A stretch of DNA of 64,000 nucleotides from Diacronema lutheri. Its lineage: Eukaryota; Haptophyta; Pavlovophyceae; Pavlovales; Pavlovaceae. The first letter of the stretch is position 1; each line of letters starts with the position of its first letter. Shown here piece after piece: positions 1-64,000 of the stretch. The translations under genes and the position numbers were made by a program. A model generated the notes under the pieces. It was not told the origin of the DNA. It did not search any database and was given only the letters and a program-made list of their open reading frames with translations. The stretch lies in NCBI GenBank assembly GCA_019448385.1, contig JAGTXO010000005.1, positions 1,426,001 through 1,490,000 of the forward strand, in the 5' to 3' direction.

Positions 1-1419
1 CTCGCCCTCGTACGCGGCGGGCAGCTGGCGCGTGGCGTGCGCGAGCAGCACGGGCAGCTCGCCACTCACGTCCCACCGGTGAATGATGCCGCGCGCGCCG
101 GCGCTCACGAGCTCGCAAGTGCCCGCGCGGTGCAGCAGCACGCGCACCTCTGCGGCGTGCGCGCTCAGCACACGCACCACGCGCCAGCTTCGCCACACGT
201 ACAGCTCGCCCGCCGCGCTGCCGCTCACCACGTCGCCATTGGGCACGAACTCGGCGCACAGCACGTCGACGACCGGCGCCGGGTCGAAGATCGCCGCGCC
301 CTTGCGCCACGAGCGCTCGCCGGCACGCTCGCGCTCGGCCGTCCAGTAGTGCAGATGCGCCTTGCCGTGCGTCAAGAAGACATGCGGCGCGTGCGGCGAC
401 CAGCGCAGCCCGTACACGTTGCTCAGCGCCGTGCGCCCATCCACGTCGCGCGGCGCGGGCTGGATGCCCGTGCCGACCTCGCACAGGAGCGCGCGCGCGC
501 GCCAGTCCCACACGTGCACGCTCTGCGGCGCGGAGCAGCCCACCGTCGCGAGCCACGCGCCGTGCGCGGCAAAGGCGAGCGCGCTCACGCGGTTCACGCG
601 GCCGTGCACCAGCCGCGCGTACTCGTGCATGCTCGCCACATCCCACACGCACACAAACGGACGGCCGCCGAGCGCGCGGTCGGCAGTCTGGCCAGTTGCG
701 GCGATCGTGCGCGTCGGGTCGAGCGCGAGGCAGTGGATGTCGTCCGTGTGCCCGAGGAAGAAGCGCTGCGCGCGCGACTCGACGCTCAGCACGACGCCCA
801 CCGCCGCCGTGTAGTAGACCAGCTCGCCCGCCGAGCTGCAAAAGAGGTTGGGCGCGCTGTTCGCCAGCCCCGCGTAGCCGTGGATCGCCTCGAGCTCGAG
901 ACGCGCGTCGGGCGGGCCGAGCGTGCGGCGCGCGAGCGCGCTCGATTCATCCCACGCGGTCGGGGCAAAGACACCGGTGCGGCCGCGCGCGTGCTTGCCA
1001 TCCCCGCCATCCCTCGCCGTGACAAGCCGCGCGCGGCCCTCGCCGGCGTGGCGCTGCGACGGCGCGAGCTCGTCGATCACGCGACCGATGGGCACGCGGC
1101 CAGCGAGGTCGGCAAGGTGACTGAGCGCAGCAAAGAGCGCGTCGGATCTAAAGCGCGCGCCGCTCAGCTCCGCGCACGCGCGCGCAAACTCGGCACGCGA
1201 CACGCGTCCGTCACGCAGCTCGTCCGCGCCATCGAGCGTTTCGCGGAGCGTGGCGCGCACGAGTTCCAGCCTCGCCGCGTCCACTACGCCTTCGTCGGGC
1301 GAGGCGAGCCGACCGCCAGCCCGCGCAATGCGGCGCATGCATGCGAGCAGCAGCTCCGAGCGAGAGCCCTCTTCGGGCCAGTCCGCTCCGAGCTCGTGTG
1401 TCACCTCCTCGACCTCCAT
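1..1419 (-). CDS. EML-like WD40 microtubule-associated protein (3' end off window)
   Basis: Reading the minus strand from the ATG at 1419 gives 473 codons that run open off the left edge. The first 110 or so residues are helical and include an EF-hand-like stretch (DGRVSRAEFARAC). A HELP-type signature follows near residue 178 (HGYAGL, then SSAGELVYYTAAVGVV and FFLGHTDDIHCLALDP), which is the hallmark of the echinoderm microtubule-associated protein-like (EML) family. WD40 blades with terminal VWD, VWDW, LHYW, YVWR and HRWD continue to the edge. EML proteins bind microtubules and often sit in cilia or the spindle. The start lies 93 bp from the oppositely oriented THUMPD1-like start, so the two genes probably share a promoter. 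No in-frame Met lies upstream in the visible sequence. The family call is firm; the exact paralogue is not. Confidence 0.85.
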   Translation of the reverse strand, partial: MEVEEVTHELGADWPEEGSRSELLLACMRRIARAGGRLASPDEGVVDAARLELVRATLRETLDGADELRDGRVSRAEFARACAELSGARFRSDALFAALSHLADLAGRVPIGRVIDELAPSQRHAGEGRARLVTARDGGDGKHARGRTGVFAPTAWDESSALARRTLGPPDARLELEAIHGYAGLANSAPNLFCSSAGELVYYTAAVGVVLSVESRAQRFFLGHTDDIHCLALDPTRTIAATGQTADRALGGRPFVCVWDVASMHEYARLVHGRVNRVSALAFAAHGAWLATVGCSAPQSVHVWDWRARALLCEVGTGIQPAPRDVDGRTALSNVYGLRWSPHAPHVFLTHGKAHLHYWTAERERAGERSWRKGAAIFDPAPVVDVLCAEFVPNGDVVSGSAAGELYVWRSWRVVRVLSAHAAEVRVLLHRAGTCELVSAGARGIIHRWDVSGELPVLLAHATRQLPAAYEGE

Positions 1420-1512
1420 CGCCTTCCCCCATGCGCTCCCGCTTCCTACTGTACGCTTGAGATTCCGCCATGCTTTCCTTGCCTCGAGCAGGACTCCTCG
1501 CGGGCGACGAGG

Positions 1513-2418
1513 ATGCCGGCCAAGAAGCGCAAGGCCGGCGCCCAGGGCTGGCGGGCATCGAGGCCTAAGCACGTGCAGGAATCGGAGCTCAACGTGGGTA
1601 CGCGAGGTGTGATGATCACATGCGACACGCACGCCGAAAAGGGCGCCGTGCGCGAGGGCTTCGACGTCCTCGCGCAGGCGTGGGACCTGCTCGCTCCGCC
1701 CCGCGTAGCGGCGGCGCAGGATGTGGCGAGCGGCGGTGGCTGCGATGGCGAGGGCGGCGGCGCAGGAGAATCGAGTGGCGTCATCGACATTGCGCGGGAG
1801 ATCGCCGCCGAATCGGCCGCGCTCAGCGAGGGGCGCCGCTTTTTTGTCGCACAGACCGGCTGCGCCGGATTTGTCGTGCTGCGGCTCAACGCCGCGCTCG
1901 CCGATGGCGCGAGCGGCAGCCCGAGCCTGCTCGAGCTCGTCAACCGGGTCTACGCCTCCGTCGCGACCGACGGCGAGCTCGCGGTGCGCTTTGTCGCGCG
2001 CATGCTGCCGTGTCAGACCGTCTGCCGCGCGGAGCTGCCCAAAATCGCCACAGCGGTGCGCGAGACTGTCGCCGCGGAGGTCAAGCGGCGCGGCGCGGGG
2101 GCGTGCCCCGCAACCTTTGCCGTGCAGTTCCGGCAGCGGCATAACACCAAGGCGCTCGACCGCGACGAGGTGATCCGCGTCGTCGCGGACAGCGCCAAGC
2201 TCGAGCTTGGGAGCGCCCGTGTGCACATTGCCGACCCGGAGCTGTGCGTCGTGCTCGAGGTGGTCAAGGCGCACTGCTGCGTGTGCGTCGTTGACCAGTG
2301 GCAGAAGTACAAGCGTTACAGCCTGCGCGCGCTGCAGGGCGCCGACGGCGGCGAGCAGCCGCCGAGCGCAGCGCCCGCTGCCGCGAGCGCGCCAGCCGGT
2401 GGCAGCGGCGAGGAATGA
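1513..2418 (+). CDS. TAN1: THUMP-domain tRNA acetylation cofactor, THUMPD1/Tan1-like
   Basis: 301 residues in one exon, starting MPAKKRKAG. The family landmarks are present: RGVMITCDTHAEKGAVREG near residue 36, the FVARMLPCQTVCRAEL block, and the C-terminal THUMP fold with FAVQFRQRHNTKALDRDEVI, PELCVVLEVVKAHCCVCVV and a closing YKRYSLRAL. Tan1/THUMPD1 binds tRNA and helps the Kre33/NAT10 acetyltransferase make N4-acetylcytidine at position 12 of tRNA-Ser and tRNA-Leu. The length matches the family (about 290-350 residues). The open frame extends far upstream only as the mirror of the EML-like gene, so I start at the ATG where family similarity begins. The stop lies 51 bp from the stop of the convergent chromo/agenet gene. 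Confidence 0.9.
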   Translation: MPAKKRKAGAQGWRASRPKHVQESELNVGTRGVMITCDTHAEKGAVREGFDVLAQAWDLLAPPRVAAAQDVASGGGCDGEGGGAGESSGVIDIAREIAAESAALSEGRRFFVAQTGCAGFVVLRLNAALADGASGSPSLLELVNRVYASVATDGELAVRFVARMLPCQTVCRAELPKIATAVRETVAAEVKRRGAGACPATFAVQFRQRHNTKALDRDEVIRVVADSAKLELGSARVHIADPELCVVLEVVKAHCCVCVVDQWQKYKRYSLRALQGADGGEQPPSAAPAAASAPAGGSGEE

Positions 2419-2469
2419 GGGCCGTGGGCCTCTCTTTGGGTAGCATGTCAGTGCTGAGGACATCGGGCG

Positions 2470-4495
2470 TCACACGACAAGCAGGTCGATGCGTGTGTCG
2501 GCCGGGAAGCTGTGCACGACCGGCTCGCCGCGCGGGCGCACGGCCAGGTCGACAAGGCCGTCGGGCGGGGCTCCGCGCGGGTGCGTGTGCGGCATGCAGA
2601 GCACGCGCTTGCCGTCAATGTCGATGCCCAGCTCCGAGCCGAGCATCCGCAACACGTCGGCGACGATGTGCGACGCGAGCACGACGAGCTGTCCGCGGCA
2701 CGCGCCCGGTGCGTGCTCGCACTCGAAGACGGGCAGCGCGCACAACTCGTCGCTGAAGTCGTGCGCGAAGAGATGCGGGTGCCACTGCGCCATCCGGCTG
2801 CCCGGGATCACCTTTGACGGCATTCGCGCCTGCCTCGCGCGCAGCGACGCGTGCTGTGCACTCCGCTCTCTCCGAATCATCTCGAGGATCTCCTCCTGCA
2901 GGAGCAGGTCGACGCGGTTGGTCCGCTCCATCAGGCTGCCCTTTGGGCGGGTCGAGCGCTCGTGCGCGCGGCCGGCGAGCGAGTCGTCGCCAAACTGGCA
3001 CAGGCCCGAGTGACGCTCGAGCAGCTTGCAGCCGGCGTGTGGGCACATATCGCGCGCGCGCGCGCGCGAGGCGGGCGGCGCGCCTTCGTCGTCGTCGTCG
3101 TCGTCGGCGCCGCCCCCACCGCCTTCGTCGTCGTCGTCGTCGTCGTCGTCGTGCGCGCTGCCCTGCCGCGAGCGCCCGCGGTGGTAGGAGAGGATGGCGC
3201 TGGCGGGCCTCGGACGCAGCCCGCCGAGCGGCAGCCACAGCCACGAGCGGTGGCAGTCGTAAACAAAAAGGTAGCCCTGAAGGCAGTCGTAGTCGAACAG
3301 GCGGCGGCGCGCGGCCGCGCCGGTCAGCGGCGGCGACGGCGGCCCGCGGGAGCGCTGGCGCGCGCGCCGGTGCCACTTGATCCGAGCCGCGTCGGCGCGC
3401 GCGCGCGCGCGCGCATGCGCCTCCACGCGCGCACCTTGATCGAGTCGTAGCGCTCGACGGTGCCCTCCCACCACAGGTCGTTAGAGAGTGCCTCGACGCG
3501 CTCGCCCGGCACGGGGCGCCAACGCGAGCACACAGCAGGCGGGGCAAGCCGCAGCCGCGAGCGCGGGAGCCACTCCTCGAGGAACTCGCCATCCTCGTCT
3601 GCACGGCGCGCGCGGCAACGCGCCGTGCGCCGCGCACGCCTCCCGGTCAGAGGCCAGAGGCCGGCAAACGCGCGCGCGCGCGCGCGCGCGCGCGCGCGCG
3701 CGCGCGTCGACACCCGTCGCTGCCGATGGCGAGCGCACGACGCGCGGCAACGAGCGCGTGGCGCGCACCGACAAAGCGCGCGAAGCGCACGCGCAGCCTC
3801 TCGCCTTTCTCCGCCTGCACGACGGAAGCAAGCGCCCACGAGCCACGGAACCCCTTCCCCTTCCACTGCACCTCCACCTGGTCGCCCGGCAGCCAGATCG
3901 CGGGCGGCGGGGGCCGCGTGACCGGCAGCTCGTCAGACGCGGCAAACAGGTGCGCGCCAACGGTCAGCTCGATGGCCGCGCCGCCGCCGGCCGCCGCCGG
4001 GTAGACGCGCGGCCGGGCGAACGCTGGCGCGACCGAATCTTTGTCGGGGCGGCGCGTCTCGTCAAAGGTGGCGACGAGGCTCGGGTCGGTCGACACGTGC
4101 AGCTCCGGCTCCCACGACAGCGGTTGCAGGCTGGCGCTCCGGCCATGGACAAGCGCGTAGTCCGCGGTCGGGTCCTCCTCCCACTCGACCAAGAAGCGCA
4201 CGCCCGCGCTGGACGAGGGCCGGCGACGCTTGAGGAGCGCGCGCACACGACGCAGCGCCACCTCGACGGACGCCGGCCGCTCGTACGCGCCGGGAAACGG
4301 CGCGCCGCACGCGGGCGGGACGAGCGCGCTCGTGACCGCCGAGCAGTGCGGGCAGCGCGCCGAGCAACCGGCCGCGTCGGAGTCGCGCGGCACCTCGCAC
4401 TCGAAGAGGCCGCCGCACGACCAGCAGAGGCGGCGAATCGGCCGTGCCGGCACCAGCGGCGCTGAGCTCGCCGATGCCGCGCACTCCATGGCCAT
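2470..4495 (-). CDS. Chromodomain plus agenet/Tudor-like protein, three exons
   Basis: The inferred exons are 4495-3712, 3598-3435 and 3375-2470, which together give one 617-residue frame. Residues 15-55 hold two Cys pairs (CWSC and CPHC). A chromodomain-like block follows (FLVEWEED, then SWEPELHV). After it comes an agenet/Tudor-like region (WLPGDQVEVQWKGKGFRGSW, then ERVEALSNDLWWEGTVERYD) that crosses both introns. The C-terminal half has Asp runs and a second Cys/His cluster (CPHAGCKLLERHSGLC). Such modules read histone methyl marks, so a nuclear chromatin role is inferred. Intron 1 is filled by a (CG)n tract and uses the donor GTCGAC; intron 2 uses GTGCGC. The splice choices rest on frame restoration and could be wrong by a few bases. 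The start shares a 130-bp gap with the divergent sphingomyelinase-like gene. Confidence 0.7.
3669..3706. repeat. (CG)n dinucleotide microsatellite in an intron
   Basis: About 19 uninterrupted CG units lie inside intron 1 of the chromo/agenet gene. The tract is open in all frames, which explains the Arg-Ala runs in conceptual translations here. Confidence 0.95.
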
Positions 4496-4625
4496 GCGGC
4501 TCGGGCGACGCGAGCCTCCGCGTCCACGCTGCGTGTCTCTCCGCCCGCCGACCTCCCGAGCCGACGTGCGAACGATGAAGTGAACGCGGGCGCAAGAGGA
4601 ATTCAACCAGAATGCGCGCCTGGCC

Positions 4626-6593
4626 ATGCGACAGCTCGCGATCGCGTGCGCCAACGTTGCCGTCTACACGCTTGCGGCGCTCGCCACGAAGGCGCTGGCG
4701 CTGAGCGAGCTTTCGCATGTGGCGCGGTGGCTCTTCGCCGTGCCCCTCGCCGCCTGGCCACCGACGGTAGTGGGAATCGCGAGCGCCAGCGACGCGTGGC
4801 GCGGCGACCCGGTGCGCGCGCCGATGGGCGAGCGCGGTGCGCTCAACGAGGTGACGCTGTGGCAGCTGACGGACGTGCACCTGCAGCGGTCGTACGTGCG
4901 TGGCGCCAGCATCCTGGCCGACTGCACGGATCCGACGCCAGCCGACGGGGCCGCGACAGCCACACGCGGCGCGGGCGCGACGCGGGCTGGCGGCGAGGCT
5001 CGCAGACTGGCCGGCGCGGACGCGAGGCCACTCACCAGCGAGCTCGCTGGGCAATATGGGCACAGGCGATGCGACTCGCCCCGCGTCTTGCTCGAATCGG
5101 CCCTCGAGCTCGTCCGCACGGAGCAGCCGAGGCGCGGTGCGCGCGCGCTCCTCCTGCTGGGCGGCGATTCGGCCTCCATCCTGCCCGGCGCGGCGTTGGC
5201 ACCGCCCGGCGGCAGCAGCTCGCGCGGCTGGCCTGAGCTCTTTGCGATCGCGGCTGCGGTGCGCGCGGCCAACTTGAGCGCGTCCGGCGTGGAGGCCGTC
5301 GTGCCGTGCCTCGGCAACGCGGACGAGCCGCGCAAGACGTCGCTGGACAGCGCGCTCGACGCCGAGTTGGCGGGCGGCTCCCTGCGCAATGCCGGCAGCA
5401 GCGACGGCCTCGCGCGGCTGTACGCGGCGGCGGCGGAGGCGTGGGCGCCACTCCTCGCGCTCTCCGGCGGCAGGGCTCAGGTCGCCGCCCTCCTCTCGCT
5501 GCGCGCGCACGGCTATTACGCGCTCAGCGTGTGCGACCGCCCACGCGGGCCCCGAGCAGGTGACGCAGCCGCTCTTGGCGCGTGGCGCGAGCACGCCGGC
5601 GGCGCGGGCGATCAGACGGCGGACGCTCGCGCCAAGCGCGCGTGCGTCGGCTGCGCGAAGGAGCTGGGCTGCTTCGAGCTGCTGGTGCTCAACACGATCA
5701 CGCTGCGCGCGCGCAGCAGCACGCCTCGCCCGGCTGAGGCGGCCGGCGATGTCGACGGCGCGCGCTCGAGCGAGCAGCGCGACGCCGAGGCCGAGTCGCA
5801 GCTGTCGTGGCTCGAGAAGCGGCTCCGCCTCGCGCAGCGCAGGGGCCGCACCGCGCTCATCGTGGGGCACACGCCGCCGCTCATCGACTGGGCCGCCTCG
5901 CGCGCGCGCGACGGCCCGGTGCGCCCGTGGTGGGACGCGGCGGCGCTCTCGCGATACGTTCGCATCCTGCGCACGCACGGCGAGTGCGTCGGCGCGCAGC
6001 TCTTTGGCGGGCTGCACCACGATGAGTTTGGTTTGCTCCCGCCAGCGCGTGGCGGGCGTCCGCATCTTGTGCTGAGCGCACCGTCGCTTTCGCCCAATGG
6101 CGGCGGCTTCCAGCCGGCGGTGCGCGCACTCTCGTTTGAATTGGGACGAGAGGGCGCTCGCTCACTTTTCGGGACCACGCCGCGGCGTGCGAACAGCCGC
6201 GCGGCGCTCGGCGGCGGCGGCAGGCTGGTGCTGTCCGACGTGTGCCAGTACGTGCTGCGGCTGCAGCCGTCCAATCTACTCGGCGTGCCGCTCTGGCGGC
6301 TGAGCTACTGCGCGCGCGCTCTCTACGGCCTCAGCTCGCTCGACGGCGGCGAGTGGGCGCGGCTGCTCGCGGCCATGCGCTCGGCGCCCAACAATGGCGC
6401 TCTACTCACCTACCAGTATGTAACCGATGTGGGTGCGCCCGGGAGCGAGTGGTTCTTCGACGACCCCTCCCGGCTGCCGATGCTCTGCGCCATCGACTGC
6501 ACCGACCCGTCCGAGTTTCGACGCTGCCGCGACGGCGCTGGGAGGTACGCGCCGCGTGCATGGGCGGCCGCTACAGGTGGAGCACACGAGTGA
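4626..6593 (+). CDS. Acid-sphingomyelinase-like metallophosphodiesterase
   Basis: 655 residues in one exon. The N-terminus has two hydrophobic stretches (about 5-25 and 35-52), so the protein is probably secreted or membrane-anchored. Metallophosphatase motifs appear in order: LTDVHL (D83, H85), LLLGGDSASI (metal-bridging GD), CLGNADE, IVGHTPPLIDW and FGGLHHDEF, then the ASM-specific PSLSPN...PAVRALSFE and a C-terminal DVCQYVLRLQ block. The family hydrolyses sphingomyelin or nucleotide phosphodiesters. Two sites depart from the usual pattern: the asparagine motif reads GNAD rather than GNHD, and the usual GHxHxD reads GGLHHD, losing a His that normally helps bind metal. Activity is therefore uncertain. 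The stop is 19 bp from the stop of the convergent CKAP2-like gene. Confidence 0.82.
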   Translation: MRQLAIACANVAVYTLAALATKALALSELSHVARWLFAVPLAAWPPTVVGIASASDAWRGDPVRAPMGERGALNEVTLWQLTDVHLQRSYVRGASILADCTDPTPADGAATATRGAGATRAGGEARRLAGADARPLTSELAGQYGHRRCDSPRVLLESALELVRTEQPRRGARALLLLGGDSASILPGAALAPPGGSSSRGWPELFAIAAAVRAANLSASGVEAVVPCLGNADEPRKTSLDSALDAELAGGSLRNAGSSDGLARLYAAAAEAWAPLLALSGGRAQVAALLSLRAHGYYALSVCDRPRGPRAGDAAALGAWREHAGGAGDQTADARAKRACVGCAKELGCFELLVLNTITLRARSSTPRPAEAAGDVDGARSSEQRDAEAESQLSWLEKRLRLAQRRGRTALIVGHTPPLIDWAASRARDGPVRPWWDAAALSRYVRILRTHGECVGAQLFGGLHHDEFGLLPPARGGRPHLVLSAPSLSPNGGGFQPAVRALSFELGREGARSLFGTTPRRANSRAALGGGGRLVLSDVCQYVLRLQPSNLLGVPLWRLSYCARALYGLSSLDGGEWARLLAAMRSAPNNGALLTYQYVTDVGAPGSEWFFDDPSRLPMLCAIDCTDPSEFRRCRDGAGRYAPRAWAAATGGAHE

Positions 6594-6612
6594 ACGTCAC
6601 TGTCACTGTGCG

Positions 6613-8039
6613 TCAGTGCCCATCGTCGTGTCGCCAGAGCAGCGCCTTGTTGGGCATGTACGCATAGTGCGCTTGCTCCAGCAGCTCACTCAGGGGACGC
6701 TCTGCAAGCTCACCGTGAGCGAGGCTGTCGGTCGCGCCGGGCATCTTGGGCGTGCCGTGTGATGCGAGCCTGTGATGCACGCGGCGGCGGGGCGCGAGGG
6801 ACAGGATGCGAGGGCGCGCGACGTGAATGCGCTGCTCGCAATGCCCATGCAGCCCCGCTGGCTTGCGCGCGCTCGCTGTGCGCGCTGGTGGCGCGGCTCG
6901 CACCGGGCGGACCGGCGCACGGGCGTGAGCGCTTCGTCAGCTCCCATCTGCGCTTTATGCACAGGGTCTGCCACCCGAGCGACCGCGTACTTCGCGCAGC
7001 TGCCGCCAGACGGCGCGTCGCCGAGCGCCTCGAGCTCGCGCGCCCCGCGCTTCGCCTTGCGCGCGGACGTTGGCGTCGAGGCCGCACCCAGTGCAGCCTG
7101 GCGCAGCAAACTGCGCCCGATCTCGATGGCCGCGGCCGCGTCGGCCATGCTACCCGCGGGCGGAAGGGCGAAGGGCACAGCCACGCGCTGCGCACCGCAG
7201 CCGACGCGCAGACCGACGCACGCGCGACCGCGCGCAGGCTGCGCAGCACCCTCGTTGTCGCGACCATCTGGCGAATGCGCTGCGGGCGGCGAGCTCGGTT
7301 GCGGGCTGCCCTGAAGCACCAGCGGCGCCGTGTCTGCCTGCAGCTGTGGCGGCGCGTCCGCTGCTGCGGGCGCCTCAGGGCAGTGCACTTCGGCCGTAAG
7401 CGGATCGTCGCCAAAGGCGCGCATAGAGAGTCGCGACGGCGTGTATCCGAGCGCTGTAAGCTCCTCCAGCGCGAGTGAGACACGCGAGGGCGTTCGGTGC
7501 GGCTGCGGAGGCGCCGGGCTGCGCGCCGGATCAGCGTGCGCGCTCGTCGGCTTGGCACGCGCCACGGCGGAGAAAAGCGGAACGCGCACGGGCGATGGCG
7601 AAGGTGCGACCGGCGCGAAAACGCGCTTCGCGCCGCTCTTGAGCACCGAGTTCCTCTGCGCCCCGTTTGACGTAATGCTGTCCGCGCGTTCGCGGACAGG
7701 CGTGCTGGGCGCCTGCGGCCTTCGGTTGAGGACGTGGTCGCCGGTGCTGCGGTTGCCAGGCACGCGCGCAGGCGCAGTCGCGTCGGTCAGGAATGCGCGA
7801 ATCGACGCATTGCCGCTCGCGAGCACGCGACGGGCCGAGCCGCTCAGGTGCAAGCGCGCGACGCCGCCGACAGAAGACGGCGTCGTGGGGGCGACCGGCG
7901 AAGACGCCACTGCCGCGTCGTGCTCAGCGGCCTTTGTATTCCTGGCGACGGGCGGCACGACGACTTGTCCGGGCTCCGCGCTGATGTTGCGAAGGGCGCT
8001 CTTGCCGGGAGTCACGCTGATGCGCCCTTCGCCTGCCAT
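6613..8039 (-). CDS. CKAP2-like mitotic/cytoskeletal protein, two exons
   Basis: Exons 8039-6904 and 6769-6613 are joined by a GT-AG intron of 134 bp and give 430 residues. The N-terminus (VTPGKSALRNI) and the long Ser/Pro/Ala-rich middle are disordered. The splice restores TPVRRSAR followed by LASHGTPKMPGA, and the protein ends with LSELLEQAHYAYMPNKALLW. A TPxRRSxR motif, a short spacer and a terminal PN-AL tail is the pattern I associate with the C-terminus of CKAP2/CKAP2L and related mitotic spindle proteins. The match is motif-level only. Two copies of caccttttttg lie just upstream of the start (8042 and 8071), the first overlapping TTTGAA, which resembles the CHR element of mitotic genes. 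Confidence 0.6.
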
Positions 8040-8041
8040 TC

Positions 8042-8081
8042 CACCTTTTTTGAACCTGCAAGAGGCGTTTCACCTTTTTTG
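8042..8081 (-). promoter_or_regulatory. Repeated A-rich promoter element with TTTGAA
   Basis: Two 11-bp direct copies of caccttttttg occur 29 bp apart immediately upstream of the CKAP2-like start. The first runs into TTTGAACCTGCAA (TTTGAA at 8049-8054). A-rich blocks stand out in this GC-rich setting. The promoter role is inferred from position only. Confidence 0.4.
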
Positions 8082-8215
8082 GACAACGAGCAGATCACGT
8101 GTGTGACTGAGCAGACACGACCCACTAGACATCGTGTGTGACGAGCTGCCGCCGTGCTGCAGCTGATCCAAGCAGAGCGCAGAGCGCCAAACCCAATCGC
8201 TACCATCATCAAGGG

Positions 8216-9904
8216 TCAGCAGCCGCAGCAGCGAGGCGAGCGCTCGTCCAAGAGGCGCTCGAGCACGGCTGCGTTGTGCAGCACGAGCGACAGGGGCAGC
8301 TGCGTCGTCGAGCTGTTCGCCCCCGGTTGCCACGGCGCCTCGCGCCAGCCAGCCGCAAGAAGCTCCGTGCCACGCACAATCGTAGCGGGCTGCCCGGCCG
8401 CCATGCGCCACGCGCAGCCGCTCTCTGATGGCAGTTGTCCGTCTGCGCACTGCGCGCGTGCGGGCAGCGAGAACCAATGGCCGAGCAGCACAGACTCGTC
8501 CGCAGGCGGAGGCGGCTCGCCCGCGCCACCCGACTGCGGCGAGGGCCAGTAGGCTGGCATCCGGCCAATGCGCTGCTCCTCGTCGCGGAGCGAGCAGGTG
8601 CAACGTGCGTGTGCGTGGCGCGCGCAGCCGGGTGGCGGCGGCGGCGACAGCGAAAGCGCGACCGCGCGTCGCGAGGGTGGCGCAGCGTTCGGCACGTCGC
8701 AGCCGCGCGTCGGCTCGCGCGCGAGGAGCCGGTCGTAGGTGCCCGCGCAGTTGCACGTATAGTTGGCAGCGCTCGGCCCGTTGCACGGCAGGTAGCCGCC
8801 CCACTGCGCACTTGTGCTGCGCTGCGCGCAATAGCGCACCACGACCGTGTGCGGCCAGCGCAGCGCGAGCGAGTCTTCGTCGCACTGCTGCGCGCGCTGC
8901 ACGAAGCGCGTGATAAGGGCGGCGTCGGCGAGAGCGTCGGCGGCGTCGTGCTGCGCGAGGTAATCGGGCTCGCACGGCGGCGTGCACCGCTCGCTGAAGC
9001 GGAGGACGGCAAGCGGCGCGAGGTATTTATCGCGCGTGCGCAGCACGAGCGGGTCGGACCACGGGCCGACGGCCGCCGCCACGCTCACAGAGGCCGACGT
9101 GTCGCCGCTGAGCTGGCGGCGTGCCGTCGCCTCACGGCTCGCTGCCAAAGTGCTTGGCGCCGGTCGGACGGCGGCGCTCGGCGTGTGCAGCAGCGCGCGC
9201 ACGCGCACCGAGTAGGCGCGTCCGCCGAGCAGCCCGTCCAAGCGTGCGCTGGTCTCGTGCGCGCCCACGTGCAGCACGACAGCTCCGCCTTCCAAGGGCC
9301 CTGCCCCCTCGTCCTCGCGCGGCTCCAATGAGCGCTCGAGCATATATCCGGAGAGCGCGCACCCGTCCGTCGCGAGCGCGCACGCGGGCGGCGACCACTG
9401 CACCTCCGCACCGGCGTGCTCGAGCAAAGAGCCAACCCGACGGACAAGCCCGCTCGGCTGCTCTGGCAGCGGCGCGCGCGTGCTGCACACGCCCAGCGCG
9501 ACCGAAGCCGGCCACTCGCCTCCGCTCTCCGCCTGCCGGTAGCGCAGCATGTGCGACCTGTCGGGCAGAAGGTCGCCGATCGTCGCGATCCACTCGTCCT
9601 CGAGCGGCGCGCGCGCTGCCAGGCTGGGCAGCAGGTACGCTCGCTCCGACAGGCACGGCGCCAACATGTCAGAGGCCATGCCCGTGCTGCGATCCCCGTC
9701 GCGCATGGTGCACACCTGCACCTCGCGTGGTGCAGCCCGGCCATCAACGCGCGGTGCGGGCAAACGCACGCGCACCGAGTTGGTCGTTGCGCCAAGGCAC
9801 ACGCTATCGGCCAGCTCGGCTCGCGCGCGCGTGGGCGGGGCATGGGGACCGCCAACGACCAGCCATGCGCAGAGTAGACGAGCCATGCGTAGAGCAATCG
9901 CCAT
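8216..9904 (-). CDS. Secreted fibronectin-III-like protein, unknown function
   Basis: 562 residues in one exon from the ATG at 9904. The first 30 residues (MAIALRMARLLCAWLVVGG) form a likely signal peptide. Residues 30-300 contain two FN3-like repeats: short beta-strand patterns such as YLLPSLAARAPL, SHMLRYRQAE, LSGYMLERSLEP, LDGLLGGRAYSVRVRALL and WSDPLVLRTR. The C-terminal 250 residues are Cys-rich (RCTPPCEPDYL, YLPCNGPSAANYTCNCAG, CADGQLPSESGCAWR), consistent with an extracellular, disulfide-bonded region. I recognise no enzyme motif. The much longer open frame upstream of 9904 is low-complexity mirror sequence of the neighbouring gene and was not included. It could be a cell-surface or scale/wall matrix protein; that is a guess from the architecture. 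Confidence 0.65.
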   Translation of the reverse strand: MAIALRMARLLCAWLVVGGPHAPPTRARAELADSVCLGATTNSVRVRLPAPRVDGRAAPREVQVCTMRDGDRSTGMASDMLAPCLSERAYLLPSLAARAPLEDEWIATIGDLLPDRSHMLRYRQAESGGEWPASVALGVCSTRAPLPEQPSGLVRRVGSLLEHAGAEVQWSPPACALATDGCALSGYMLERSLEPREDEGAGPLEGGAVVLHVGAHETSARLDGLLGGRAYSVRVRALLHTPSAAVRPAPSTLAASREATARRQLSGDTSASVSVAAAVGPWSDPLVLRTRDKYLAPLAVLRFSERCTPPCEPDYLAQHDAADALADAALITRFVQRAQQCDEDSLALRWPHTVVVRYCAQRSTSAQWGGYLPCNGPSAANYTCNCAGTYDRLLAREPTRGCDVPNAAPPSRRAVALSLSPPPPPGCARHAHARCTCSLRDEEQRIGRMPAYWPSPQSGGAGEPPPPADESVLLGHWFSLPARAQCADGQLPSESGCAWRMAAGQPATIVRGTELLAAGWREAPWQPGANSSTTQLPLSLVLHNAAVLERLLDERSPRCCGC

Positions 9905-10009
9905 CTCCTCCGCTTGCCGGGCAGCTCCTTCTTCAGGAGCGCGTACACGTCCTCGGCGATGGCGCCGTGCAGAGCATCGTGGAGAGGTCCATGGAGCGGG
10001 ACTCTCAAA

Positions 10010-10015
10010 TTCAAA
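10010..10015 (-). promoter_or_regulatory. TTTGAA element upstream of the FN3-like gene
   Basis: The sequence ttcaaagaacgtttgcagcc on the plus strand gives TTTGAA on the minus strand about 105 bp before the start at 9904. The same hexamer recurs in several other promoter gaps in this window. Confidence 0.3.
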
Positions 10016-10124
10016 GAACGTTTGCAGCCAGGACGGCAAGGATGCCGGCGGGCGGCGGGACGTGGGCACGCGGCATGGCGGACACCCACACACGCCTAGC
10101 CATCCCTCGCAGGCGTCAAATACT

Positions 10125-13100
10125 CTACTCGCTGTCGCCGGGGCCGTCCTCCCCGCCGCGCTCGGCCTCCGGCGCGCTCCCGCTATTGTCGCCGCTCGGT
10201 CCACCGCTTTCACGCGGCGCGCGCAGCGTGACGGCGGGCGAGAAGACGGCCGCGGACGCGCTCTGCTCCTTGCGCAGCCACTGCTCGATGAGCGCACGCG
10301 CCTTGCTCGCGGCCCACCGGTGTCCGAAGACGAGCAGCAGCCCTCGGCCGGCCGGCGCGTGCTCGCCCACCGTGCCGTGCGGCCGCTGCACGAGCACGGC
10401 GTGCGCGCCCGACTGCGCGCACAGCACGCCGAGCGGGCGGCCATGCTCGCGCAGCACGGTGCGCAGCTGCGATGGCGCGCGGAGGACGTACCCGCACCCC
10501 TCGGCGTGCCCGTACCGCACGTGGCAGAGCATGAGGCCGAGCGCGCGCGCGAGCCGCGCCTCAGGCCAAGCGCCCCAGCCCGGCCACGCGCCGGCGCCCG
10601 CGCCGCTCGCGCCGCCCAGCGCCTCCGACGCCTGCAGCACGACGTCGACGACGCGCCGGCCCGGCGGGCAGCTGACCGCCGCCTGCGCGAGCCGCACGTC
10701 CGCGAGCGCGCCAACCGCGCCAACGGCCGCCTCCCAGCGCGCGCGCAACCTCTCAGGCGCGTCGCCGCCCGGCGCGCAGTACCACCGGACGAGCACGAGA
10801 ATGTCCGGCGCGCACTCGCGCGCGGCGATCGCAAGCGCGTGCAGCACGGCGCCCTCGGCGAGCAGCTCGAGCGCCGACGAGATGCGCACGTGCGGCACGG
10901 GCGCTGGCACCCAGCGCACCGCGCAGCCGCCTGCCGCGCGCAGCGCCACCTCGTGCGCCAGCGCCCGCCCCATCGGCTGCAGCTCGTCTCGCTCCGCACC
11001 CTCGACAAACAGCTTGACACGCACGGCGGCGGCGCCGCCGCCGCCCGCCCTTTGCTTGCGCCCGCCCTCGCTCGCCTCGCTGCCCGCGCCTTCGTCCTCG
11101 TCTGCAAGCCACTTGCCGCTCGTGCCCGCGTCTGCATTACGCCCACCCGATTGGGGCCGAGGACGGCCGTAGAGCCGGTGACCGTCCAGCCGCGGCGTCC
11201 GACCGCCCGCCGCGGAGGCGGGCGACTGGCCGACACGCACGGTGCCTGTCGGGCCCCAGCCAACCGACGAAGGCGAGCGCGCGCCGCGCGGGCTGCGCAC
11301 GTCGCCGCGCGTGCGCGTCCGCGCGCCGCCGCCGCGGCGCCTCGAGTGCCGCTCGCTGCGCCCGTCTGAAGATGCCGCTGAGGCCGAGCCAGCAGAGGCG
11401 CGCCCGCTCTCGCGTCCGCTCGCGCCATCGCTCTCGCCGCCGCTCTCGGCGTACGATGCCTCGCGCTCGCTGTGCCACGCACCGCCGGTGGCGACGCCCT
11501 CGCCGTGCGCGGCCCCACCGCTCCGTGAGCCCGTCCAGCCGTCCCAGCTGCCGTGCGAGCGCGCGCGTTCAAAGGGGGAACCCGCGCGCGCGCTGCCGCC
11601 CAACTGCGCTGGCCTTTGGAACGGTGCGCCGCGTGGCGCGAAGGGCGAGCTCCAGCCCGCCTCGGCACGGCCGAGCTCCGACGCGCCCCACACGCCGCTC
11701 GCCGACGCGGGCGTGCGCGCGCCGCTCGCGCTCGCGCCGGCCGCGTCGCGCGCGGGCGTGCGTGCGCCCGGCCAATCGGGCGAGCCACGCCGCGAGTCGC
11801 CGCGTGCGTCGCGCCGGCTGATCGCATCGAGCAGCACGCCCGCGTGACTCATCGCATCGGAAACCTTGTGCGCGCGCGGCGAGAGCCGCCGCGCGTGCGC
11901 GCCGCTCAGCGTGCCGCCGCTCTCGCCCCCATCGCCACCGGCGCGCTCGAGCGCCCGGCCTCGCGCATCGCCCAAGCGGCTCGCGAGCGCGTGCCCCGAG
12001 CGTGTGCGCGCGGCCTGGCTGCCGCGCGGGCTGGCCGGCGACGGTGAACGCCGGCGTCGCTCCAGATCGAATGGCGGCGGCGACCCGCCACCCACCTCAC
12101 TCCCGTCGTACGGTGGCGCGCGCCCGCTCGCCCACGCGCCGGCGCGGCCGCTCGCTCCGGTCTCCGCCCACCGCTGCCGGCCGCCGCTCGCGTCGAGGCG
12201 ATCGGGCGAGCGGCTGCGGCCGCCATTGCGCGGAACGGGCGGCGCGCCTGGCGAAAGCGGCGGCGTGCGGTACCGTGCGTGCGCAGAGGGCGAGACAGGC
12301 GCCGCATCGTCACTGCGCGCGCCGAGCGATGCGCGCGGCGCGCTCGCCTGTGCGCGCATCGCACGCCACGTGCCCAACGGCCAGAGGGCGCTCACGCCGT
12401 CGCCCGTTTCCAGCTGCGGCACATCGCGCACGACCGGCACGCCGTCGCCGCGCTGCGCGGCGAGCAGTACTGCGCCGGGCGCGCGCCCGCTCGACGCGGG
12501 CGAGGTGGAGCGCGCGGGTCGCGCGCCGCCCTGCGCGCGCGACGGCGACAGAGGCGCGTCACCGCCACCTGGCGCGCGCGCGCGCGCGCTGAGGAGCGCC
12601 TCGACGTGGGCGAGCGAGACACGCCGGCTGCGGCCGGTGTAACTGTCGTGCCACACGAGCCCGCGCTCGGCATCGTCCTCCTCCTCGCTGCCGCCGCGGG
12701 CGCCGCGCGCCTCCGAACGTGGGGGCGTCGCGCGCGGCGTGCGTTGCCTCATCCATCGCCACGCGTCGCCTCCCGCGTCGCGCGCGCCGTCGTCGCCGTG
12801 CGAGTGGGACGAGGGCCAACCGGCGCTGGCAGGCGCGGTGCCGCTCCCATGCCGCATCTCCCAGTCCAGCTCGCGCTCACTCGTAGAGCCACGCGCGCCC
12901 AGCGGCTCGGCGTGTGGAGGCTGGTCGAACGGCGATGAGCCGTCGCGGCGGCTGTCGGTTCGTCGGTCGGCGATGGACGGCGCGTTGCCCTCGGCTGCGC
13001 CGAGCGAAAAGGTCGGCGCCGGGCTCACGCCCACGCGCTGCCCGCGGCCGCTGCGCGCTGCGCTGCGCGTGCCCGGCCTCGCGGCGCGCAGCGGCTCGAC

Positions 13101-13768
13101 TGACCGAAACGATTCGGTCGCGCCAACCCATCGCGCGCGTGCGGACGGCGTGCGCGCCGAGGGCGACGCCGCGGTGTTCAGTCGGAACCCTGCCGCGCGC
13201 GAAGTGCGGCGGACCGCGCGAGCGCACGCCGAGTGAGCGAGGCGCGTGCAAACCGGCCGGGGGGCTGGGGGTAGGGGGTTCACATCGTGGACGCGTGCGC
13301 CACTCACGGCGCGGGCGCGCACCAGGCATGCTGCTAGAGCGTGCGAGGCCGATGCGCGGCGCGGCTGGCTGCTCGGCGGTCGCGAGCGCCGGCTCGGGCT
13401 CGCGCGCAAACGGGACGCGGCCTCGGATCGGGCGCGCATCGTGCATCGGCGAGCGGCCGGCGTACGCGACGCGCGGAAGCCGCTTGAGCCTCCACGTGAT
13501 CGTTGGTCGACTGAGGCGCTGGCCCACACGCGCATAGTTGCGGTGGTGCTGCGAGCGTGGACGCGCAAGTGTGGACGCGGCAGCGCCGCAGTGGCGGCGT
13601 GGGGCGCGGCGCACGACCACGCGATGCACGGGCAGGTCAGCAGCGCGCGTGCGCCTTGACGCCAACTGCGAGGGCGCGAGGGCTGGGCGAGCATACACAC
13701 GCGTCGCACACGCGTACCTCGGCCGTGAGCAGCTGCCATGTCGAGAAAAGCTCGTCGTCGTCCGCCAT
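10125..13768 (-). CDS. Arg/Ser/Gly-rich protein with a conserved-looking C-terminal domain, three exons
   Basis: Exon 1 is 13768-13718 (MADDDELFSTWQLLTAE, donor gtacgc), exon 2 is 13518-13308 (donor gtgagt) and exon 3 is 13189-10125. The phases fit (0, then 1) and give 1108 residues. Residues 17-90 contain TITWRLKRLPRVAY, and about 750 residues of disordered Ser/Arg/Gly/Pro sequence follow, with repeated SPRxxR, RTP and RSPS motifs that look like phosphorylation sites. The last 320 residues are globular (VRVKLFVEGAERDELQPMGR, DILVLVRWYC, RRVVDVVLQASEAL, LLLVFGHRWAASKARALIEQW). I recognise no family. The tripartite structure was chosen because each exon is coding-like and each junction is GT-AG; RNA evidence could revise it. 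It is head-to-head (82 bp) with the mpaB-prime-like gene. Confidence 0.55.
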
Positions 13769-13850
13769 GCGGCTTCTCGCCTCCGATGCAACGGGGTCGC
13801 CGCACGCCGAGGCCGTCGAGGCGATTTGAAACCTGCAAAAACAGAGCAGC
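13769..13850. promoter_or_regulatory. 82-bp bidirectional promoter gap with TTTGAA
   Basis: The gap separates two divergent ATGs and contains TTTGAAACCTGCAAAAAC (TTTGAA at 13825-13830), nearly the same string as upstream of the CKAP2-like gene (TTTGAACCTGCAAG). No TATA box is seen. Confidence 0.4.
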
Positions 13851-15107
13851 ATGGAGTTCTTGAGGCGAGGAGGTTGGCGTGGCGCGACCACGGATCACGA
13901 CTGGTCGAGCGCGCGCCGTGCGCTGCACGCCGCCGCGGCCCTGCGTCCGAGGAGCAAGTCACCCTTCGCTTGTACAGACGAGCACATCTCGCCCGACGCG
14001 CTGCGCGCGGCGCGGTCGACGGCCGACCCGCTATTTGACGACGCCCTCGACGCCGACCGCATCGACGACACGTGTGACGCCGTTGCGAGCTGTGCGGGCG
14101 GCGCGTCGTACGCGCCGCCTGTGCTCGCCGCTTTGGTCGCCGCGCTCGCGCACCCGCCCGCGTGGGTGGACTGGGACCAGGTTCGGGTCGGGCAGGACGT
14201 GTTCGCACGCTACTTGCCGGCGTGCACGGCCACGCTGTACCACCTGAGCCTCGTCGGCGGCTTTAGCGCGGAGCGGATCGCGCGCGTCGTCGCGTCGACG
14301 GGCTATCTTAACGGTAACGGGCGCGACGTGCTCGCGCGCATCCTCGAGACCGCCACCTTCCTCGCGCACGTGACCGAGCCGGGCGGGCTCCGGCCGCACA
14401 GGCCGGGCTGGACGGCGGCGCTGCGCGTGCGGCTGCTCCATTGCCGCGTGCGCAGGCGGCTCCGCCGCTCGTGCGCGTGGGACGCGCGCGCGTGGGACGA
14501 GCCGATCAATGCCGCGCAGCTCGCGGTCACGCAGCTCGCCTTCTCCGCGATGGTCCTCTCGGGCGTGCAGCTCCTCGCGGGCGCGCCTTTGCCGCAGGCG
14601 CAGCAGGATGGATACTTGCACTTGTGGCGGTACATCGGCTGGCTGCTCGGCATCCCGGACGAGCACAACGCGTGCGTCTCCGCGCGCACGGCGCAGGCGC
14701 ACCTCGAGAGCCACCTCAGCTACCTGATCGAGCCGGGGCCGATCGGCATGGGCGTCGCACACGCGGTGCTCGCGCTCCGGCTGCCGTCGGGCGAGCCGGA
14801 GGCGCGCTTCGCGCAGCGCGTGCACGTCTGCCGTGCCTTCATTGGCGACGACCTCGCCGACTCGCTCCGGCTGCCCCGCCCCCGGCGCGCGCGCGACATC
14901 TTCCTGGGCCGTATCGAGCTGCGCCTTCTCTCCGCGTACAGCCAGCTGTGCACGCTGCCTGTGCTCGGCCAGGTCCTGCTTCGGGTGCACCGCTGGGGCC
15001 TGCGCCTCCTCGCCGCGCGCTCGACGCGCTTTGGCTTCCCGCTTCGGCGCGAGCCTCTCATCGAACACATGGCGCGAGCTTCCGAGTGCCCGTTCATCGC
15101 TGGCTGA
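13851..15107 (+). CDS. DUF2236 / mpaB-prime / rubber-oxygenase-type protein
   Basis: 418 residues in one exon. The DUF2236 (MPAB_Lcp catalytic) pattern is visible: an N-terminal ADPLFDDALDADR; the helical core RYLPACTATLYHLSLVGGFS, ARVVASTGYL and ARILETATFLAHV; then GWTAALRVRLLHCRVRR carrying the conserved His, and later WRYIGWLLGIPDEHN. The family contains latex-clearing oxygenase, the ER oxygenase MpaB-prime and many uncharacterised proteins; a b-type heme bound by the conserved His is typical. The substrate here is unknown. A 30-nt C tract begins 7 bp after the stop, in the gap before the convergent NUDCD3 gene. Confidence 0.75.
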   Translation: MEFLRRGGWRGATTDHDWSSARRALHAAAALRPRSKSPFACTDEHISPDALRAARSTADPLFDDALDADRIDDTCDAVASCAGGASYAPPVLAALVAALAHPPAWVDWDQVRVGQDVFARYLPACTATLYHLSLVGGFSAERIARVVASTGYLNGNGRDVLARILETATFLAHVTEPGGLRPHRPGWTAALRVRLLHCRVRRRLRRSCAWDARAWDEPINAAQLAVTQLAFSAMVLSGVQLLAGAPLPQAQQDGYLHLWRYIGWLLGIPDEHNACVSARTAQAHLESHLSYLIEPGPIGMGVAHAVLALRLPSGEPEARFAQRVHVCRAFIGDDLADSLRLPRPRRARDIFLGRIELRLLSAYSQLCTLPVLGQVLLRVHRWGLRLLAARSTRFGFPLRREPLIEHMARASECPFIAG

Positions 15108-15113
15108 CTCGCC

Positions 15114-15114
<1 letters not shown>

Positions 15115-15144
<30 letters not shown>
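15115..15144. repeat. Homopolymer C tract, 30 nt
   Basis: Thirty consecutive C on the plus strand (G on the minus) fill part of the 96-bp gap between two convergent genes. Two similar tracts elsewhere in the window are also in convergent gaps. Confidence 0.97.
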
Positions 15145-15145
<1 letters not shown>

Positions 15146-15203
15146 CCGAGGTGACACACGTTTTGACTGCCCATCTTTCCACCGCCCGGAGGGCCGCCTG
15201 TCA

Positions 15204-16533
15204 TCATTCCGGCATCTCCTGATTGCGCGGCGCCGCCCCGCTCGGCGGCGTGGGGCGCGCCGGTCCGGCCGGCCCATCCACGTGCGGCATGCCGGGGATC
15301 TCGTCTGTTTGAGGCGTGCTGCCCATGTTGCCCAGCACGGACGGATTGAACGGCGTGCCCTTGAAGGGCGAGCCTTCCGCATCCCACGCCTGCGCGCCGG
15401 TGGCGCGCCGGCGGGCGCGCGCGCGCGCAGGCGACGGGCGCGGCGCACGGTCGGTCGGGCGTGGCACGTGCAGCGGTGGGCGCCCCGAGTGCGCGCCGCG
15501 CGCGGCGCGCGCGCGCACGCTCTTCAGCACGTCCATCTGCTTGAGCTCGTCCGATGTGGGCAGCCCCTTGCGCTTTTGCTCCTGGTCGAACATGATCTTT
15601 CGGATCGCGCCCTGCGTCTCGCCGTCGTAGTCGTCGACGCGCTTGACCGAATCGACGGCGGTCGTGTCGATCTCGACGTCACCGTGCAGCGCCGACTTCC
15701 ACCAGCACTCGCGCTCCTTCTCGAGGTAGATGGTGCACTTGCCGTCGTTGAAGTTCCAGAAGCTCTGCTCCGTCTTCACCTGCTCCCAGATGCATTGGCC
15801 GTTGCGGTCGTCGCATGGGTAGTCGGCGTCGAGGACGGGCTCGCCGCGCCCGCGCACGTCGAGGCGCAGGTGGCGGCGGCCGATCGAGCAGGTGATGTCG
15901 CGCGAGCGCGTGCCCGTGGGCAGCGGGACCGCAATAGTTACGTCGCCCACCGTCTGCTCCCACACGTACTTGTCCGTCTGTCCGCCATTGTACGTGGACT
16001 CGAGCGCGACCGTCGCTGGGAGGTGCGAGTCGCGCACAGCAGACAGCGCGCGCGCGTCGACGGTGCGCGCCCCAGCGTGCGGCATGGGCGGCGCGGTCGC
16101 GGCCGGCGCTGGCTCGAGCGCGGCAGGCGCGCCCGCGTCCAAGCTCAGCGGGGCGTCGGGCGGCGTGGCGGCGGCCACGCGGGCGATCGCCGGCTTGGCC
16201 GCCTTGGGAGCGGCCCTCGCCTGCTTGGCGCGCGCCTCGAGGGCTAGCTTTTCATACTTACGAAAGTGGCCAAGCACGAGCTTCTCCGCGACCCCTGGCG
16301 CAAAGCCCATGTTCTCTCCCGGCTTCATCTCGTGGTAAAAGTCCGTCTTGCGGTAGAGGAAGCTGAAGATGGCGTCGAGGAGCGGCCCGATGCCGCCCGC
16401 GCGGCCGGCGATCATCATCAGGAGCTGCGCGGCCGGCAAGAGAGGGCGCGTTGCGCGGTGCGGCGTCAGCTCGCGCGCGAGAGAGAGCCACGAGGAGCGC
16501 GCCGCCCGCCCTCACCTCGTCGTGCTCCGTCAT
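15204..16533 (-). CDS. NUDCD3: NudC-domain-containing protein 3
   Basis: Exons 16533-16516, 16424-15519 and 15389-15204 have GT-AG junctions all in phase 0 and give 369 residues. Exon 1 encodes only MTEHDE. The N-terminal NUDCD3 signature is clear: LLDAIFSFLYRKTDFYHEM followed by MGFAPGVAEKLVLGHFRKYE. A CS/p23-like domain follows (YVWEQTVGDVTIAVPLP, IGRRHLRLDVRG, DGKCTIYLEKERECWWKSAL), then the post-CS tail (VDDYDGETQGAIRKIMFDQ, LKQMDVLK, SPFKGTPFNPSVLGNMG). NUDCD3 is an HSP90-associated chaperone that stabilises dynein intermediate chain, which fits the ciliary genes nearby. The length agrees with the human protein (about 360 residues). Confidence 0.9.
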
Positions 16534-16779
16534 GACAAGTCTCGACACGCTCTCTGGCGGCCGTTGGGAGCCGGCGCGAGCCGATGGTGACTAATAAGTA
16601 ATAAGTGAACTCTCAAAGTCTGGCACTGACTCCAGTCACTGTTCCACGCCATCGCGCGCACTTGGGGTGCGTGAGTGGCCGGGGCGAGAGAGCGCGCCAT
16701 CGACCAGGCATGCGCCCGGCCGGGCTCGCCCCTCGCCGTCGCGCGCGCACCCGCCTGGGCGGGCGCGCGCGCGCGAGCC
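16534..16779. other. Gene-less spacer upstream of NUDCD3
   Basis: Holds the NUDCD3 promoter side (an AT-richer patch with tandem taataag around 16592-16604) and the distal end of the thioredoxin reductase 3' untranslated region. No further gene is seen. Confidence 0.6.
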
Positions 16780-16865
16780 CGCCGCTCCACCGACTTCCTG
16801 TCGGGCCGCCCGCGTTGGCGAAGTCGCCAGTTGCGCGGGAGCCGTCATTTGGTGCCGCCACGCGC
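16780..16865 (-). promoter_or_regulatory. SECIS-like element (type II) in the thioredoxin reductase 3' UTR
   Basis: On the minus strand, about 225 nt after the TAA stop, the sequence reads AAATGAC (AUGA quartet at 16848-16845), then GGCTCCCGCG, an unpaired CAAC, a mini-helix TGGCGA/TCGCCA, then CGCGGGCGGCC and the 3' quartet CGAC (16803-16800). CCCGCG pairs with CGCGGG; with one bulged C the helix continues to the quartet, and CACC/GGTG can form the lower stem. Twelve nucleotides separate the AUGA from the apical AA, as in eukaryotic SECIS elements. These recruit SBP2 and eEFSec to recode UGA as selenocysteine. The gene upstream has a UGA one codon before the true stop, exactly where thioredoxin reductase has Sec. 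Confidence 0.8.
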
Positions 16866-17072
16866 GCCGCGAAAGCGGCGGCATGGCGGCGGGTCGGCGG
16901 TGCGACGGGCCTGCTCAGAGGCTGAGCGGCCGTCCAGTTGCACGGCGCGCGGCCGCGGCGCACGCGGGCGCGCGCGCGGGAGGGGCCGGCCAGGCGCGAC
17001 GCCCGGCTGCCCCTCCCGCGCGCTGCCCGCGCGCGCGCGCGGCGGTGCGCGCCGTGCCGCCCGGGCGGCCGC

Positions 17073-18960
17073 TTAGCCTCAGCAGCCCGCCTTCTCGGCG
17101 CTCTCGCCGGAAGCCTTGGTCACCTTGAGCGTCGTGAACTCCTCCGCGACGGTGGGGTGGATACCGACCGTGTCGTCAAAGGCTTCCTTGGTCGCGCCGC
17201 AGCGCATCGCGACGGCAAAGCCCTGCGTCACCTCGCCAGCACCCGGCCCGACCACGTGGAAGCCGATCACCCGCTCGCTGTCGAGCTTGTTGACGACGAG
17301 CTTAGCGTAGCACGCATTGTCACCCCTGTGCGGCAACGTCCACTCGAGCGGCTTGAAGAAGGCGTGGTACACGTCGACATTGGGCTGCGCGTCGCGGCGC
17401 GCGGCGCGCGGGTGCGACGCGGCGTGGCGCGCGGATGGAAGGCGTCGGCGCGAGGCGGGAGGCGCGCGCGCGGATGGAAGGATGGAAGGAAGGAAGGAAG
17501 GAAGGAACGAGGGAAGGAAGGATGGATGGAGCGGTGTGCTGCGTACCTCGCCAAAGCGTAGGATCGCCTCCTCCTCCGAGAAGCCGATGCAGCCGTACTC
17601 GATGGGCGCGAAGACAGTGGTGGGCACGAGGTTGTAGTCCATCCGCTTGGTGCTGCCGCCGTACAGCCGCCTGGCGAGTAGCTTGCCCGCCTGAATGGCC
17701 ACGGGCGTGAGCTCCGGACGGCCGTCAAGGATGTCACCGATCGCGTAGATATGCGGCACGCTCGTCTGCTCGTCGACGGCAATCACCTTGCCGCTCTTCG
17801 GGCTGAGCTGCACGCCCGTCCGGTCGAGCCCGATCTTGTGCGTCTCCGGGTCGCGCCCAATCGCGACGAGCACCGTGTCGTAGACGCCCTCGGCCGTCGA
17901 GCCGTCGGAGAGCTCCCACGTGACGCGCTTGCGCCCCTCAGCAGTTGGTTCGATGCGCGTGGGCACGGCGCCCTCAATGAAGGCGGTGCCGTGCTCCTGC
18001 ATGTACTTCTTCACGAGCCCGGCCATCTGCTGATCAAACCCGCGCAGCGGGATCGAGCGCATGAGCACGGTTGCGCGCATGCCGAGGCCCGTGATGAAGC
18101 CAGCGCACTCGAGCGAGATGTAGCTCGCGCCAATGCACAGCGTCTCGCCCGGCGGCGCGGCGAGGGAGAAGACGTCGTCCGAGCTGATCGTGTGCTCCTT
18201 TCCCCCCGGAATGTCCGGGTAGCGCGGCCGGCCGCCCGTGGCAATCACAAAGCGCGCGGCCGTGAGCTCGGTCGTCGCACCCTTCTTGTCGGTGCACTGC
18301 ACGGTGTGCGCGTCCTTAAAGACGGCGTACGAGTTGAGGTACTTGACGCTCTCGCTCATGAGCTCGGAGCGGTAGCCAAAGTTGATCGACTTGATGTGCA
18401 TCTGCACGTTCTCCACCATGCGCTCCCAATTGTGCGTGCGCGCGCCCATGTCCCACCCAAAGGCCTCGGCGTCGGCCGCTGCCTCGCCATGCATCGCCGC
18501 CTGGTGCATCAGCTTCTTGGGGATGCAGCCCACGTTGACGCACGTGCCGCCGAGACCCCACTTGGTGCCAATCGGCGAGGGCTGCACGAAATCGCACAGC
18601 GCCACCTTGGCGCCCAGCTTGGCCGCGTTCTTGGCGCACGAGAGGCCGCCCGAGCCGCCGCCGATCACCTACGCGCGCGGCGGCAGCGCGCGCGGGGGCC
18701 GCGGCGGAGGAGCGCGCGTGGTGGAGCCAGCGGCGCGCTGAGCACGCGTGCGACGCACGCGCGCGACCCAATGCACTCGCCGCCGCCACGCGCGAACAGA
18801 GGGCATGGTGCGCACGCGCGCGCGCGCACGCGCGCACGATCAGGTCATAGTCGTAGCTGTGCGGTGCGTCCATACCGTCGGGCACTGCCGACGGCGGCAT
18901 GGCCGCGGAGGCGCCACCATCAGCCGGGCCAACCGAGTTGCCCGTGAGCCAGGATAACAT
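17073..18960 (-). CDS. TXNRD: Thioredoxin reductase, selenoprotein (C-terminal Gly-Cys-Sec-Gly)
   Basis: Exons 18960-18838, 18668-17547 and 17384-17073, all phase 0 with GT-AG ends, give 518 residues. The FAD-binding GGGSGG follows YDYDLIV; the redox motif is GGTCVNVGCIPKK; the NADPH domain has IGASYISLECAG; ATGGRPRYP and YAIGDI are present; and the dimer domain ends HPTVAEEFTTL. After AGC the frame reads TGA (17081-17079), GGC, TAA, so with UGA as Sec the tail is GCUG, the signature of large thioredoxin reductases rather than glutathione reductase. A SECIS-like hairpin lies downstream. The enzyme reduces thioredoxin with NADPH. The second intron (17546-17385) contains a GGAA/TTCC tetranucleotide array that is open in frame. 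An annotator stopping at TGA would lose the last two residues. Confidence 0.9.
17470..17530. repeat. GGAA/GGAT tetranucleotide array
   Basis: Imperfect ggaaggaa/ggatgga units lie inside the last thioredoxin reductase intron. Conceptual translation yields Pro-Ser-Phe-Leu repeats, which are not part of the protein. Confidence 0.9.
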
Positions 18961-19113
18961 GGGCAGCCTCCCGCGGAGCGCGGGCTCGACACGAGCGGCC
19001 GCCCTTCTACCGGCGCTCGCGAGGAGGATGGCGCGCTCGCCGCTTCGCGGCAACACCAGACTGCCCCGATTTCATTTGCCGACACGATGGCGGCCCAGAG
19101 AGGTCATCACTCA

Positions 19114-22100
19114 TCACCTTGATGCCTCAGTGACGCGCACGAGCGTCGCGACGGCGAAAACGGACGCGCTGATGGTGCCGACTTTGGTCTTGCGATCGGC
19201 GGCGAGCACGCTGAGCGAAACGTCGCGCTCGTCGCGCCGCGTCCTCAGCATCTCCTGGAGGTTGACGGCTGCCTCGCCAATCTGCTTCCGGCCGCTCCCA
19301 CCGCGGCCTGACGCGAAGACGAAGAAGGCGACGTCCGCCTGCTCGGCAGACGACGAGGCAAGTGCCTTGCGCAGCTCCTGCTCGCGCCGGCCGCCCGCTT
19401 CGACGCGCACGTCTCGGCGGAAGCCAAAGAGGAGCGGGCGCTTGCCGTCGCCCTTTGGCAGCGTCTCCGTCTTGAGCGCGGTCGCCTCGTCGAGATCGAG
19501 GAACTGCACCTCAATGGTCAAGTTTTCCACACTTCGATCGTTCATGAGCTTTGGCTCGAGCTGCAGCGTGTTGACGTGCACGACGATCGAGTCGTCCTTC
19601 CCGATCACGGAGATCGTGCCACCCACGGCCATGCCACCTCTGACCGTCGGCGGCGTGCGCAGCGCTTTGACGCGACTGAGCGCCTCCAGCGCGACGACCG
19701 TGACCGTGAGCGTGCCGATCGTCTGCTTGCCGTCCATCGACACAACCTTGAGCTTGGCATCGCGCTCGTCGCGCTTTGCTTCGAGCATCCGCTCCAGGTT
19801 GACGGCCGCCTCGCCAATCTGCGTACGCGCTGCTCCACTGCGCGCGGCGCCAAAGACGAAGAAGACCACGTCAGAGTCTTGCTTGTCAGCTGACTGCAGC
19901 GCGTCCCACAAGAGCCGCTCGCGAGCTGAGTTGGGCTCGACGCGCACGCCGCTGCGGAAGTCGAAGGCGAGCGGCCGCCTGCCGTCGCCCTTGGGTAGCA
20001 TCGGCGTCTTGAGCGCGCTCGCCTCATCAAGGTCGAGCAGCTCCACGTCGACGCCGACCGTCTCGATTCGCGAGTTCGCATGCACACGCGGCTCGAGCGC
20101 GAGCGAGGTGACGCGCACCGAGATGGCGTGGCCGGACGGCGCGCGCTCGCGCTCGGCGCGCTTGCTTGCGGATGCAGCGTCCGTAGGGCTGTGTGCGCGC
20201 TTGAGCACAGACAACCCGACGAGGGAGACGGTCAGGTGGCCGGCGCCGTCCGAGAGCGGCAGCCGCCGGTTGTGCTGCTCCGTGTCGGCGTGTAGCATCT
20301 GCTGCAGGTTGATGTATGCGGAGCCGAGCTGGCGCGAACCGCCGCCCGCCGACGCGGCCGCGTGCAGCACGAAGTAGACGTCCGCGTCTTCCTCGGCGGG
20401 CGCGCGTAGCGCCTCTCGCAGCGTGCGCTCCGCGTCTGAGCCGGCTGGGACGGGAAGGTCGCTCTGCAGCGCAAAGTCTATCTGCCGACGGCCGTCACCC
20501 TTTGCGAGGCTCGCGGTGCGCAGCGGCGGCGTCGCGCCGCGCTCGAGCCCGAGCACATCGACCTCGACCCACACACTGCCGATTGTCTCGTCCGCGAGCG
20601 ACTTGGCCGAGAGCTCGAGCAGGCCAACGCGTACGCGCAGCCCGCGCGCGCCAACCGCGCCGACGCCCGCGCGCCGCACATAGCGCCCGCGCACCGCGCT
20701 CTGGATGCGCACGGCCGCATTGTCGACAGCCGCATCGCCCTCGTACAACGCCGGCGCGAGCGCGGCGGCGGGCACCTGCCCGAGCGTGATGCTGAGCAAA
20801 AGAGTGCCCGTCAGGACGCCTGCACGCGCGCGCGCGCCACGTGCCGCGCGCCGCACGTGAGGCGCGCGCGCTTGGCGGGCGGAAGGGGAGGCACGGACGC
20901 GCGAGCACGCGCACCGTTCGCGTCACGCAACTGCCACTCAGTCGGCAGTGGGCGCTCGTCCTCGACGAGAGGCGTCAAGTCGACGTCCGCGTGGCCTGGC
21001 GCGCGCGGCGCGGCGCGGCCGACGCGCGCGGCGCAGGCGCGGTGGAGCGTTGAGTGCCGCGCGGCGCAGGCACGGTGGAGCGTTGAGTGCCGCGCGGCGC
21101 AGGCGCGCGGCCAGCCGCGGCGCGGCGCGGCGGCGCATCGGCGCGCGAGCCGCGCCCGCGCACCAATCGGCTCGTCGGAGCGCGCAAGGAGCGACTCGTC
21201 GTCGTCGAGCACGGTGAAGCGCAGCGGCTGCCGGCGGAGCGCGTCGCGCAGCCTGCGCGAGCGCACATCGATGACGAATGTGTGGCTCGAGGCGAAGGTC
21301 GGGCTCTCGCCGCGCCCTGGCGGCGTCTCGTAGTCGCCAAACTCGTAGAGCGAGTAGAAGACGTAGGGGCTGAGCGGCGCCTCGCCCGCGCCCGCGCCCA
21401 TCGGCCGGAGCGCGCGACAGCCGAGCACGCGCACGGTGAGCTCGCGCGGCGCGATGGCGGTCGGCGGCGTCGTGAGCTCGGGGAAGCGGCGGTAGAAGGG
21501 GACGAGCACGTGGTCCATCGGCCTGCGCATGCGCATCGTGAGGCGAAGCGTGCCGATCGTGCGGCCGAGACCGTCCGTCGAGACGAGCGCGGGCGCGAGC
21601 TTGAGCCGTCCGCCCGAGCCGCCGCCGACGATGCCGCTCGCGTCGGTGTGGTGGAAGGCGGGCGAGAGCAGTGCGGCAAGCGGCACGGTCGCGCGCGCGA
21701 CGAGCAGCTCGTCCGTGCCGCGCGCCTGGTGCAGCTCGAGCGCGAGGGAGTGCGTGCGCAGATAATGGAGCAGCAGGTCGTCCGCCGTCACGATGAACTG
21801 CGCGAGCAAGTCGTAGAGCGGCGTGTGGCCGTCAGCCATCGCTGTCGTCTGCGACTCGTGCTGGTAAAAGTCGACCGTCACGAACGTGCGCGGCGCCGCG
21901 CCGGGGAACGCGTCGCGCGCGAGGTCGGCGGCGAGGACGTGCAGCTCGAAGAGGTTCTCCTCGTCGCGCACGTCGAGCTCGGAGGTCTCGCCCTCCGAGA
22001 TGATCGACGGCGCGACGGAGGCGGCGCCGCTCGGCGCGCGCGGCGCGAGCCGGCCGGCGCGCGCGCGCGCGCCCGGCGCGCGCGCGCCCGCGTCGACGGC

Positions 22101-24184
22101 CGCGCGCTCCGCCTCGGCGATCGACGCGAGCCCTCCAGGCCTGAGGAGGAGCTCCTTGCGCAGCTGCCCGATCTCCGCCTCCTTCCCATCGAGCTGCCGA
22201 GCGCGGACTGCCATCGTGTCCGAGTGCTCGAGGTGCGCAGCGTCGAGCTCCTCGCGCAGCTGCGCGTTCATGTTCTGCGCGAGGATGAGCAGCTGCTCGC
22301 TCTTGTTGAGCGCGAGCGCAAGCTCCGAGTTTTGCACGAGGACTCCGTTCACGTGCCGCCGTTGCGCCGGCGGCAGCGAGCGGAGGAGTGCGTCCTCGTC
22401 GGTCGAGAGCATCTCGCGCTCTGCGCCGCCACCGCCGCCGCCGTCGCCCGTGCCGCCGGCGCGCGCGCCGTCGCCGCCACCGCCGCCGCGCGGCGCGCGC
22501 GGCGCGCCGGCCACGCCACCACCCTCGCGCACGACGGCAAGCGCGCGCATCAGCTCCTCAGGCGAGACGCCCGCGTCGCCCGTGTACAGCGCGAGCTGCT
22601 CCTGGTAGCGTGCCGCGAGCGACCGCTCCGACTCAAGGTCGGACGCGAGCCGCTCGCGCCCGCGGTTGACAACGGCGAGCTCCGCGCGCACGTTTGACGC
22701 GGCGTGCTCCTGCGCGCGCGCGCGCTCCTTGGCGTCAGCCGCCTCTTCCTCGGCGGTCTTGAGCTGCGCGTGGAGCTTGGCCACCACGCGCTGCTTGTCC
22801 GCGAGGTCCCTGCGCATGTTGGTCAGCTCAGCAGAATCGGCGTCGGAGAGCGCGACCGCGAGCAACGAGCGGTTCTCCTCCTCCAAACGGCGGCGCGCCT
22901 CGCGCTCGCCGTCGAGGAGCGTGCGCAGCTCGTCCACCTCGTCGGAGCGCACGTGCCGCATCTGCGCCTCCTGCTCGAGGCGCGACGTCTTGATGCGCTC
23001 CTGCGCGTCCGCGCACCGCGCACGGGCGGCGAGCGAAGCGGAGCCGCGCGCGTCGGGCGCGTCGGGCGCATGGCGCGGCGCCTGCGCAACGCGCGGCCGC
23101 GCCGCGCCGCGTCGCGGGCTGGCGGGGCACGGCCGCGGCCTTTGTGGGCAGAGCGCGGTGCGCGCACCTCGCGCAGCAGCCGGTTCAAGTCCTGCAGCTG
23201 CGTGACCGCCTTGTCGTGGTTGTCGCGCAGCGCGTCGAAGCGACCACCGAGCGCATCGAGCTTGTGCTGCACGTGCGCGAGCTGCGCGCCTTTCTCGCGC
23301 ACGAGGCGGCGAAGCTCGACGACGGTTGCCGACTCGTTGGCCGAAACGGGCGCCTGCAGCATCTCGACGCGGTGCTCCTCGAGGCCAGCGCGCACCGCGG
23401 CGGCGATCGACTCAGCCGGCACCGCGCCGGGCTGCGCGGCCGCAGCGGCCGCCGCACTCGCCATCGCGCCGCCGAGGCGCGGCGGCGAGAGCGCGGCGCG
23501 CGTGCCGGCCTTGAGCACCTCGATCTGGCGCTCCTTGGCCTCGAGCAGCTCGAGCAATCGCGCGACCGACGCGCCATCCTCCGCCGGCGCGCCGCCGCCG
23601 CCGCCGCCCGCGCGCCGGCGCGGCGTGCCCGCAGCAGAGCGCGGCGTGTGCGGCGCCGAGCGCGGCGTAGGCTCCGGCCGCTCGCGGTCGGCGCTGATCG
23701 AGCGCGGCGTGTCGGCGCCGCCGCCGTGCGACGTGCGCGGGCGCTCGGGAGCTTGCACCTGCGCGCCCGGCACGGCGAGCAGCGCCTTGCGCCCCGCCTG
23801 CGCGCGCCGGCCGGCGTTGGACGCGCGCGCGGCCGGCGTCGCCGAGATCGTCTTGTAGTAGGCGACCTGGTTGGTGAGCTTCTCGGTCTTCGCCTCCATC
23901 TGCGCGAGCTGCGCGCGGAGCTCATCGATCTGCTGCTCCCTGGTCGCGTCGCGCAGCGCCGCGCGGTCCGCCGGCGTCTCGACGGGCCCGTGCCGCTTCA
24001 TGTCGGCGGTGATCCGGACCATCTTGGTCGCGAGCTGCTTGGTCTTCTCCTCTTGCTCGGCGTTGCGCTTCTTGAGCTGCTGGTTGGCCTCGCGCAGCGT
24101 AAACACTTCGTCCATCAGCTCGCGCGGGTCGCGGCCGGCCGCCTCGGGCCACGCCTCGCGCGGCCGGCGCGCGTTGGTCGCCAT
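19114..24184 (-). CDS. RPGRIP1L: RPGRIP1L-like ciliary transition-zone protein
   Basis: Exons 24184-23168, 23000-21164, 20995-20915 and 20819-19114 have GT-AG introns of 167, 168 and 95 bp; the total is 1546 residues in one frame. The N-terminus carries the RPGRIP1 hallmark (LKKRNAEQEEKTKQLATKM) and long coiled coils to about residue 650. A C2 domain follows (ENLFELHVLAADLARD, FVTVDFYQHESQTT, YDLLAQFIVTADD), then a second C2 (ELTVRVLGCRALRP, YVFYSLYEFGDYET, GVLTGTLLLSITLG). An IQ-like motif (VDNAAVRIQSAVRGRYVRR) precedes three tandem C2-like units of about 160-190 residues resembling the C-terminal RPGR-interacting domain. RPGRIP1L organises the ciliary transition zone gate. The protein is longer than the human one (about 1300 residues) because of the extra C-terminal units. 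Confidence 0.88.
21027..21092. repeat. 33-bp tandem duplication in an RPGRIP1L intron
   Basis: The string ggtggagcgttgagtgcc recurs with a 33-bp period (about 21041 and 21074), with a partial third unit, inside intron 2 of the RPGRIP1L-like gene. One base differs between the two full copies. Confidence 0.85.
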
Positions 24185-24263
24185 CAGCGATAAACGGGCG
24201 TTTTGAACCCCCGCCGCGGGCTTTTCGCGTTCGAACGCCCGCCCTCGACGAAGTGGACAGCCG
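24185..24263. promoter_or_regulatory. 79-bp bidirectional promoter gap with TTTGAA
   Basis: Separates the RPGRIP1L-like and PP2C starts. Contains gcgttttgaacccccgcc (TTTGAA at 24202-24207) and a short palindromic cgttcgaacg. Confidence 0.4.
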
Positions 24264-25741
24264 ATGGCGATGCACGACACAAAGCGGCATCGGCGCGACC
24301 CACTGTACGACCTGTGCAACGGCGCGAGCCCGATGATGATCTCGCCCATGTCGATGCATCGCACGCCGCCGCGCGACCTCTCCTTTGGCAAGAGCATGCT
24401 TGCGCCCGCTGTCACGCCGCAGCGTGGCGGCTGTTCGCAAGCGGCCGCGATCGGCATCCAGTGGGGCACGGCGTCGTCAATCGGCCCGCGCCAGCGCATG
24501 GAGGACTTTGGCACGGTGAGCGTGGGCGACGGTGACGCCATCTTTGGTGTCTTTGACGGCCACGGCGGCAGCTACTGCGCCGAGTTCTGCCAGCAGCGCT
24601 TGCACCACATCATCCGCAAGCAGGATTGCTTCCCGTTGGACGTCACGAGCGCGATCATCCGCGCGTACGGCGACGCCGACGGGGTCTTGCTCGACGAGCT
24701 CGTGCGCCAGGACGCCTGCGGAGGCACGTGTGCGCTCGTCGCCGTCGTCACCCACACCCACATCTACGTGGGCAACGTTGGCGACAGCCGCGCGGTGTAC
24801 TCGGTCGAGGGCGAGGGTGTCTTTGAGCTCTCGCAGGACCACACGCCCGCAAACGTGACGGAGGCGCGGAGAGTCGGCGCTGGTGCGCGCACGCGTCCGC
24901 GCCCTCTGCAGCCGCGTCCGCTCGCGCCGTCCGTGCCTGCGCCGCGCGCGCCGACCGCGCTCGCCGTGGCGCGCGCGCGCCGGGACTCGTCGTGTGCGCA
25001 AGTGCAGCGGGCGGCGTCGTCGCGTGCGGGATGGTCACGCTGCCCGACGACAACGGCGAGCTGCCGATCACGCGCGCGCTCGGCGACGTGCGCATGAAGG
25101 CCATTGATCCAAAGGACCGGCTCAATCCGCAGATGCAGGTGGGCGCGCGCGCGAAACCGCGACCACACATGCCGCGCAGCGGCAGCGGCATGCGTCGCAC
25201 CGGAGCGGCGGCGCTCACCGCGCGCGCGCGCCACGCGGCCGGCGCGCCGCACTGCGCGCAGGTGGTGAGCTCGATGCCCGAGCTGTGCGTCGTGCCGCGC
25301 TCGACGAGCGCGCAGGGCTTCTTGGTCATCGCCTCTGACGGCGTGTGGAGCTGCTGCAAGTCGGACGAGGCGTACGCGATCGTCGCGCGGCAGCTCAACG
25401 CGGACGGCAATCCACAGCGCGCAGCCGACCAGCTGCTCGCGCACGTCGTGATGGAGTGCCACACATCGGACAACGTCTTCATCACCGTCGTGCTGATCGC
25501 GCCCTTTGAGCCCGAACTCACGGCGGCGAGGGGCACGCCGAGCGCGCCGCCGCCCATGCCGCGCACCGCGCGGCCGCTGAGTGGAGCGCACACGCCGCCG
25601 ACCAACTCGCCGCTCGTCCCCGCGCGCGCGTCGCTCGCGGACGCGAGCGCAGACGTGTGCGGCAGGGGGGGCGCGCGCTCGGCGCGCGCGGCGCCTCCGC
25701 CCACCGCCATCGCAACCTTTGCGCTGGTTGGCGAAAGCTGA
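24264..25741 (+). CDS. PP2C-family Ser/Thr protein phosphatase, three exons
   Basis: Exons 24264-24882, 25008-25138 and 25262-25741 with GT-AG junctions give 409 residues. The metal-binding motifs are RMEDFG (E80, D81) and VFDGHGG (D98). GGTCALVAVV and VGNVGDSRAVY follow; the first splice restores ARRVGAAGGVVACG; LPITRALGD, ASDGVWSC and SDNVFITVVLI complete the PPM fold. The protein would be a Mg/Mn-dependent monomeric phosphatase. An N-terminal extension of 60 residues and a Pro/Ser/Ala-rich C-terminal tail of 80 residues are probably disordered and regulatory. No membrane or targeting segment is evident. The gene is head-to-head with RPGRIP1L and convergent with the antenna gene. Confidence 0.88.
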
Positions 25742-26010
25742 GCTGTGAATGTGAGCTGTGAGCGTGGGCGGCGTGGCGTCGCGACACGCCAACGGACGTG
25801 GGCCACGCTCAGCGTCGGCAGGCGAGCTGAGAGTGCCAGCGCGAGAGCCTCCGAGACGCACGTTCGCAGTCAAGTCTGCCCAGGCGTCGAGGCGTCACGG
25901 CCTGAGTGGCGCACTGCGGGCACGGCAGCGTCCAGCGCCACCCTCGTGACCGGTCCTGGACGGAGCTTTGCGCTTCGCGCGGCCATGTGGCGTGCCGGAG
26001 CGCGCGCAGT

Positions 26011-26744
26011 TCAGTTGAAACCCTGGAGCACCGGGTGGCCGGTGATGAACACCTGGTGAAGCATGCCGCCGAAGGCGAGCATCGCAAGGCGGCCGTTCTT
26101 GAGCTCCTTGAGCTCGAGGTCGGTGGAACCGCCCATCCTGAGCGGGTCAAAGCCAACCTTGCCGGGCACGCGCGCCGGGTCGGAGAACATGTCGCTCATC
26201 GTCATCTTGCCGCCGTTAGAGAAGAGCTCGAAGATGCCGATGGCGAGGAGGATCTGCGCCCAGGCCTCGACGGGCACCTTGGCAAACGCCTCAATCGGGT
26301 TGGGCGAGTCGTAGTACGGGCCGCCGAGCCGCACAAACTCGGGCACAACCAGCCCGACCACGCCGAGCATCGACACGCGGCCGTGCTTCAGCTCGGCCTC
26401 GCGCAGCCACTTGAGATCCATCGATTCCGAGAGATAAAGCGGGTCAAAGCCGACGTCGCCCAGCATGCCCTTACCGAGCTTTGAGGCCTTCTCCAGGAAT
26501 GGCACTGCGGGCATCATCTCCATGCGCACCGCGCTGCGCGGCGCGACGGGCTGCGGGGGCGCGCGGCGCCGCGGCGCGCGCACGGCGGCGATGCAGCACG
26601 TGAGGGCGAGCCATATTGGACATCTGCCGATGCCACACGTGCCAGCAAAGCTGCCGCGCCGGTGCGCGCGCCGCTCGGCGCCTTCGCGCGCACCCGCGCA
26701 GGGCCGGAGAAGGCCAGCGTCGACGCGGCGAAGACGGCGAGCAT
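26011..26744 (-). CDS. Fucoxanthin chlorophyll a/c-binding (LHC) protein
   Basis: Exon 1 is 26744-26694 (MLAVFAASTLAFSGPAR) and exon 2 is 26550-26011; the GT-AG intron is in phase 0 and the product has 196 residues. The join gives FSGPARPVAPRSAVRMEMM, a typical plastid bipartite presequence end. LHC motifs follow: GDVGFDPLYL, helix 1 with LREAELKHGRVSMLGVVG, a central helix (WAQILLAIGIFELF), PGKVGFDPLRMG, and helix 3 with LKELKNGRLAMLAFGGML. The conserved E and R of the ExxHGR/ExxNGR pairs bind chlorophyll and hold helices 1 and 3 together. The protein sits in the thylakoid membrane and collects light with fucoxanthin and chlorophyll c. It is the best marker of the organism's lineage in the window. 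Confidence 0.92.
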
Positions 26745-26916
26745 CGTTTATTACGAAATTATCGTGAAGAAGTGGAGGGGGTGTGGGCTTTTGAAATTCG
26801 TGCAGGTGAAGGCGCGTCGGGAGCTCCAACCCGGAACGGCTGCCGCTTTTGAAATAAACATTGTCCCGACCTGGACGAGGACCCGCCTCCCTCTGCCCAC
26901 CAGCGCACGTCCACTC
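26745..26916. promoter_or_regulatory. 172-bp bidirectional promoter gap with two TTTGAA elements
   Basis: An unusually AT-rich gap for this window (cgtttattacgaaattatc, cttttgaaataaac) between the divergent antenna and vWA genes. TTTGAA occurs at 26790-26795 (followed by attcgtgcagg) and 26848-26853. Confidence 0.45.
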
Positions 26917-28833
26917 ATGTCCGCCTTCGTGCTCGCCATGGATTGCGACGCCAAGCAGCGCGGCGCCAAGTCCAGCGGCGGCAAGACGCGCGGCGAGAAC
27001 GGCGCGCCCGAGTACACCGTTGCCGGCGCCGGCGACCCGCGCGTCGCGCTCTTCTACAAGCTCGTGCGCGGGCTCGCCGCGGACGACCTGCGGGGCCTCG
27101 TCCGCGCGGTTGAGGACAAGTTTGAGGAGACGCGCGATGTCGCCTTGCTGGTCGACCTGTTCCTCCTCGCGTTCCAGACGCGTGCGACGCGCGGCGACGG
27201 CAAGGGCGAGAAGGCGCTCTTCGTTGAGCTGCTCCTCGTCCTGCACGGCACGTACCCGCTCACTGTGTGCCGGCTTGTCGAGCTCGTACCGGCGTACGGG
27301 TACTGGAAGGACCTCCTCCTCTTGCTCGAGCAGCTTGCCGCGGCGGGAGATGGTGACGAGGCAATCAAGGCGCTGGAGGCGCGCATCCTCGCCATTTTTG
27401 CTGCCAAGCTCGACGAGGACGACGCCAAGCTGCGCGACGCGGTCGCTGCAGGCGAGCGGCCCGCACTCTCGCTCGCGGCCAAGTGGGCGCCGCGCGAGGG
27501 CCGCCACTTCGGCGCGCAAGCCAAGGCGCTGGCAAGCATACTCTTCCCGCGCGCGCCCGACGACGCCGCCGCGCGACGCCTCTACCGCCGGCGCGTCGCG
27601 TCGCTCAACCGCGCGCTCGAGACGGCCGAGGTGCTGATGTCTGCGCACCGCTACTCGGAGCTCGCCTTTGAGCGCGTACCGGCGCTGTGCTTGAAGCGCA
27701 ACCGCAAGGCGTTTTTGAACGAGCGGGTGAAGGGTAAGCTTACGCTTGCGCTCTTCGAGACGGGTGACCGCTTCCCTGACGACGCGGACCGCGTGGACGC
27801 GCGCAAGAAGCTGCGCAAGATTGCAGGTCGGCCGGGCGGGTTGCAGCTGCACGGCGCCGCGCTGCAGCCGCACGAGATCGCGCGCGAGGCGATGAAGAAA
27901 GGGCGCAGTACCCTCTCGGCGGCGGAAGTCGAGGTGCTCGACGCGCAGTGGGAGTCCCTCCGCGCCTCCGTGCGCGAGCAGCTCGCCAAGGTGGCCGCCG
28001 AACGCGTCGCGGACTGCGTGGGCGACGGAGCCGACGACTGCGTGGCGCGCGCGCCCAACCGCATCGACCTGGGCAAGCTTGTCGCGCTCGTGGACGTCTC
28101 GGGGAGCATGGCCGGCACGCCGATGGAGGTGGCGATCGCGCTCGGCATCCTCGTCTCCGAGCTGAGCGAGCCCGGGTTCGCGCATCGCGTGCTCACGTTC
28201 GAGGCCAAGCCGCGCTGGGTCGACCTCTCGTCGCACCGCGGCATCGTCGCAAAGGTGCGCGCGACGCGCGACGCGCCGTGGGGTGGCAACACCAACTTTG
28301 CCCGGGCGTGCGATCGCATCCTCGACGCTGCGGTCGAGGCCAAGCTCACGCCGGACCAGATCCCAGACCTGATCGTCTTCTCGGACATGCAGTTTGATGC
28401 GGCCGGCGGGCTCGGCAGCAGCACTTGGGAGACGCATTTCGAGCGGCTGCAGCGCCGGTTCAACGAGGTGGGGCGCAAAGTGTGCGGGCAGCCCTACCCC
28501 GCGCCACGCATTATCTTCTGGAACCTGCGCGCGAACACCGTCGGGCTGCCGGCGCAGGCAGGCTCGCCCAACGTACAGCTGCTCTCGGGCTTCTCTCCCG
28601 CGCTCCTCAAGCTCGTCCTCCAAGGCGAAGAGCTGGTCGCCATCGAAGACGAGGTGGCGGCGGAGGACGGCAAGGCGCGCGTCCTCAAGGTCGGGCCGAC
28701 GCCATACACGACGCTGCGCCAAGCGCTCGACGCGCCCGCCTTTGACGCCGTCCGCGTGGCAATCGCCGACGTCGGCGAGGGTGCGCTTTGCGATTACGAA
28801 TGTGTGACCTTTGAGGGCTTCGCGGCAGTCTGA
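26917..28833 (+). CDS. vWA-domain protein of the DUF2828 type
   Basis: 638 residues in one exon, starting MSAFVLAMDCDAK. The N-terminal half is helical (DPRVALFYKLVRGL, RDVALLVDLFLLAFQTRATRGDGKGEKALF, YGYWKDLLLLLEQL, RVASLNRALETAEVLMSAHRYSEL, FERVPALCLKRNRKAFL). The C-terminal half is a von Willebrand factor A domain with MIDAS residues DVSGSM (D393), a Thr-bearing GGNTNFARACDRIL and IVFSDMQFD. This arrangement matches the DUF2828/DUF7788 family of plants, fungi and large viruses, whose function is unknown. No targeting signal is seen. The stop is only 16 bp from the stop of the convergent epimerase gene. Confidence 0.82.
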   Translation: MSAFVLAMDCDAKQRGAKSSGGKTRGENGAPEYTVAGAGDPRVALFYKLVRGLAADDLRGLVRAVEDKFEETRDVALLVDLFLLAFQTRATRGDGKGEKALFVELLLVLHGTYPLTVCRLVELVPAYGYWKDLLLLLEQLAAAGDGDEAIKALEARILAIFAAKLDEDDAKLRDAVAAGERPALSLAAKWAPREGRHFGAQAKALASILFPRAPDDAAARRLYRRRVASLNRALETAEVLMSAHRYSELAFERVPALCLKRNRKAFLNERVKGKLTLALFETGDRFPDDADRVDARKKLRKIAGRPGGLQLHGAALQPHEIAREAMKKGRSTLSAAEVEVLDAQWESLRASVREQLAKVAAERVADCVGDGADDCVARAPNRIDLGKLVALVDVSGSMAGTPMEVAIALGILVSELSEPGFAHRVLTFEAKPRWVDLSSHRGIVAKVRATRDAPWGGNTNFARACDRILDAAVEAKLTPDQIPDLIVFSDMQFDAAGGLGSSTWETHFERLQRRFNEVGRKVCGQPYPAPRIIFWNLRANTVGLPAQAGSPNVQLLSGFSPALLKLVLQGEELVAIEDEVAAEDGKARVLKVGPTPYTTLRQALDAPAFDAVRVAIADVGEGALCDYECVTFEGFAAV

Positions 28834-28849
28834 GGGGTTCGAGTGCGGA

Positions 28850-29877
28850 TCAGGCGGCGACCTTCTTGCCCCTGTGCGGCGACGACGACGGCGCGCGCAT
28901 CGCGTGTGGATCAGAGCCTGGGCGCGCGCGTGCTCCGCGATGCAGCGCGCGCTGCGGTCCGCCGCGCGCGCGCGCGCGCGCGCAGAAGGGCGCGCGCACT
29001 TGTTCGGCTCAAAGATGTACTTGACGAGCGAGTCCTTGATGGAGAGAAGCTCGGGAAATTCAGCCTTGAGCTTGGTGCAATCGAGCTCATTGTTCGAGCG
29101 CGCGGCGACGATGACCTTGGCCTGCTCCTCGAGCGAAAAGTTGCGCCACGTGAACGCCGGGTCGTAATAGTCCTTGTACATTTGCAAGATCTCGTTGTGC
29201 GAGACGACGCCCGGGTTGGTGAAGTTGTACACGCCGGTCAGGCCGCGCCGGGCCATCTCGAGCGAGATGGGCATCATCTCTGGCAACACGGTCATCGAGT
29301 TTGGGATGTTGACCACCTTTTCGTACTTGGAGATCTTGTAGATGAAGTTGCGGTGGAACGAGAGGTCGTCGCCGATCGGCATGCGCACGCGGAGGATGCA
29401 CACGTTCGGATAGTTGCGCATCATGTCTTCGACCAGTGCTTTTGTGTGCGAGTAGAAGGAGCCGTGAAAGTTGGGCGTGTCCTCCTCCTTGAAGCCGATG
29501 CCGCTGCCCAGCGGGTGCGCGTCGTCGTACTCGAAGATGCAGCCGGTCGCGAAGAGCGTGACGTGGATGCCGCGCTCGTTGGCAACGTCGGCAACGTTCA
29601 TTGTGCCGATCACGTTGACGCGCAGCGTCTCCTCCTTGTGCGACTCGCACCAGTCCACGTTTGGCCGGCCCGTCACGCCAGCTGCATTGAGGATGTGCGT
29701 CGGCTTCACGCGCTCAAACTCCTCCACGAGTGCTGCGCGGTCCTCGAGCCGCGCGCTGGCAAACTGGAATTTGACCCCCTTGTTCGCGCACAGCTCACCG
29801 AGCTGGCCGCCGAGCCAGCCCGACTTGCCAAAGATGAGCACGTTCATGTCGGCCTCGGCGACAGGCGCGAACGGCAT
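28850..29877 (-). CDS. NRS/ER-type nucleotide-rhamnose synthase (3,5-epimerase/4-reductase)
   Basis: Exon 1 is 29877-29000 and a tiny exon 2 of 22 nt is 28871-28850; the splice restores FEPNKGKKVAA and a stop, 299 residues. The NAD(P)-binding loop is MNVLIFGKSGWLGGQLG, a variant of GxxGxxG typical of plant UER1/NRS-ER proteins; ILNAAGVTGRPNVDWCESHK, VTLFATGCIFEYDDAHPLG, the catalytic YSHTK and VLRVRMPIGDD follow. These enzymes convert UDP- or dTDP-4-keto-6-deoxyglucose to the rhamnose nucleotide, feeding cell-surface polysaccharides. The start ATG at 29877 is the one closest to the family N-terminus; a TTG 33 nt upstream is open but unlikely. The intron carries a (GC)n run. Confidence 0.9.
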
Positions 29878-30128
29878 CCCGCGCTGTGTCGAGGCGTTGC
29901 AACTAGGCAACGATGGGACCCCCCAAAAAAGAAAGTTCAGTGAAGTCCCTCAACGATGCGTCGCGGGCACAGCCGTGCGACTTTCAGGCCGCCGTGTGAC
30001 GGCATGCGCAGCCCAGACCGTGCTCCTGCCAGCTGCGGGGCCTGCCAACGCGCGCAAGATTGCTTCAACCGGGGCCAGACGTCTCGGCTCGCCGCCGGGG
30101 CGCACGCCCACTCGCCACGCGGCCACGC

Positions 30129-30455
30129 TCAGCTGCAGCTCGGCGCGAGGCCGTGCGCGTGCAGCCACGAGTCGAGCCCAGGAATGGGCACGCGGAGCGC
30201 CCAGCAGACCAACGTGGCCATATTGCTTGCGAGCAGGAAGCACGAGAGCCAGCCTGCGACCGACCATTTCCGATCCTCAACGTCCTCGTCGTCGAGCGCG
30301 ACCACGCCCGGTCCTGTCGAGCGCGGGTGCGGCGCGCGGCTCGTGTAGAGCGGCGATTGGAAGCGCGTGTACGGCGTGGCGCCCACGGGTACTGCAGGCT
30401 CCTCCGCCGTCGCCGCCGCGAGGCGAGCGCGCAGCCGCTCGAGCGCGCCGCTCAT
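30129..30455 (-). CDS. Small single-pass membrane protein, unknown
   Basis: 108 residues from the ATG at 30455. Residues 1-60 are soluble and partly disordered (MSGALERLRARLAAAT, then TPYTRFQSPLYTSR). An acidic patch (LDDEDVEDRKW) leads into one transmembrane helix (VAGWLSCFLLASNMATLVCW) and a short tail. I do not recognise the family. It is head-to-head (113 bp) with the nucleolin-like gene, and the coding reading is supported mainly by the ATG, the hydrophobic segment and the clean stop. Confidence 0.5.
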   Translation of the reverse strand: MSGALERLRARLAAATAEEPAVPVGATPYTRFQSPLYTSRAPHPRSTGPGVVALDDEDVEDRKWSVAGWLSCFLLASNMATLVCWALRVPIPGLDSWLHAHGLAPSCS

Positions 30456-30568
30456 GCGGCGGCGCGGGTCGCCACGATGGCGGGCGAAGCAACTTTGGTT
30501 CTCCGTTTTTGGCTCTCCGGCGTGCCACGTGAGCGGGCTCGTCGCTGTGTCCACCGCAGTCCAGCCGA

Positions 30569-31720
30569 ATGGGGAAGGAGGGGAAGAAGCGCGAGAAGGA
30601 GGAGGGGGACGCGGCGGAGGACAAGAAGAAGGAGAAGAAGGAGAAGAAGGAGAAGAAGGAGAAGAAGGACAAGGACGCCGAGCCGCCCGCCAAGAAGGCC
30701 AAGGTGGAGCTTGAAGAGAAGAAGGCGAAGAAGGCGAGCAAGAAGGACGAGAAGCGCGCCGAGCCCGAGCCAGCAGCGGACGACGGCGAGGACGAGCTGA
30801 AGATTCACGGGGGCGGGGCGAAGACCGCCGCGGCCGCGCCGAACGCCGGCGGCAGCACCACCGTCTTCATTGCCAACCTCAGCTTCCAGATCGACGACGC
30901 GGCGGTGAAAGCCGCATTCAAGGAGTGCGGCGAGATCACGTCAATCAAATGGCTCAACGACAAGGAGTCGGGCCGCTTCAAGGGGTGTGGCTTCCTCGAG
31001 TTTGAGTCGGCCGCCGCCGCCGCCGCCGCGCTCGCCAAGAACGGCGTCGACCTGATGGAGCGGCCCATGAAGGTGACGCCCGCCGAAACGAAGCCGGCGC
31101 GCGAGCCCAAGGCGGGCGCGGGCGGTGGCGGCTTCGGCGACCGACCGCACGAGGTAGGCGAGCCGAACCTCGAAGTGTACGTTGGCAACCTCTCCTACTC
31201 CATCGACGACGACTCGATCAAGGCCGCGCTCAAGAGCTGCGGCACGATCACCAACATTCGCTGGATCACCGACCGCGACTCTGGCGAGTTCAAGGGCGCC
31301 GGCTTCATCAGCTTCTCGTCGCTCGAAGAGAGCGCCAAGGCGATCGCGATGCACGGCCAGGACGTGCTCGGCCGGCCGCTTAAGTGCAGCTACGCCAAGG
31401 GCCGCCCCGACAAGGCGGGCGGCGGCGGCGGCGCTGGCGGCGGCAAAAAGTTTGAGAACAAGCTCTCGGAAAAGCCCGAGGGCTGCACCAAGATCTTTTG
31501 CGGCAACCTGCCCTACGATATCGATGACGACAAGATGAAAAGCTTCTTTGCAGATTGCGGCGAGGTCACAGCGATCCGCTGGCTGACCGACAAGACGACG
31601 GGCGATTTCAAGGGCGTCGGCTTCATCGACTTTGGCTCCGAAGCCGCCGTCGACCTTGCGGTGAAGAAGGCGGGCCAGCCGCTGAGCGGCCGGCCGATCA
31701 GGATCGACTTTGCCAACTAA
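30569..31720 (+). CDS. Three-RRM nucleolin-like RNA-binding protein
   Basis: 383 residues in one exon. Residues 1-60 are a Lys/Glu-rich nucleolar-type tail with KKEK repeats, followed by an acidic stretch. Three RNA recognition motifs start near residues 97 (VFIANLSFQI; RNP1 RFKGCGFLEF), 201 (VYVGNLSYSI; EFKGAGFISF) and 306 (IFCGNLPYDI; DFKGVGFIDF), separated by Gly-rich linkers. Each RNP1 keeps the aromatic residues that stack on RNA. The layout matches nucleolin/Nsr1-type proteins of pre-rRNA processing, although the C-terminal GAR domain is missing and the Gly-rich parts are internal. The product is probably nucleolar. Confidence 0.88.
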   Translation: MGKEGKKREKEEGDAAEDKKKEKKEKKEKKEKKDKDAEPPAKKAKVELEEKKAKKASKKDEKRAEPEPAADDGEDELKIHGGGAKTAAAAPNAGGSTTVFIANLSFQIDDAAVKAAFKECGEITSIKWLNDKESGRFKGCGFLEFESAAAAAAALAKNGVDLMERPMKVTPAETKPAREPKAGAGGGGFGDRPHEVGEPNLEVYVGNLSYSIDDDSIKAALKSCGTITNIRWITDRDSGEFKGAGFISFSSLEESAKAIAMHGQDVLGRPLKCSYAKGRPDKAGGGGGAGGGKKFENKLSEKPEGCTKIFCGNLPYDIDDDKMKSFFADCGEVTAIRWLTDKTTGDFKGVGFIDFGSEAAVDLAVKKAGQPLSGRPIRIDFAN

Positions 31721-32316
31721 TGCATATGCGCGCGCGGTCGTAGCCCCTGAGGATGCGGTAGGCCGAGGCAATGTCGCTATATATGGCGCGGTCCGGGCTG
31801 GTCCGGCCAGTGTACGGCTGAGAGTACGACCCGGGTCGTACAATCAAGGGTTAAACGCCAGCCAATGAGCGCTCGAGGGGTCGGGGCGAGGCTTAGGACG
31901 AGCTTAGGACCGAGACCCCCCTCCTGACCGGCCGATTATGAGTAGAATTCGGGGTCGAGCGGGCGCGGCGGACGGAGGGCCCGAGCCGGGCCGACGGAGG
32001 GTCCGACCCCGGAATGCGGGCGACCGGAAGGGCTTGGGTGATTGACGCCCAGTAGAATAGAATGGCGGATTCCGGGGGGGATCGCTACTGGCATCGCGCA
32101 AGCTGAGGCCCTCTGACTGACCGGACCGCGCCGAGTGCGCGTGCACCCCGTGGAGGGCGCGGCCACGGACAGTCTTCGCGACTGAGCTCGCCGCGGCTTA
32201 CCGTGTGCTGCGCCGGCGCGCTACTTGCCGTTGGCCGAGCTGCGGGTGTTGCGCACGGCCGTGTTGCGCAGCCAGCGCCTCGATGCGCCGGTGGCCAAGA
32301 CCTTGGCGCGCTTTGA
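31721..32316. other. Gene-less stretch with a perfect 18-bp palindrome and a TATA-like site
   Basis: No gene is supported. It contains ctatatatgg near 31778, a perfect 18-bp palindrome gtacgacccgggtcgtac at 31824-31841, and short direct repeats (cttaggac twice near 31892-31906). It has a lower CpG-alternation texture than its neighbours. It may mark the edge of old inserted sequence that continues to 35 kb. Confidence 0.5.
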
Positions 32317-32494
32317 CTAAGCGACCTCGGCCTGCACAGACTCGAACGCGCGCGTGAACTCGAGGCGTTGCAGGTGGCGAGCACGTGGGTTCGCGTAGGA
32401 GGTCTTGTACTCGATGGCCTGGCTGTCGACCGACGAGAGCTTGGGCGAGTTCGGCGGCACGTCGGCGCACTCGGGCTCGGTGCGCGGCCTTGCC

Positions 32495-32527
<33 letters not shown>

Positions 32528-33330
32528 CTCTCGGACTCGATGCCCGGCTCTGCCTTCGTGGGCGCGGTCGCGGGCACGGGCGCGCCCTCGACCTCGTCGC
32601 GGTTGAAGACATCGATCTCGACGCACACGCCGTGGTCCTTGTAGTCGGCGGCCTCGCTGTCGTTCGCATAAACCTCGGGCGAACTCGCAACGAGCGACGA
32701 TATCTCGGCGTGGAGCCAGCAGATCTCACGCTGCACCGCGTGACCAGGCTCTTGAGCGCTCCGTTGAAAGAGTCACTCACGGAGGCGGTCGCTGCACCAC
32801 ACCAGATAGCCACCGAGCTTGTAAGCGTGCACGTGCGCCCGTGCGAGGTCCTTGGAGAGCGCATCGGCGCGCGCGCACATGCCGTCGCATGATTTGGCCG
32901 GTGTCATGCAGTGCTGCCAAGGCCTGGCGCTCGGCGTTGAGCGTGTCGTGATCCACGCGAACGAGCTGCAACCAGCTGCAGCAGCCGCGCGACGCCGCGG
33001 TCGCCGACGATGCGCTAAAGCACGTGGCCCATGAGGTGCGCGCGGCACGTGGCGAGCGCGACATTCTTGCGCAGCAGCGCGAGTATCCGGGAGCCGGCCC
33101 ACGCACTTGAGCGCGTAGATTCGGCCGCACATGCACGCGCCGACGACCGAGTCGGCGGGCCCGCCGTCGAGCCAAAAGTTGACATCGTCCGCATCGCGGC
33201 GGCGGGCGCGACGCGCCGAAGGATGCGCACGCGGTAGTGCCGGTCGACGAGCAGGTCGTCGCCGACGATCTCGTCGGGCAGCAGCTCGGAGAAGTTCTGG
33301 GGGTGCATGTTGTGCGAGCGTGCCACGAGA
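32317..33330 (-). pseudogene. Decayed coding-like patches, unrecognised
   Basis: Several short minus-strand stretches in different frames look like protein (HPQNFSELLPDEIVGDDLLV near 33310-33250, DDVNFWLDGGPADSVVGACM near 33190-33125, and an acidic Pro/Ala repeat APAPAPAPAPARPR near 32510) but none forms an intact gene. I do not recognise the family. They lie next to a copia fossil on the same strand, so they may be remains of an inserted element; the origin is open. Confidence 0.35.
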
Positions 33331-33988
33331 TCTCGGGCGTGCCGTCCGTTCGTTCAGAGCAGAGCGCCTCGGGCCGAGCTTCGGACGGAGGATGCAGCGC
33401 GCGAATGCACCTGCAGCGCGCAGTGTGGCCTCGCGTGCCGTCAGGAAGCCGCCTGCGCGCACTGCGGAGGCGGCAAGCGCGACGAGGGGCGGCGCGGACG
33501 GGGCGCTGAGCGGCGGCGTCACGTACGCGCCGTCGCCCGCCGAGCTCGACGCCGCGGCGCTGACGATGCGCGCGGCGTACCACACCGACCGCCTCTCGAG
33601 ACGAGACGACGCTCGGGCGGGACCGGTCCGTTGGCGCGTAGGGGCCGGCTGGGAAATGGCGCGAAGCCAAAGACGATCAACTTGTCGATGCGGTGGCTCA
33701 CTCCGAATCCTTGCCCCCGATGGGCGGACCAGGCGAGTCGAGCGCCACCTAGTGCTCGGCCTGGCCAAGCGCGGTCTTCGTTTCTTTCCGTCTTCGTTCA
33801 AGACACCGAATCGCCCAAAAGGCGCGGGCGAAACGTTTCGCCGGCCACCGATGGGATCCGTCGACGGACATCCGCCATGTGTGTCACGCGGACATGCAGT
33901 CACACTCACACATGCAGCACAGACACAATGCCAACACCCCCCCCTCGACGCGCACCGTGCGTGCGGCGCGCGCGCGCGCGGAACGCAC

Positions 33989-34888
33989 TCAGCGGCGGGC
34001 ATCCATGAAGCTCGTAACGTGGCGAGCGAACGTGGCGTTGTCTGTGGCCTTCGTCATGATGTCGGCGTGGTTGAGCGAGGTGTGCACCTTGCTCACAACG
34101 ATCCGACCCTTCTCCTGCGCGTCGCGCACGTAGTGGTACTTGACCTCGACGTGCTTGGTGCGCCGGTGGTGCACCGGGTTGTTGACGAGATCGATCGTCC
34201 CCTAATTGTCTTCAAAGATCTCCGTCGGCGAGGCCGACGGCTGGGGGAGGAAGTCGATGATGCTCCGGAGGTAGTCGACTTCGCGGCAGCATTCGCTCAA
34301 TGCGACATACTCCGCCTCGCAGCTGCTGAGCGAGATGGTGCTCTGCAAGCCGCTGTGCCACGAGATCGGCGCACCGTTGAAGAACACGATGTAGCCGGTC
34401 GTGGACTTGCGCTGCACGGGGTCGTTGGCCCAGTCCGCGTCGGCAAACGCGCGCAGCGTCGTGCACTCGGCGTCCTCGGCGTACTTGAAGAGCAAGCCGA
34501 GCTGCTCGGTGCCGCGCAGGTACTGCAGCACGCGACGTGCGGCGCGCAGGTCGACGGCCCTCGGCCTCGACATCCGCCGCGCCAGCATGTTCACCGCGTG
34601 CGCAAGATCGGGCCGGCACGTCACCATCGCGAACATCAGCCCTCCCGTGATGGATTGGTACATGAGCTTGTCCGCCGTCGAGAGCAGCTCGTCGTCGTCG
34701 TCGTCTGACGACACGATCGATCGCGCCTCGACCTCCGGCGTCGGCGCCGGTTGTCCTGTCGTTGCCTCGAAGCGCTCGAGCAGCCCGGCGACGTACGGTC
34801 CGAGGGCTGAGCGCACGAGGCCAGCGCCCGTCGCCGCGCGTCGCGACGGAGTCATTTGCGGCTGCATCTGCCGCAGCGGCGATGCCAA
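33989..34888 (-). mobile_element. Ty1/copia retrotransposon fossil, 3' end of pol (RNase H)
   Basis: The minus strand carries the C-terminal part of a copia pol: the connection and RNase H region (SITGGLMFAMVTCRPDLAHA, RVLQYLRGTEQLGLLF, FADADWANDPVQRKSTTGYI, SLSSCEAEYVALSE) and the terminal TKHVEVKYHYVRD ... LNHADIMTK tail. Only about 0.9 kb survives; integrase and most of the reverse transcriptase are absent and no flanking LTR pair was found. It is broken and looks moderately old. It is oriented opposite to the large locus that follows. Confidence 0.88.
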
Positions 34889-35683
34889 AAGGGCACTTGA
34901 TCGTCGGCGACGTCCTCATCGGCGGCGGTATCACCGCTCGGCAGTGCCTGCCGGTGGCCCGTGTGATTTCACGCACGCTGCGATGGTGGGGTCGCCGCGA
35001 GCGCGCGCGGTCGTCGGCGCGGCCAGGGCCCGCGCGCGCGTGCAACGTGCGTCGCGCGGGCGTGGGCGGGCGTGAGGGTGTTCAGGGCGCGCGCGGCGGG
35101 CTCCGCACGCGCACCACTGCGCTCACTTGCGAGGTATCTGACGACGCCGCTGCTCCCAGAGTCTGATGCGCGCCGCGCGCGTGCGCGTATGAGTATGTGT
35201 GCGACGCAGACGTGGGCCGCGGATGCAGCCACATTCCGGATACCGGATTTCCGTTCACCCGCGAAAAGCGTCCCCGCAGGCCTGCCGACCTGTTGACCCG
35301 CCTTGTTGACGCCTTCGACGCGTTGGGGACGCGATGAACGCCGCGACCACGGGCTGCGTTGCGCCAAGCATCGCGCCGCGTGTTTCCGCCCACCCGCCGA
35401 CCGAGCCGTCGTCTCCGCCGCGGCCGGCGCCCCCGCCGGCCATCGCGCTCGACGCGCGCATCGTCGATGTGCGCGTTGCCGCACCGGCGCAGAGCGCGCG
35501 CGCGCGCGGCGATGTGCGCGCCGTCGCGTCGCGCCGGCCCACTTCTGCGCGCCGGGCGGCCGCGCGCGCGTGCGTCCGCCGCACGCGCTCCGCCCGCCAC
35601 CGGCGCGCGCCGGCGGCCACTCGCTCACGCGCGCGCGTGCGCCCCCGCGCACCCCGGCGTGCGCACGCGCGGCCGACGCGCAG
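34889..35683. other. Spacer upstream of the accessory locus
   Basis: No confident gene. A plus-strand frame opens at an ATG at 35334 (MNAATTGCVAPSIAPRVS) and reads sensibly for about 45 codons before GC-alternating sequence; it could be a first exon spliced to the acceptor at 35683, but nothing proves it. The rest is GC-rich and featureless. Confidence 0.4.
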
Positions 35684-36601
35684 GCGATCGGCGCCGACGG
35701 TGCCACGAAGGGGACGCGCTTAGCAGGCGCTCTCCCGTGCGCAATGCGGGCCGACATGAAGTACGTGTGCGAGTGGATCGGCCGGCTCAAGGGGGAGACA
35801 CTCGCGCGCCTTGCGTGCACGCTCTTCGCCGGCGACGAGGGCACCGCGTACCCGTGGCTCGCGATCGCGCTCGCGCAGGTCATGGCGAGCGACCGCGCGC
35901 CCATCTCGGCGTGCCTCGAGCTTGAGAGGCGCCTCGGCCTCGCCGCCTACGAGGCCGAGGTGGTCGGGTGGTACGCGAGCCGTGTGTTGGCGGTCCTCGG
36001 GCGCACCGCCGCCCGCCGCAACGGCGCGGCGCAGCTCGAGCGCGCCCGGCGCGACGGGACGCAGCTCGGCATGCTCACGCTCGCGCGCGGCCGCCCGCTC
36101 CCGTCGCACGTCGACGTCGAGGACATCTTGCGCCAGGCGGTCGCAAAGGGCACGCTCTTCGTGGCCGTCGCGTTCGTCGGCGCGCTGCTGGGCACGTGCC
36201 GCTCCTCGCGCACCTACGGCCCGCGCCATCCGTGGGTCGTCGCGCTGCGCTCGCTGCTCGTCGAGCTGCTCGGGATGCGCACGCTCCGCCCTAGCCTTCG
36301 GCGCCGCATCGCGGCGCTGTGCACGGATCCGGGCGTCGCGCCCCGCAAGCAGCGCGCGACGCGCGCGCCGTCTGCGTCGGACACGTGCCCGCGCCTCGCG
36401 CTCCACGTCAACGACTCTGTGCGCACGGACTCGCGCAGCGACGAGGAGGGGTGCGCGTTGCTCAGCGCGCGAGCCGCGGGCGCCGCGGTGATGGCGTCGA
36501 CAGCCGCGAATTCGCGCGCCTTGGAGCGGGCGCGGCGAGACGCGGCGGCCAGGGTGCGCGCACGCGCGCGCGCGCGCGCGCGCAGCGCGCCGCCCGCGTA
36601 G
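35684..36601 (+). CDS. NOT1-like MIF4G (CAF1-binding) domain protein or fragment
   Basis: An open frame of about 300 codons, with a possible internal start at 35744 (MRADMKYVCEW). Residues matching the CAF1-binding MIF4G domain of CCR4-NOT subunit NOT1 appear in order: YPWLAIALAQVM, YEAEVVGWYASRVLAVLG, then the strongest block, LGMLTLARGRPL, DVEDILRQAVAKGTLFVAVAF, YGPRHPWVVALRSLLVEL, and a final RRRIAALC. In NOT1 this domain docks the CAF1 deadenylase on the scaffold. Full NOT1 exceeds 2000 residues, and the flanking NOT1 regions are not recognised here, so this is a captured, duplicated or reduced piece. The 3' end runs into a GC dinucleotide stretch that may be an intron. Confidence 0.65.
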   Translation, partial: AIGADGATKGTRLAGALPCAMRADMKYVCEWIGRLKGETLARLACTLFAGDEGTAYPWLAIALAQVMASDRAPISACLELERRLGLAAYEAEVVGWYASRVLAVLGRTAARRNGAAQLERARRDGTQLGMLTLARGRPLPSHVDVEDILRQAVAKGTLFVAVAFVGALLGTCRSSRTYGPRHPWVVALRSLLVELLGMRTLRPSLRRRIAALCTDPGVAPRKQRATRAPSASDTCPRLALHVNDSVRTDSRSDEEGCALLSARAAGAAVMASTAANSRALERARRDAAARVRARARARARSAPPA

Positions 36602-36696
36602 TCCGCCGGCTGCTTCACCCCGCCGCCTGCCGACGCGTGCGCCCCTGTATCGCGCACGAGCGGCAGGCGGTGCGCAACACGCCGGGAGGGCTCTGG

Positions 36697-39300
36697 ATGA
36701 TCGACGCCTCGGCGCTCGCGCGCGCTCTCGGCGCCACGCTCCGCGCGGATGTCGCCCTCGACGAGCCCTTCCTCGCGACCCTGCGCACTGTGCGCGCGCG
36801 CACGGCCGCCCGAGCGACCGCGTGCGCCCAACCGACTCACCCCGCGGCGCACGTGGGCGGCCCGCCCGCGCTGTGCACGCGCGCGCCCGTGGCCGGTTGC
36901 GCGCCGCGTTCGCGTCGCGCGGCTTCGCGCCCGCCCGCCGAGCAGCGCGAGCGGCAGGCGCTCTCGGAGATGCTGCACGAGGTCAACAGGCTCGCCGAGC
37001 GCGAAAACGGCGGGCTCGCCGAGGACGCGACCGCAGGGCCGTACGACGAGGCGCCGCTCTTCGTGCGCCTCCTCCGCACGCTGGTCGCGCACTGCGACGC
37101 GCACAGCGGCGCGGCGCAGCGGGAGGGGGATGGGCACGCGCGCGTCGTCGCTGAGGCGCTCGCTCGCGCTGCGATGCACAACTTCGCGCGTCGGCGCGCG
37201 GCGCGTGCCGCGCGCGAGCACAAGGCGGCGAGCGAAGCGGCGCTGCAGGCGGCGGCGGCGAAGCGGCCCACCGATGGCGACGCCGCGTGCGCCGCCGAGC
37301 TGGCGGCTGGGTACGAGGCGATGGACGCGCGCGACGACGCGGCCAAGGAGGCGGCGGCCGCGACGCGCGAGCAGACGGACGCGTTCCACGCGCTCGCGCC
37401 CGGCCCAGCCTCGTCGGCGGCGCGCGCGCCGCCTGGTCGCCGCCCGCTGATCACCGCCAACAGCTTCGATGTGCTCGCCAGCGCGGACGTGGCAGAACGG
37501 CTCGCGGAGGGGCGCCGCATCCGTGACGAGCAGCGCGACCGGCAGCAGGAGGGCTATCAGCGCGTGCACCCACCGCACGCTGGACGGCGCTGCAAGCAGC
37601 GGCGTGGCGCGCAGCCGCGGTGCTCGGCGCGGCGCGAGGTCGCGAGCGATCGGGCGGCGGGCGCAATCGCGCCTCCGCGCGCGGTGGCGCGCGCGGCGGG
37701 GGCGATCGGCGCGGCGAGCTGCGCGGCGGCGCTCGTCGCGGCCGCGTGCTCGTCCTGCGCGCCGCCCGCGGACGCGGCGTGGGCTGCGGCCGGCGCGGCG
37801 GCGGCCTGCACGGGCGCGCTCGTCGCCGTGGCTGCCGCTCGCGCGCCGTGCGCGCCGTCGGCGGGCGCCATCTGGGCGGTGGGCGCGCGCGTGGGAGGCG
37901 CAGCGGCGCGTTGCGCGGCGGTGGCCGGCGCGGCGGCCGGCGCGGCGATCTGCGTGGCGTTGCTCGTGGCGGTGGCGTGCGCTGCAGTGTGCGCGGCGCC
38001 GATGGGCACGGTCTGCGCGGCGGCCTGCGCGACGGCGGCCAGTGCAGCGGCGCTCCCGCCCGTGGGCGCCAGAGCGGCGCGCTCGGCGCCGGCGAGCATG
38101 GCGTGGACGGCGTTCTGCGCGGCGGCCTGCTCCCTCGGCTGCGCGTGGACGATGGGCCCGGCGCCGCCGGGCGCCGCGTGGGCTGCGGCCTGCGCGGTGG
38201 GGAGCTGCGCGGCGGCGGCGAGCGGCTGGGCGCGCAGCGTGGCGGCGACGCGCGCGACGACGCGCGCGCCCGAAGACAACGCGGCGGCGGCGGCGCGCGC
38301 GACGACTGCTGCCGGCTCGGCGGCGGACGCGCGGCGGCGGCGGCGGCGCGTCGCGCGGCGCGCGTCGGCGAGGACGCGCGCAGCGTGCCGCTCGACGGTG
38401 GTCCGCGCGGTGGGCTTCCTGCTGCTCCTCGCCGCGCTCGTGTGGGCGGCCCGCGCCGCGCCGGCGGGCGCGCGCTGGGCGGCCGGCGTCGCGACCGCGC
38501 CCCCGCTCTTGGGCGCGTGCACGGCGGACGTGGCGAGAGCGGGCGCGGCGTGGGCGGCGCGCCGCGTGGCCGCGGCGGCGTGCGCCGTCGGACCGCCCGC
38601 CACCGACGGCGGCGCCTCCGACGGTGGCGCCACATCGCCGCCTGCCCACGTTGCCGGCGCGCCGCCCGCAGCCGTCGAGCCATGCGCCGCCGCCGCCGCC
38701 GCGGAGCCCGCACTGCGCCCGGCGGCATTTCCACGCGCGCTGCGCAGGAAGGGCGCGCGTCTGTGCGGCGGACAGCGCGCCGATCGGCGCTTCTACTATT
38801 TGGCTCGGTGTCGCGCGCGTGCGCCGCCGAGCGAGCTGCGCGCGGCACGCGCCGCCGACGCGCCCGCACCTGCGGGCGAGCCGACCGGCGGCAGCCCCGA
38901 CGACGTCGACGACCTGCCGCCAGTCGTGTGCGCGCCGTGCGGCGAGGGCGTGGCGAGCGGCGCGGCCGCGACTCGCCGCGCGAGGGCGGCCTCGCCGTGC
39001 GCGCTGCACGCATGCGGAGGCTGCGCCGCCCCGGCCGCTGCCGTGAATTCGCAGGCCGCGCCAGCCGCAGATGGCGGCGCGCCGGACGACTCGCCGCGCT
39101 CGCCGCCGCGGCGCGAGCTGCGCCGGCGCGCAGTGCTCGACCGGCGCGCGGCGCGTGCGCTCCAGTCGGCGCACGCCGCGCGCGACGACGCGGGCGGCCT
39201 GCACCCCGATGTCGCGCGCCGGGCGCGCGCGCGCGCCGCGCGGTCGGGCGCGCGGCGCGCCGAGCCGCTCTGTGTGTGCCGGCAGCCCTTCACGTGCGGG
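36697..39300 (+). CDS. Ala-rich open region of the accessory locus, unknown
   Basis: From the ATG at 36697 (MIDASALARALGATLRAD) the frame is sensible for about 280 codons: helical, charged segments such as RQALSEMLHEVNRLAEREN, YDEAPLFVRLLRTLVAHCD and ITANSFDVLASADVAERL. From about 37.6 to 38.7 kb it becomes extremely Ala/Cys/Gly-rich and is equally open on the other strand, so strand and coding status there are uncertain. Near 38.8-39.3 kb Cys pairs appear (CAPCGEG, CVCRQPFTC). No family is recognised. It lies between the NOT1-like domain and the 54-bp repeats. Confidence 0.35.
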
Positions 39301-42300
39301 GGGGCGCCACCTCGACCGCACCTTTGCCAGCATCGCCGCGCTGGCCGCGCGGCTCGACATGCTGGGCGCGCAAGTCGGCGCGCTGCGCGCCGCCGACGGG
39401 CCCGACGCCCCGCCGGTGCACACCTCGCCCGTCGTCAACTCGCTCGTCGACGCCCCGCCCGTCCCTGCCGTGCACAACTCGCCCGTCGTCAACTCGCTCG
39501 TCGACACCCCGCCCGTCCCTGCCGTGTACAACTCGCCCGTCGTCAACTCGCTCGTCGACACCCCGCTCGTTCTCCTCGTGCACACCTCGCCCGTCGTCAA
39601 CTCGCTCGTCGACACCCCGCTCGTCCCTGCCGTGTACAACTCGCCCGTCGTCAACTCGCTCGTCGACACCCCGCCCGTCCCCCTCATGCACACCTCGCCC
39701 GTCGTCAACTCGCTCGTCGACGCCCCGCTCGTCCCTGCCGTGTACAACTTGCCCGTCGTCAACTCGCTCGTCGACATCCCGCTCGTTCCCCTCGTGCACA
39801 CCTCGCCCGTCGTCAACTCGCTCGTCGACGCCCCGCTCGTCCCTGCCGTGTACAACTCGCCCGTCGTCAACTCGCTCGTCGACATCCCGCCCGTCCCCCT
39901 CATGCACACCTCGCCCGTCGTCAACTCGCTCGTCGACACCCCGCTCGTCCCTGCCGTGTACAACTCGCCCGTCGTCAACTCGCTCGTCGACACCCCGCCC
40001 GTCCCCCTCATGCACACCTCGCCCGTCGTCAACTCGCTCGTCGACGCCCCGCTCGTCCCTGCCGTGTACAACTCGCCCGTCGTCAACTCGCTCGTCGACA
40101 TCCCGCCCGTCCCCCTCATGCACACCTCGCCCGTCGTCAACTCGCTCGTCGACACCCCGCTCGTCCCTGCCGTGTACAACTCGCCCGTCGTCAACTCGCT
40201 CGTCGACATCCCGCTCGTTCCCCTCGTGCACACCTCGCCCGTCGTCAACTCGCTCGTCGACACCCCGCTCGTTCCCCTCGTGCACACCTCGCCCATCGTC
40301 AGCTCGCTCGTCGACACCCCGCCCGTCCCCGTCGTGCACACCTCGCCCGTCGCCAGCTCGCTCGTCGACACCCCGCTCGTCCCTGCCGTGTACAACTCGC
40401 CCGTCGTCAACTCGCTCGTCGACACCCCGCCCGTCCCCGTCGTGCACACCTCGCCCGTCGCCAGCTCGCTCGTCGACACCCCGCTCGTCCCTGCCGTGTA
40501 CAACTCGCCCGTCGTCAACTCGCTCGTCGACACCCCGCCCGTCCCTGCCGTGTACAACTCGCCCGTCGCCAGCTCGCTCGTCGACACCCCGCTCGTCCCT
40601 GCCGTGTACAACTCGCCCGTCGTCAACTCGCTCGTCGACACCCCGCCCGTCCCCCTCATGCACACCTCGCCCGTCGTCAACTCGCTCGTCGACGCCCCGC
40701 CCGTCCCCCTCATGCACACCTCGCCCGTCGTCAACTCGCTCGTCGACGCCCCGCTCGTCCCTGCCGTGTACAACTCGCCCGTCGTCAACTCGCTCGTCGA
40801 CACCCCGCTCGTTCCCCTCGTGCACACCTCGCCCGTCGTCAACTCGCTCGTCGACACCCCGCCCGTCCCCGCCGTGCACAACTCGCCCGTCGTCAACTCG
40901 CTCGTCGACACCCCGCCAGTCCCCCTCATGCACACCTCGCCCGTCGTCAACTCGCTCGTCGACACCCCGCCCGTCCCCGCTCCGCCCGTGAACACCTCGC
41001 TCCCCGTCACTCCGCCCGTGAAGACCTCGCCTATCGTCAATTCGCGCATCGCCACCTCGTCGATCGCGACCTGGCTTGCCGTTACCTCGCCCACCGCCAC
41101 ATCGCCCGCCACCGCCCCGCCCGCCGACACCCCACCCGCCGACACCCCGCCCGCCGCCGCCCCGCCCGCCGCCGCCGAGCTCGCCGTGCGGCGCGCTGCG
41201 TCGTACGCGGACGCGGACGCCGCAGCCGAGCCCGCGCTGGCGGTGGCGCCACGCGAGACGCGGCCCGCCGGCGGTGTCGCACGCCGTGCCGACGCCTCGG
41301 CGGCGTGCGCCGCCGTCGCGGCCGAGCCTATCGCCGGCCTCGTGCCGTGGCTGCCCGGCGCGCTCGCCGTCCTGGCGTCGCGGCTGCACGCGCCGCCGAG
41401 CGGCGCGGCCGCCGACGAGGCGGAGGGCGCGCGTCGCGAGCTCGCCGTGCTCGCCGCGACCCTCCGCGCGGCGGTGCGCACGCGCGCGCTCGCGGCGCGC
41501 CCGCCGCCCGCGCACGGCGCTGGCGCCGCGGGCGCAGCCGCGCCCGTGGGCAACGATTGCCTGCTCGCCGCCGTCCTCGCGGCGCTGCCCGCTGCGGCGG
41601 CGGCGCGTGTCGGCCCGCCGGGCGCGATGCGCGTGGCGCTGGTCGAGTGGCTGCTCGCCAACCCGGACGCGCACGACGGCTGGACGGTTGAGGAGATCAA
41701 CGCGCTGCGCGCGGGCGGCGCGTGCGGCCGGCCGCTGCCCGCGCAGCTCGCGTGCGCGGCGCTCGCGGGCGCCTTCGAGATCGACGTCCTGCTCGCCGTC
41801 GCGCGCGGGCGCGGGGACGTCGAGTGGACGCTGCACGCCGGCGGAGACGGCGGCGTGGCGGGCGCGCGCGGCCCTCGCCCGCTCGCCGCCGTGTGCGCAA
41901 GGGCGGCGGCGGCCGCGCGGCGCCGGCACGGCGGCGCGCGCGGCGGCCGCGCCGAGCCCGTCGGCCACGCGACGCCGTGGGCGTGGGGGCGCGACCGCGC
42001 GGCGGACGAGCGGCCCGTGGGCGCGGCGCCGCGCCGCTTCGCGCGCGGCGATGCCGTGCTCGTCGGCGCGGCACGGACGCGCCGCGCGCGCGCCTCGGCG
42101 GCGGGCGCGCCCGCCGCCGCCGCGGCGGCGCCGGCGCCGGCCGCCGATGACCGCCGAGCGCTCCTCGACGCCGCCGTCCAGCGCGCGAGCCAGGCGTCGA
42201 GCGAGCTCGCAGCGATCGTGTCGGGCGGCGAGGGTCTCGTCGCGCTCGAGGCGGCGTGCTGCGCGGCGCACTCGGGCGGCGGCGGCGGCGGCGCCCCGAG

Positions 42301-42900
42301 CGCGCACCTGCGCGAGGCGTTCCGATGCGCGCGCAAGGTGCCCGAGGCCGCCCGCGCGCTCGCGTCGACGGCGGGCGCGCTCGACGCCGCGGCGTTCGAC
42401 GTCGCCCTCGCGCTCGCGCGCGCCGCCGCCGACGAGGCGCGCGCCCCCGCCGCCAAGCGCGCGCGCGCGCGCCGCGGCGCGCCCGAGCGCGCGCACGTCG
42501 TCGTGCTCGGCGCGCGCGCGTGCGAGCGGCTGCAGGCGGCGGGCGACGACCGCGACGGCGCGATCGACGAGCACATGCTGCGCGCGCAGCGCGAGGCGCG
42601 CAACGCAGGGCGGAGCTCCTACGTGCTGATCGCGGCGCACCTGCACGGCGCCGCGGGCGCGAGCGCGCTCGTCGTGTCGGGCGAGCTCGGCGCCGCGTCG
42701 GGGCGCGACCGCGCGGCGGCCGGGCGCAGGCTGACGCTCGGCGGCTGGACGCGCGTCGACGCCGTGCGCACGACGGGCGAGGACGCTGCCGACGCCGGCG
42801 GCGTGCTCGCGAGCGTGCGCCGCGCCGCGAGCCCAGCCGCGCCCACCGCGGCCGACGCACCGCAGCCGCCGCCAGGGCACGTGGAGCGCGTCGAGGGCGG
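39300..42900 (+). CDS. Repeat-bearing protein region with weak OTU-like peptidase candidate
   Basis: The frame opens with a short helix (FASIAALAARLDMLGAQVG), then encodes 29 copies of an 18-residue Pro/Val/Ser repeat (type VNSLVDTPLVPAVYNSPV) and a Thr/Pro/Ala linker. After 41.2 kb it becomes globular: AAEPIAGLVPWLPGALAVLA, then GNDCLLAAVLAALP, ALVEWLLANPDAHDGWTVEE and AFEIDVLLAV near 41.55-41.8 kb. A Cys after GND, a Trp-Thr-x-Glu-Glu helix and a following IDVLLAV strand recall the OTU/papain-like layout, but the canonical DGNCLF is not present, so the peptidase idea is weak. Later segments (HVVVLGARACERL, SSYVLIAAHLHG) are unrecognised. Confidence 0.45.
39417..40982 (+). repeat. 54-bp tandem repeat, 29 copies
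   Basis: A 54-bp unit (core gtcgtcaactcgctcgtcga) is repeated 29 times head to tail with no spacers, so it is a minisatellite, not a CRISPR array. Two main versions, ending in GTGTAC (Val-Tyr) and GTGCAC/ATGCAC (Val/Met-His), partly alternate, giving a 108-bp higher-order period. Variation falls at fixed sites (Asp-Thr/Ala/Ile-Pro, Pro-Leu/Pro). Since 54 is a multiple of 3 the array stays open in other frames and on the other strand, where it reads as a Ser/Thr-rich repeat. Near-identity of copies suggests recent expansion or homogenisation. Confidence 0.95.
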
Positions 42901-42920
42901 CCGGCACGCGCTCGACCGCC

Positions 42921-45900
42921 GTGGTCGCCGCGCTCGTCGCGGCGCGCACGCGCTACCGCACGGCGAGCGCGCTCGAGGGGGCGGCGGCCGCGGCGGCGGC
43001 GTGCACGGCGGCGCGCGATGCGGCCGCGCGCGCGCTGCCCGCGCGCGCGCTGTCCGCGCGCGCGGCCGCCGGCGCGCCCGCCGTGCGCCTCGACGCGCGC
43101 GACGAGGAGCTGGCGCTCGCCGCGCACGACATCGCGCGGGCGGCGATCGGCCCGCAGGGCTCGTCGGCCGCCGCATTCGCGCTCGGCGCGCTCGGCGACG
43201 CGCCGCCCTGCCTGATCAGCGGTGGGCGCGCCGCGGCGCTGCACGGCGACGTGCACGGCTGCGCCAAGGCGCTGCGCCACCGGAGCGCGCACGAGCTGCC
43301 GCCCGAGCTGCTCAGCGCCTACTACCTGGCCGTGCTCTCGGTGCGGCCGGGCACGCTGCAGCTGACGGAGCCGCAGCTCGCAGAGGTCGCGCCGCCCTCG
43401 GATTTGGGCGCCCGCGCCGCGCTCGCGCACGTGCGCGCGGCCGTCGAGCGGCTCGCGGGCGCGCGGTGCTGCGCGGCGCTCGTGCGCGCCGGCGACGGGC
43501 CGCGCGGGAGCGGCGTCGCGTTCGTGCCGCCGAACGAGCTGGCGCGGGCGGGGACGGCGGCGGAGCCCCTGCTCGTCGTGCTCGCCCGCTGTCCGGCGGG
43601 CGCGGGCGGCCTCTTCGTCGAGGGCGAGGGCGGCGGCGCGCACGCCGACGCGCAGACGTCCAAGCTCGCGACGCACCTGCTCGCCGACGCGCGCGCCGGG
43701 TGGGGGCGCGACGTCGTCGCGCTCTGCCTCGAGGCGGCCAACCCGCTCTGGTTCTGCCCGCGGCTGCAGGCGCTGCACTGCGCGCGCGACGGTGCGGTCA
43801 CGCAGCAGGCGGATCCGTGCGCCGGCGGGCACGCGCGCCGCGCCGCCTGCGCCGGCAACGCCGCCGGCGCCGACGCGGACGCTGCCGGCGGCGCGGCGGG
43901 CGCGGCCGAGCCGCGGCGGAGCGAGGCCGCGGCGGGCGCCATCAACGCGGCGGTGCTCGCGGCCGTGCGCGCGCGTTACGCGCTCGCCGCGACGTACGAG
44001 TTCGCCGGTGGGCGCGACAGCGGCAGATGGCTCGTCGAGTGCGCGGCGCGCGCCGGCGGCGCGGGCGAGCAGCGCCCGAGCGCCGTCGCGCAACTGCACG
44101 CGGCGGGCGGCGTCGGGACGCTGGCCGTCTGGCCGGCGATTGATGCGCACGCGGCCGTCGTCTCCGTGCGCACGCCGCACCTCAGCAGCGCGCTGCGCAA
44201 GCGCGGCTGCGGCAACGTCGTCGCCGCATTCGACGACATGCGGCGGAGCATGGCGCTGCTCGCGCGCGCGGCGCGCGACGCGCAGGCCGTCGTCGCGGCG
44301 GCGATGGCCGGCCGCGCGGGCAACAAGGCGGGCGCTGCGTCGCGCGCGCTGCTCGACGCGGCGGTTGCCTGGGCGCGCGACGAGCGCGGCTCCCTCGCGC
44401 CGCCCGACGCAGCGGGCGGCCCGCCCGACGACGAGGACGAGGCGGACGACCGCCCGTCCGCGCGGGCGCGCGTCGGGCCGCCCGCCGGGCCGAGCGGCCT
44501 CGATTCGGCGGGCGAGCCGGCGGCGGCGCTCCGCGCCGTCACGACGGGTGGCGCAGGGCCGAGCACCGCGCCTCGCGCCGCCGCGCCGCGCGCGGCGGCG
44601 CGAGGCGCGCCGGCCCCTGCCGCCGCCCGTGGCCGAGGCGCGGTCGCCGGCGTGACGGTCGAAGCCGAGCCGCCGCGCGCGCCGCTGGGCGAGCGTGGCC
44701 GGGCGGGCACCGCGGCGGCCGCGGACGCGCCCGTCGCCGCCGCCGCCGGGCTGGCCACCGCCGGGCCGGGCGCGGCGGCCGTTTCGGGCGCGACGGCGGA
44801 CGAGGAGGAGGCGCGGCGCGACGCGCGTGGCGGCGGCGCCGGCGGGCGCGGCGGAGGCGGGGGCGGCCGCTCGTCGGGCGGCGCGCGCGGTGGCGGCGGG
44901 CGCGGCGGTGGGCGTGGCGGTGGCGTGGGCGACGAGGGTGCGCTCGCACGCGCGCGCACGCCGCCCGCGCGTCGCGCGCCGGCGCGGGCGGCGGCGCAGC
45001 CCCACGGGGCGGTCGACGCCGGCGCCTCGGGCGCGGACGAGCCCGGCGTGCGAGCAGCCGCTGCCGGCGGTGGCGGCGGCGGCGCGGCGGGCGGCGGCGG
45101 CGGCGGCGGGCGCGGGCGCGGCGGCGGCGGCGGGCGCGGCGGCGGGCGCGGCGGCGGGCGCGGCGGCGGGCGCGGCAGTGGCGGGCGCGGCGGCGGCGGC
45201 GCGGGTGGCGCCGGCTCCGCCAGGGCGCCCCGCCCCGGCCCCGCGTTTGCGCAACTCGAGCCGCCGACACGTCCGCCCGGTGGGCGTATCGTTGACGCCT
45301 TCGAGGAGGTGGATGCGCTCGCGAAGCTGGCGACTGACCTCGAGACGCGCGGTGGCGATGCGGCGGCGCTGCGGTCGGTGCTCGCGCGCGTGCGGGCGGG
45401 CGCACCCGCGCAGAACACCCCCGCGTGGCTCGAGGAGCGCCTCGACTACACGACGGGCAGCACCGCGCGCACCGTGCTCGGGGGCGACGGCGCGATGCTC
45501 GACAACCTCGTCGAGGTGCAGGCGCGCCGCGTGGCGACTGTGGGCATCACGACGCCGGAGATGACGCAGGGCCACATCAACGAGCCGCTGGCGCTCGCGA
45601 GGTTTGTCCAAGCGCACGGCGGCACCATCGTGCGGAATCTGCCGCTCGTGCCGTGGGAGCACTCGCAGCCGCACGCGCCGCTCGCCCATTCGGCCGACGC
45701 GCTGTGGCTCGACCCCAAGGACACGCTGCACTACGTCGAGGTCAAGACGAAGACGGGCGCGCGCGAGGTCAAGATGCACGCCGCCGGTCCGCCGTCGACG
45801 GACGTGCCGCAGCTGCAGCTCGGCATGCTCTGCCTCGGCCTCGCGTCGTCCGTGTACCTGCAGGACGCACCCTTCGTCAACGTCCGACCGTTGGCGCACG

Positions 45901-48090
45901 TGGTGCGCCGGGACGCGAGGTGGGTCGACGTTGCGCTCCCGCTCGTCGCGCGGCACTGGCGGCGCGTGCGCGCGCGCCGAGCGGAGCTCAAGCTCGAGGC
46001 CGCCAACGCGGCGCCGCCCCGGCTGCGGCCGAACCCGCGCGTGCGCAAGCTCGAGCGAGCGCGTGGCGTGCCGCAGGGCGTGCACGAGGGCGCGCGCCGA
46101 CGGCCCCTCGCCCTCGCCGCGAGCGCCAACGTCCCCGCCGTGCTCGGCGCGGCGCTGCACGCGCTGTTTGGCACCACGTTTGCGCACGCCGGCGACGGCG
46201 CCGTTGACGTTGACGCGGGCGCCATCGGCGGCCTCGTGCGGCGCGCGCTGCGCGCCCTGCGCGCGCCCGCGCTCAACGCCAACGCGCCAAAGGAGACGAT
46301 CGCGGCGGAGGTGGCGGGGGAGGTCGCGGCGCGGGACGCCGCGGTCGAGCTCGCGGCGGCGCTCGGCGCGAGCGGCGCGGGCGCGGGCGCGGCGGACATG
46401 GACCCGGCCGCGCTCGTCGCGCAGCTCGCCGACGCGCTGCTGGACGAGAGCGACGGAGGCGTCCCCACCGTGACGTACGCGCCGGTCGACGGCGCGGAGG
46501 CGCCGACCGCAGCCGAATTCGGCGCGTGGCTGCGGGGCGAGCTGAGTGGCGAGGACGCGCTCGCGGCGGTGGCCGTGCCGCGAGCGGTCGTCGTCCGCGT
46601 TGCGCCGGGCGGCGGCGCGCCGCGTGGTGGCGCGCCGCCGACGCTCGCGCAGAGCGTGCCGCTCGACGACGGCGGTGCGGCCGACCGGGCTGTGGCGCCG
46701 GTGCGCGGCGCGGAGGCCGGAGGTTCGGCCGACGCGCCGACGCGCCGCGCCGCGCGCGCGCGCCTGCAGCTGCGCGGCGTGCTCGTGCGCAGCGGCCGCG
46801 CGCCGGCGAACGTGGTGGCCTTCGCGCGCCACGGTGGGATGTGGGTGCGCTGCGCGGGCGGGCGGGCGCGACTCGCGCGCTGGGCCGAGATGGCGCGCGC
46901 GGCGGCGGGCGTCGAGTCGGACGCCGACGGGCTGCGACGCTGGAGTCTGTGCGCGCTGCTCTACGAGCGCACCGACCCGCCTGCGACGGCCGATGCGACG
47001 GCGCGCGCGGGCCCAGGCGCGGGCGGCGCGGGCGCGGGCGGCGGCGGCAGCGGCAGCGGCGCGGGCGCGGGCGCGTGTGGCAGCGGCAGCGGCGCAGGCG
47101 GCAGCGGCGCGGGCGCGGGTGGCAACGACGACGGCGCGCGGGGAGCGGCCGAGGACGAGGGCGCGACGAGCGGGGCGCCGGGCAAGCGGCCGATTAGCAT
47201 CCGCCGGTCGGCGCGGGTCGCGGCGTTGCCGCGCGACCCGTTTGCGGTCGATCGACGCTGGCTCGAGGGCGTGAGCAGGCCGGGCTCGGAGGGCGCGCGC
47301 GACGCTGCGGCGCGTCGAGCGGCGAGCCGCCCGACCGTCGAGTACGCGGAGCGGCTGCTCGCCGAGCGGGCCGTCGGCGCCGCGCGCGCGCAGCGCCACC
47401 GCGCCGCGCTCGCGCCGCCGCACCCCAAGCCGCTCGCGCACCTCGACGCGCCGCCGCACGCCCGGTGCGCGAGCGAGAAGGTCTTCAAAGCGGCGTACGA
47501 GGCGTCGCTCGAGGGGCGCGTGGCGGCGAGCTGCCGCGGCGCGCGCCTGGCCGAGGAGGGGCGGCGCGCCATCGCTCAGCGGCGCAGGCCCGAGCTGCCG
47601 CTCGCCGTCCTCGCCGCGGAGGCGGCGCACATCGCGCAGGTGCACACCCTGCCGGGCGGCGATGCGCGCGTGCTGCACATGCTCACGCCCGCACAGCTGC
47701 TCGCGCTCGAGGCCGCCGGCGCGACGGAGGCCGCGGGTGCGATGGAGATGGCCGACGCGGAGGCGCCCGCGGCGGGCACCGACGCGCTCGCGCGCGCGCT
47801 CGGCGCGGCGAACGCGGCGGGCAAGCCGGCGCGCGTGCTCGTGCCCCTCCCCATGAGCCAGGTCGGCGCGGCGCTGCTCGTGCTGCACGTGACCGCCGAC
47901 GGCGCCGTGGCGCGCGCGGACGGCTTCGTGCCGACGCGCGCGACGCACCCGACGACGGGCCAGCCGCGGTGGGCGCACGCGCGCGCGCACGGCGCGCTGC
48001 GGCGCGCCGCGGCGCTGCTCGCGCCCAGCGTGGCGGTGTGCGTGCGGCGCGCGCCGCAGCCGACGCGCGCGTCCAACTCGCGCGTCGCCA
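42921..48090 (+). CDS. Large protein with YqaJ-type (lambda exonuclease fold) nuclease domain
   Basis: A very long frame. The first 650 residues are unrecognised but globular in part (LLSAYYLAVLSVRPGTLQLT, FVPPNELARAGTAAEPLLVV, LWFCPRLQALHC). A Gly-rich GGGR linker spans 44.8-45.2 kb. The nuclease lies at about 45.3-46.0 kb: WLEERLDYTTGSTARTVLGG, GITTPEMTQGHINEPLALAR (catalytic Glu), HSADALWL (Asp), YVEVKTKTG (Glu-x-Lys) and VPQLQLGMLCLGLA (Gln-bearing helix), the full motif order of YqaJ viral recombinases. Such enzymes resect dsDNA ends 5' to 3' for single-strand annealing. After it come more unknown domains and a C-terminal region with LHMLTPAQLLALEAAG. No helicase or annealing protein is recognised beside it. 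Confidence 0.75.
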
Positions 48091-49265
48091 TGCTTCTCTT
48101 TCCGAGCGCGTCGCGGCCGCCGCAGACGCCGAGGGCGGCGTCGCCGCCGTCGCCGCGCTCGCCACCGCGCGCGGCATCGACGACGCGCTGCACGCGGTGC
48201 GGCGGCAGCTCGCGCTCCTGGTCGAGTGGGCGACCGTCGACGGCGTCGCGCCGACGACGCGCGCGCGCGCCGAGGCCGGCGACGCGGACGTCGCCGACGT
48301 GGCCGCCGACGCCGAGGCCGTTGCCGCGTCCGTCGCAGCCGCCGCGGCCGACGCGGCCGACGCGCTGCGCGCGTCGATGAGCGCGCCGGGCGGGACGGTC
48401 CGCGTCGACGCCTTTGCGGCGGCATGCACCTGGCTCACGCGGCAGTCGCAGCAGCGCCGGACGCTGCGCGTGGCGCTCGCGCTGCGCGACGGGCCGGAGC
48501 TCGTGCGCCAGGGGCGCGAGGCGCTGGCCGGCGCGTGCGCGCTGCTCGCCGTCGTGCTGTGGCGCGAGGGCGCCGACGCGCCCGCCGGGCTGCTCGTCGC
48601 CGACCAGCCAAGGCGTCGCCACGGCGCGGCGGCCAACTTTGTGTGCTACGCCTTTGCGAACGAGGGGGGGCGCGAGGCGCGCGACCTCGCGGAGGGGCTC
48701 GTCGCGGAGCTGCGCTCGGCGTGCGTGGGCCCGGCCGCCGAGGCCGGCGGGCCGCCGGCGCTGCGCGACGCGGTGGTCGAGCTGCTCGTGCGCGCGCCCG
48801 GCGGCGAGGGCGGCGTTGAGGCGGCGCGCTGCGCGGCGGTGCTCGACTGCCTGCACGGGCTGATGACGCGCAGCATCGGCGAGCACGGCATCGGCGACGG
48901 TGGCGGCCTGCAGGCGGCGCGCCCGCCGGCCGGCAGCGGCCATCCGTGCGAGGGATTTGCGGCGCGCGTGGGCGCGCCGGCCGGCCCGCCGCCCGAGCTG
49001 CCGGCCGCGCCGCCCGCCGCGTCGCCGGACGAGCCGATGCCCGACGCGCCGCCGCGCGAAGAGTTGCCAGACGAGCCGATGCCCGACGCGCTGTCGGCGC
49101 CACCGCGCGGCCGCTCGGCGGCGCCACCGCGCGGCCGCTCGGCGGCGCGCGCGCGCGTCCACGGCGGCGCCTCGGCGCCGCCGCCGACGCGCCGCGGCCG
49201 CGGCCGCGGCGCGTCGGCGCCGCCGTCGGACGCGCGCGGCCGCGGCCGCTCGGCGTCGCCGGCGC

Positions 49266-49296
<31 letters not shown>

Positions 49297-51604
49297 CGGC
49301 GCGTCGGGCGGCGGCGAGTCGGGCGGCGCGGGCGCGCGCGATGCGGGCGGGGGCGGCACGACGGGCGGCCGAGGCCGCGCCAAGGGCGACGGCACGACGG
49401 GCGTCGGCGCACGAGGCGGGCGTGGCTCGACGCGCAACACGGGGCCGCACGCTGTGCACGACGAGGCGCGCGACTGGATGAACGCGCTCGTCGTGGAGGT
49501 GCAGCACACAGTCGTGCGCGTCTACGACGCGCTCAACGTCCAGGCTCGCTGCGAGGGCCAAGCGGAGACGACCGTGCCAAACAAGACGGTCGTGCAGGCC
49601 GTCTTCCAGAGCATCGGCGTCGGTGGCACGAGGCACCGTACGGACGGCGAATCGGGCCACGCCCGCGCCAAGGCGCTGTACAAGGAGGCGTGCCGCCGTG
49701 TGATGGATGCGGATCGGCCGTGCAGCAAGCGCAAGCTGGGAGACGTGATGGACTTTGCCGCGACGGAGGTGGCGACGGCGTGCATCGAGCACCCGCGGCG
49801 CGTCGTGTCGCCGCTGCTCAAGGCGATTGTGCGCTACGCCGTGGAGCGCGACGCGAACGCGCCTCGCAAGCGCGAAGAGCGCAACGCGCTGGCCAAGGCG
49901 CTCTCGACGCTGCTGCTCACGGGCGACGCAAGTGGCGCGGCGGGCGACGCGCCGATGGCGCTCAGGCCGCACCTGGGCGCGATGGTCCTCAAGGGCGTGG
50001 ACTACACGTGCGCATCGACCGAGGAGTGGACAGGCACCCGCCACTACACCAACTACTTCCTCAAGCGGAAGGAGCACCGGAAAGAGGGCCACGCGCTGCT
50101 GCGCCGGCTCGCGGGCGTGTACACCGAGCTGACCGGCACCGCGCCACCGTACGGCATCCTGCCGCGGCGCCAGGCGCAGGTGCCGCGCTACGTGCGCCTC
50201 GACGCGCGTGCAATCTGGGCCAGCGCGTCCGAGACGGACCGCACCGCCGTGCGGGCTTGGGCGCGCGGGCTGCTCAACCACGACGGCACGCCGGCCGTGC
50301 CGTTCAACAAGGAAGGCCGACCGGTGACGAGCGACGTGCGGATGAGGTACCGCATCTTTGCGCTCGTCTTCGACATCTCCAATCGCGCCTTCGACTACGC
50401 CGGGCGCGAGCGGCCGCCCGCCGGCCTCGCCGCCGACGCGCGGCGGACGTGGGTGGGGCGCACGCCGTTGCCGCCCGCGCACCTGCCGGGCCGGGAGCCC
50501 GTCACGTCGGTCGACACCGACGGCGTCGGCGTGCACGCGTTTTGCCACGTGCGCGTGCCGGCGCCCGTCGAGCCGTCGGACAGCGCGGCGCCGGCGACGG
50601 ACGGCGCCGAGGCGGGCACGGCCGCCGCTGGCGCGCGCGAGGGCGAGTGGCTCGCGCGCCGCTGCCGCGAGCCGCGCGCTCCGCTGCTGCACGCGTCGGC
50701 CCGGCAGCTGCATCTGCTCGTGCGCACGGGCCTGCGCAACGTCGTGGCCATCGACGCCGGGCCATGCGGCTGGACGACCTTCTCGCGCCTCCCGCGGCGC
50801 GGCGCGGTCAGCACGCAGATGACGCAGCGGCAGCGCGCGCGCGGCGCCGGCTTTGCGCGGCGCGCGGATGCGACCTTCAACGCGCGGCGCGCGACGCGCA
50901 CGGACGCGCAGGGCAAATTCGTCGTCGAGGCGCTCGAGGCGGCGCTGGGGGACCTGCCGAGCGCCAACGCCGTGGACAAGGACGACTTCCTCGCCCGCCG
51001 CGACGGTGGGCAGGCGGTGCGCGACCGTGCGGGGCCGGCCGTCTACCTCCCGCGCGAGCGGCGGCGCGAGCGCTGGCGCAGCGACGGCGCGGCGCGCGGC
51101 CGTGCGGCGGCGCGCGCGGCAGAGGCGGTCATCGGGGCGCACTGCGTCGACGGCGTGAAGAAGTCGCAGCTGCTCGTCTGCGTCGGCGACTGGCTGCGCG
51201 ACCAGCGCGCCGGCCGCATGCGTGGCCGCGGGCGGCCGGGCGCGCACCCAAAGGGCGCGCCGCCCGCCTTCCTCGTCGGCGTGACGCGCGCGCTGCGCGC
51301 GCGCGGCGTGGCGGTGGTCTACGTTCCCGAGCCGTACACGAGCATGCACTGCTCGCGCGTGCGCGAGGTCACGCCGGGCAAGCTGCAGCGCTGCTGCGCG
51401 GTCGTCGAGCAGGACTTTCTGCCGGCCGCTCGCGGCTCAGCACGCAAGGTCCACGCGCTCTTGCGCTGCCCGCGCTGCGACGGTGGGCGCATGGTGGAGC
51501 ACCGCGACCTGGCGGGCGCGCGCGGCATCTACCACGACGTGCTCGACATGATCGCGCAGCTCGACGGGCGGGCCGACGACATCACCTCGACGCCCGATCG
51601 CTAG
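48090..51604 (+). CDS. Fanzor-type (eukaryotic TnpB-like) RuvC nuclease with long N-terminal region
   Basis: The nuclease part is about 49.42-51.60 kb (some 720 residues); the 5' part is unknown and ends in a Gly/Arg/Ser-rich linker. The N-terminal half of the nuclease has ILPRRQAQVPRYVRLDARAI, a pattern seen before the RuvC domain in Fanzors. RuvC-I is VVAIDAGPCGWTTF (Asp at 50752); a GVKKSQLLVCVGDW strand and the helix AFLVGVTRALRARG follow; RuvC-II is VVYVPEPYTSMHCSR (Glu at 51329), with the Glu directly before the TS-Cys motif as in Fanzors; a Cys-rich zinc-ribbon (RCC, RCPRC) leads to RuvC-III, EHRDLAGARGI (Asp at 51506). TnpB and Fanzor are RNA-guided DNA endonucleases whose guide RNA is encoded at the element's 3' end. 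The three acidic residues are kept, so the catalytic site looks whole. Confidence 0.8.
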
Positions 51605-51679
51605 GAGCTGGTGCGAGCCGTGTGGGAGGCGTGTGCCGACGACGGCGGCGGCGGCGGCGGCGACGACGATGACGACGAC

Positions 51680-51710
<31 letters not shown>

Positions 51711-51820
51711 GCGACGGTGACGGCGGCGACGATGGCGCTGGCGATGGCGACGAGGGCGGCAGCGACGACGACGACGAGAGTGGCAGCGATGGCGACGACG
51801 GCGGGTGACGTGGCTGCTGC

Positions 51821-51842
51821 GGCCGCTGCGCGAGCAGCGGCC
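51821..51842. other. Perfect 9-bp hairpin downstream of the Fanzor frame
   Basis: ggccgctgc, loop gcga, gcagcggcc, 217 bp after the Fanzor stop. Guide RNAs of TnpB/Fanzor systems are structured and lie at this end, so this is one candidate scaffold stem; it may also be chance in GC-rich DNA. Confidence 0.5.
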
Positions 51843-52639
51843 GTGGCGACCGTCAGCACCGACGACCGTGCCGCGACCTGTGCGTCGCGAGACGGCCGAT
51901 TGCGCGGAGAACGCTCTTCGTGCCGTGAGACTGTTCGCCCGTTGGCGCGGCTTGGGGGGGGGTTGGGGGGGATGTGGGGCTGGCAAGGCGAGGGGCCGGG
52001 GGAGGGGGCGGGCATGGCATGGGGTTGAACAGGCGTCGACGATGGACGCGCGCGCGTGAGCGCAGGCAGGTGCGACGACGCGCGCCTGCTGCAGCGAGCA
52101 GCGCCCCGCGCGCGCCACGCGGTGTTGCGTGCGCGCCCCTGCGCTCGGCCCTTGGGCCCACCCACCAGCGCCCGATCGCATTTGCCGGCGCGACCGCCCA
52201 CTGTCGCACAGGGCGTGCCAAGCCGGCCTGGTCCAGCGCCTTGTGCGAGAGGGGCCGTTCCGCGAGAGCGCACCGGGTGCGCGCGCGCGCCATCGCGCAT
52301 CCGGCCGGCCCTTCGCGCATCCTCGCGCCAGCCGACCCGAGCTTGTGTCCCGCGTGGCTGTGCGCAGGCGTTCGTTCGCGCTGCAGACGCGGTAGCGCTG
52401 TTCGCGCCGCCGCGCAGCACTGCTTCCGCGTGGCGACGCAGCGTCGCCCACGGTGGCGGCGAGGCGAGGACCGCTGGGCGCCCGTGTGGTGACCGATACG
52501 CTCAGGCTGCGCGCGCTCGCCAGGACGTCGTGTACACGGCATTGTCCCCAAGCCTACACTGGTAGGCAATTCGAGGCTACACCGTCGCCCTTCGCGCGCG
52601 CATCAGGGGGCTCACGCCCCTTCCCAAACACGCGCAAGG

Positions 52640-52662
52640 GGGTGTGCCCAAGTGGCACACCC
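52640..52662. other. Perfect 9-bp hairpin, 3' side of the spacer
   Basis: gggtgtgcc, loop caagt, ggcacaccc, only 54 bp from the stop of the convergent TIR/PA gene. It may act in the 3' UTR of that gene or belong to the end of the accessory locus. Confidence 0.6.
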
Positions 52663-52715
52663 ATCGGATTCGGACAAACCGTATATACGCCTAGGTCGTC
52701 CACGCGAGCAGCGCG

Positions 52716-54508
52716 TCACAGCCTCTGCAGCGCCTTGATCGTCTCGCCATGAATGCCCACGCCGCCCAGGTCGTTGTGCTCGTAACGGACGCTCAGGCGC
52801 ATGCCATCCCCCCCGCCCCCCTGCGCGGCCGCGCACGCGCGCAGGATGGGCTCGCCATTGGCCGAGTCGAGCATGACGACAGGCAGCGCTTCGTTGTCGT
52901 TGGCGCGCACACGCGTCGGCATCGGCGCGCCCTGCTCGTTGATGATGATGAGCGCGACCGCGCCCGCGTCGCGAGCGGCGGTCGCCTTCTTGGCAAACGT
53001 GCTGCCGCCGCGCACGCACAGCAGCGCGCGGCCGGCGTGCGCGGTGCGGTCGAGCGGCGCGGTCGCGTCGAGCGGCGTGGCGACCGTCGCCGCCGTCCAA
53101 CCGAGCGGCACGCCGCGCGCCGCCGGGCCGCTCGTCGCGGGCAGGCCACGCGCCTCGAGCGCGCCGCCACGTGCTGGCAGCTCGCACGAGACGACGGCGC
53201 GCAGCTCGTGCGCGTGCCGGGCGGACTCGACAAATCCGGCGGCGGCGCGCCTGCGCATGCTTGCGCGCAAGAAACCGCGAACGACCACGCGCCGCACACC
53301 CTCGTTGAGCGCCTGCGCGCCGCCGGGCACGCGCTCGCGCACAAGGGCGAGGATGTGCGCGCGGTCCTCGGGACGCGTCGCCTGCGCCCTGCGCACGTCG
53401 AGCTCGTCGTCGTTCACGTAGGCGGCGGCGCCGCTGCCGAGCGCGAGCGGGTTGACGAGCACGTCCACAGGCTTGCGTGCAACGACGGCGGACATGACTT
53501 CGAAAAGTACCCACACGCGGCTCGTGGCGATTGGCCTGGACGGGTCGGGGACCGAGAGGAGGAGCGCGTCGCACTGCGAGACGGCGACGTCAAAGGTGCG
53601 CTCGACCTGCGCGGCCTCCCACTGCGACTGGCAGAAGATGTCCCACCACAGGTACACGCTTGCACGCTCATCCGCACGCACGAGGTGCGCGCGCAACGCA
53701 CGCAGCGTCGACTGGAGGGGTTCCGCCCACGCGTACGAGTGGAAGCGGCTCACCCGACCAACGAGCGGCACGCCGTCGCGCGAGACGCCGAGCAGCAGCT
53801 CAAGCAGCGCGCAGCCGCGTGGAGGCGACGCGCGTGGAGGCGAAGCGGCGGCGCGCAGATCCTCGCCGCGGTGAGCGGGATCGCGTGTGTCCTCTCCGCC
53901 GTGAGCGTCGTCGTCGCCGGCGCGCGTGAGCGGGAGGACGACCGCGCGCACCACCGCGCCCATCGTATCGCCGCGCAGCCGCAGATCGCACAGCTCGAGC
54001 AGCAGCTCGACGCCCTGCCAGCTCATGCCAAGCACCGTGCCCGCCCGCATGGCGGCGCGTTGCGTCGCAGCGAGCGGCTCGCTCCGCATCTCGCGCAGCT
54101 GCGCGCGCACGGCGGCGGCCTGCTCGTCCGTCAGCGGCCGGAGCGGCTCAGCGCGCACGCCAACGCCACTGCTCGCTACCAGCTCGACCGCGCGCTCGAC
54201 GCCCGACGCAACGTTGGCGGCGGCCGCCGCGGCATGCAAGTCGAGCGTATTCTCCGAGCGCGCGTGTGCTGCGCGCCGATCCGACGCGCCCAAAGGCTGC
54301 GCGCGCCAACGCGACGCCCGCGCAGATTGCGGCGGCGTGCCGCCCGGCCGCGCGTGCGCTCTCGCGCGCCGCACGTCGGCGAGCAGCGCCTTGCGCGCAA
54401 GGCCGGTCACAACCTCCGCGCTAAGCGCGCGTCGGACGGTCGGTCGCTGCTCGGCGGTGGACCCGCCGTCGCGGCCGCCGTCCGCGGGCACGCTGGCGCG
54501 GAACGCGC

Positions 54509-54593
<85 letters not shown>

Positions 54594-55172
54594 GTGCGGC
54601 GGCGGCTGGCGGTGCTGCACGGGCGCCGTGCGGCGCGGCGGGGGCAGGGGCGAGGGCAGGGGCGGCGGGTGCGGCGGCGGCGGCGGCGGCGTGCCCAAGC
54701 GTGGCGAGCGTGTCAACGACGCTCGCACACGCGGCGCCTCGCCGCTGGGCCGCGCGTCGGACGTCGGAGCTGAGCGCAGCGGGGAGCGCAGCGGCGCGGA
54801 TTTTGGCCTTGACGACCTTGCCGTGCGGTGCTCTCGCGACCGGTGAGCGTTCGATGGGGAAGCACGGCGGCCGACGACTGGCGTGCGCACACGCCTGCGA
54901 AGCTCAGCAAGCAGCGCGGCGCGCTGCACCTCGGCCGCCGACGGCGCCTCGCTCGGCAATGGGCCGACGTGCGCGGACAGAGCGTCCGTGCGCGTGCGCG
55001 GCCTGCTCGGGCTGCCCGCCCGGCTGTGAAGCGTAACGACGGGCTGCGCGAGAGAGCCTCGAGCTGATGCGCTCAGTCCAGACGCGTGAGGCACGCGCGC
55101 TCTGCGCCGCAGCTCATCGTGCAGCGCGCCACGCTGCACACGGAACGACGCGCGTTCGTCCCAACTCGCCAT
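52716..55172 (-). CDS. WH2-like/polyproline, TIR-like and PA-domain protein
   Basis: 818 residues in one exon from MASWDERASF. Three similar motifs, QRGALHDELRRRAR (near residue 13), QRAALLAELRRRVR (near 83) and ARKALLADVRRARA (near 270), resemble WH2 actin-binding helices; a run of about 27 Pro sits between the second and third. A TIR-like alpha/beta region follows (VSRFHSYAWAEPLQSTLRAL, SVYLWWDIFCQSQWE, SQCDALLLSVPDPSRPI, SRVWVLFEVMSAV), of a kind widespread in algal multigene families. The C-terminus is a protease-associated (PA) domain (GRALLCVRGGSTFAKKATAA, DAGAVALIIINEQG). No protease or NADase active site is evident. It is head-to-head (53 bp) with the next gene. The function is unknown. 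Confidence 0.7.
54513..54593. repeat. (GGC)n trinucleotide repeat, about 27 units
   Basis: An uninterrupted GGC run encoding polyproline on the minus strand inside the WH2-like/TIR gene. It is prone to length change and likely polymorphic. Confidence 0.97.
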
Positions 55173-55225
55173 CCCTTGCGGCTTGAAACAGCAAACGAAA
55201 CCGATTTTTCGACTTGGATGAACGG

Positions 55226-56393
55226 ATGTCGACTTGGACCACGCCTCGCGACGCCCACCTCGCCTCCTCGCCGCCGGCCACCGCGCGCAAGCTGCCCACG
55301 CGCCCGGCGGAGCGAGCCAGCCACTCGCCACGCCATCGCACTGCCGCGCTGGGCACGACCAATCTACGTTCTGCGCAGCGCACGCCGGCCTTGCCGCACG
55401 CGCCCGTGCTGTACGCGGCGCAGCCGCACACGTTTGGCGGCGGGGCGCGCGATGGCGCGGCCAACACGTTCGAACCGCCCGTCCGCTCGCCGCGCTTGCT
55501 GACTCCGCGCTCTACGCAGCGCGGCCAGCTCGCCACGCGCCGCGTGCGCACCAGCGCTGGCGGCGTCGCGCGCGCGCCGAGCGCTTCGCTCGCGGATGCA
55601 AAGTCCGGTGACGGCGCGCGCTCGCCGCGCAGGCCGCCAGAGCCATTGAGCAGCCCCCCAACCTCGCAACTGCTCACGCTTCGTTCAACCGCCTCCGAGC
55701 ATGGGCACTCGATCGCGCCCATGGCGCTCCGGCCGCCCAATGTTGCGCGCACGCTCGTGGCGCGAGAGGCGCCCGTCGCCACCGGCGCGGCCGAGCTGCG
55801 CGCACAATATGCGGCTGCGTGGGCAGCATTGCCATCGCCGCGCGCGCCGCTGGTCTCGCCGCGCAATGCAGCCATCTCGCCTCGCGCGGGGGCCGCGCAC
55901 ACGCCTCGCTCCGCAGCGCGCTCAGCGGCGCACATTGCCGGGGCGAACGCCTTGTGGCTGTGGCCAGAGTGCGCGGCGGAGAATGCGCTCGGCGCGCAGC
56001 TGGACGATCTCGCGCGCGCGCCGTTCATGGATGGCGCACATCGCTTCACCGCCCGGGTGCATCGCCGCCCGCGCGCCCGCGCGGCCCTCGTCGCGTCGGT
56101 CCGCCGGCCGTGCGCGCGTGCGCGCCCGCGTGCGCAAAAGCTGCGAGTGCCGCCTTGTGCGCGTGTGCTCACGGGCGGCGCACTCCGATTGCGTCACGCC
56201 GCGCCGATCGCTGCAGGACGCGCAGCCTCTGCTCTCCGGCGGCCGCATGCGCGCGCTCATGACGCCGCAGCCGCAGGGCGCCGCGCGCGTACAGCGGGGC
56301 GGCTCTGCGCGCGCCGAGTGGCAGGAGGCGGACCGTGCGCTCGCCCAGCGCGCGCGCAAGGGCGGCGGGGTGGTGGAGCTCGAGCGCAGATGA
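55226..56393 (+). CDS. Low-complexity Ser/Pro/Arg/Ala protein, two exons
   Basis: Exons 55226-56056 and 56217-56393, GT-AG, phase 0, give 335 residues starting MSTWTTPRDAHL. Many TP, SPR and SP sites (RSPRLLTPRST, PSPRAPLVSPRNAAISPRAG, AHTPRSAARS) suggest a phosphorylated disordered protein, perhaps cytoskeletal. A short ordered block, ANALWLWPECAAENALGAQL ... FMDGAHRFTAR, crosses into the second exon, which ends RKGGGVVELERR. No family is recognised. The splice was chosen because it joins the only coding-like frames on both sides; the intron is Arg/Cys-rich junk in every frame. Confidence 0.55.
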
Positions 56394-56460
56394 ATGGCCA
56401 GACTAAAGAGATGACTCGTGCACCACGTCGTGCCGTCAAGGAAGGGAAGGGACGGGAAGA

Positions 56461-56487
56461 GGGGGGGGGGGGGGGGGGGGGGGGGGG
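56461..56487. repeat. Homopolymer G tract, 27 nt
   Basis: Twenty-seven consecutive G in the 110-bp gap between two convergent genes. Confidence 0.97.
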
Positions 56488-56503
56488 ATGACTCATCACA
56501 GTC

Positions 56504-57828
56504 TCACGGCCCGCCGGCGTCTGCCGGCTGCGCTTTCCGCCAGACGGCGGAGACGTGCCCGTGCTCGGCGCCGGCGAGCACGCTCTCGCGCGCATCGGGC
56601 AGCATGGGCCGCAGCACGTCGCGCAGGCTGACGACGCCGAAGAGGTGCTCGCCATCGATGACCGGCAGGTGGCGCACATTCTTGGCGATGAGGATGTCGA
56701 CACATTTTGAGACCGAGTCTGTGATCGACACACGCTCAATCTGATCGAGTGGTGTCATGATCGCACGCACCTGCGCGCGGCGGGAGGGCGCGGCGGGCGC
56801 GGCTCAGCGGGCACCGGGCGCGCCGCGCCGTTGCGCGCCGCCGCGTCGCGAGCCGGCGCGGCACGGCCCCTCACCGGCGTACTCGCGTGCTTGCCGAGCC
56901 CATCGTCGTGCTCGGCTCCGAAGCGCACAAAGTCACGCTCGTTGACGAGACCGACGACGCGGTTCTTCTCGAAGGGCGAGGGGACGTAAAGCTCCGTTGT
57001 TTTCACGCGCGCATCCTCCTCCACCACCACGAGGAAGGTGAGCCGCTCGCGCGCCATCTGCTTGGCGGCGCGTTCGATCGTGCCGGAAGCGGCGATCGTA
57101 TGCGTTGCGGCGCGCGTGCGCAAGTAGAGCTCGAGCGAGGTGCCCTCGACAATCTTCTCGCGCCGCTTCGTGCGCAGAATGTCGGCGACGCACTTGCCGT
57201 GCCACACCGAGCGCAGGTGCCCGCCGGGTGCCAAAGCCGCGCTTGGCTCACCCGGCGTGTGCGGCTGGTGATCGGTGCGTCCGCCGAAGAGCTGCAGCAG
57301 CTCGCGGATGTCGAGCACGGCGGTCAGGCGCTCGTTGTCGTCGAGGATGGGCAGGTGGCGCCAGATTTTGTGCTGCACCATCGACAGCGCGGTGTGCACC
57401 GTCGTCTCCGCCCGCAGTGAGAGCATCCGCTCGGCGGCCGACATGGCGCGCGTGACGGGCTCCATCGTCGCGTCCATGCCGGAGAAGAAGGCGCTCGCCT
57501 CGGCGCGCACCTGGTAGCGCAGGTAGTCGCGCTCGGAGAACATGCCGATCACGCGCCCGCCCTGCGCGCTGTCCGTCACGCACACGAACGTCAGCCGCTT
57601 CTTCGCCAGGTGCTTGACCGCGTGCGCGACGGACACGCCCGAGTCGATCTCAAAGCGCGCGCGCATCTCGGCCTCCTTCATCTTGCGCAGCCGCGGCGTC
57701 ACGTCGGCGACGGTGAGGCTCGGCGAGATGGGGAACGTTGCCGCGGGCATCCCCGCCGGAGCGGAGGCAGCCCGCCGCGCCGCCAGAGGCGCGCGACATC
57801 CAGCCGTGCGTGCCAAGCGCGCGAGCAT
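56504..57828 (-). CDS. Four-CBS-domain protein, probably organellar
   Basis: Exons 57828-56875 (donor gtgagg) and 56770-56504, phase 0, give 406 residues. The first 30 residues (MLARLARTAGCRAPLAARRA) are a likely mitochondrial or plastid presequence. Four CBS motifs follow: VSVAHAVKHLAKKRLTFVCV ... IGMFSERDYLRY; TVHTALSMVQHKIWRHLPIL ... AVLDIRELLQL; TIERAAKQMARERLTFLVVV ... VGLVNERDFVRF; and, across the splice, IMTPLDQIERV ... LPVIDGEHLFGVVSLRDVL. CBS pairs bind adenine nucleotides and tune partner proteins. There is no attached enzyme domain. Its ATG is only 23 bp from the ATG of the divergent 2H phosphoesterase gene. Confidence 0.88.
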
Positions 57829-57851
57829 CGCTGCCGGCCCAAGAAGTTAGT
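57829..57851. promoter_or_regulatory. 23-bp gap between divergent start codons
   Basis: The two ATGs of the CBS and 2H phosphoesterase genes are separated by 23 bp, so each transcript's start site must lie close to or inside the partner's coding region, or one ATG is misassigned. Confidence 0.5.
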
Positions 57852-58658
57852 ATGGTGCAAGGTGCACGAAGTTCGTCCGTGATGGCCGTCGACGGAGCGT
57901 CCACGCTCGCGGCGATCACGATGGCGCTCGGCAAGTACCGCGTCGCGCACTCGACGACGGTCGCGATCGTGCCTCCCGAGCACCTTTGGCCGCCGATCCA
58001 GGCTGCGCGCGAGCGGCTGCGCGACGGTGGCCTCACCCGCTGGCCTCCGCACGTCAACTTGATCTACCCGTTCGTGGAGCCGCCCTACTTTGAGCGCTTC
58101 GCCGAGCGCTTCGCGCCGGCCGTGGCGCAGTGCGCGCCGTTCCGCGTCAGGCTCGAGCGCTTGGGCGTCTTCGGCTCCTCAAGGCGCGGCGTGGTGTGGC
58201 TCGATCCCGTCGTCGTCGGCGCGGCGGACGGCGAGCGGCCGTGGGCGCGGCTGCACGAGCGGCTCTGCGCCGTGGCGCCCGAGCTGCAATCGCCGGGGAG
58301 GCCGTTCGTACCGCACATGACGATCACGCATACCGAGTCGTGCGACGCCGCGCGAGAGATCGCCGACGAGCTGGGCGCCGAGTGGGCGGCGGCCGGGCTC
58401 GCGGTCGAGTTCGACGTGCAGGAGGTGTTCATCCTGTGCAGGAGCTCGGCGACAGAGCCGTTCCGACTCGCGTGGCGGCTGCCGCTCGGCGAAGGCGCGC
58501 CCGCGCCGCGCGCCGACCCGCGCGCGTTCGAGTCGATGCCAACGCCGAGCAGCCTCAATTGGCGCCCGCGCGAGCGCGAGTCGCTCCACGCAAAGATGCG
58601 CGCCGCGTACCGGGCGCGGCAGGCCCGGTGCCGCGCGAGCGAGGACGGCAGCAGCTGA
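57852..58658 (+). CDS. 2H phosphoesterase (2'-5' RNA ligase/LigT-like)
   Basis: 268 residues. The fold's two strands are visible: first motif PPHVNLIYPF (H67) and second PHMTITH (H155), about 88 residues apart as expected for 2H enzymes. The first motif has Asn where the classical HxT/S has Thr or Ser (HVN), so catalysis at that half could be changed; the second is canonical. Around them are TVAIVPPEHLWPPIQAARER, FRVRLERLGVFG, VVWLDP and EVFILCRSS. Relatives hydrolyse 2',3'-cyclic phosphates or similar bonds in RNA processing. The Arg-rich C-terminal tail of 50 residues is disordered. An upstream in-frame extension exists but has no support. Confidence 0.82.
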   Translation: MVQGARSSSVMAVDGASTLAAITMALGKYRVAHSTTVAIVPPEHLWPPIQAARERLRDGGLTRWPPHVNLIYPFVEPPYFERFAERFAPAVAQCAPFRVRLERLGVFGSSRRGVVWLDPVVVGAADGERPWARLHERLCAVAPELQSPGRPFVPHMTITHTESCDAAREIADELGAEWAAAGLAVEFDVQEVFILCRSSATEPFRLAWRLPLGEGAPAPRADPRAFESMPTPSSLNWRPRERESLHAKMRAAYRARQARCRASEDGSS

Positions 58659-58780
58659 GCCGGGCGACCGGGGTGCGGTCGATCGGCCGCTCATCGTCGG
58701 CGCCTGACGAGTGACGTCGTCACTCCACCGACTGGCGTCCGTCCCGACGACGTTGCGAACTCGGTTTCACTGTTACAACA

Positions 58781-61150
58781 ATGCGGACGGCGGAACGGGC
58801 ACTAACGTCGCTCGTCCTCAGGCACGAGCTCCGGCTCGCCGAGGCGTCGGTGCGCGCGGGCACGGCTGGCATGGACGCATCGTACCCGTCGCTTGGGCTT
58901 GCGAACGCCTGCTTTGACGCCCTCACCGACCTCGTGGCCGACAGTGCGCTCGCGTCGCACCGCCGGCTGCTCAAGCTGCTCACGGATCGGCTCGAGCGAC
59001 TCGTGTTCGCGCCGGCGATGAGCGAAGCAGAGGCGGCACTCGAGGGGCCGCGCGTGCCCTTTTTTGAGCGCGCGCGCCGCGCCGCCGCCGAGCGGGATGA
59101 GGCGCGCGCACAGCAAGCCGAGCTGCATGCCGAGCTGGGCCGCAGTCGCGGCGCGCAGCGCGAGCTCGAAGCGGCCGCGCGCGCGCACAGCGAGGAGCTC
59201 GAGCGCGCGCGGGTGGAGCTGGCCGCGCGCGGCGTGGAACTCGAGGCGCTGCGCATGACCGGCGAGCTCGACGCCGCGCGCGCGCACGACAGCTCCGCCG
59301 AGGCGCGCATTGCGGTCGAGTTGATCGAGGCGGAGCTCATGCGCACGCTCGCGCAGCTGGGCGAGGCGCGGCGCGAATCCGAGGCGCTGAGGGCGAGCCG
59401 GGAGAGCAAGGACGCGCTGCGCCTCGCCTTCTCCCGGCTCGACGCCTCACACGCCCCGCTTGACGAGCCGATCGAGCACGCGCGCGGCCAGCTCATCGTG
59501 CTGCGCTCCATTCGCATCGATGAGTACACGCGCGAGGTACGCCAAACGCTCGCGCAGCACGCCACACCGGCGCTCGCGGGGATGGCGAGCGCGGCGGAGA
59601 GCGACGACGAGGATGACGGTGGCGCGCGCTCCTGCGCGAGGGGCGGCCACACGGCCGCGAGCGGCGCGCGGCGAGCGCTCGAGCAGCGGCTGGCGCAGGC
59701 GAAGGCCGGCTTTGTCGCCGAGTTGGACAATCTGGCGGCCGAGCTGTGCGCGATACAGTCGCACGCGCGCGAGCTGCACGGCCCTCCCGGCTCGCGGCCC
59801 GACGCGCGCGCGCAGCCGAGCGCGCTAGGCACGCCGGCCGAAGGGCGCGGTGAGCACGGCGTCGCGCTACCCAACGCGCCGCTCTGGGCAGCGCTCATCG
59901 CGCGCGGCGCGCGGCACGCGCCGCTCCACCCGCACGCGCTCGAGCCCGCCGAACTGGTGCGCATGATCCACGAGTTGTACGAGTCCAAATGGGCGCACGA
60001 GGTGGCGCTCGGCAGGGCGCGCGACGCGGCGGCGGCGGCGGGCGGCGGCGGCGGCGGCGGCGGCGAGTCTGTGAGAGCCACGGCTGCGGCAAGCCGCGCG
60101 ACGGCGCGACTGACGCCGCTCAGCCGTTATATGTTGCACCACCTCGAGGCGCTGTACGGCGCCGAGCACGTCGTGCGGCTCCTCGCGCACGGCCTGCTGA
60201 GCGGCGCCGACGCGCTCGCCGCCAGCGTGCCGCAGGCGCGCCTCTTCCGCGCGTGCGTGTCGGCGGAGCTGCCGGAAGGCGCGTGGATGCACGCGTTTGC
60301 GCTCGGCCGCAGGTTGCGCGCTGCGCGGCCGAGCGCGGCCGCGGGCACGGCGCCGCGCTCTCCGGGCACGGGCCCCCCCCGCGCGCATGCCGCCAGACTC
60401 GAGACGCTCGGCAACACGCTTGCGCCACCGCCGCACGGCTCGCGCGCGCACGCGGCCACCGCCGCGTCCGCGCCCGCCGCGCGCCCACCCGTCCGCGTCG
60501 AGCAGCTGATGAGCGCGTCGGGCATGGCCGCCCTCCTCCGTCGGTCTGTGTACACCCAGCGCGCGTACACAGAGTCTGGCGAGACCGCGGCTGCGCTCGA
60601 CACCTTCGCCGAGCAGATCGCCGAGCGGTGCACGCGCGAGTTGCGCGCGCACGGGCGTGCGCCGACCATCGACGACGTGTGTGCGCTCATCGAGGGCGCG
60701 ATCGCCGCCAGCGCGCCGCCGTCAGGTACACCCGCGCCGGCGCGGCCTCCTGGCGCGCACGACGCGCTCGTCGACGGCGCGCCCCTGCTCGCGCCCGAGC
60801 CGCGCACCGAGCGGATGCGCCGGCTCCTCACGTGGGCGGACGAGCGACAGACGGGCCGTTTGGCGCTCGTGCGCTTCCGCCACCTCATTGCAACCACCGT
60901 CGCGCCGTGCTGCCCACCCGCTGAGATTGTGCGCGCCTTCAAGTTTGCAGCGCTGCTCGAGCCCGGTCATGGCCTCGCAGTGCCCGTGCACACGCTCGCG
61001 CACGTCGCGGCGGCGCTCGAAGTGGTGCACGCGGGCGACTCGGGCCTACCGCGCCGCGTGCGCGCGCGCGATGCGGAAGCGGAGCCGATCGTGCACCTCG
61101 CGCTGCTCCAGCCCGAGCGCGACGGGGCCGGATCTAGTAAGTGTCCGTGA
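58781..61150 (+). CDS. Coiled-coil protein, possibly TSNAXIP1-N-like (ciliary?)
   Basis: 789 residues, one exon. Residues 10-75 (LVLRHELRLAEA, then LGLANACFDALTDLV and LLKLLTDRLERLVFA) recall the N-terminal domain of translin-associated factor X-interacting protein 1. A long coiled coil with FFERARRAAAERDEARAQQ and repeated Glu/Arg/Ala heptads follows to about residue 230. The second half has globular helices: PAELVRMIHELYESKWAHEV, LHHLEALYGAEHVVRLLAHG, MAALLRRSVYTQRAYTESG and RMRRLLTWADERQTGRLALV, the last loosely EF-hand-like. The combination is common in flagellar proteins, but I cannot name it. A 31-nt G tract lies in the 3' gap. Confidence 0.6.
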   Translation: MRTAERALTSLVLRHELRLAEASVRAGTAGMDASYPSLGLANACFDALTDLVADSALASHRRLLKLLTDRLERLVFAPAMSEAEAALEGPRVPFFERARRAAAERDEARAQQAELHAELGRSRGAQRELEAAARAHSEELERARVELAARGVELEALRMTGELDAARAHDSSAEARIAVELIEAELMRTLAQLGEARRESEALRASRESKDALRLAFSRLDASHAPLDEPIEHARGQLIVLRSIRIDEYTREVRQTLAQHATPALAGMASAAESDDEDDGGARSCARGGHTAASGARRALEQRLAQAKAGFVAELDNLAAELCAIQSHARELHGPPGSRPDARAQPSALGTPAEGRGEHGVALPNAPLWAALIARGARHAPLHPHALEPAELVRMIHELYESKWAHEVALGRARDAAAAAGGGGGGGGESVRATAAASRATARLTPLSRYMLHHLEALYGAEHVVRLLAHGLLSGADALAASVPQARLFRACVSAELPEGAWMHAFALGRRLRAARPSAAAGTAPRSPGTGPPRAHAARLETLGNTLAPPPHGSRAHAATAASAPAARPPVRVEQLMSASGMAALLRRSVYTQRAYTESGETAAALDTFAEQIAERCTRELRAHGRAPTIDDVCALIEGAIAASAPPSGTPAPARPPGAHDALVDGAPLLAPEPRTERMRRLLTWADERQTGRLALVRFRHLIATTVAPCCPPAEIVRAFKFAALLEPGHGLAVPVHTLAHVAAALEVVHAGDSGLPRRVRARDAEAEPIVHLALLQPERDGAGSSKCP

Positions 61151-61300
61151 CGTGAGGGCCCTTCACTTGTTTGCGCGGAGCGCGGTGGGCGCACGCACAC
61201 GCGGGTGTGCATGCACATGTGCCCACCACACGCGCACAGGGCGAGGTGAAACGTGGACTCGGGTGCACATGCGCATGCGGGTGCTGAAAGGGGAAGGGAG

Positions 61301-61303
<3 letters not shown>

Positions 61304-61334
<31 letters not shown>
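61304..61334. repeat. Homopolymer G tract, 31 nt
   Basis: Thirty-one consecutive G in the 217-bp gap between two convergent genes; it could form tandem G-quadruplexes. Confidence 0.97.
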
Positions 61335-61336
<2 letters not shown>

Positions 61337-61367
61337 GGGAAGCGTGCAGAGCTGCCCGCGGCGGTGG

Positions 61368-64000
61368 CTAGGGCTGGTTGACGATCGTCCGGCGCGGCGG
61401 CTCGCCAAAGTCGAGGTTCATGCTCACGCCGTTGCCGCCGACGCGCGCGTCGAGCACCGTAGCCTCCGGCCCGGCCGGCACGCGCACGAAGGGCGTGTCG
61501 AAGCGCTCGCTGCGCTGCGAGTATGGCTCGCGCCGGACAGCGTTCCACCGGCGGCCGACGAGCAGCTCGTGGTGCCACGAGAACTCGACGGCGGGCTTGC
61601 CGTACGGGATGTACTCGACGTGCACGCGCCCAAACGTGCCGCTCGGCAGCGACCAGTCGATCTGCTTGATCGCGCACATCGCGAGGCACAGCCGCCAGTC
61701 GGGCAGCTCGCAGCCGAGGAAGCAGCCGACAAAGCCGAGCGTGTTGACTGTGTGGTCGCACGGCGGCTTGCTGTTGACAAAGGGGATCCACTGCACGCAC
61801 TTGACAAGGCGCCAGTAGTCGATCTGGTCGGGGAAGCCGACGATGCATTGGTTCTGCCACAGGCACCACGGCAGCCCACCGTCGCGATCGGGCCCGGGCG
61901 GCAAGATGTCAACGTTCACCCAGCCCTTGCGCACCTGGTTGGTCCACCTGGCAAAGGGGCCGTCGCGCGACTCATCGCCGACGTGCGTGATCCACACGTT
62001 GCGGTAGCCGTCGGCCTGCAGGTCGACGTCCGCGTACGGCCCGACCTGCGCGAAGTCCGCCGGGTTGTGCGAGAGCAGCGCGACGAAGCCAGAGCCCTTG
62101 CGACCGCAGTGCCACGTGTCGCGCCCGTCGCGCCCGACGACGACGACGTATTCGTCAAAGGCCGACTTGTTGAAGTAGGCGTGCGTCATCTGCGGCGGGG
62201 CGGCGCCCGCGACGAAAGGCAGCAGCGCCGATACCTCGAGCGGCGGGTTGTAAATGGACACCGCGATCTCGTTCCACTGCGCGACGCGCGGCATCGATGC
62301 CTGCACCGACCACCAGTCGTGCGCGCTCGCCTCAAAGGCCGGCCGCGCGGGCTGCGTAACGAAGACGATGGCGCCGTGGGCCGGGTCGAGCGAGGCGGTC
62401 ATCGGCTGCCGGTTGCTCACCGCGAGCGCGCCCGGGCTGTAGTCGAGCAGCGTGCTGAGCGCGACGCCGCCCATCCGGAACTGGTAGGCGTGCGCAGCGC
62501 CCTTCACAGAGCCGCGCACGGCGGGCGAGACGAGCCGCACCGCGCCGCCGAGCAGCGTCATCTTGGGCGCGGCGTCGGCGGGCGCGGCGTCCGCCTGCCC
62601 GCCGCCCATCCAGCCCGCGAGCAGCGGCGGCGCCGAGCCGAGCGTAATGCCGGCGAGCGGCAGCAGGTAGCGGTAGGCGCTCAACGGGCCACGCGCAAAG
62701 CCGTACGCGCGCCCGAGGATGAACGGGCACTCGACGGCGATGGGCGCGGCGGCGCCGCCGAGCGACAGCCAGTACTCGCAGTCCTCCACGGTCGCGTTCG
62801 CCCCGTAGCTGAGCCCGAGCCACTCCGCCGTCTCGACGCTCACGTCCGCCGCCGCGCGCGTGCGCATCGACGCGTCGAAGTGGTATGCCGGCTCGAGGGC
62901 GTCCGAGATTGCGCCGAGCACGGCGGGCACGCGGTAGCCGCCGCGCAGCATCGAAAGGGCGAGCGCGGCGGTGGCCGGCTCGCCGAGCAGGCACGTGCCC
63001 CGCCCTTGCACCAGCCAGAGCAGGTTGGACGAGAGCGAGTAGCCGCCGAGCCCGGCGGTGCTCTGCCCGCGGTTCATCGGCAGCACGCCGCGGTGCGCGC
63101 TCACGCTCAGCTCGAGCAGCAGCGCGTCGAGCGCGAGCTGCGCACGCGTGCGCACGGCGGCGGCGGGCGAGAGGTCGGCCAGCGCGGCGAGCGCGCTCAC
63201 CACGCGCCCGAGCGCCACGTCGTCGTCCATGACGGCGAGGCCCATCGACGGGCCGAGGCGGCGGCGCAGCCATCGCAGCGCGCGCGCCTCGCCGAGCGCG
63301 CGCTGCTGCGCGCCGGTGCGGCACGATGCGGCAAAGGTGGCGTTGGGCAGCGCGTGGCCGAGCAGGTGCTGCGCCGCGTGCAGCACGATCGCCTCGTCGT
63401 CAGCCCAGTAGCTGAGCGTGCGCAGGTCGCCCGAGTCGAGCAGCGCGGTGCGCTCGGTCGTGTTCGGGCCGCCGCCCGCGCACGCGGCCACGTCCGAGGC
63501 GGGGCCGCCAAACTCGTCGAGCCAATAGGAGAAGCCGAGCGCGCCCGCGCGCAGCGAGGCGAGCAGCTCCGTGCCGAGCGCGGCCGAGCGCGGCGCGGTG
63601 GCGAGGAGCACCGATACGAGCGGCAGTGCGTCGAGCGCGCGCGCGGAGCGCGCGCGCAGCTGCGCGGCGCTTGCGTTCAGCCCGGCAAGCGAGAGCTCGG
63701 TGGGCGAGCGCGCGTGCATGGCGACGCGGACAGCGTCGACCCACGCGTCTGACGTGTCCGCGGCGAACGTGTACGACGGCGCCGCGTCGCGCATCGCGGC
63801 GAGCAGCTGGACGGCGCGGTCGCTCGCGCTCGGCGCAGGCGGGAGCGCGCACGCGCCGTACGGCTCGCGCAGCAGCCCACCGTCCTCGGGGAAGCGGGTG
63901 CGGTTGCGCAGCCACCAGAGCGCGATCCAGTCGGTCCAGAGCGCCTCGATCGCTGCCGACGCCGTCAAATTTGGCGGCGTCGGCACGCCGGTGGGCACGG
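61368..64000 (-). CDS. Large secreted-type protein, unknown (5' end off window)
   Basis: The frame is open from the right edge to the stop at 61368 (877 codons visible). Residues near the visible start include WTDWIALWWLRNRTRFPEDG. The first 450 residues are helical with repeated Ala/Leu helices and short WLGLSYGANATVEDCEYWLS and MNRGQSTAGLGGYSLSSNLL segments; the second half is beta-rich (KMTLLGGAVRLVSPAVRG, HGAIVFVTQPARPAF, WNEIAVSIYNPPLEVSALLP, YNPP, VVVVGRDGRDTWHCG). An alpha-toroid plus beta-sandwich layout would suit a polysaccharide-lyase-like enzyme, but no signature proves it. Several paired Cys (CVQW, CDHT, CFLGC, CLAMC) suggest an extracellular or lumenal place. Confidence 0.6.
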   Translation of the reverse strand, partial: VPTGVPTPPNLTASAAIEALWTDWIALWWLRNRTRFPEDGGLLREPYGACALPPAPSASDRAVQLLAAMRDAAPSYTFAADTSDAWVDAVRVAMHARSPTELSLAGLNASAAQLRARSARALDALPLVSVLLATAPRSAALGTELLASLRAGALGFSYWLDEFGGPASDVAACAGGGPNTTERTALLDSGDLRTLSYWADDEAIVLHAAQHLLGHALPNATFAASCRTGAQQRALGEARALRWLRRRLGPSMGLAVMDDDVALGRVVSALAALADLSPAAAVRTRAQLALDALLLELSVSAHRGVLPMNRGQSTAGLGGYSLSSNLLWLVQGRGTCLLGEPATAALALSMLRGGYRVPAVLGAISDALEPAYHFDASMRTRAAADVSVETAEWLGLSYGANATVEDCEYWLSLGGAAAPIAVECPFILGRAYGFARGPLSAYRYLLPLAGITLGSAPPLLAGWMGGGQADAAPADAAPKMTLLGGAVRLVSPAVRGSVKGAAHAYQFRMGGVALSTLLDYSPGALAVSNRQPMTASLDPAHGAIVFVTQPARPAFEASAHDWWSVQASMPRVAQWNEIAVSIYNPPLEVSALLPFVAGAAPPQMTHAYFNKSAFDEYVVVVGRDGRDTWHCGRKGSGFVALLSHNPADFAQVGPYADVDLQADGYRNVWITHVGDESRDGPFARWTNQVRKGWVNVDILPPGPDRDGGLPWCLWQNQCIVGFPDQIDYWRLVKCVQWIPFVNSKPPCDHTVNTLGFVGCFLGCELPDWRLCLAMCAIKQIDWSLPSGTFGRVHVEYIPYGKPAVEFSWHHELLVGRRWNAVRREPYSQRSERFDTPFVRVPAGPEATVLDARVGGNGVSMNLDFGEPPRRTIVNQP

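Follow-up and report, generated by a model that had tools for sequence, protein, structure and literature searches.

How a Fanzor nuclease benefits the transposon that carries it is a standing question in the field, and a locus in the genome of the haptophyte alga Diacronema lutheri raises it in an uncommon form. The window, i.e., the whole stretch of DNA that was analysed, comprises 64,000 nucleotides (C82:1426001-1490000), and the accompanying genome-wide scans covered 103 contigs with 43,492,796 bases. A first-pass annotation of the window had described a large, diverged Fanzor-type RNA-guided nuclease gene that may still be active and is embedded in an unusually long coding locus. Judged from its sequence, it is a genuine Fanzor-family gene, ordinary in kind and unusual in its setting. 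The explanation we favour, with moderate confidence, is that the gene makes up the 3'-terminal part of a giant (~21 kb) element which would spread by RNA-guided cutting, resection and copying.

The Fanzor gene and its family membership

The Fanzor protein region (49436-51601) lies on the plus strand, within an ORF of 1379 aa (47465-51604) that closes with the stop codon TAG at 51602-51604; the coding frame begins at 49421 and not at 49420, as first annotated. With a G+C content of 75-83% around the gene, each of the six frames contains long ORFs, so that ORF length is poor evidence of coding. The unusual length of the coding locus, taken alone, is a composition effect; what is special is that the gene is located within a 20.9-kb mobile element.

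The RuvC and zinc-ribbon motifs named in the first-pass annotation were all located in ORF 47465-51604. These are RuvC-I with Asp445 (50753-50755) in VVAIDAGPCGW, RuvC-II with the alternative Glu637 (51329-51331) ahead of the TS-Cys motif in PEPYTSMHC, six residues before Cys644, RuvC-III with Asp696 of the pair Arg695-Asp696 (51506-51508) in EHRDLAGARGI, and a C4 zinc finger (51350-51478) of Cys644, Cys658/659, Cys683 and Cys686, the latter two contained in RCPRC. The block that had been called IPRY-like actually reads VPRY. The first Cys pair, CSRV, does differ from CxxC, as had been pointed out; however, this is not an oddity of one copy, given that four relatives examined read CSRV, CSMP, CSMP and CSRL at this place. 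All five proteins, the window protein included, have a further Cys 13-16 residues after CSxx. The shared CSxx is, therefore, a trait of this Fanzor branch.

With D445, T640-S641, the C4 cysteines and R695-D696, the spacing of the window protein, D-X(194)-TS-XX-C4-X(9)-RD, fits the Fanzor/TnpB motif D-X(125,275)-[TS][TS]XX-C4 zinc finger-X(5,50)-RD as given in the motif description by Bao and Jurka (2013; PMC3627910). According to Yoon 2023 (PMC10711439), a RuvC-II Glu that precedes the zinc finger by six residues (Ealt) is typical of Fanzors, Ealt and the RuvC-I motif DPG are rare outside of them, and DPG occurs near exclusively in Fanzors. Glu637 corresponds to Ealt, and its spacing of six residues to Cys644 is the same in four relatives examined. 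RuvC-I of the window protein, however, reads DAG, which lowers, without excluding, Fanzor membership, because the source says “near exclusively”; in relatives, RuvC-I reads DPG (P0005, P0007), DPN (the abundant genomic family described below, P0004), DTG (P0003) or DAG (P0006).

Five database homologues are 45-68% identical to the Fanzor in the alignment, from which L005 was excluded due to a stop in its translation; all motifs are kept in the three homologues that are long enough (P0003, P0004, P0005) and in the abundant genomic copy. The profile search that had been proposed as a check does find PF07282 (Cas12f1-like TNB) in the window protein with E=6.3e-5, but at 23.5 bits this match stays below the curated cut-off of 26.3. 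Six of the seven members of the family alignment carry PF07282 (best E=1.8e-6), which in the window covers the TNB or RuvC-II to RuvC-III zinc-ribbon region (51293-51529, plus strand; residues 376-454 of the translation of 50168-51601), and three of the seven weakly match the NCBIfam model guided_TnpB (best E=0.016). No NCBIfam family, guided_TnpB included, matched the window Fanzor protein; PDB sequence searches with it matched no solved structure, and PHROGs yielded a single unrelated weak match (E=0.095). A match to Cas12f1 (9i8y, E=0.97) covered the right stretch, but was suggestive only and was lost with a trimmed profile. AlphaFold models of the 727-aa and the 450-aa region have low mean pLDDT values (42.2 and 48.8, respectively), and Foldseek of the low-confidence 450-aa model returned unrelated chains, with no PDB match at E<=0.001.

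Among known systems, Fanzor1 of eukaryotic transposons, as described by Bao and Jurka 2013 (PMC3627910) and Saito 2023 (PMC10432273), resembles the window Fanzor in motif spacing, Ealt and coding by a mobile element; it differs in that DAG here replaces DPG and CSxx the first CxxC. Differences also concern the setting: in the present family, the giant ORF that the Fanzor closes also encodes a RecE/YqaJ-like exonuclease, and the elements measure 21-31 kb, as opposed to ~2.1 kb of Spu-1. Bacterial TnpB of IS200/IS605 has the TNB domain profile and a proposed cut-and-copy role (PMC10432273) in common with the window Fanzor, whereas the repositioned Glu, a candidate intron in the gene and the lack of a Y1 transposase (PF01797, zero matches in the genome) set the present system apart.

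A 20.9-kb mobile element in the window

The Fanzor gene is located at the 3' end of a whole transposable element of 20.9 kb (31777-52689, plus strand), as evident from a twin copy, C74:350436-370433 on the minus strand. Identity between the two copies is 99.5% across 9.8 kb and 98.9% across 3.4 kb; their flanks are unrelated and both ends stop sharply, so that sharp ends, a second copy and counted relatives all show the Fanzor to be encoded by a mobile element. The left terminus CTATATATGGCGCGG... (31777-31797, plus strand) is conserved in the abundant family. Genome-wide, at least 41 matches were obtained for the left 304 bp (279 candidates) and 14 for the right 200 bp, some of them partial. 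The idea that the left 3.4 kb constitute a separate copia element was rejected, since the left end is common to the abundant family. An RRM-protein gene ends 56 bp upstream of the element and a convergent PA-domain gene ends 26 bp downstream; the insertion, therefore, lies in an 82-bp gap between host genes. When both flanks of one insertion were joined to search for an empty site, none was found. Other, older copies of the same branch show protein identities of 78% (C53), 91% (C7), 78% (C82:518653, with one stop) and 76% (C9:1955373). Outside the element, an ORF at 26662-28830 (plus strand) matches DUF7788 and DUF2828 (E=2.7e-47 and 1e-29, respectively).

A RecE/YqaJ-like exonuclease domain (45384-45980, plus strand) is recognised by phrog_434 (E=1.7e-8) and by PF09588 (E=0.0083, under the cut-off). 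It contains GHINEP at 45570, SADAL...VEVK at 45690-45752 and QLQLGM at 45810, motifs which we take, together with the D...ExK pattern, to have catalytic meaning in an exonuclease of the RecE/YqaJ-like type. In the window copy, the exonuclease does not share the frame of the Fanzor, the switch lying near 48.1 kb; in the C74 copy, the frame around the Fanzor is open for 4,321 aa. Pfam scans of the ORFs of the window element revealed no chromodomain, PIF1 or UCH.

The window element also carries cargo (35297-36598, plus strand) with a CNOT1 CAF1-binding-like domain (36056-36328; PF16415, E=3e-13). This cargo is absent from the C74 copy, which carries other, shorter sequence in place of 35.2-39.4 kb of the window, and it has a 36% identical match on C37, where the open frame measures 2,805 aa; it is possibly an old gene capture. 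A 54-bp tandem repeat with 29 copies occupies 39408-40980 inside the element. Nested in the left part is an ORF (34205-34915, minus strand) that, as we assume, resembles the RNase H end of Ty1/copia; it has no Pfam match, and the stretch is present in the C74 copy, too. Near the left end (31939-33323), several minus-strand frames are conserved across branches and are possibly one spliced gene.

An abundant and young sister family

The Fanzor search of the genome returned 645 candidates, with 63 matches listed and 61 scored; 53 of the 63 listed are 53-54% identical to the window Fanzor over its residues 248-727, and none of these 53 has an internal stop. The 21-mers at the ends of this sister family, matched with at most two mismatches, occur at 227 right and 264 left ends genome-wide, while reversed controls gave zero. 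One sister copy, C82:464969-495910, was traced end to end; it is 30.9 kb long, its left end matches that of the window element over 797 bp at 94.7% identity and its right end closes with ...CATCTATACG. For pairing, 88 right ends out of 100 listed (227 in total) were set against 100 listed left ends (264 in total), and a right end was joined to the closest left end on its strand, at most 36 kb away. At least 58 elements could be paired in this way on contigs C1-C42, totalling 1.63 Mb or 3.8% of the genome, with the provision that a few pairs may be wrong. Fifty of the 58 paired copies fall into four size classes between 21.4 and 31.1 kb (11 near 21.5 kb, six at 26.0-26.5 kb, eight at 29.1-29.4 kb and 25 at 30.95-31.07 kb; eight are of other size). 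By extrapolation, the family would amount to ~6 Mb if all 227 right ends mark elements with a mean length of 28 kb. The genome paper of Diacronema lutheri gives 22.9% repeats (PMC8379373).

Between the sister copies compared, identity is 98.6-99.7% across stretches of 2.7-14.8 kb and 99.8-99.9% for Fanzor codons; this near-identity implies that the burst is recent. One 21.5-kb copy, on C27, was sampled over its first 10 kb; it carries 2.4 kb of different sequence in place of ~10 kb of the 31-kb copy, the latter including a 1,345-codon ORF without Pfam match. The left 2.4 kb of a 21.5-kb copy (C27:64285-66662) are 99.96% identical to the 31-kb C82 element and, in the aligned kilobases beyond, the two diverge by 4-10%, pointing to mosaic elements or gene conversion.

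Upstream of a giant ORF, the sister elements encode a PIF1-like helicase (E=9.2e-25) and a ubiquitin carboxyl-terminal hydrolase (UCH; E=5.3e-8), and the giant ORF itself contains a RecE-like exonuclease (phrog_434, E=1.8e-15; PF09588, E=0.012, under the cut-off), a chromodomain (E=3.9e-12) and, at its end, the Fanzor. The halves of the sister Fanzor lie in different frames, between which an open frame is maintained by any of three GT-AG joins. A 128-nt join of this type, a candidate intron, falls exactly where the window gene runs continuous, and the frame so joined is open for 4,995 codons. Two relatives of the helicase protein were found, of which one is 100% identical and the other 40% identical over a quarter of the protein; its N-terminal domain may be one that binds single strands. 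Genome-wide, PIF1 has at least 150 matches (414 candidates), many of which occur at the fixed offset within the element, but not all are in elements.

The unusual point, as far as predicted ORFs can tell, appears to be that one giant ORF unites a Fanzor with a RecE-like exonuclease, with PIF1 in the same recently multiplied element, in which no transposase was recognised. The exonuclease is akin to the RecE or lambda-type (YqaJ) exonucleases of phages and giant viruses, given the phrog_434 match and D...ExK, but here it belongs to a eukaryotic mobile element and is encoded in the giant ORF of the Fanzor. A Fanzor-YqaJ pairing was not found in the PMC library searched. Likewise, PMC titles and abstract openings on Fanzor or YqaJ transposons, Replitrons, algae and haptophytes contain no such giant element, one review there names Fanzors together with haptophytes, none of the three papers there on Diacronema lutheri with genome and transposable elements deals by title with its transposons, and the string “transpos” is absent from the main text searched of the genome paper (PMC8379373).

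This gene content also bears on the possibility that the locus is an integrated virus or virus-derived element and no transposon. YqaJ is mentioned in giant-virus papers, Fanzors occur in large DNA viruses according to PMC3627910, and a size of 21-31 kb would suit such an origin. However, Pfam and PHROG matches of the scanned ORFs include no capsid, polymerase or packaging gene, and single-protein scans of viral contigs with Fanzor and helicase, whose reach is close relatives, found none; we regard a viral nature as very improbable.

Mode of movement

For target sites, 13 insertions were taken up, of which one is without right flank; comparison of the remaining 12 in five registers revealed no target-site duplication beyond chance, the longest shared string being three bases. 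Pfam scans of the main ORFs of the element found no other transposase, with the qualification that ORFs were scanned frame by frame, such that a split or very diverged transposase could escape. A PHROG “transposase” match (E=0.16) was dismissed, as it coincided with the end that encodes the Fanzor. Tyrosine recombinases (PF00589), the enzymes of Crypton-type elements, occur at 16 places in the genome, against 227 right and 264 left element ends, and none of these places is in the 58 paired elements on contigs C1-C42; three of the 16 places (C50, C69, C92) are on contigs beyond this range.

A Helitron-type rolling-circle transposon with a captured Fanzor, a reading compatible with the explanation we favour, would have a precedent in Helitron2 with Fanzor1 from Chlamydomonas (CRe-1, 2, 3), which, in the account of these elements in PMC3627910, likewise has an algal host, a Fanzor, a hairpin near the 3' end and, at intact ends, no target-site duplication. 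The PIF1-like helicase of the abundant elements, together with the many PIF1 matches genome-wide, and a 3' hairpin (52640-52662) 27 nt from the element end argue in the same direction, as does the absence of a target-site duplication in the 12 insertions. On the other hand, Helitron_like_N (PF14214) matches the genome at a single place, on C63, and no Rep (HUH) domain, which Helitrons have fused to a PIF1-like helicase, was found in the ORFs scanned. The element ends, CTATATA...TATACG, are unlike the TC...CTRR of Helitrons, which insert at A-T, and the flanks follow no A/T or T-rich rule. Compared with Helitron2, the present elements, thus, have no recognised Rep domain, other termini and a RecE-like exonuclease, to which the abundant family adds the ubiquitin hydrolase and the chromodomain. 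In sum, we consider a Helitron rather unlikely. We give still less credence to the bolder view that the family is a new class, i.e., a giant eukaryotic element without conventional transposase in which Fanzor, RecE-like exonuclease (from the same giant gene) and PIF1 would jointly cut, resect and, by recombination, copy 20-30 kb into target sites.

The structured right end

In line with the favoured RNA-guided mechanism, the right end of the window element (52560-52689, plus strand) is a candidate for the 3' part of an omega RNA. Its predicted RNA fold has z=-2.81, with two of 200 shuffles as good, and shorter right-end stretches of the window element and two further copies have fold z values of -1.7 to -2.6. 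Aligned with seven of the nine relatives fetched (L065 and L068 were left out), the right end shows weak covariation, involving two of 23 pairs and an unfavourable covariation term. Within the window, no Rfam family reaches its gathering score. This structured right end marks the place where an omega RNA would be expected, as a candidate only.

Selection and the role of the nuclease

Between the window Fanzor and its C74 twin, there are 14 codon differences, with dN/dS ~0.2. Against the older copies, dN/dS is 0.79 (C53), 0.87 (C7), 0.63 (C82:518653) and 0.94 (C9:1955373) without codon-position bias, and against the abundant family it is 0.95-0.96. Because G+C constrains third positions, dS is likely too low and unreliable in these comparisons. 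This pattern can be read as decay of old copies. The description of the gene as a diverged Fanzor with three acidic positions and a repositioned Glu stands, but the suggestion that it may still be active is left divided between dN/dS ~0.2 against the twin and 0.63-0.94 against the older copies.

It is on this ground that the main rival has to be weighed, in which the Fanzor would be a decayed, dispensable passenger of an element moved by a conventional transposase that is now undetected or acts in trans. The high dN/dS values against the older copies, the missing codon-position bias and the frame switch near 48.1 kb in the window copy would fit this view. It is opposed by the low value against the twin, albeit from 14 differences only, by a frame open in 53/53 of the abundant-family matches listed, and by an acidic triad retained in relatives ~50% identical; overall, a passenger role seems unlikely, albeit a more serious contender than a Helitron.

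The favoured explanation, in contrast, assigns the nuclease a part in spreading the element. A cut-and-copy role has been proposed in PMC10432273. Applied here, the right end would give rise to the omega RNA, with flanking host DNA as the guide; the Fanzor would cut either a sister copy or an empty site that matches the guide; the break would be resected by the RecE/YqaJ-like exonuclease encoded alongside; and, in the abundant relatives, the PIF1-like helicase may help to copy the element in by recombination. Through cutting, resection and copying, the element would therefore be retained and multiplied, as we propose; RNA guidance, cutting and the repair-copy step are what we infer. If true, a role of Fanzors in cutting, resecting and copying would be directly testable in a living host, since this young and very successful family, with hundreds of ends, resides in a sequenced, culturable alga.

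The family may also have left its mark on the assembly, for which a read N50 of 23.5 kb is given in PMC8379373. With reads of this N50, near-identical 31-kb repeats probably broke the assembly at element ends, so that, if the explanation holds, the element family would account for several assembly breaks as well. Several contig ends lie within a few bases of element ends, e.g., at C1:2, C5:1, C6:2, C12:2 and C3:444899.
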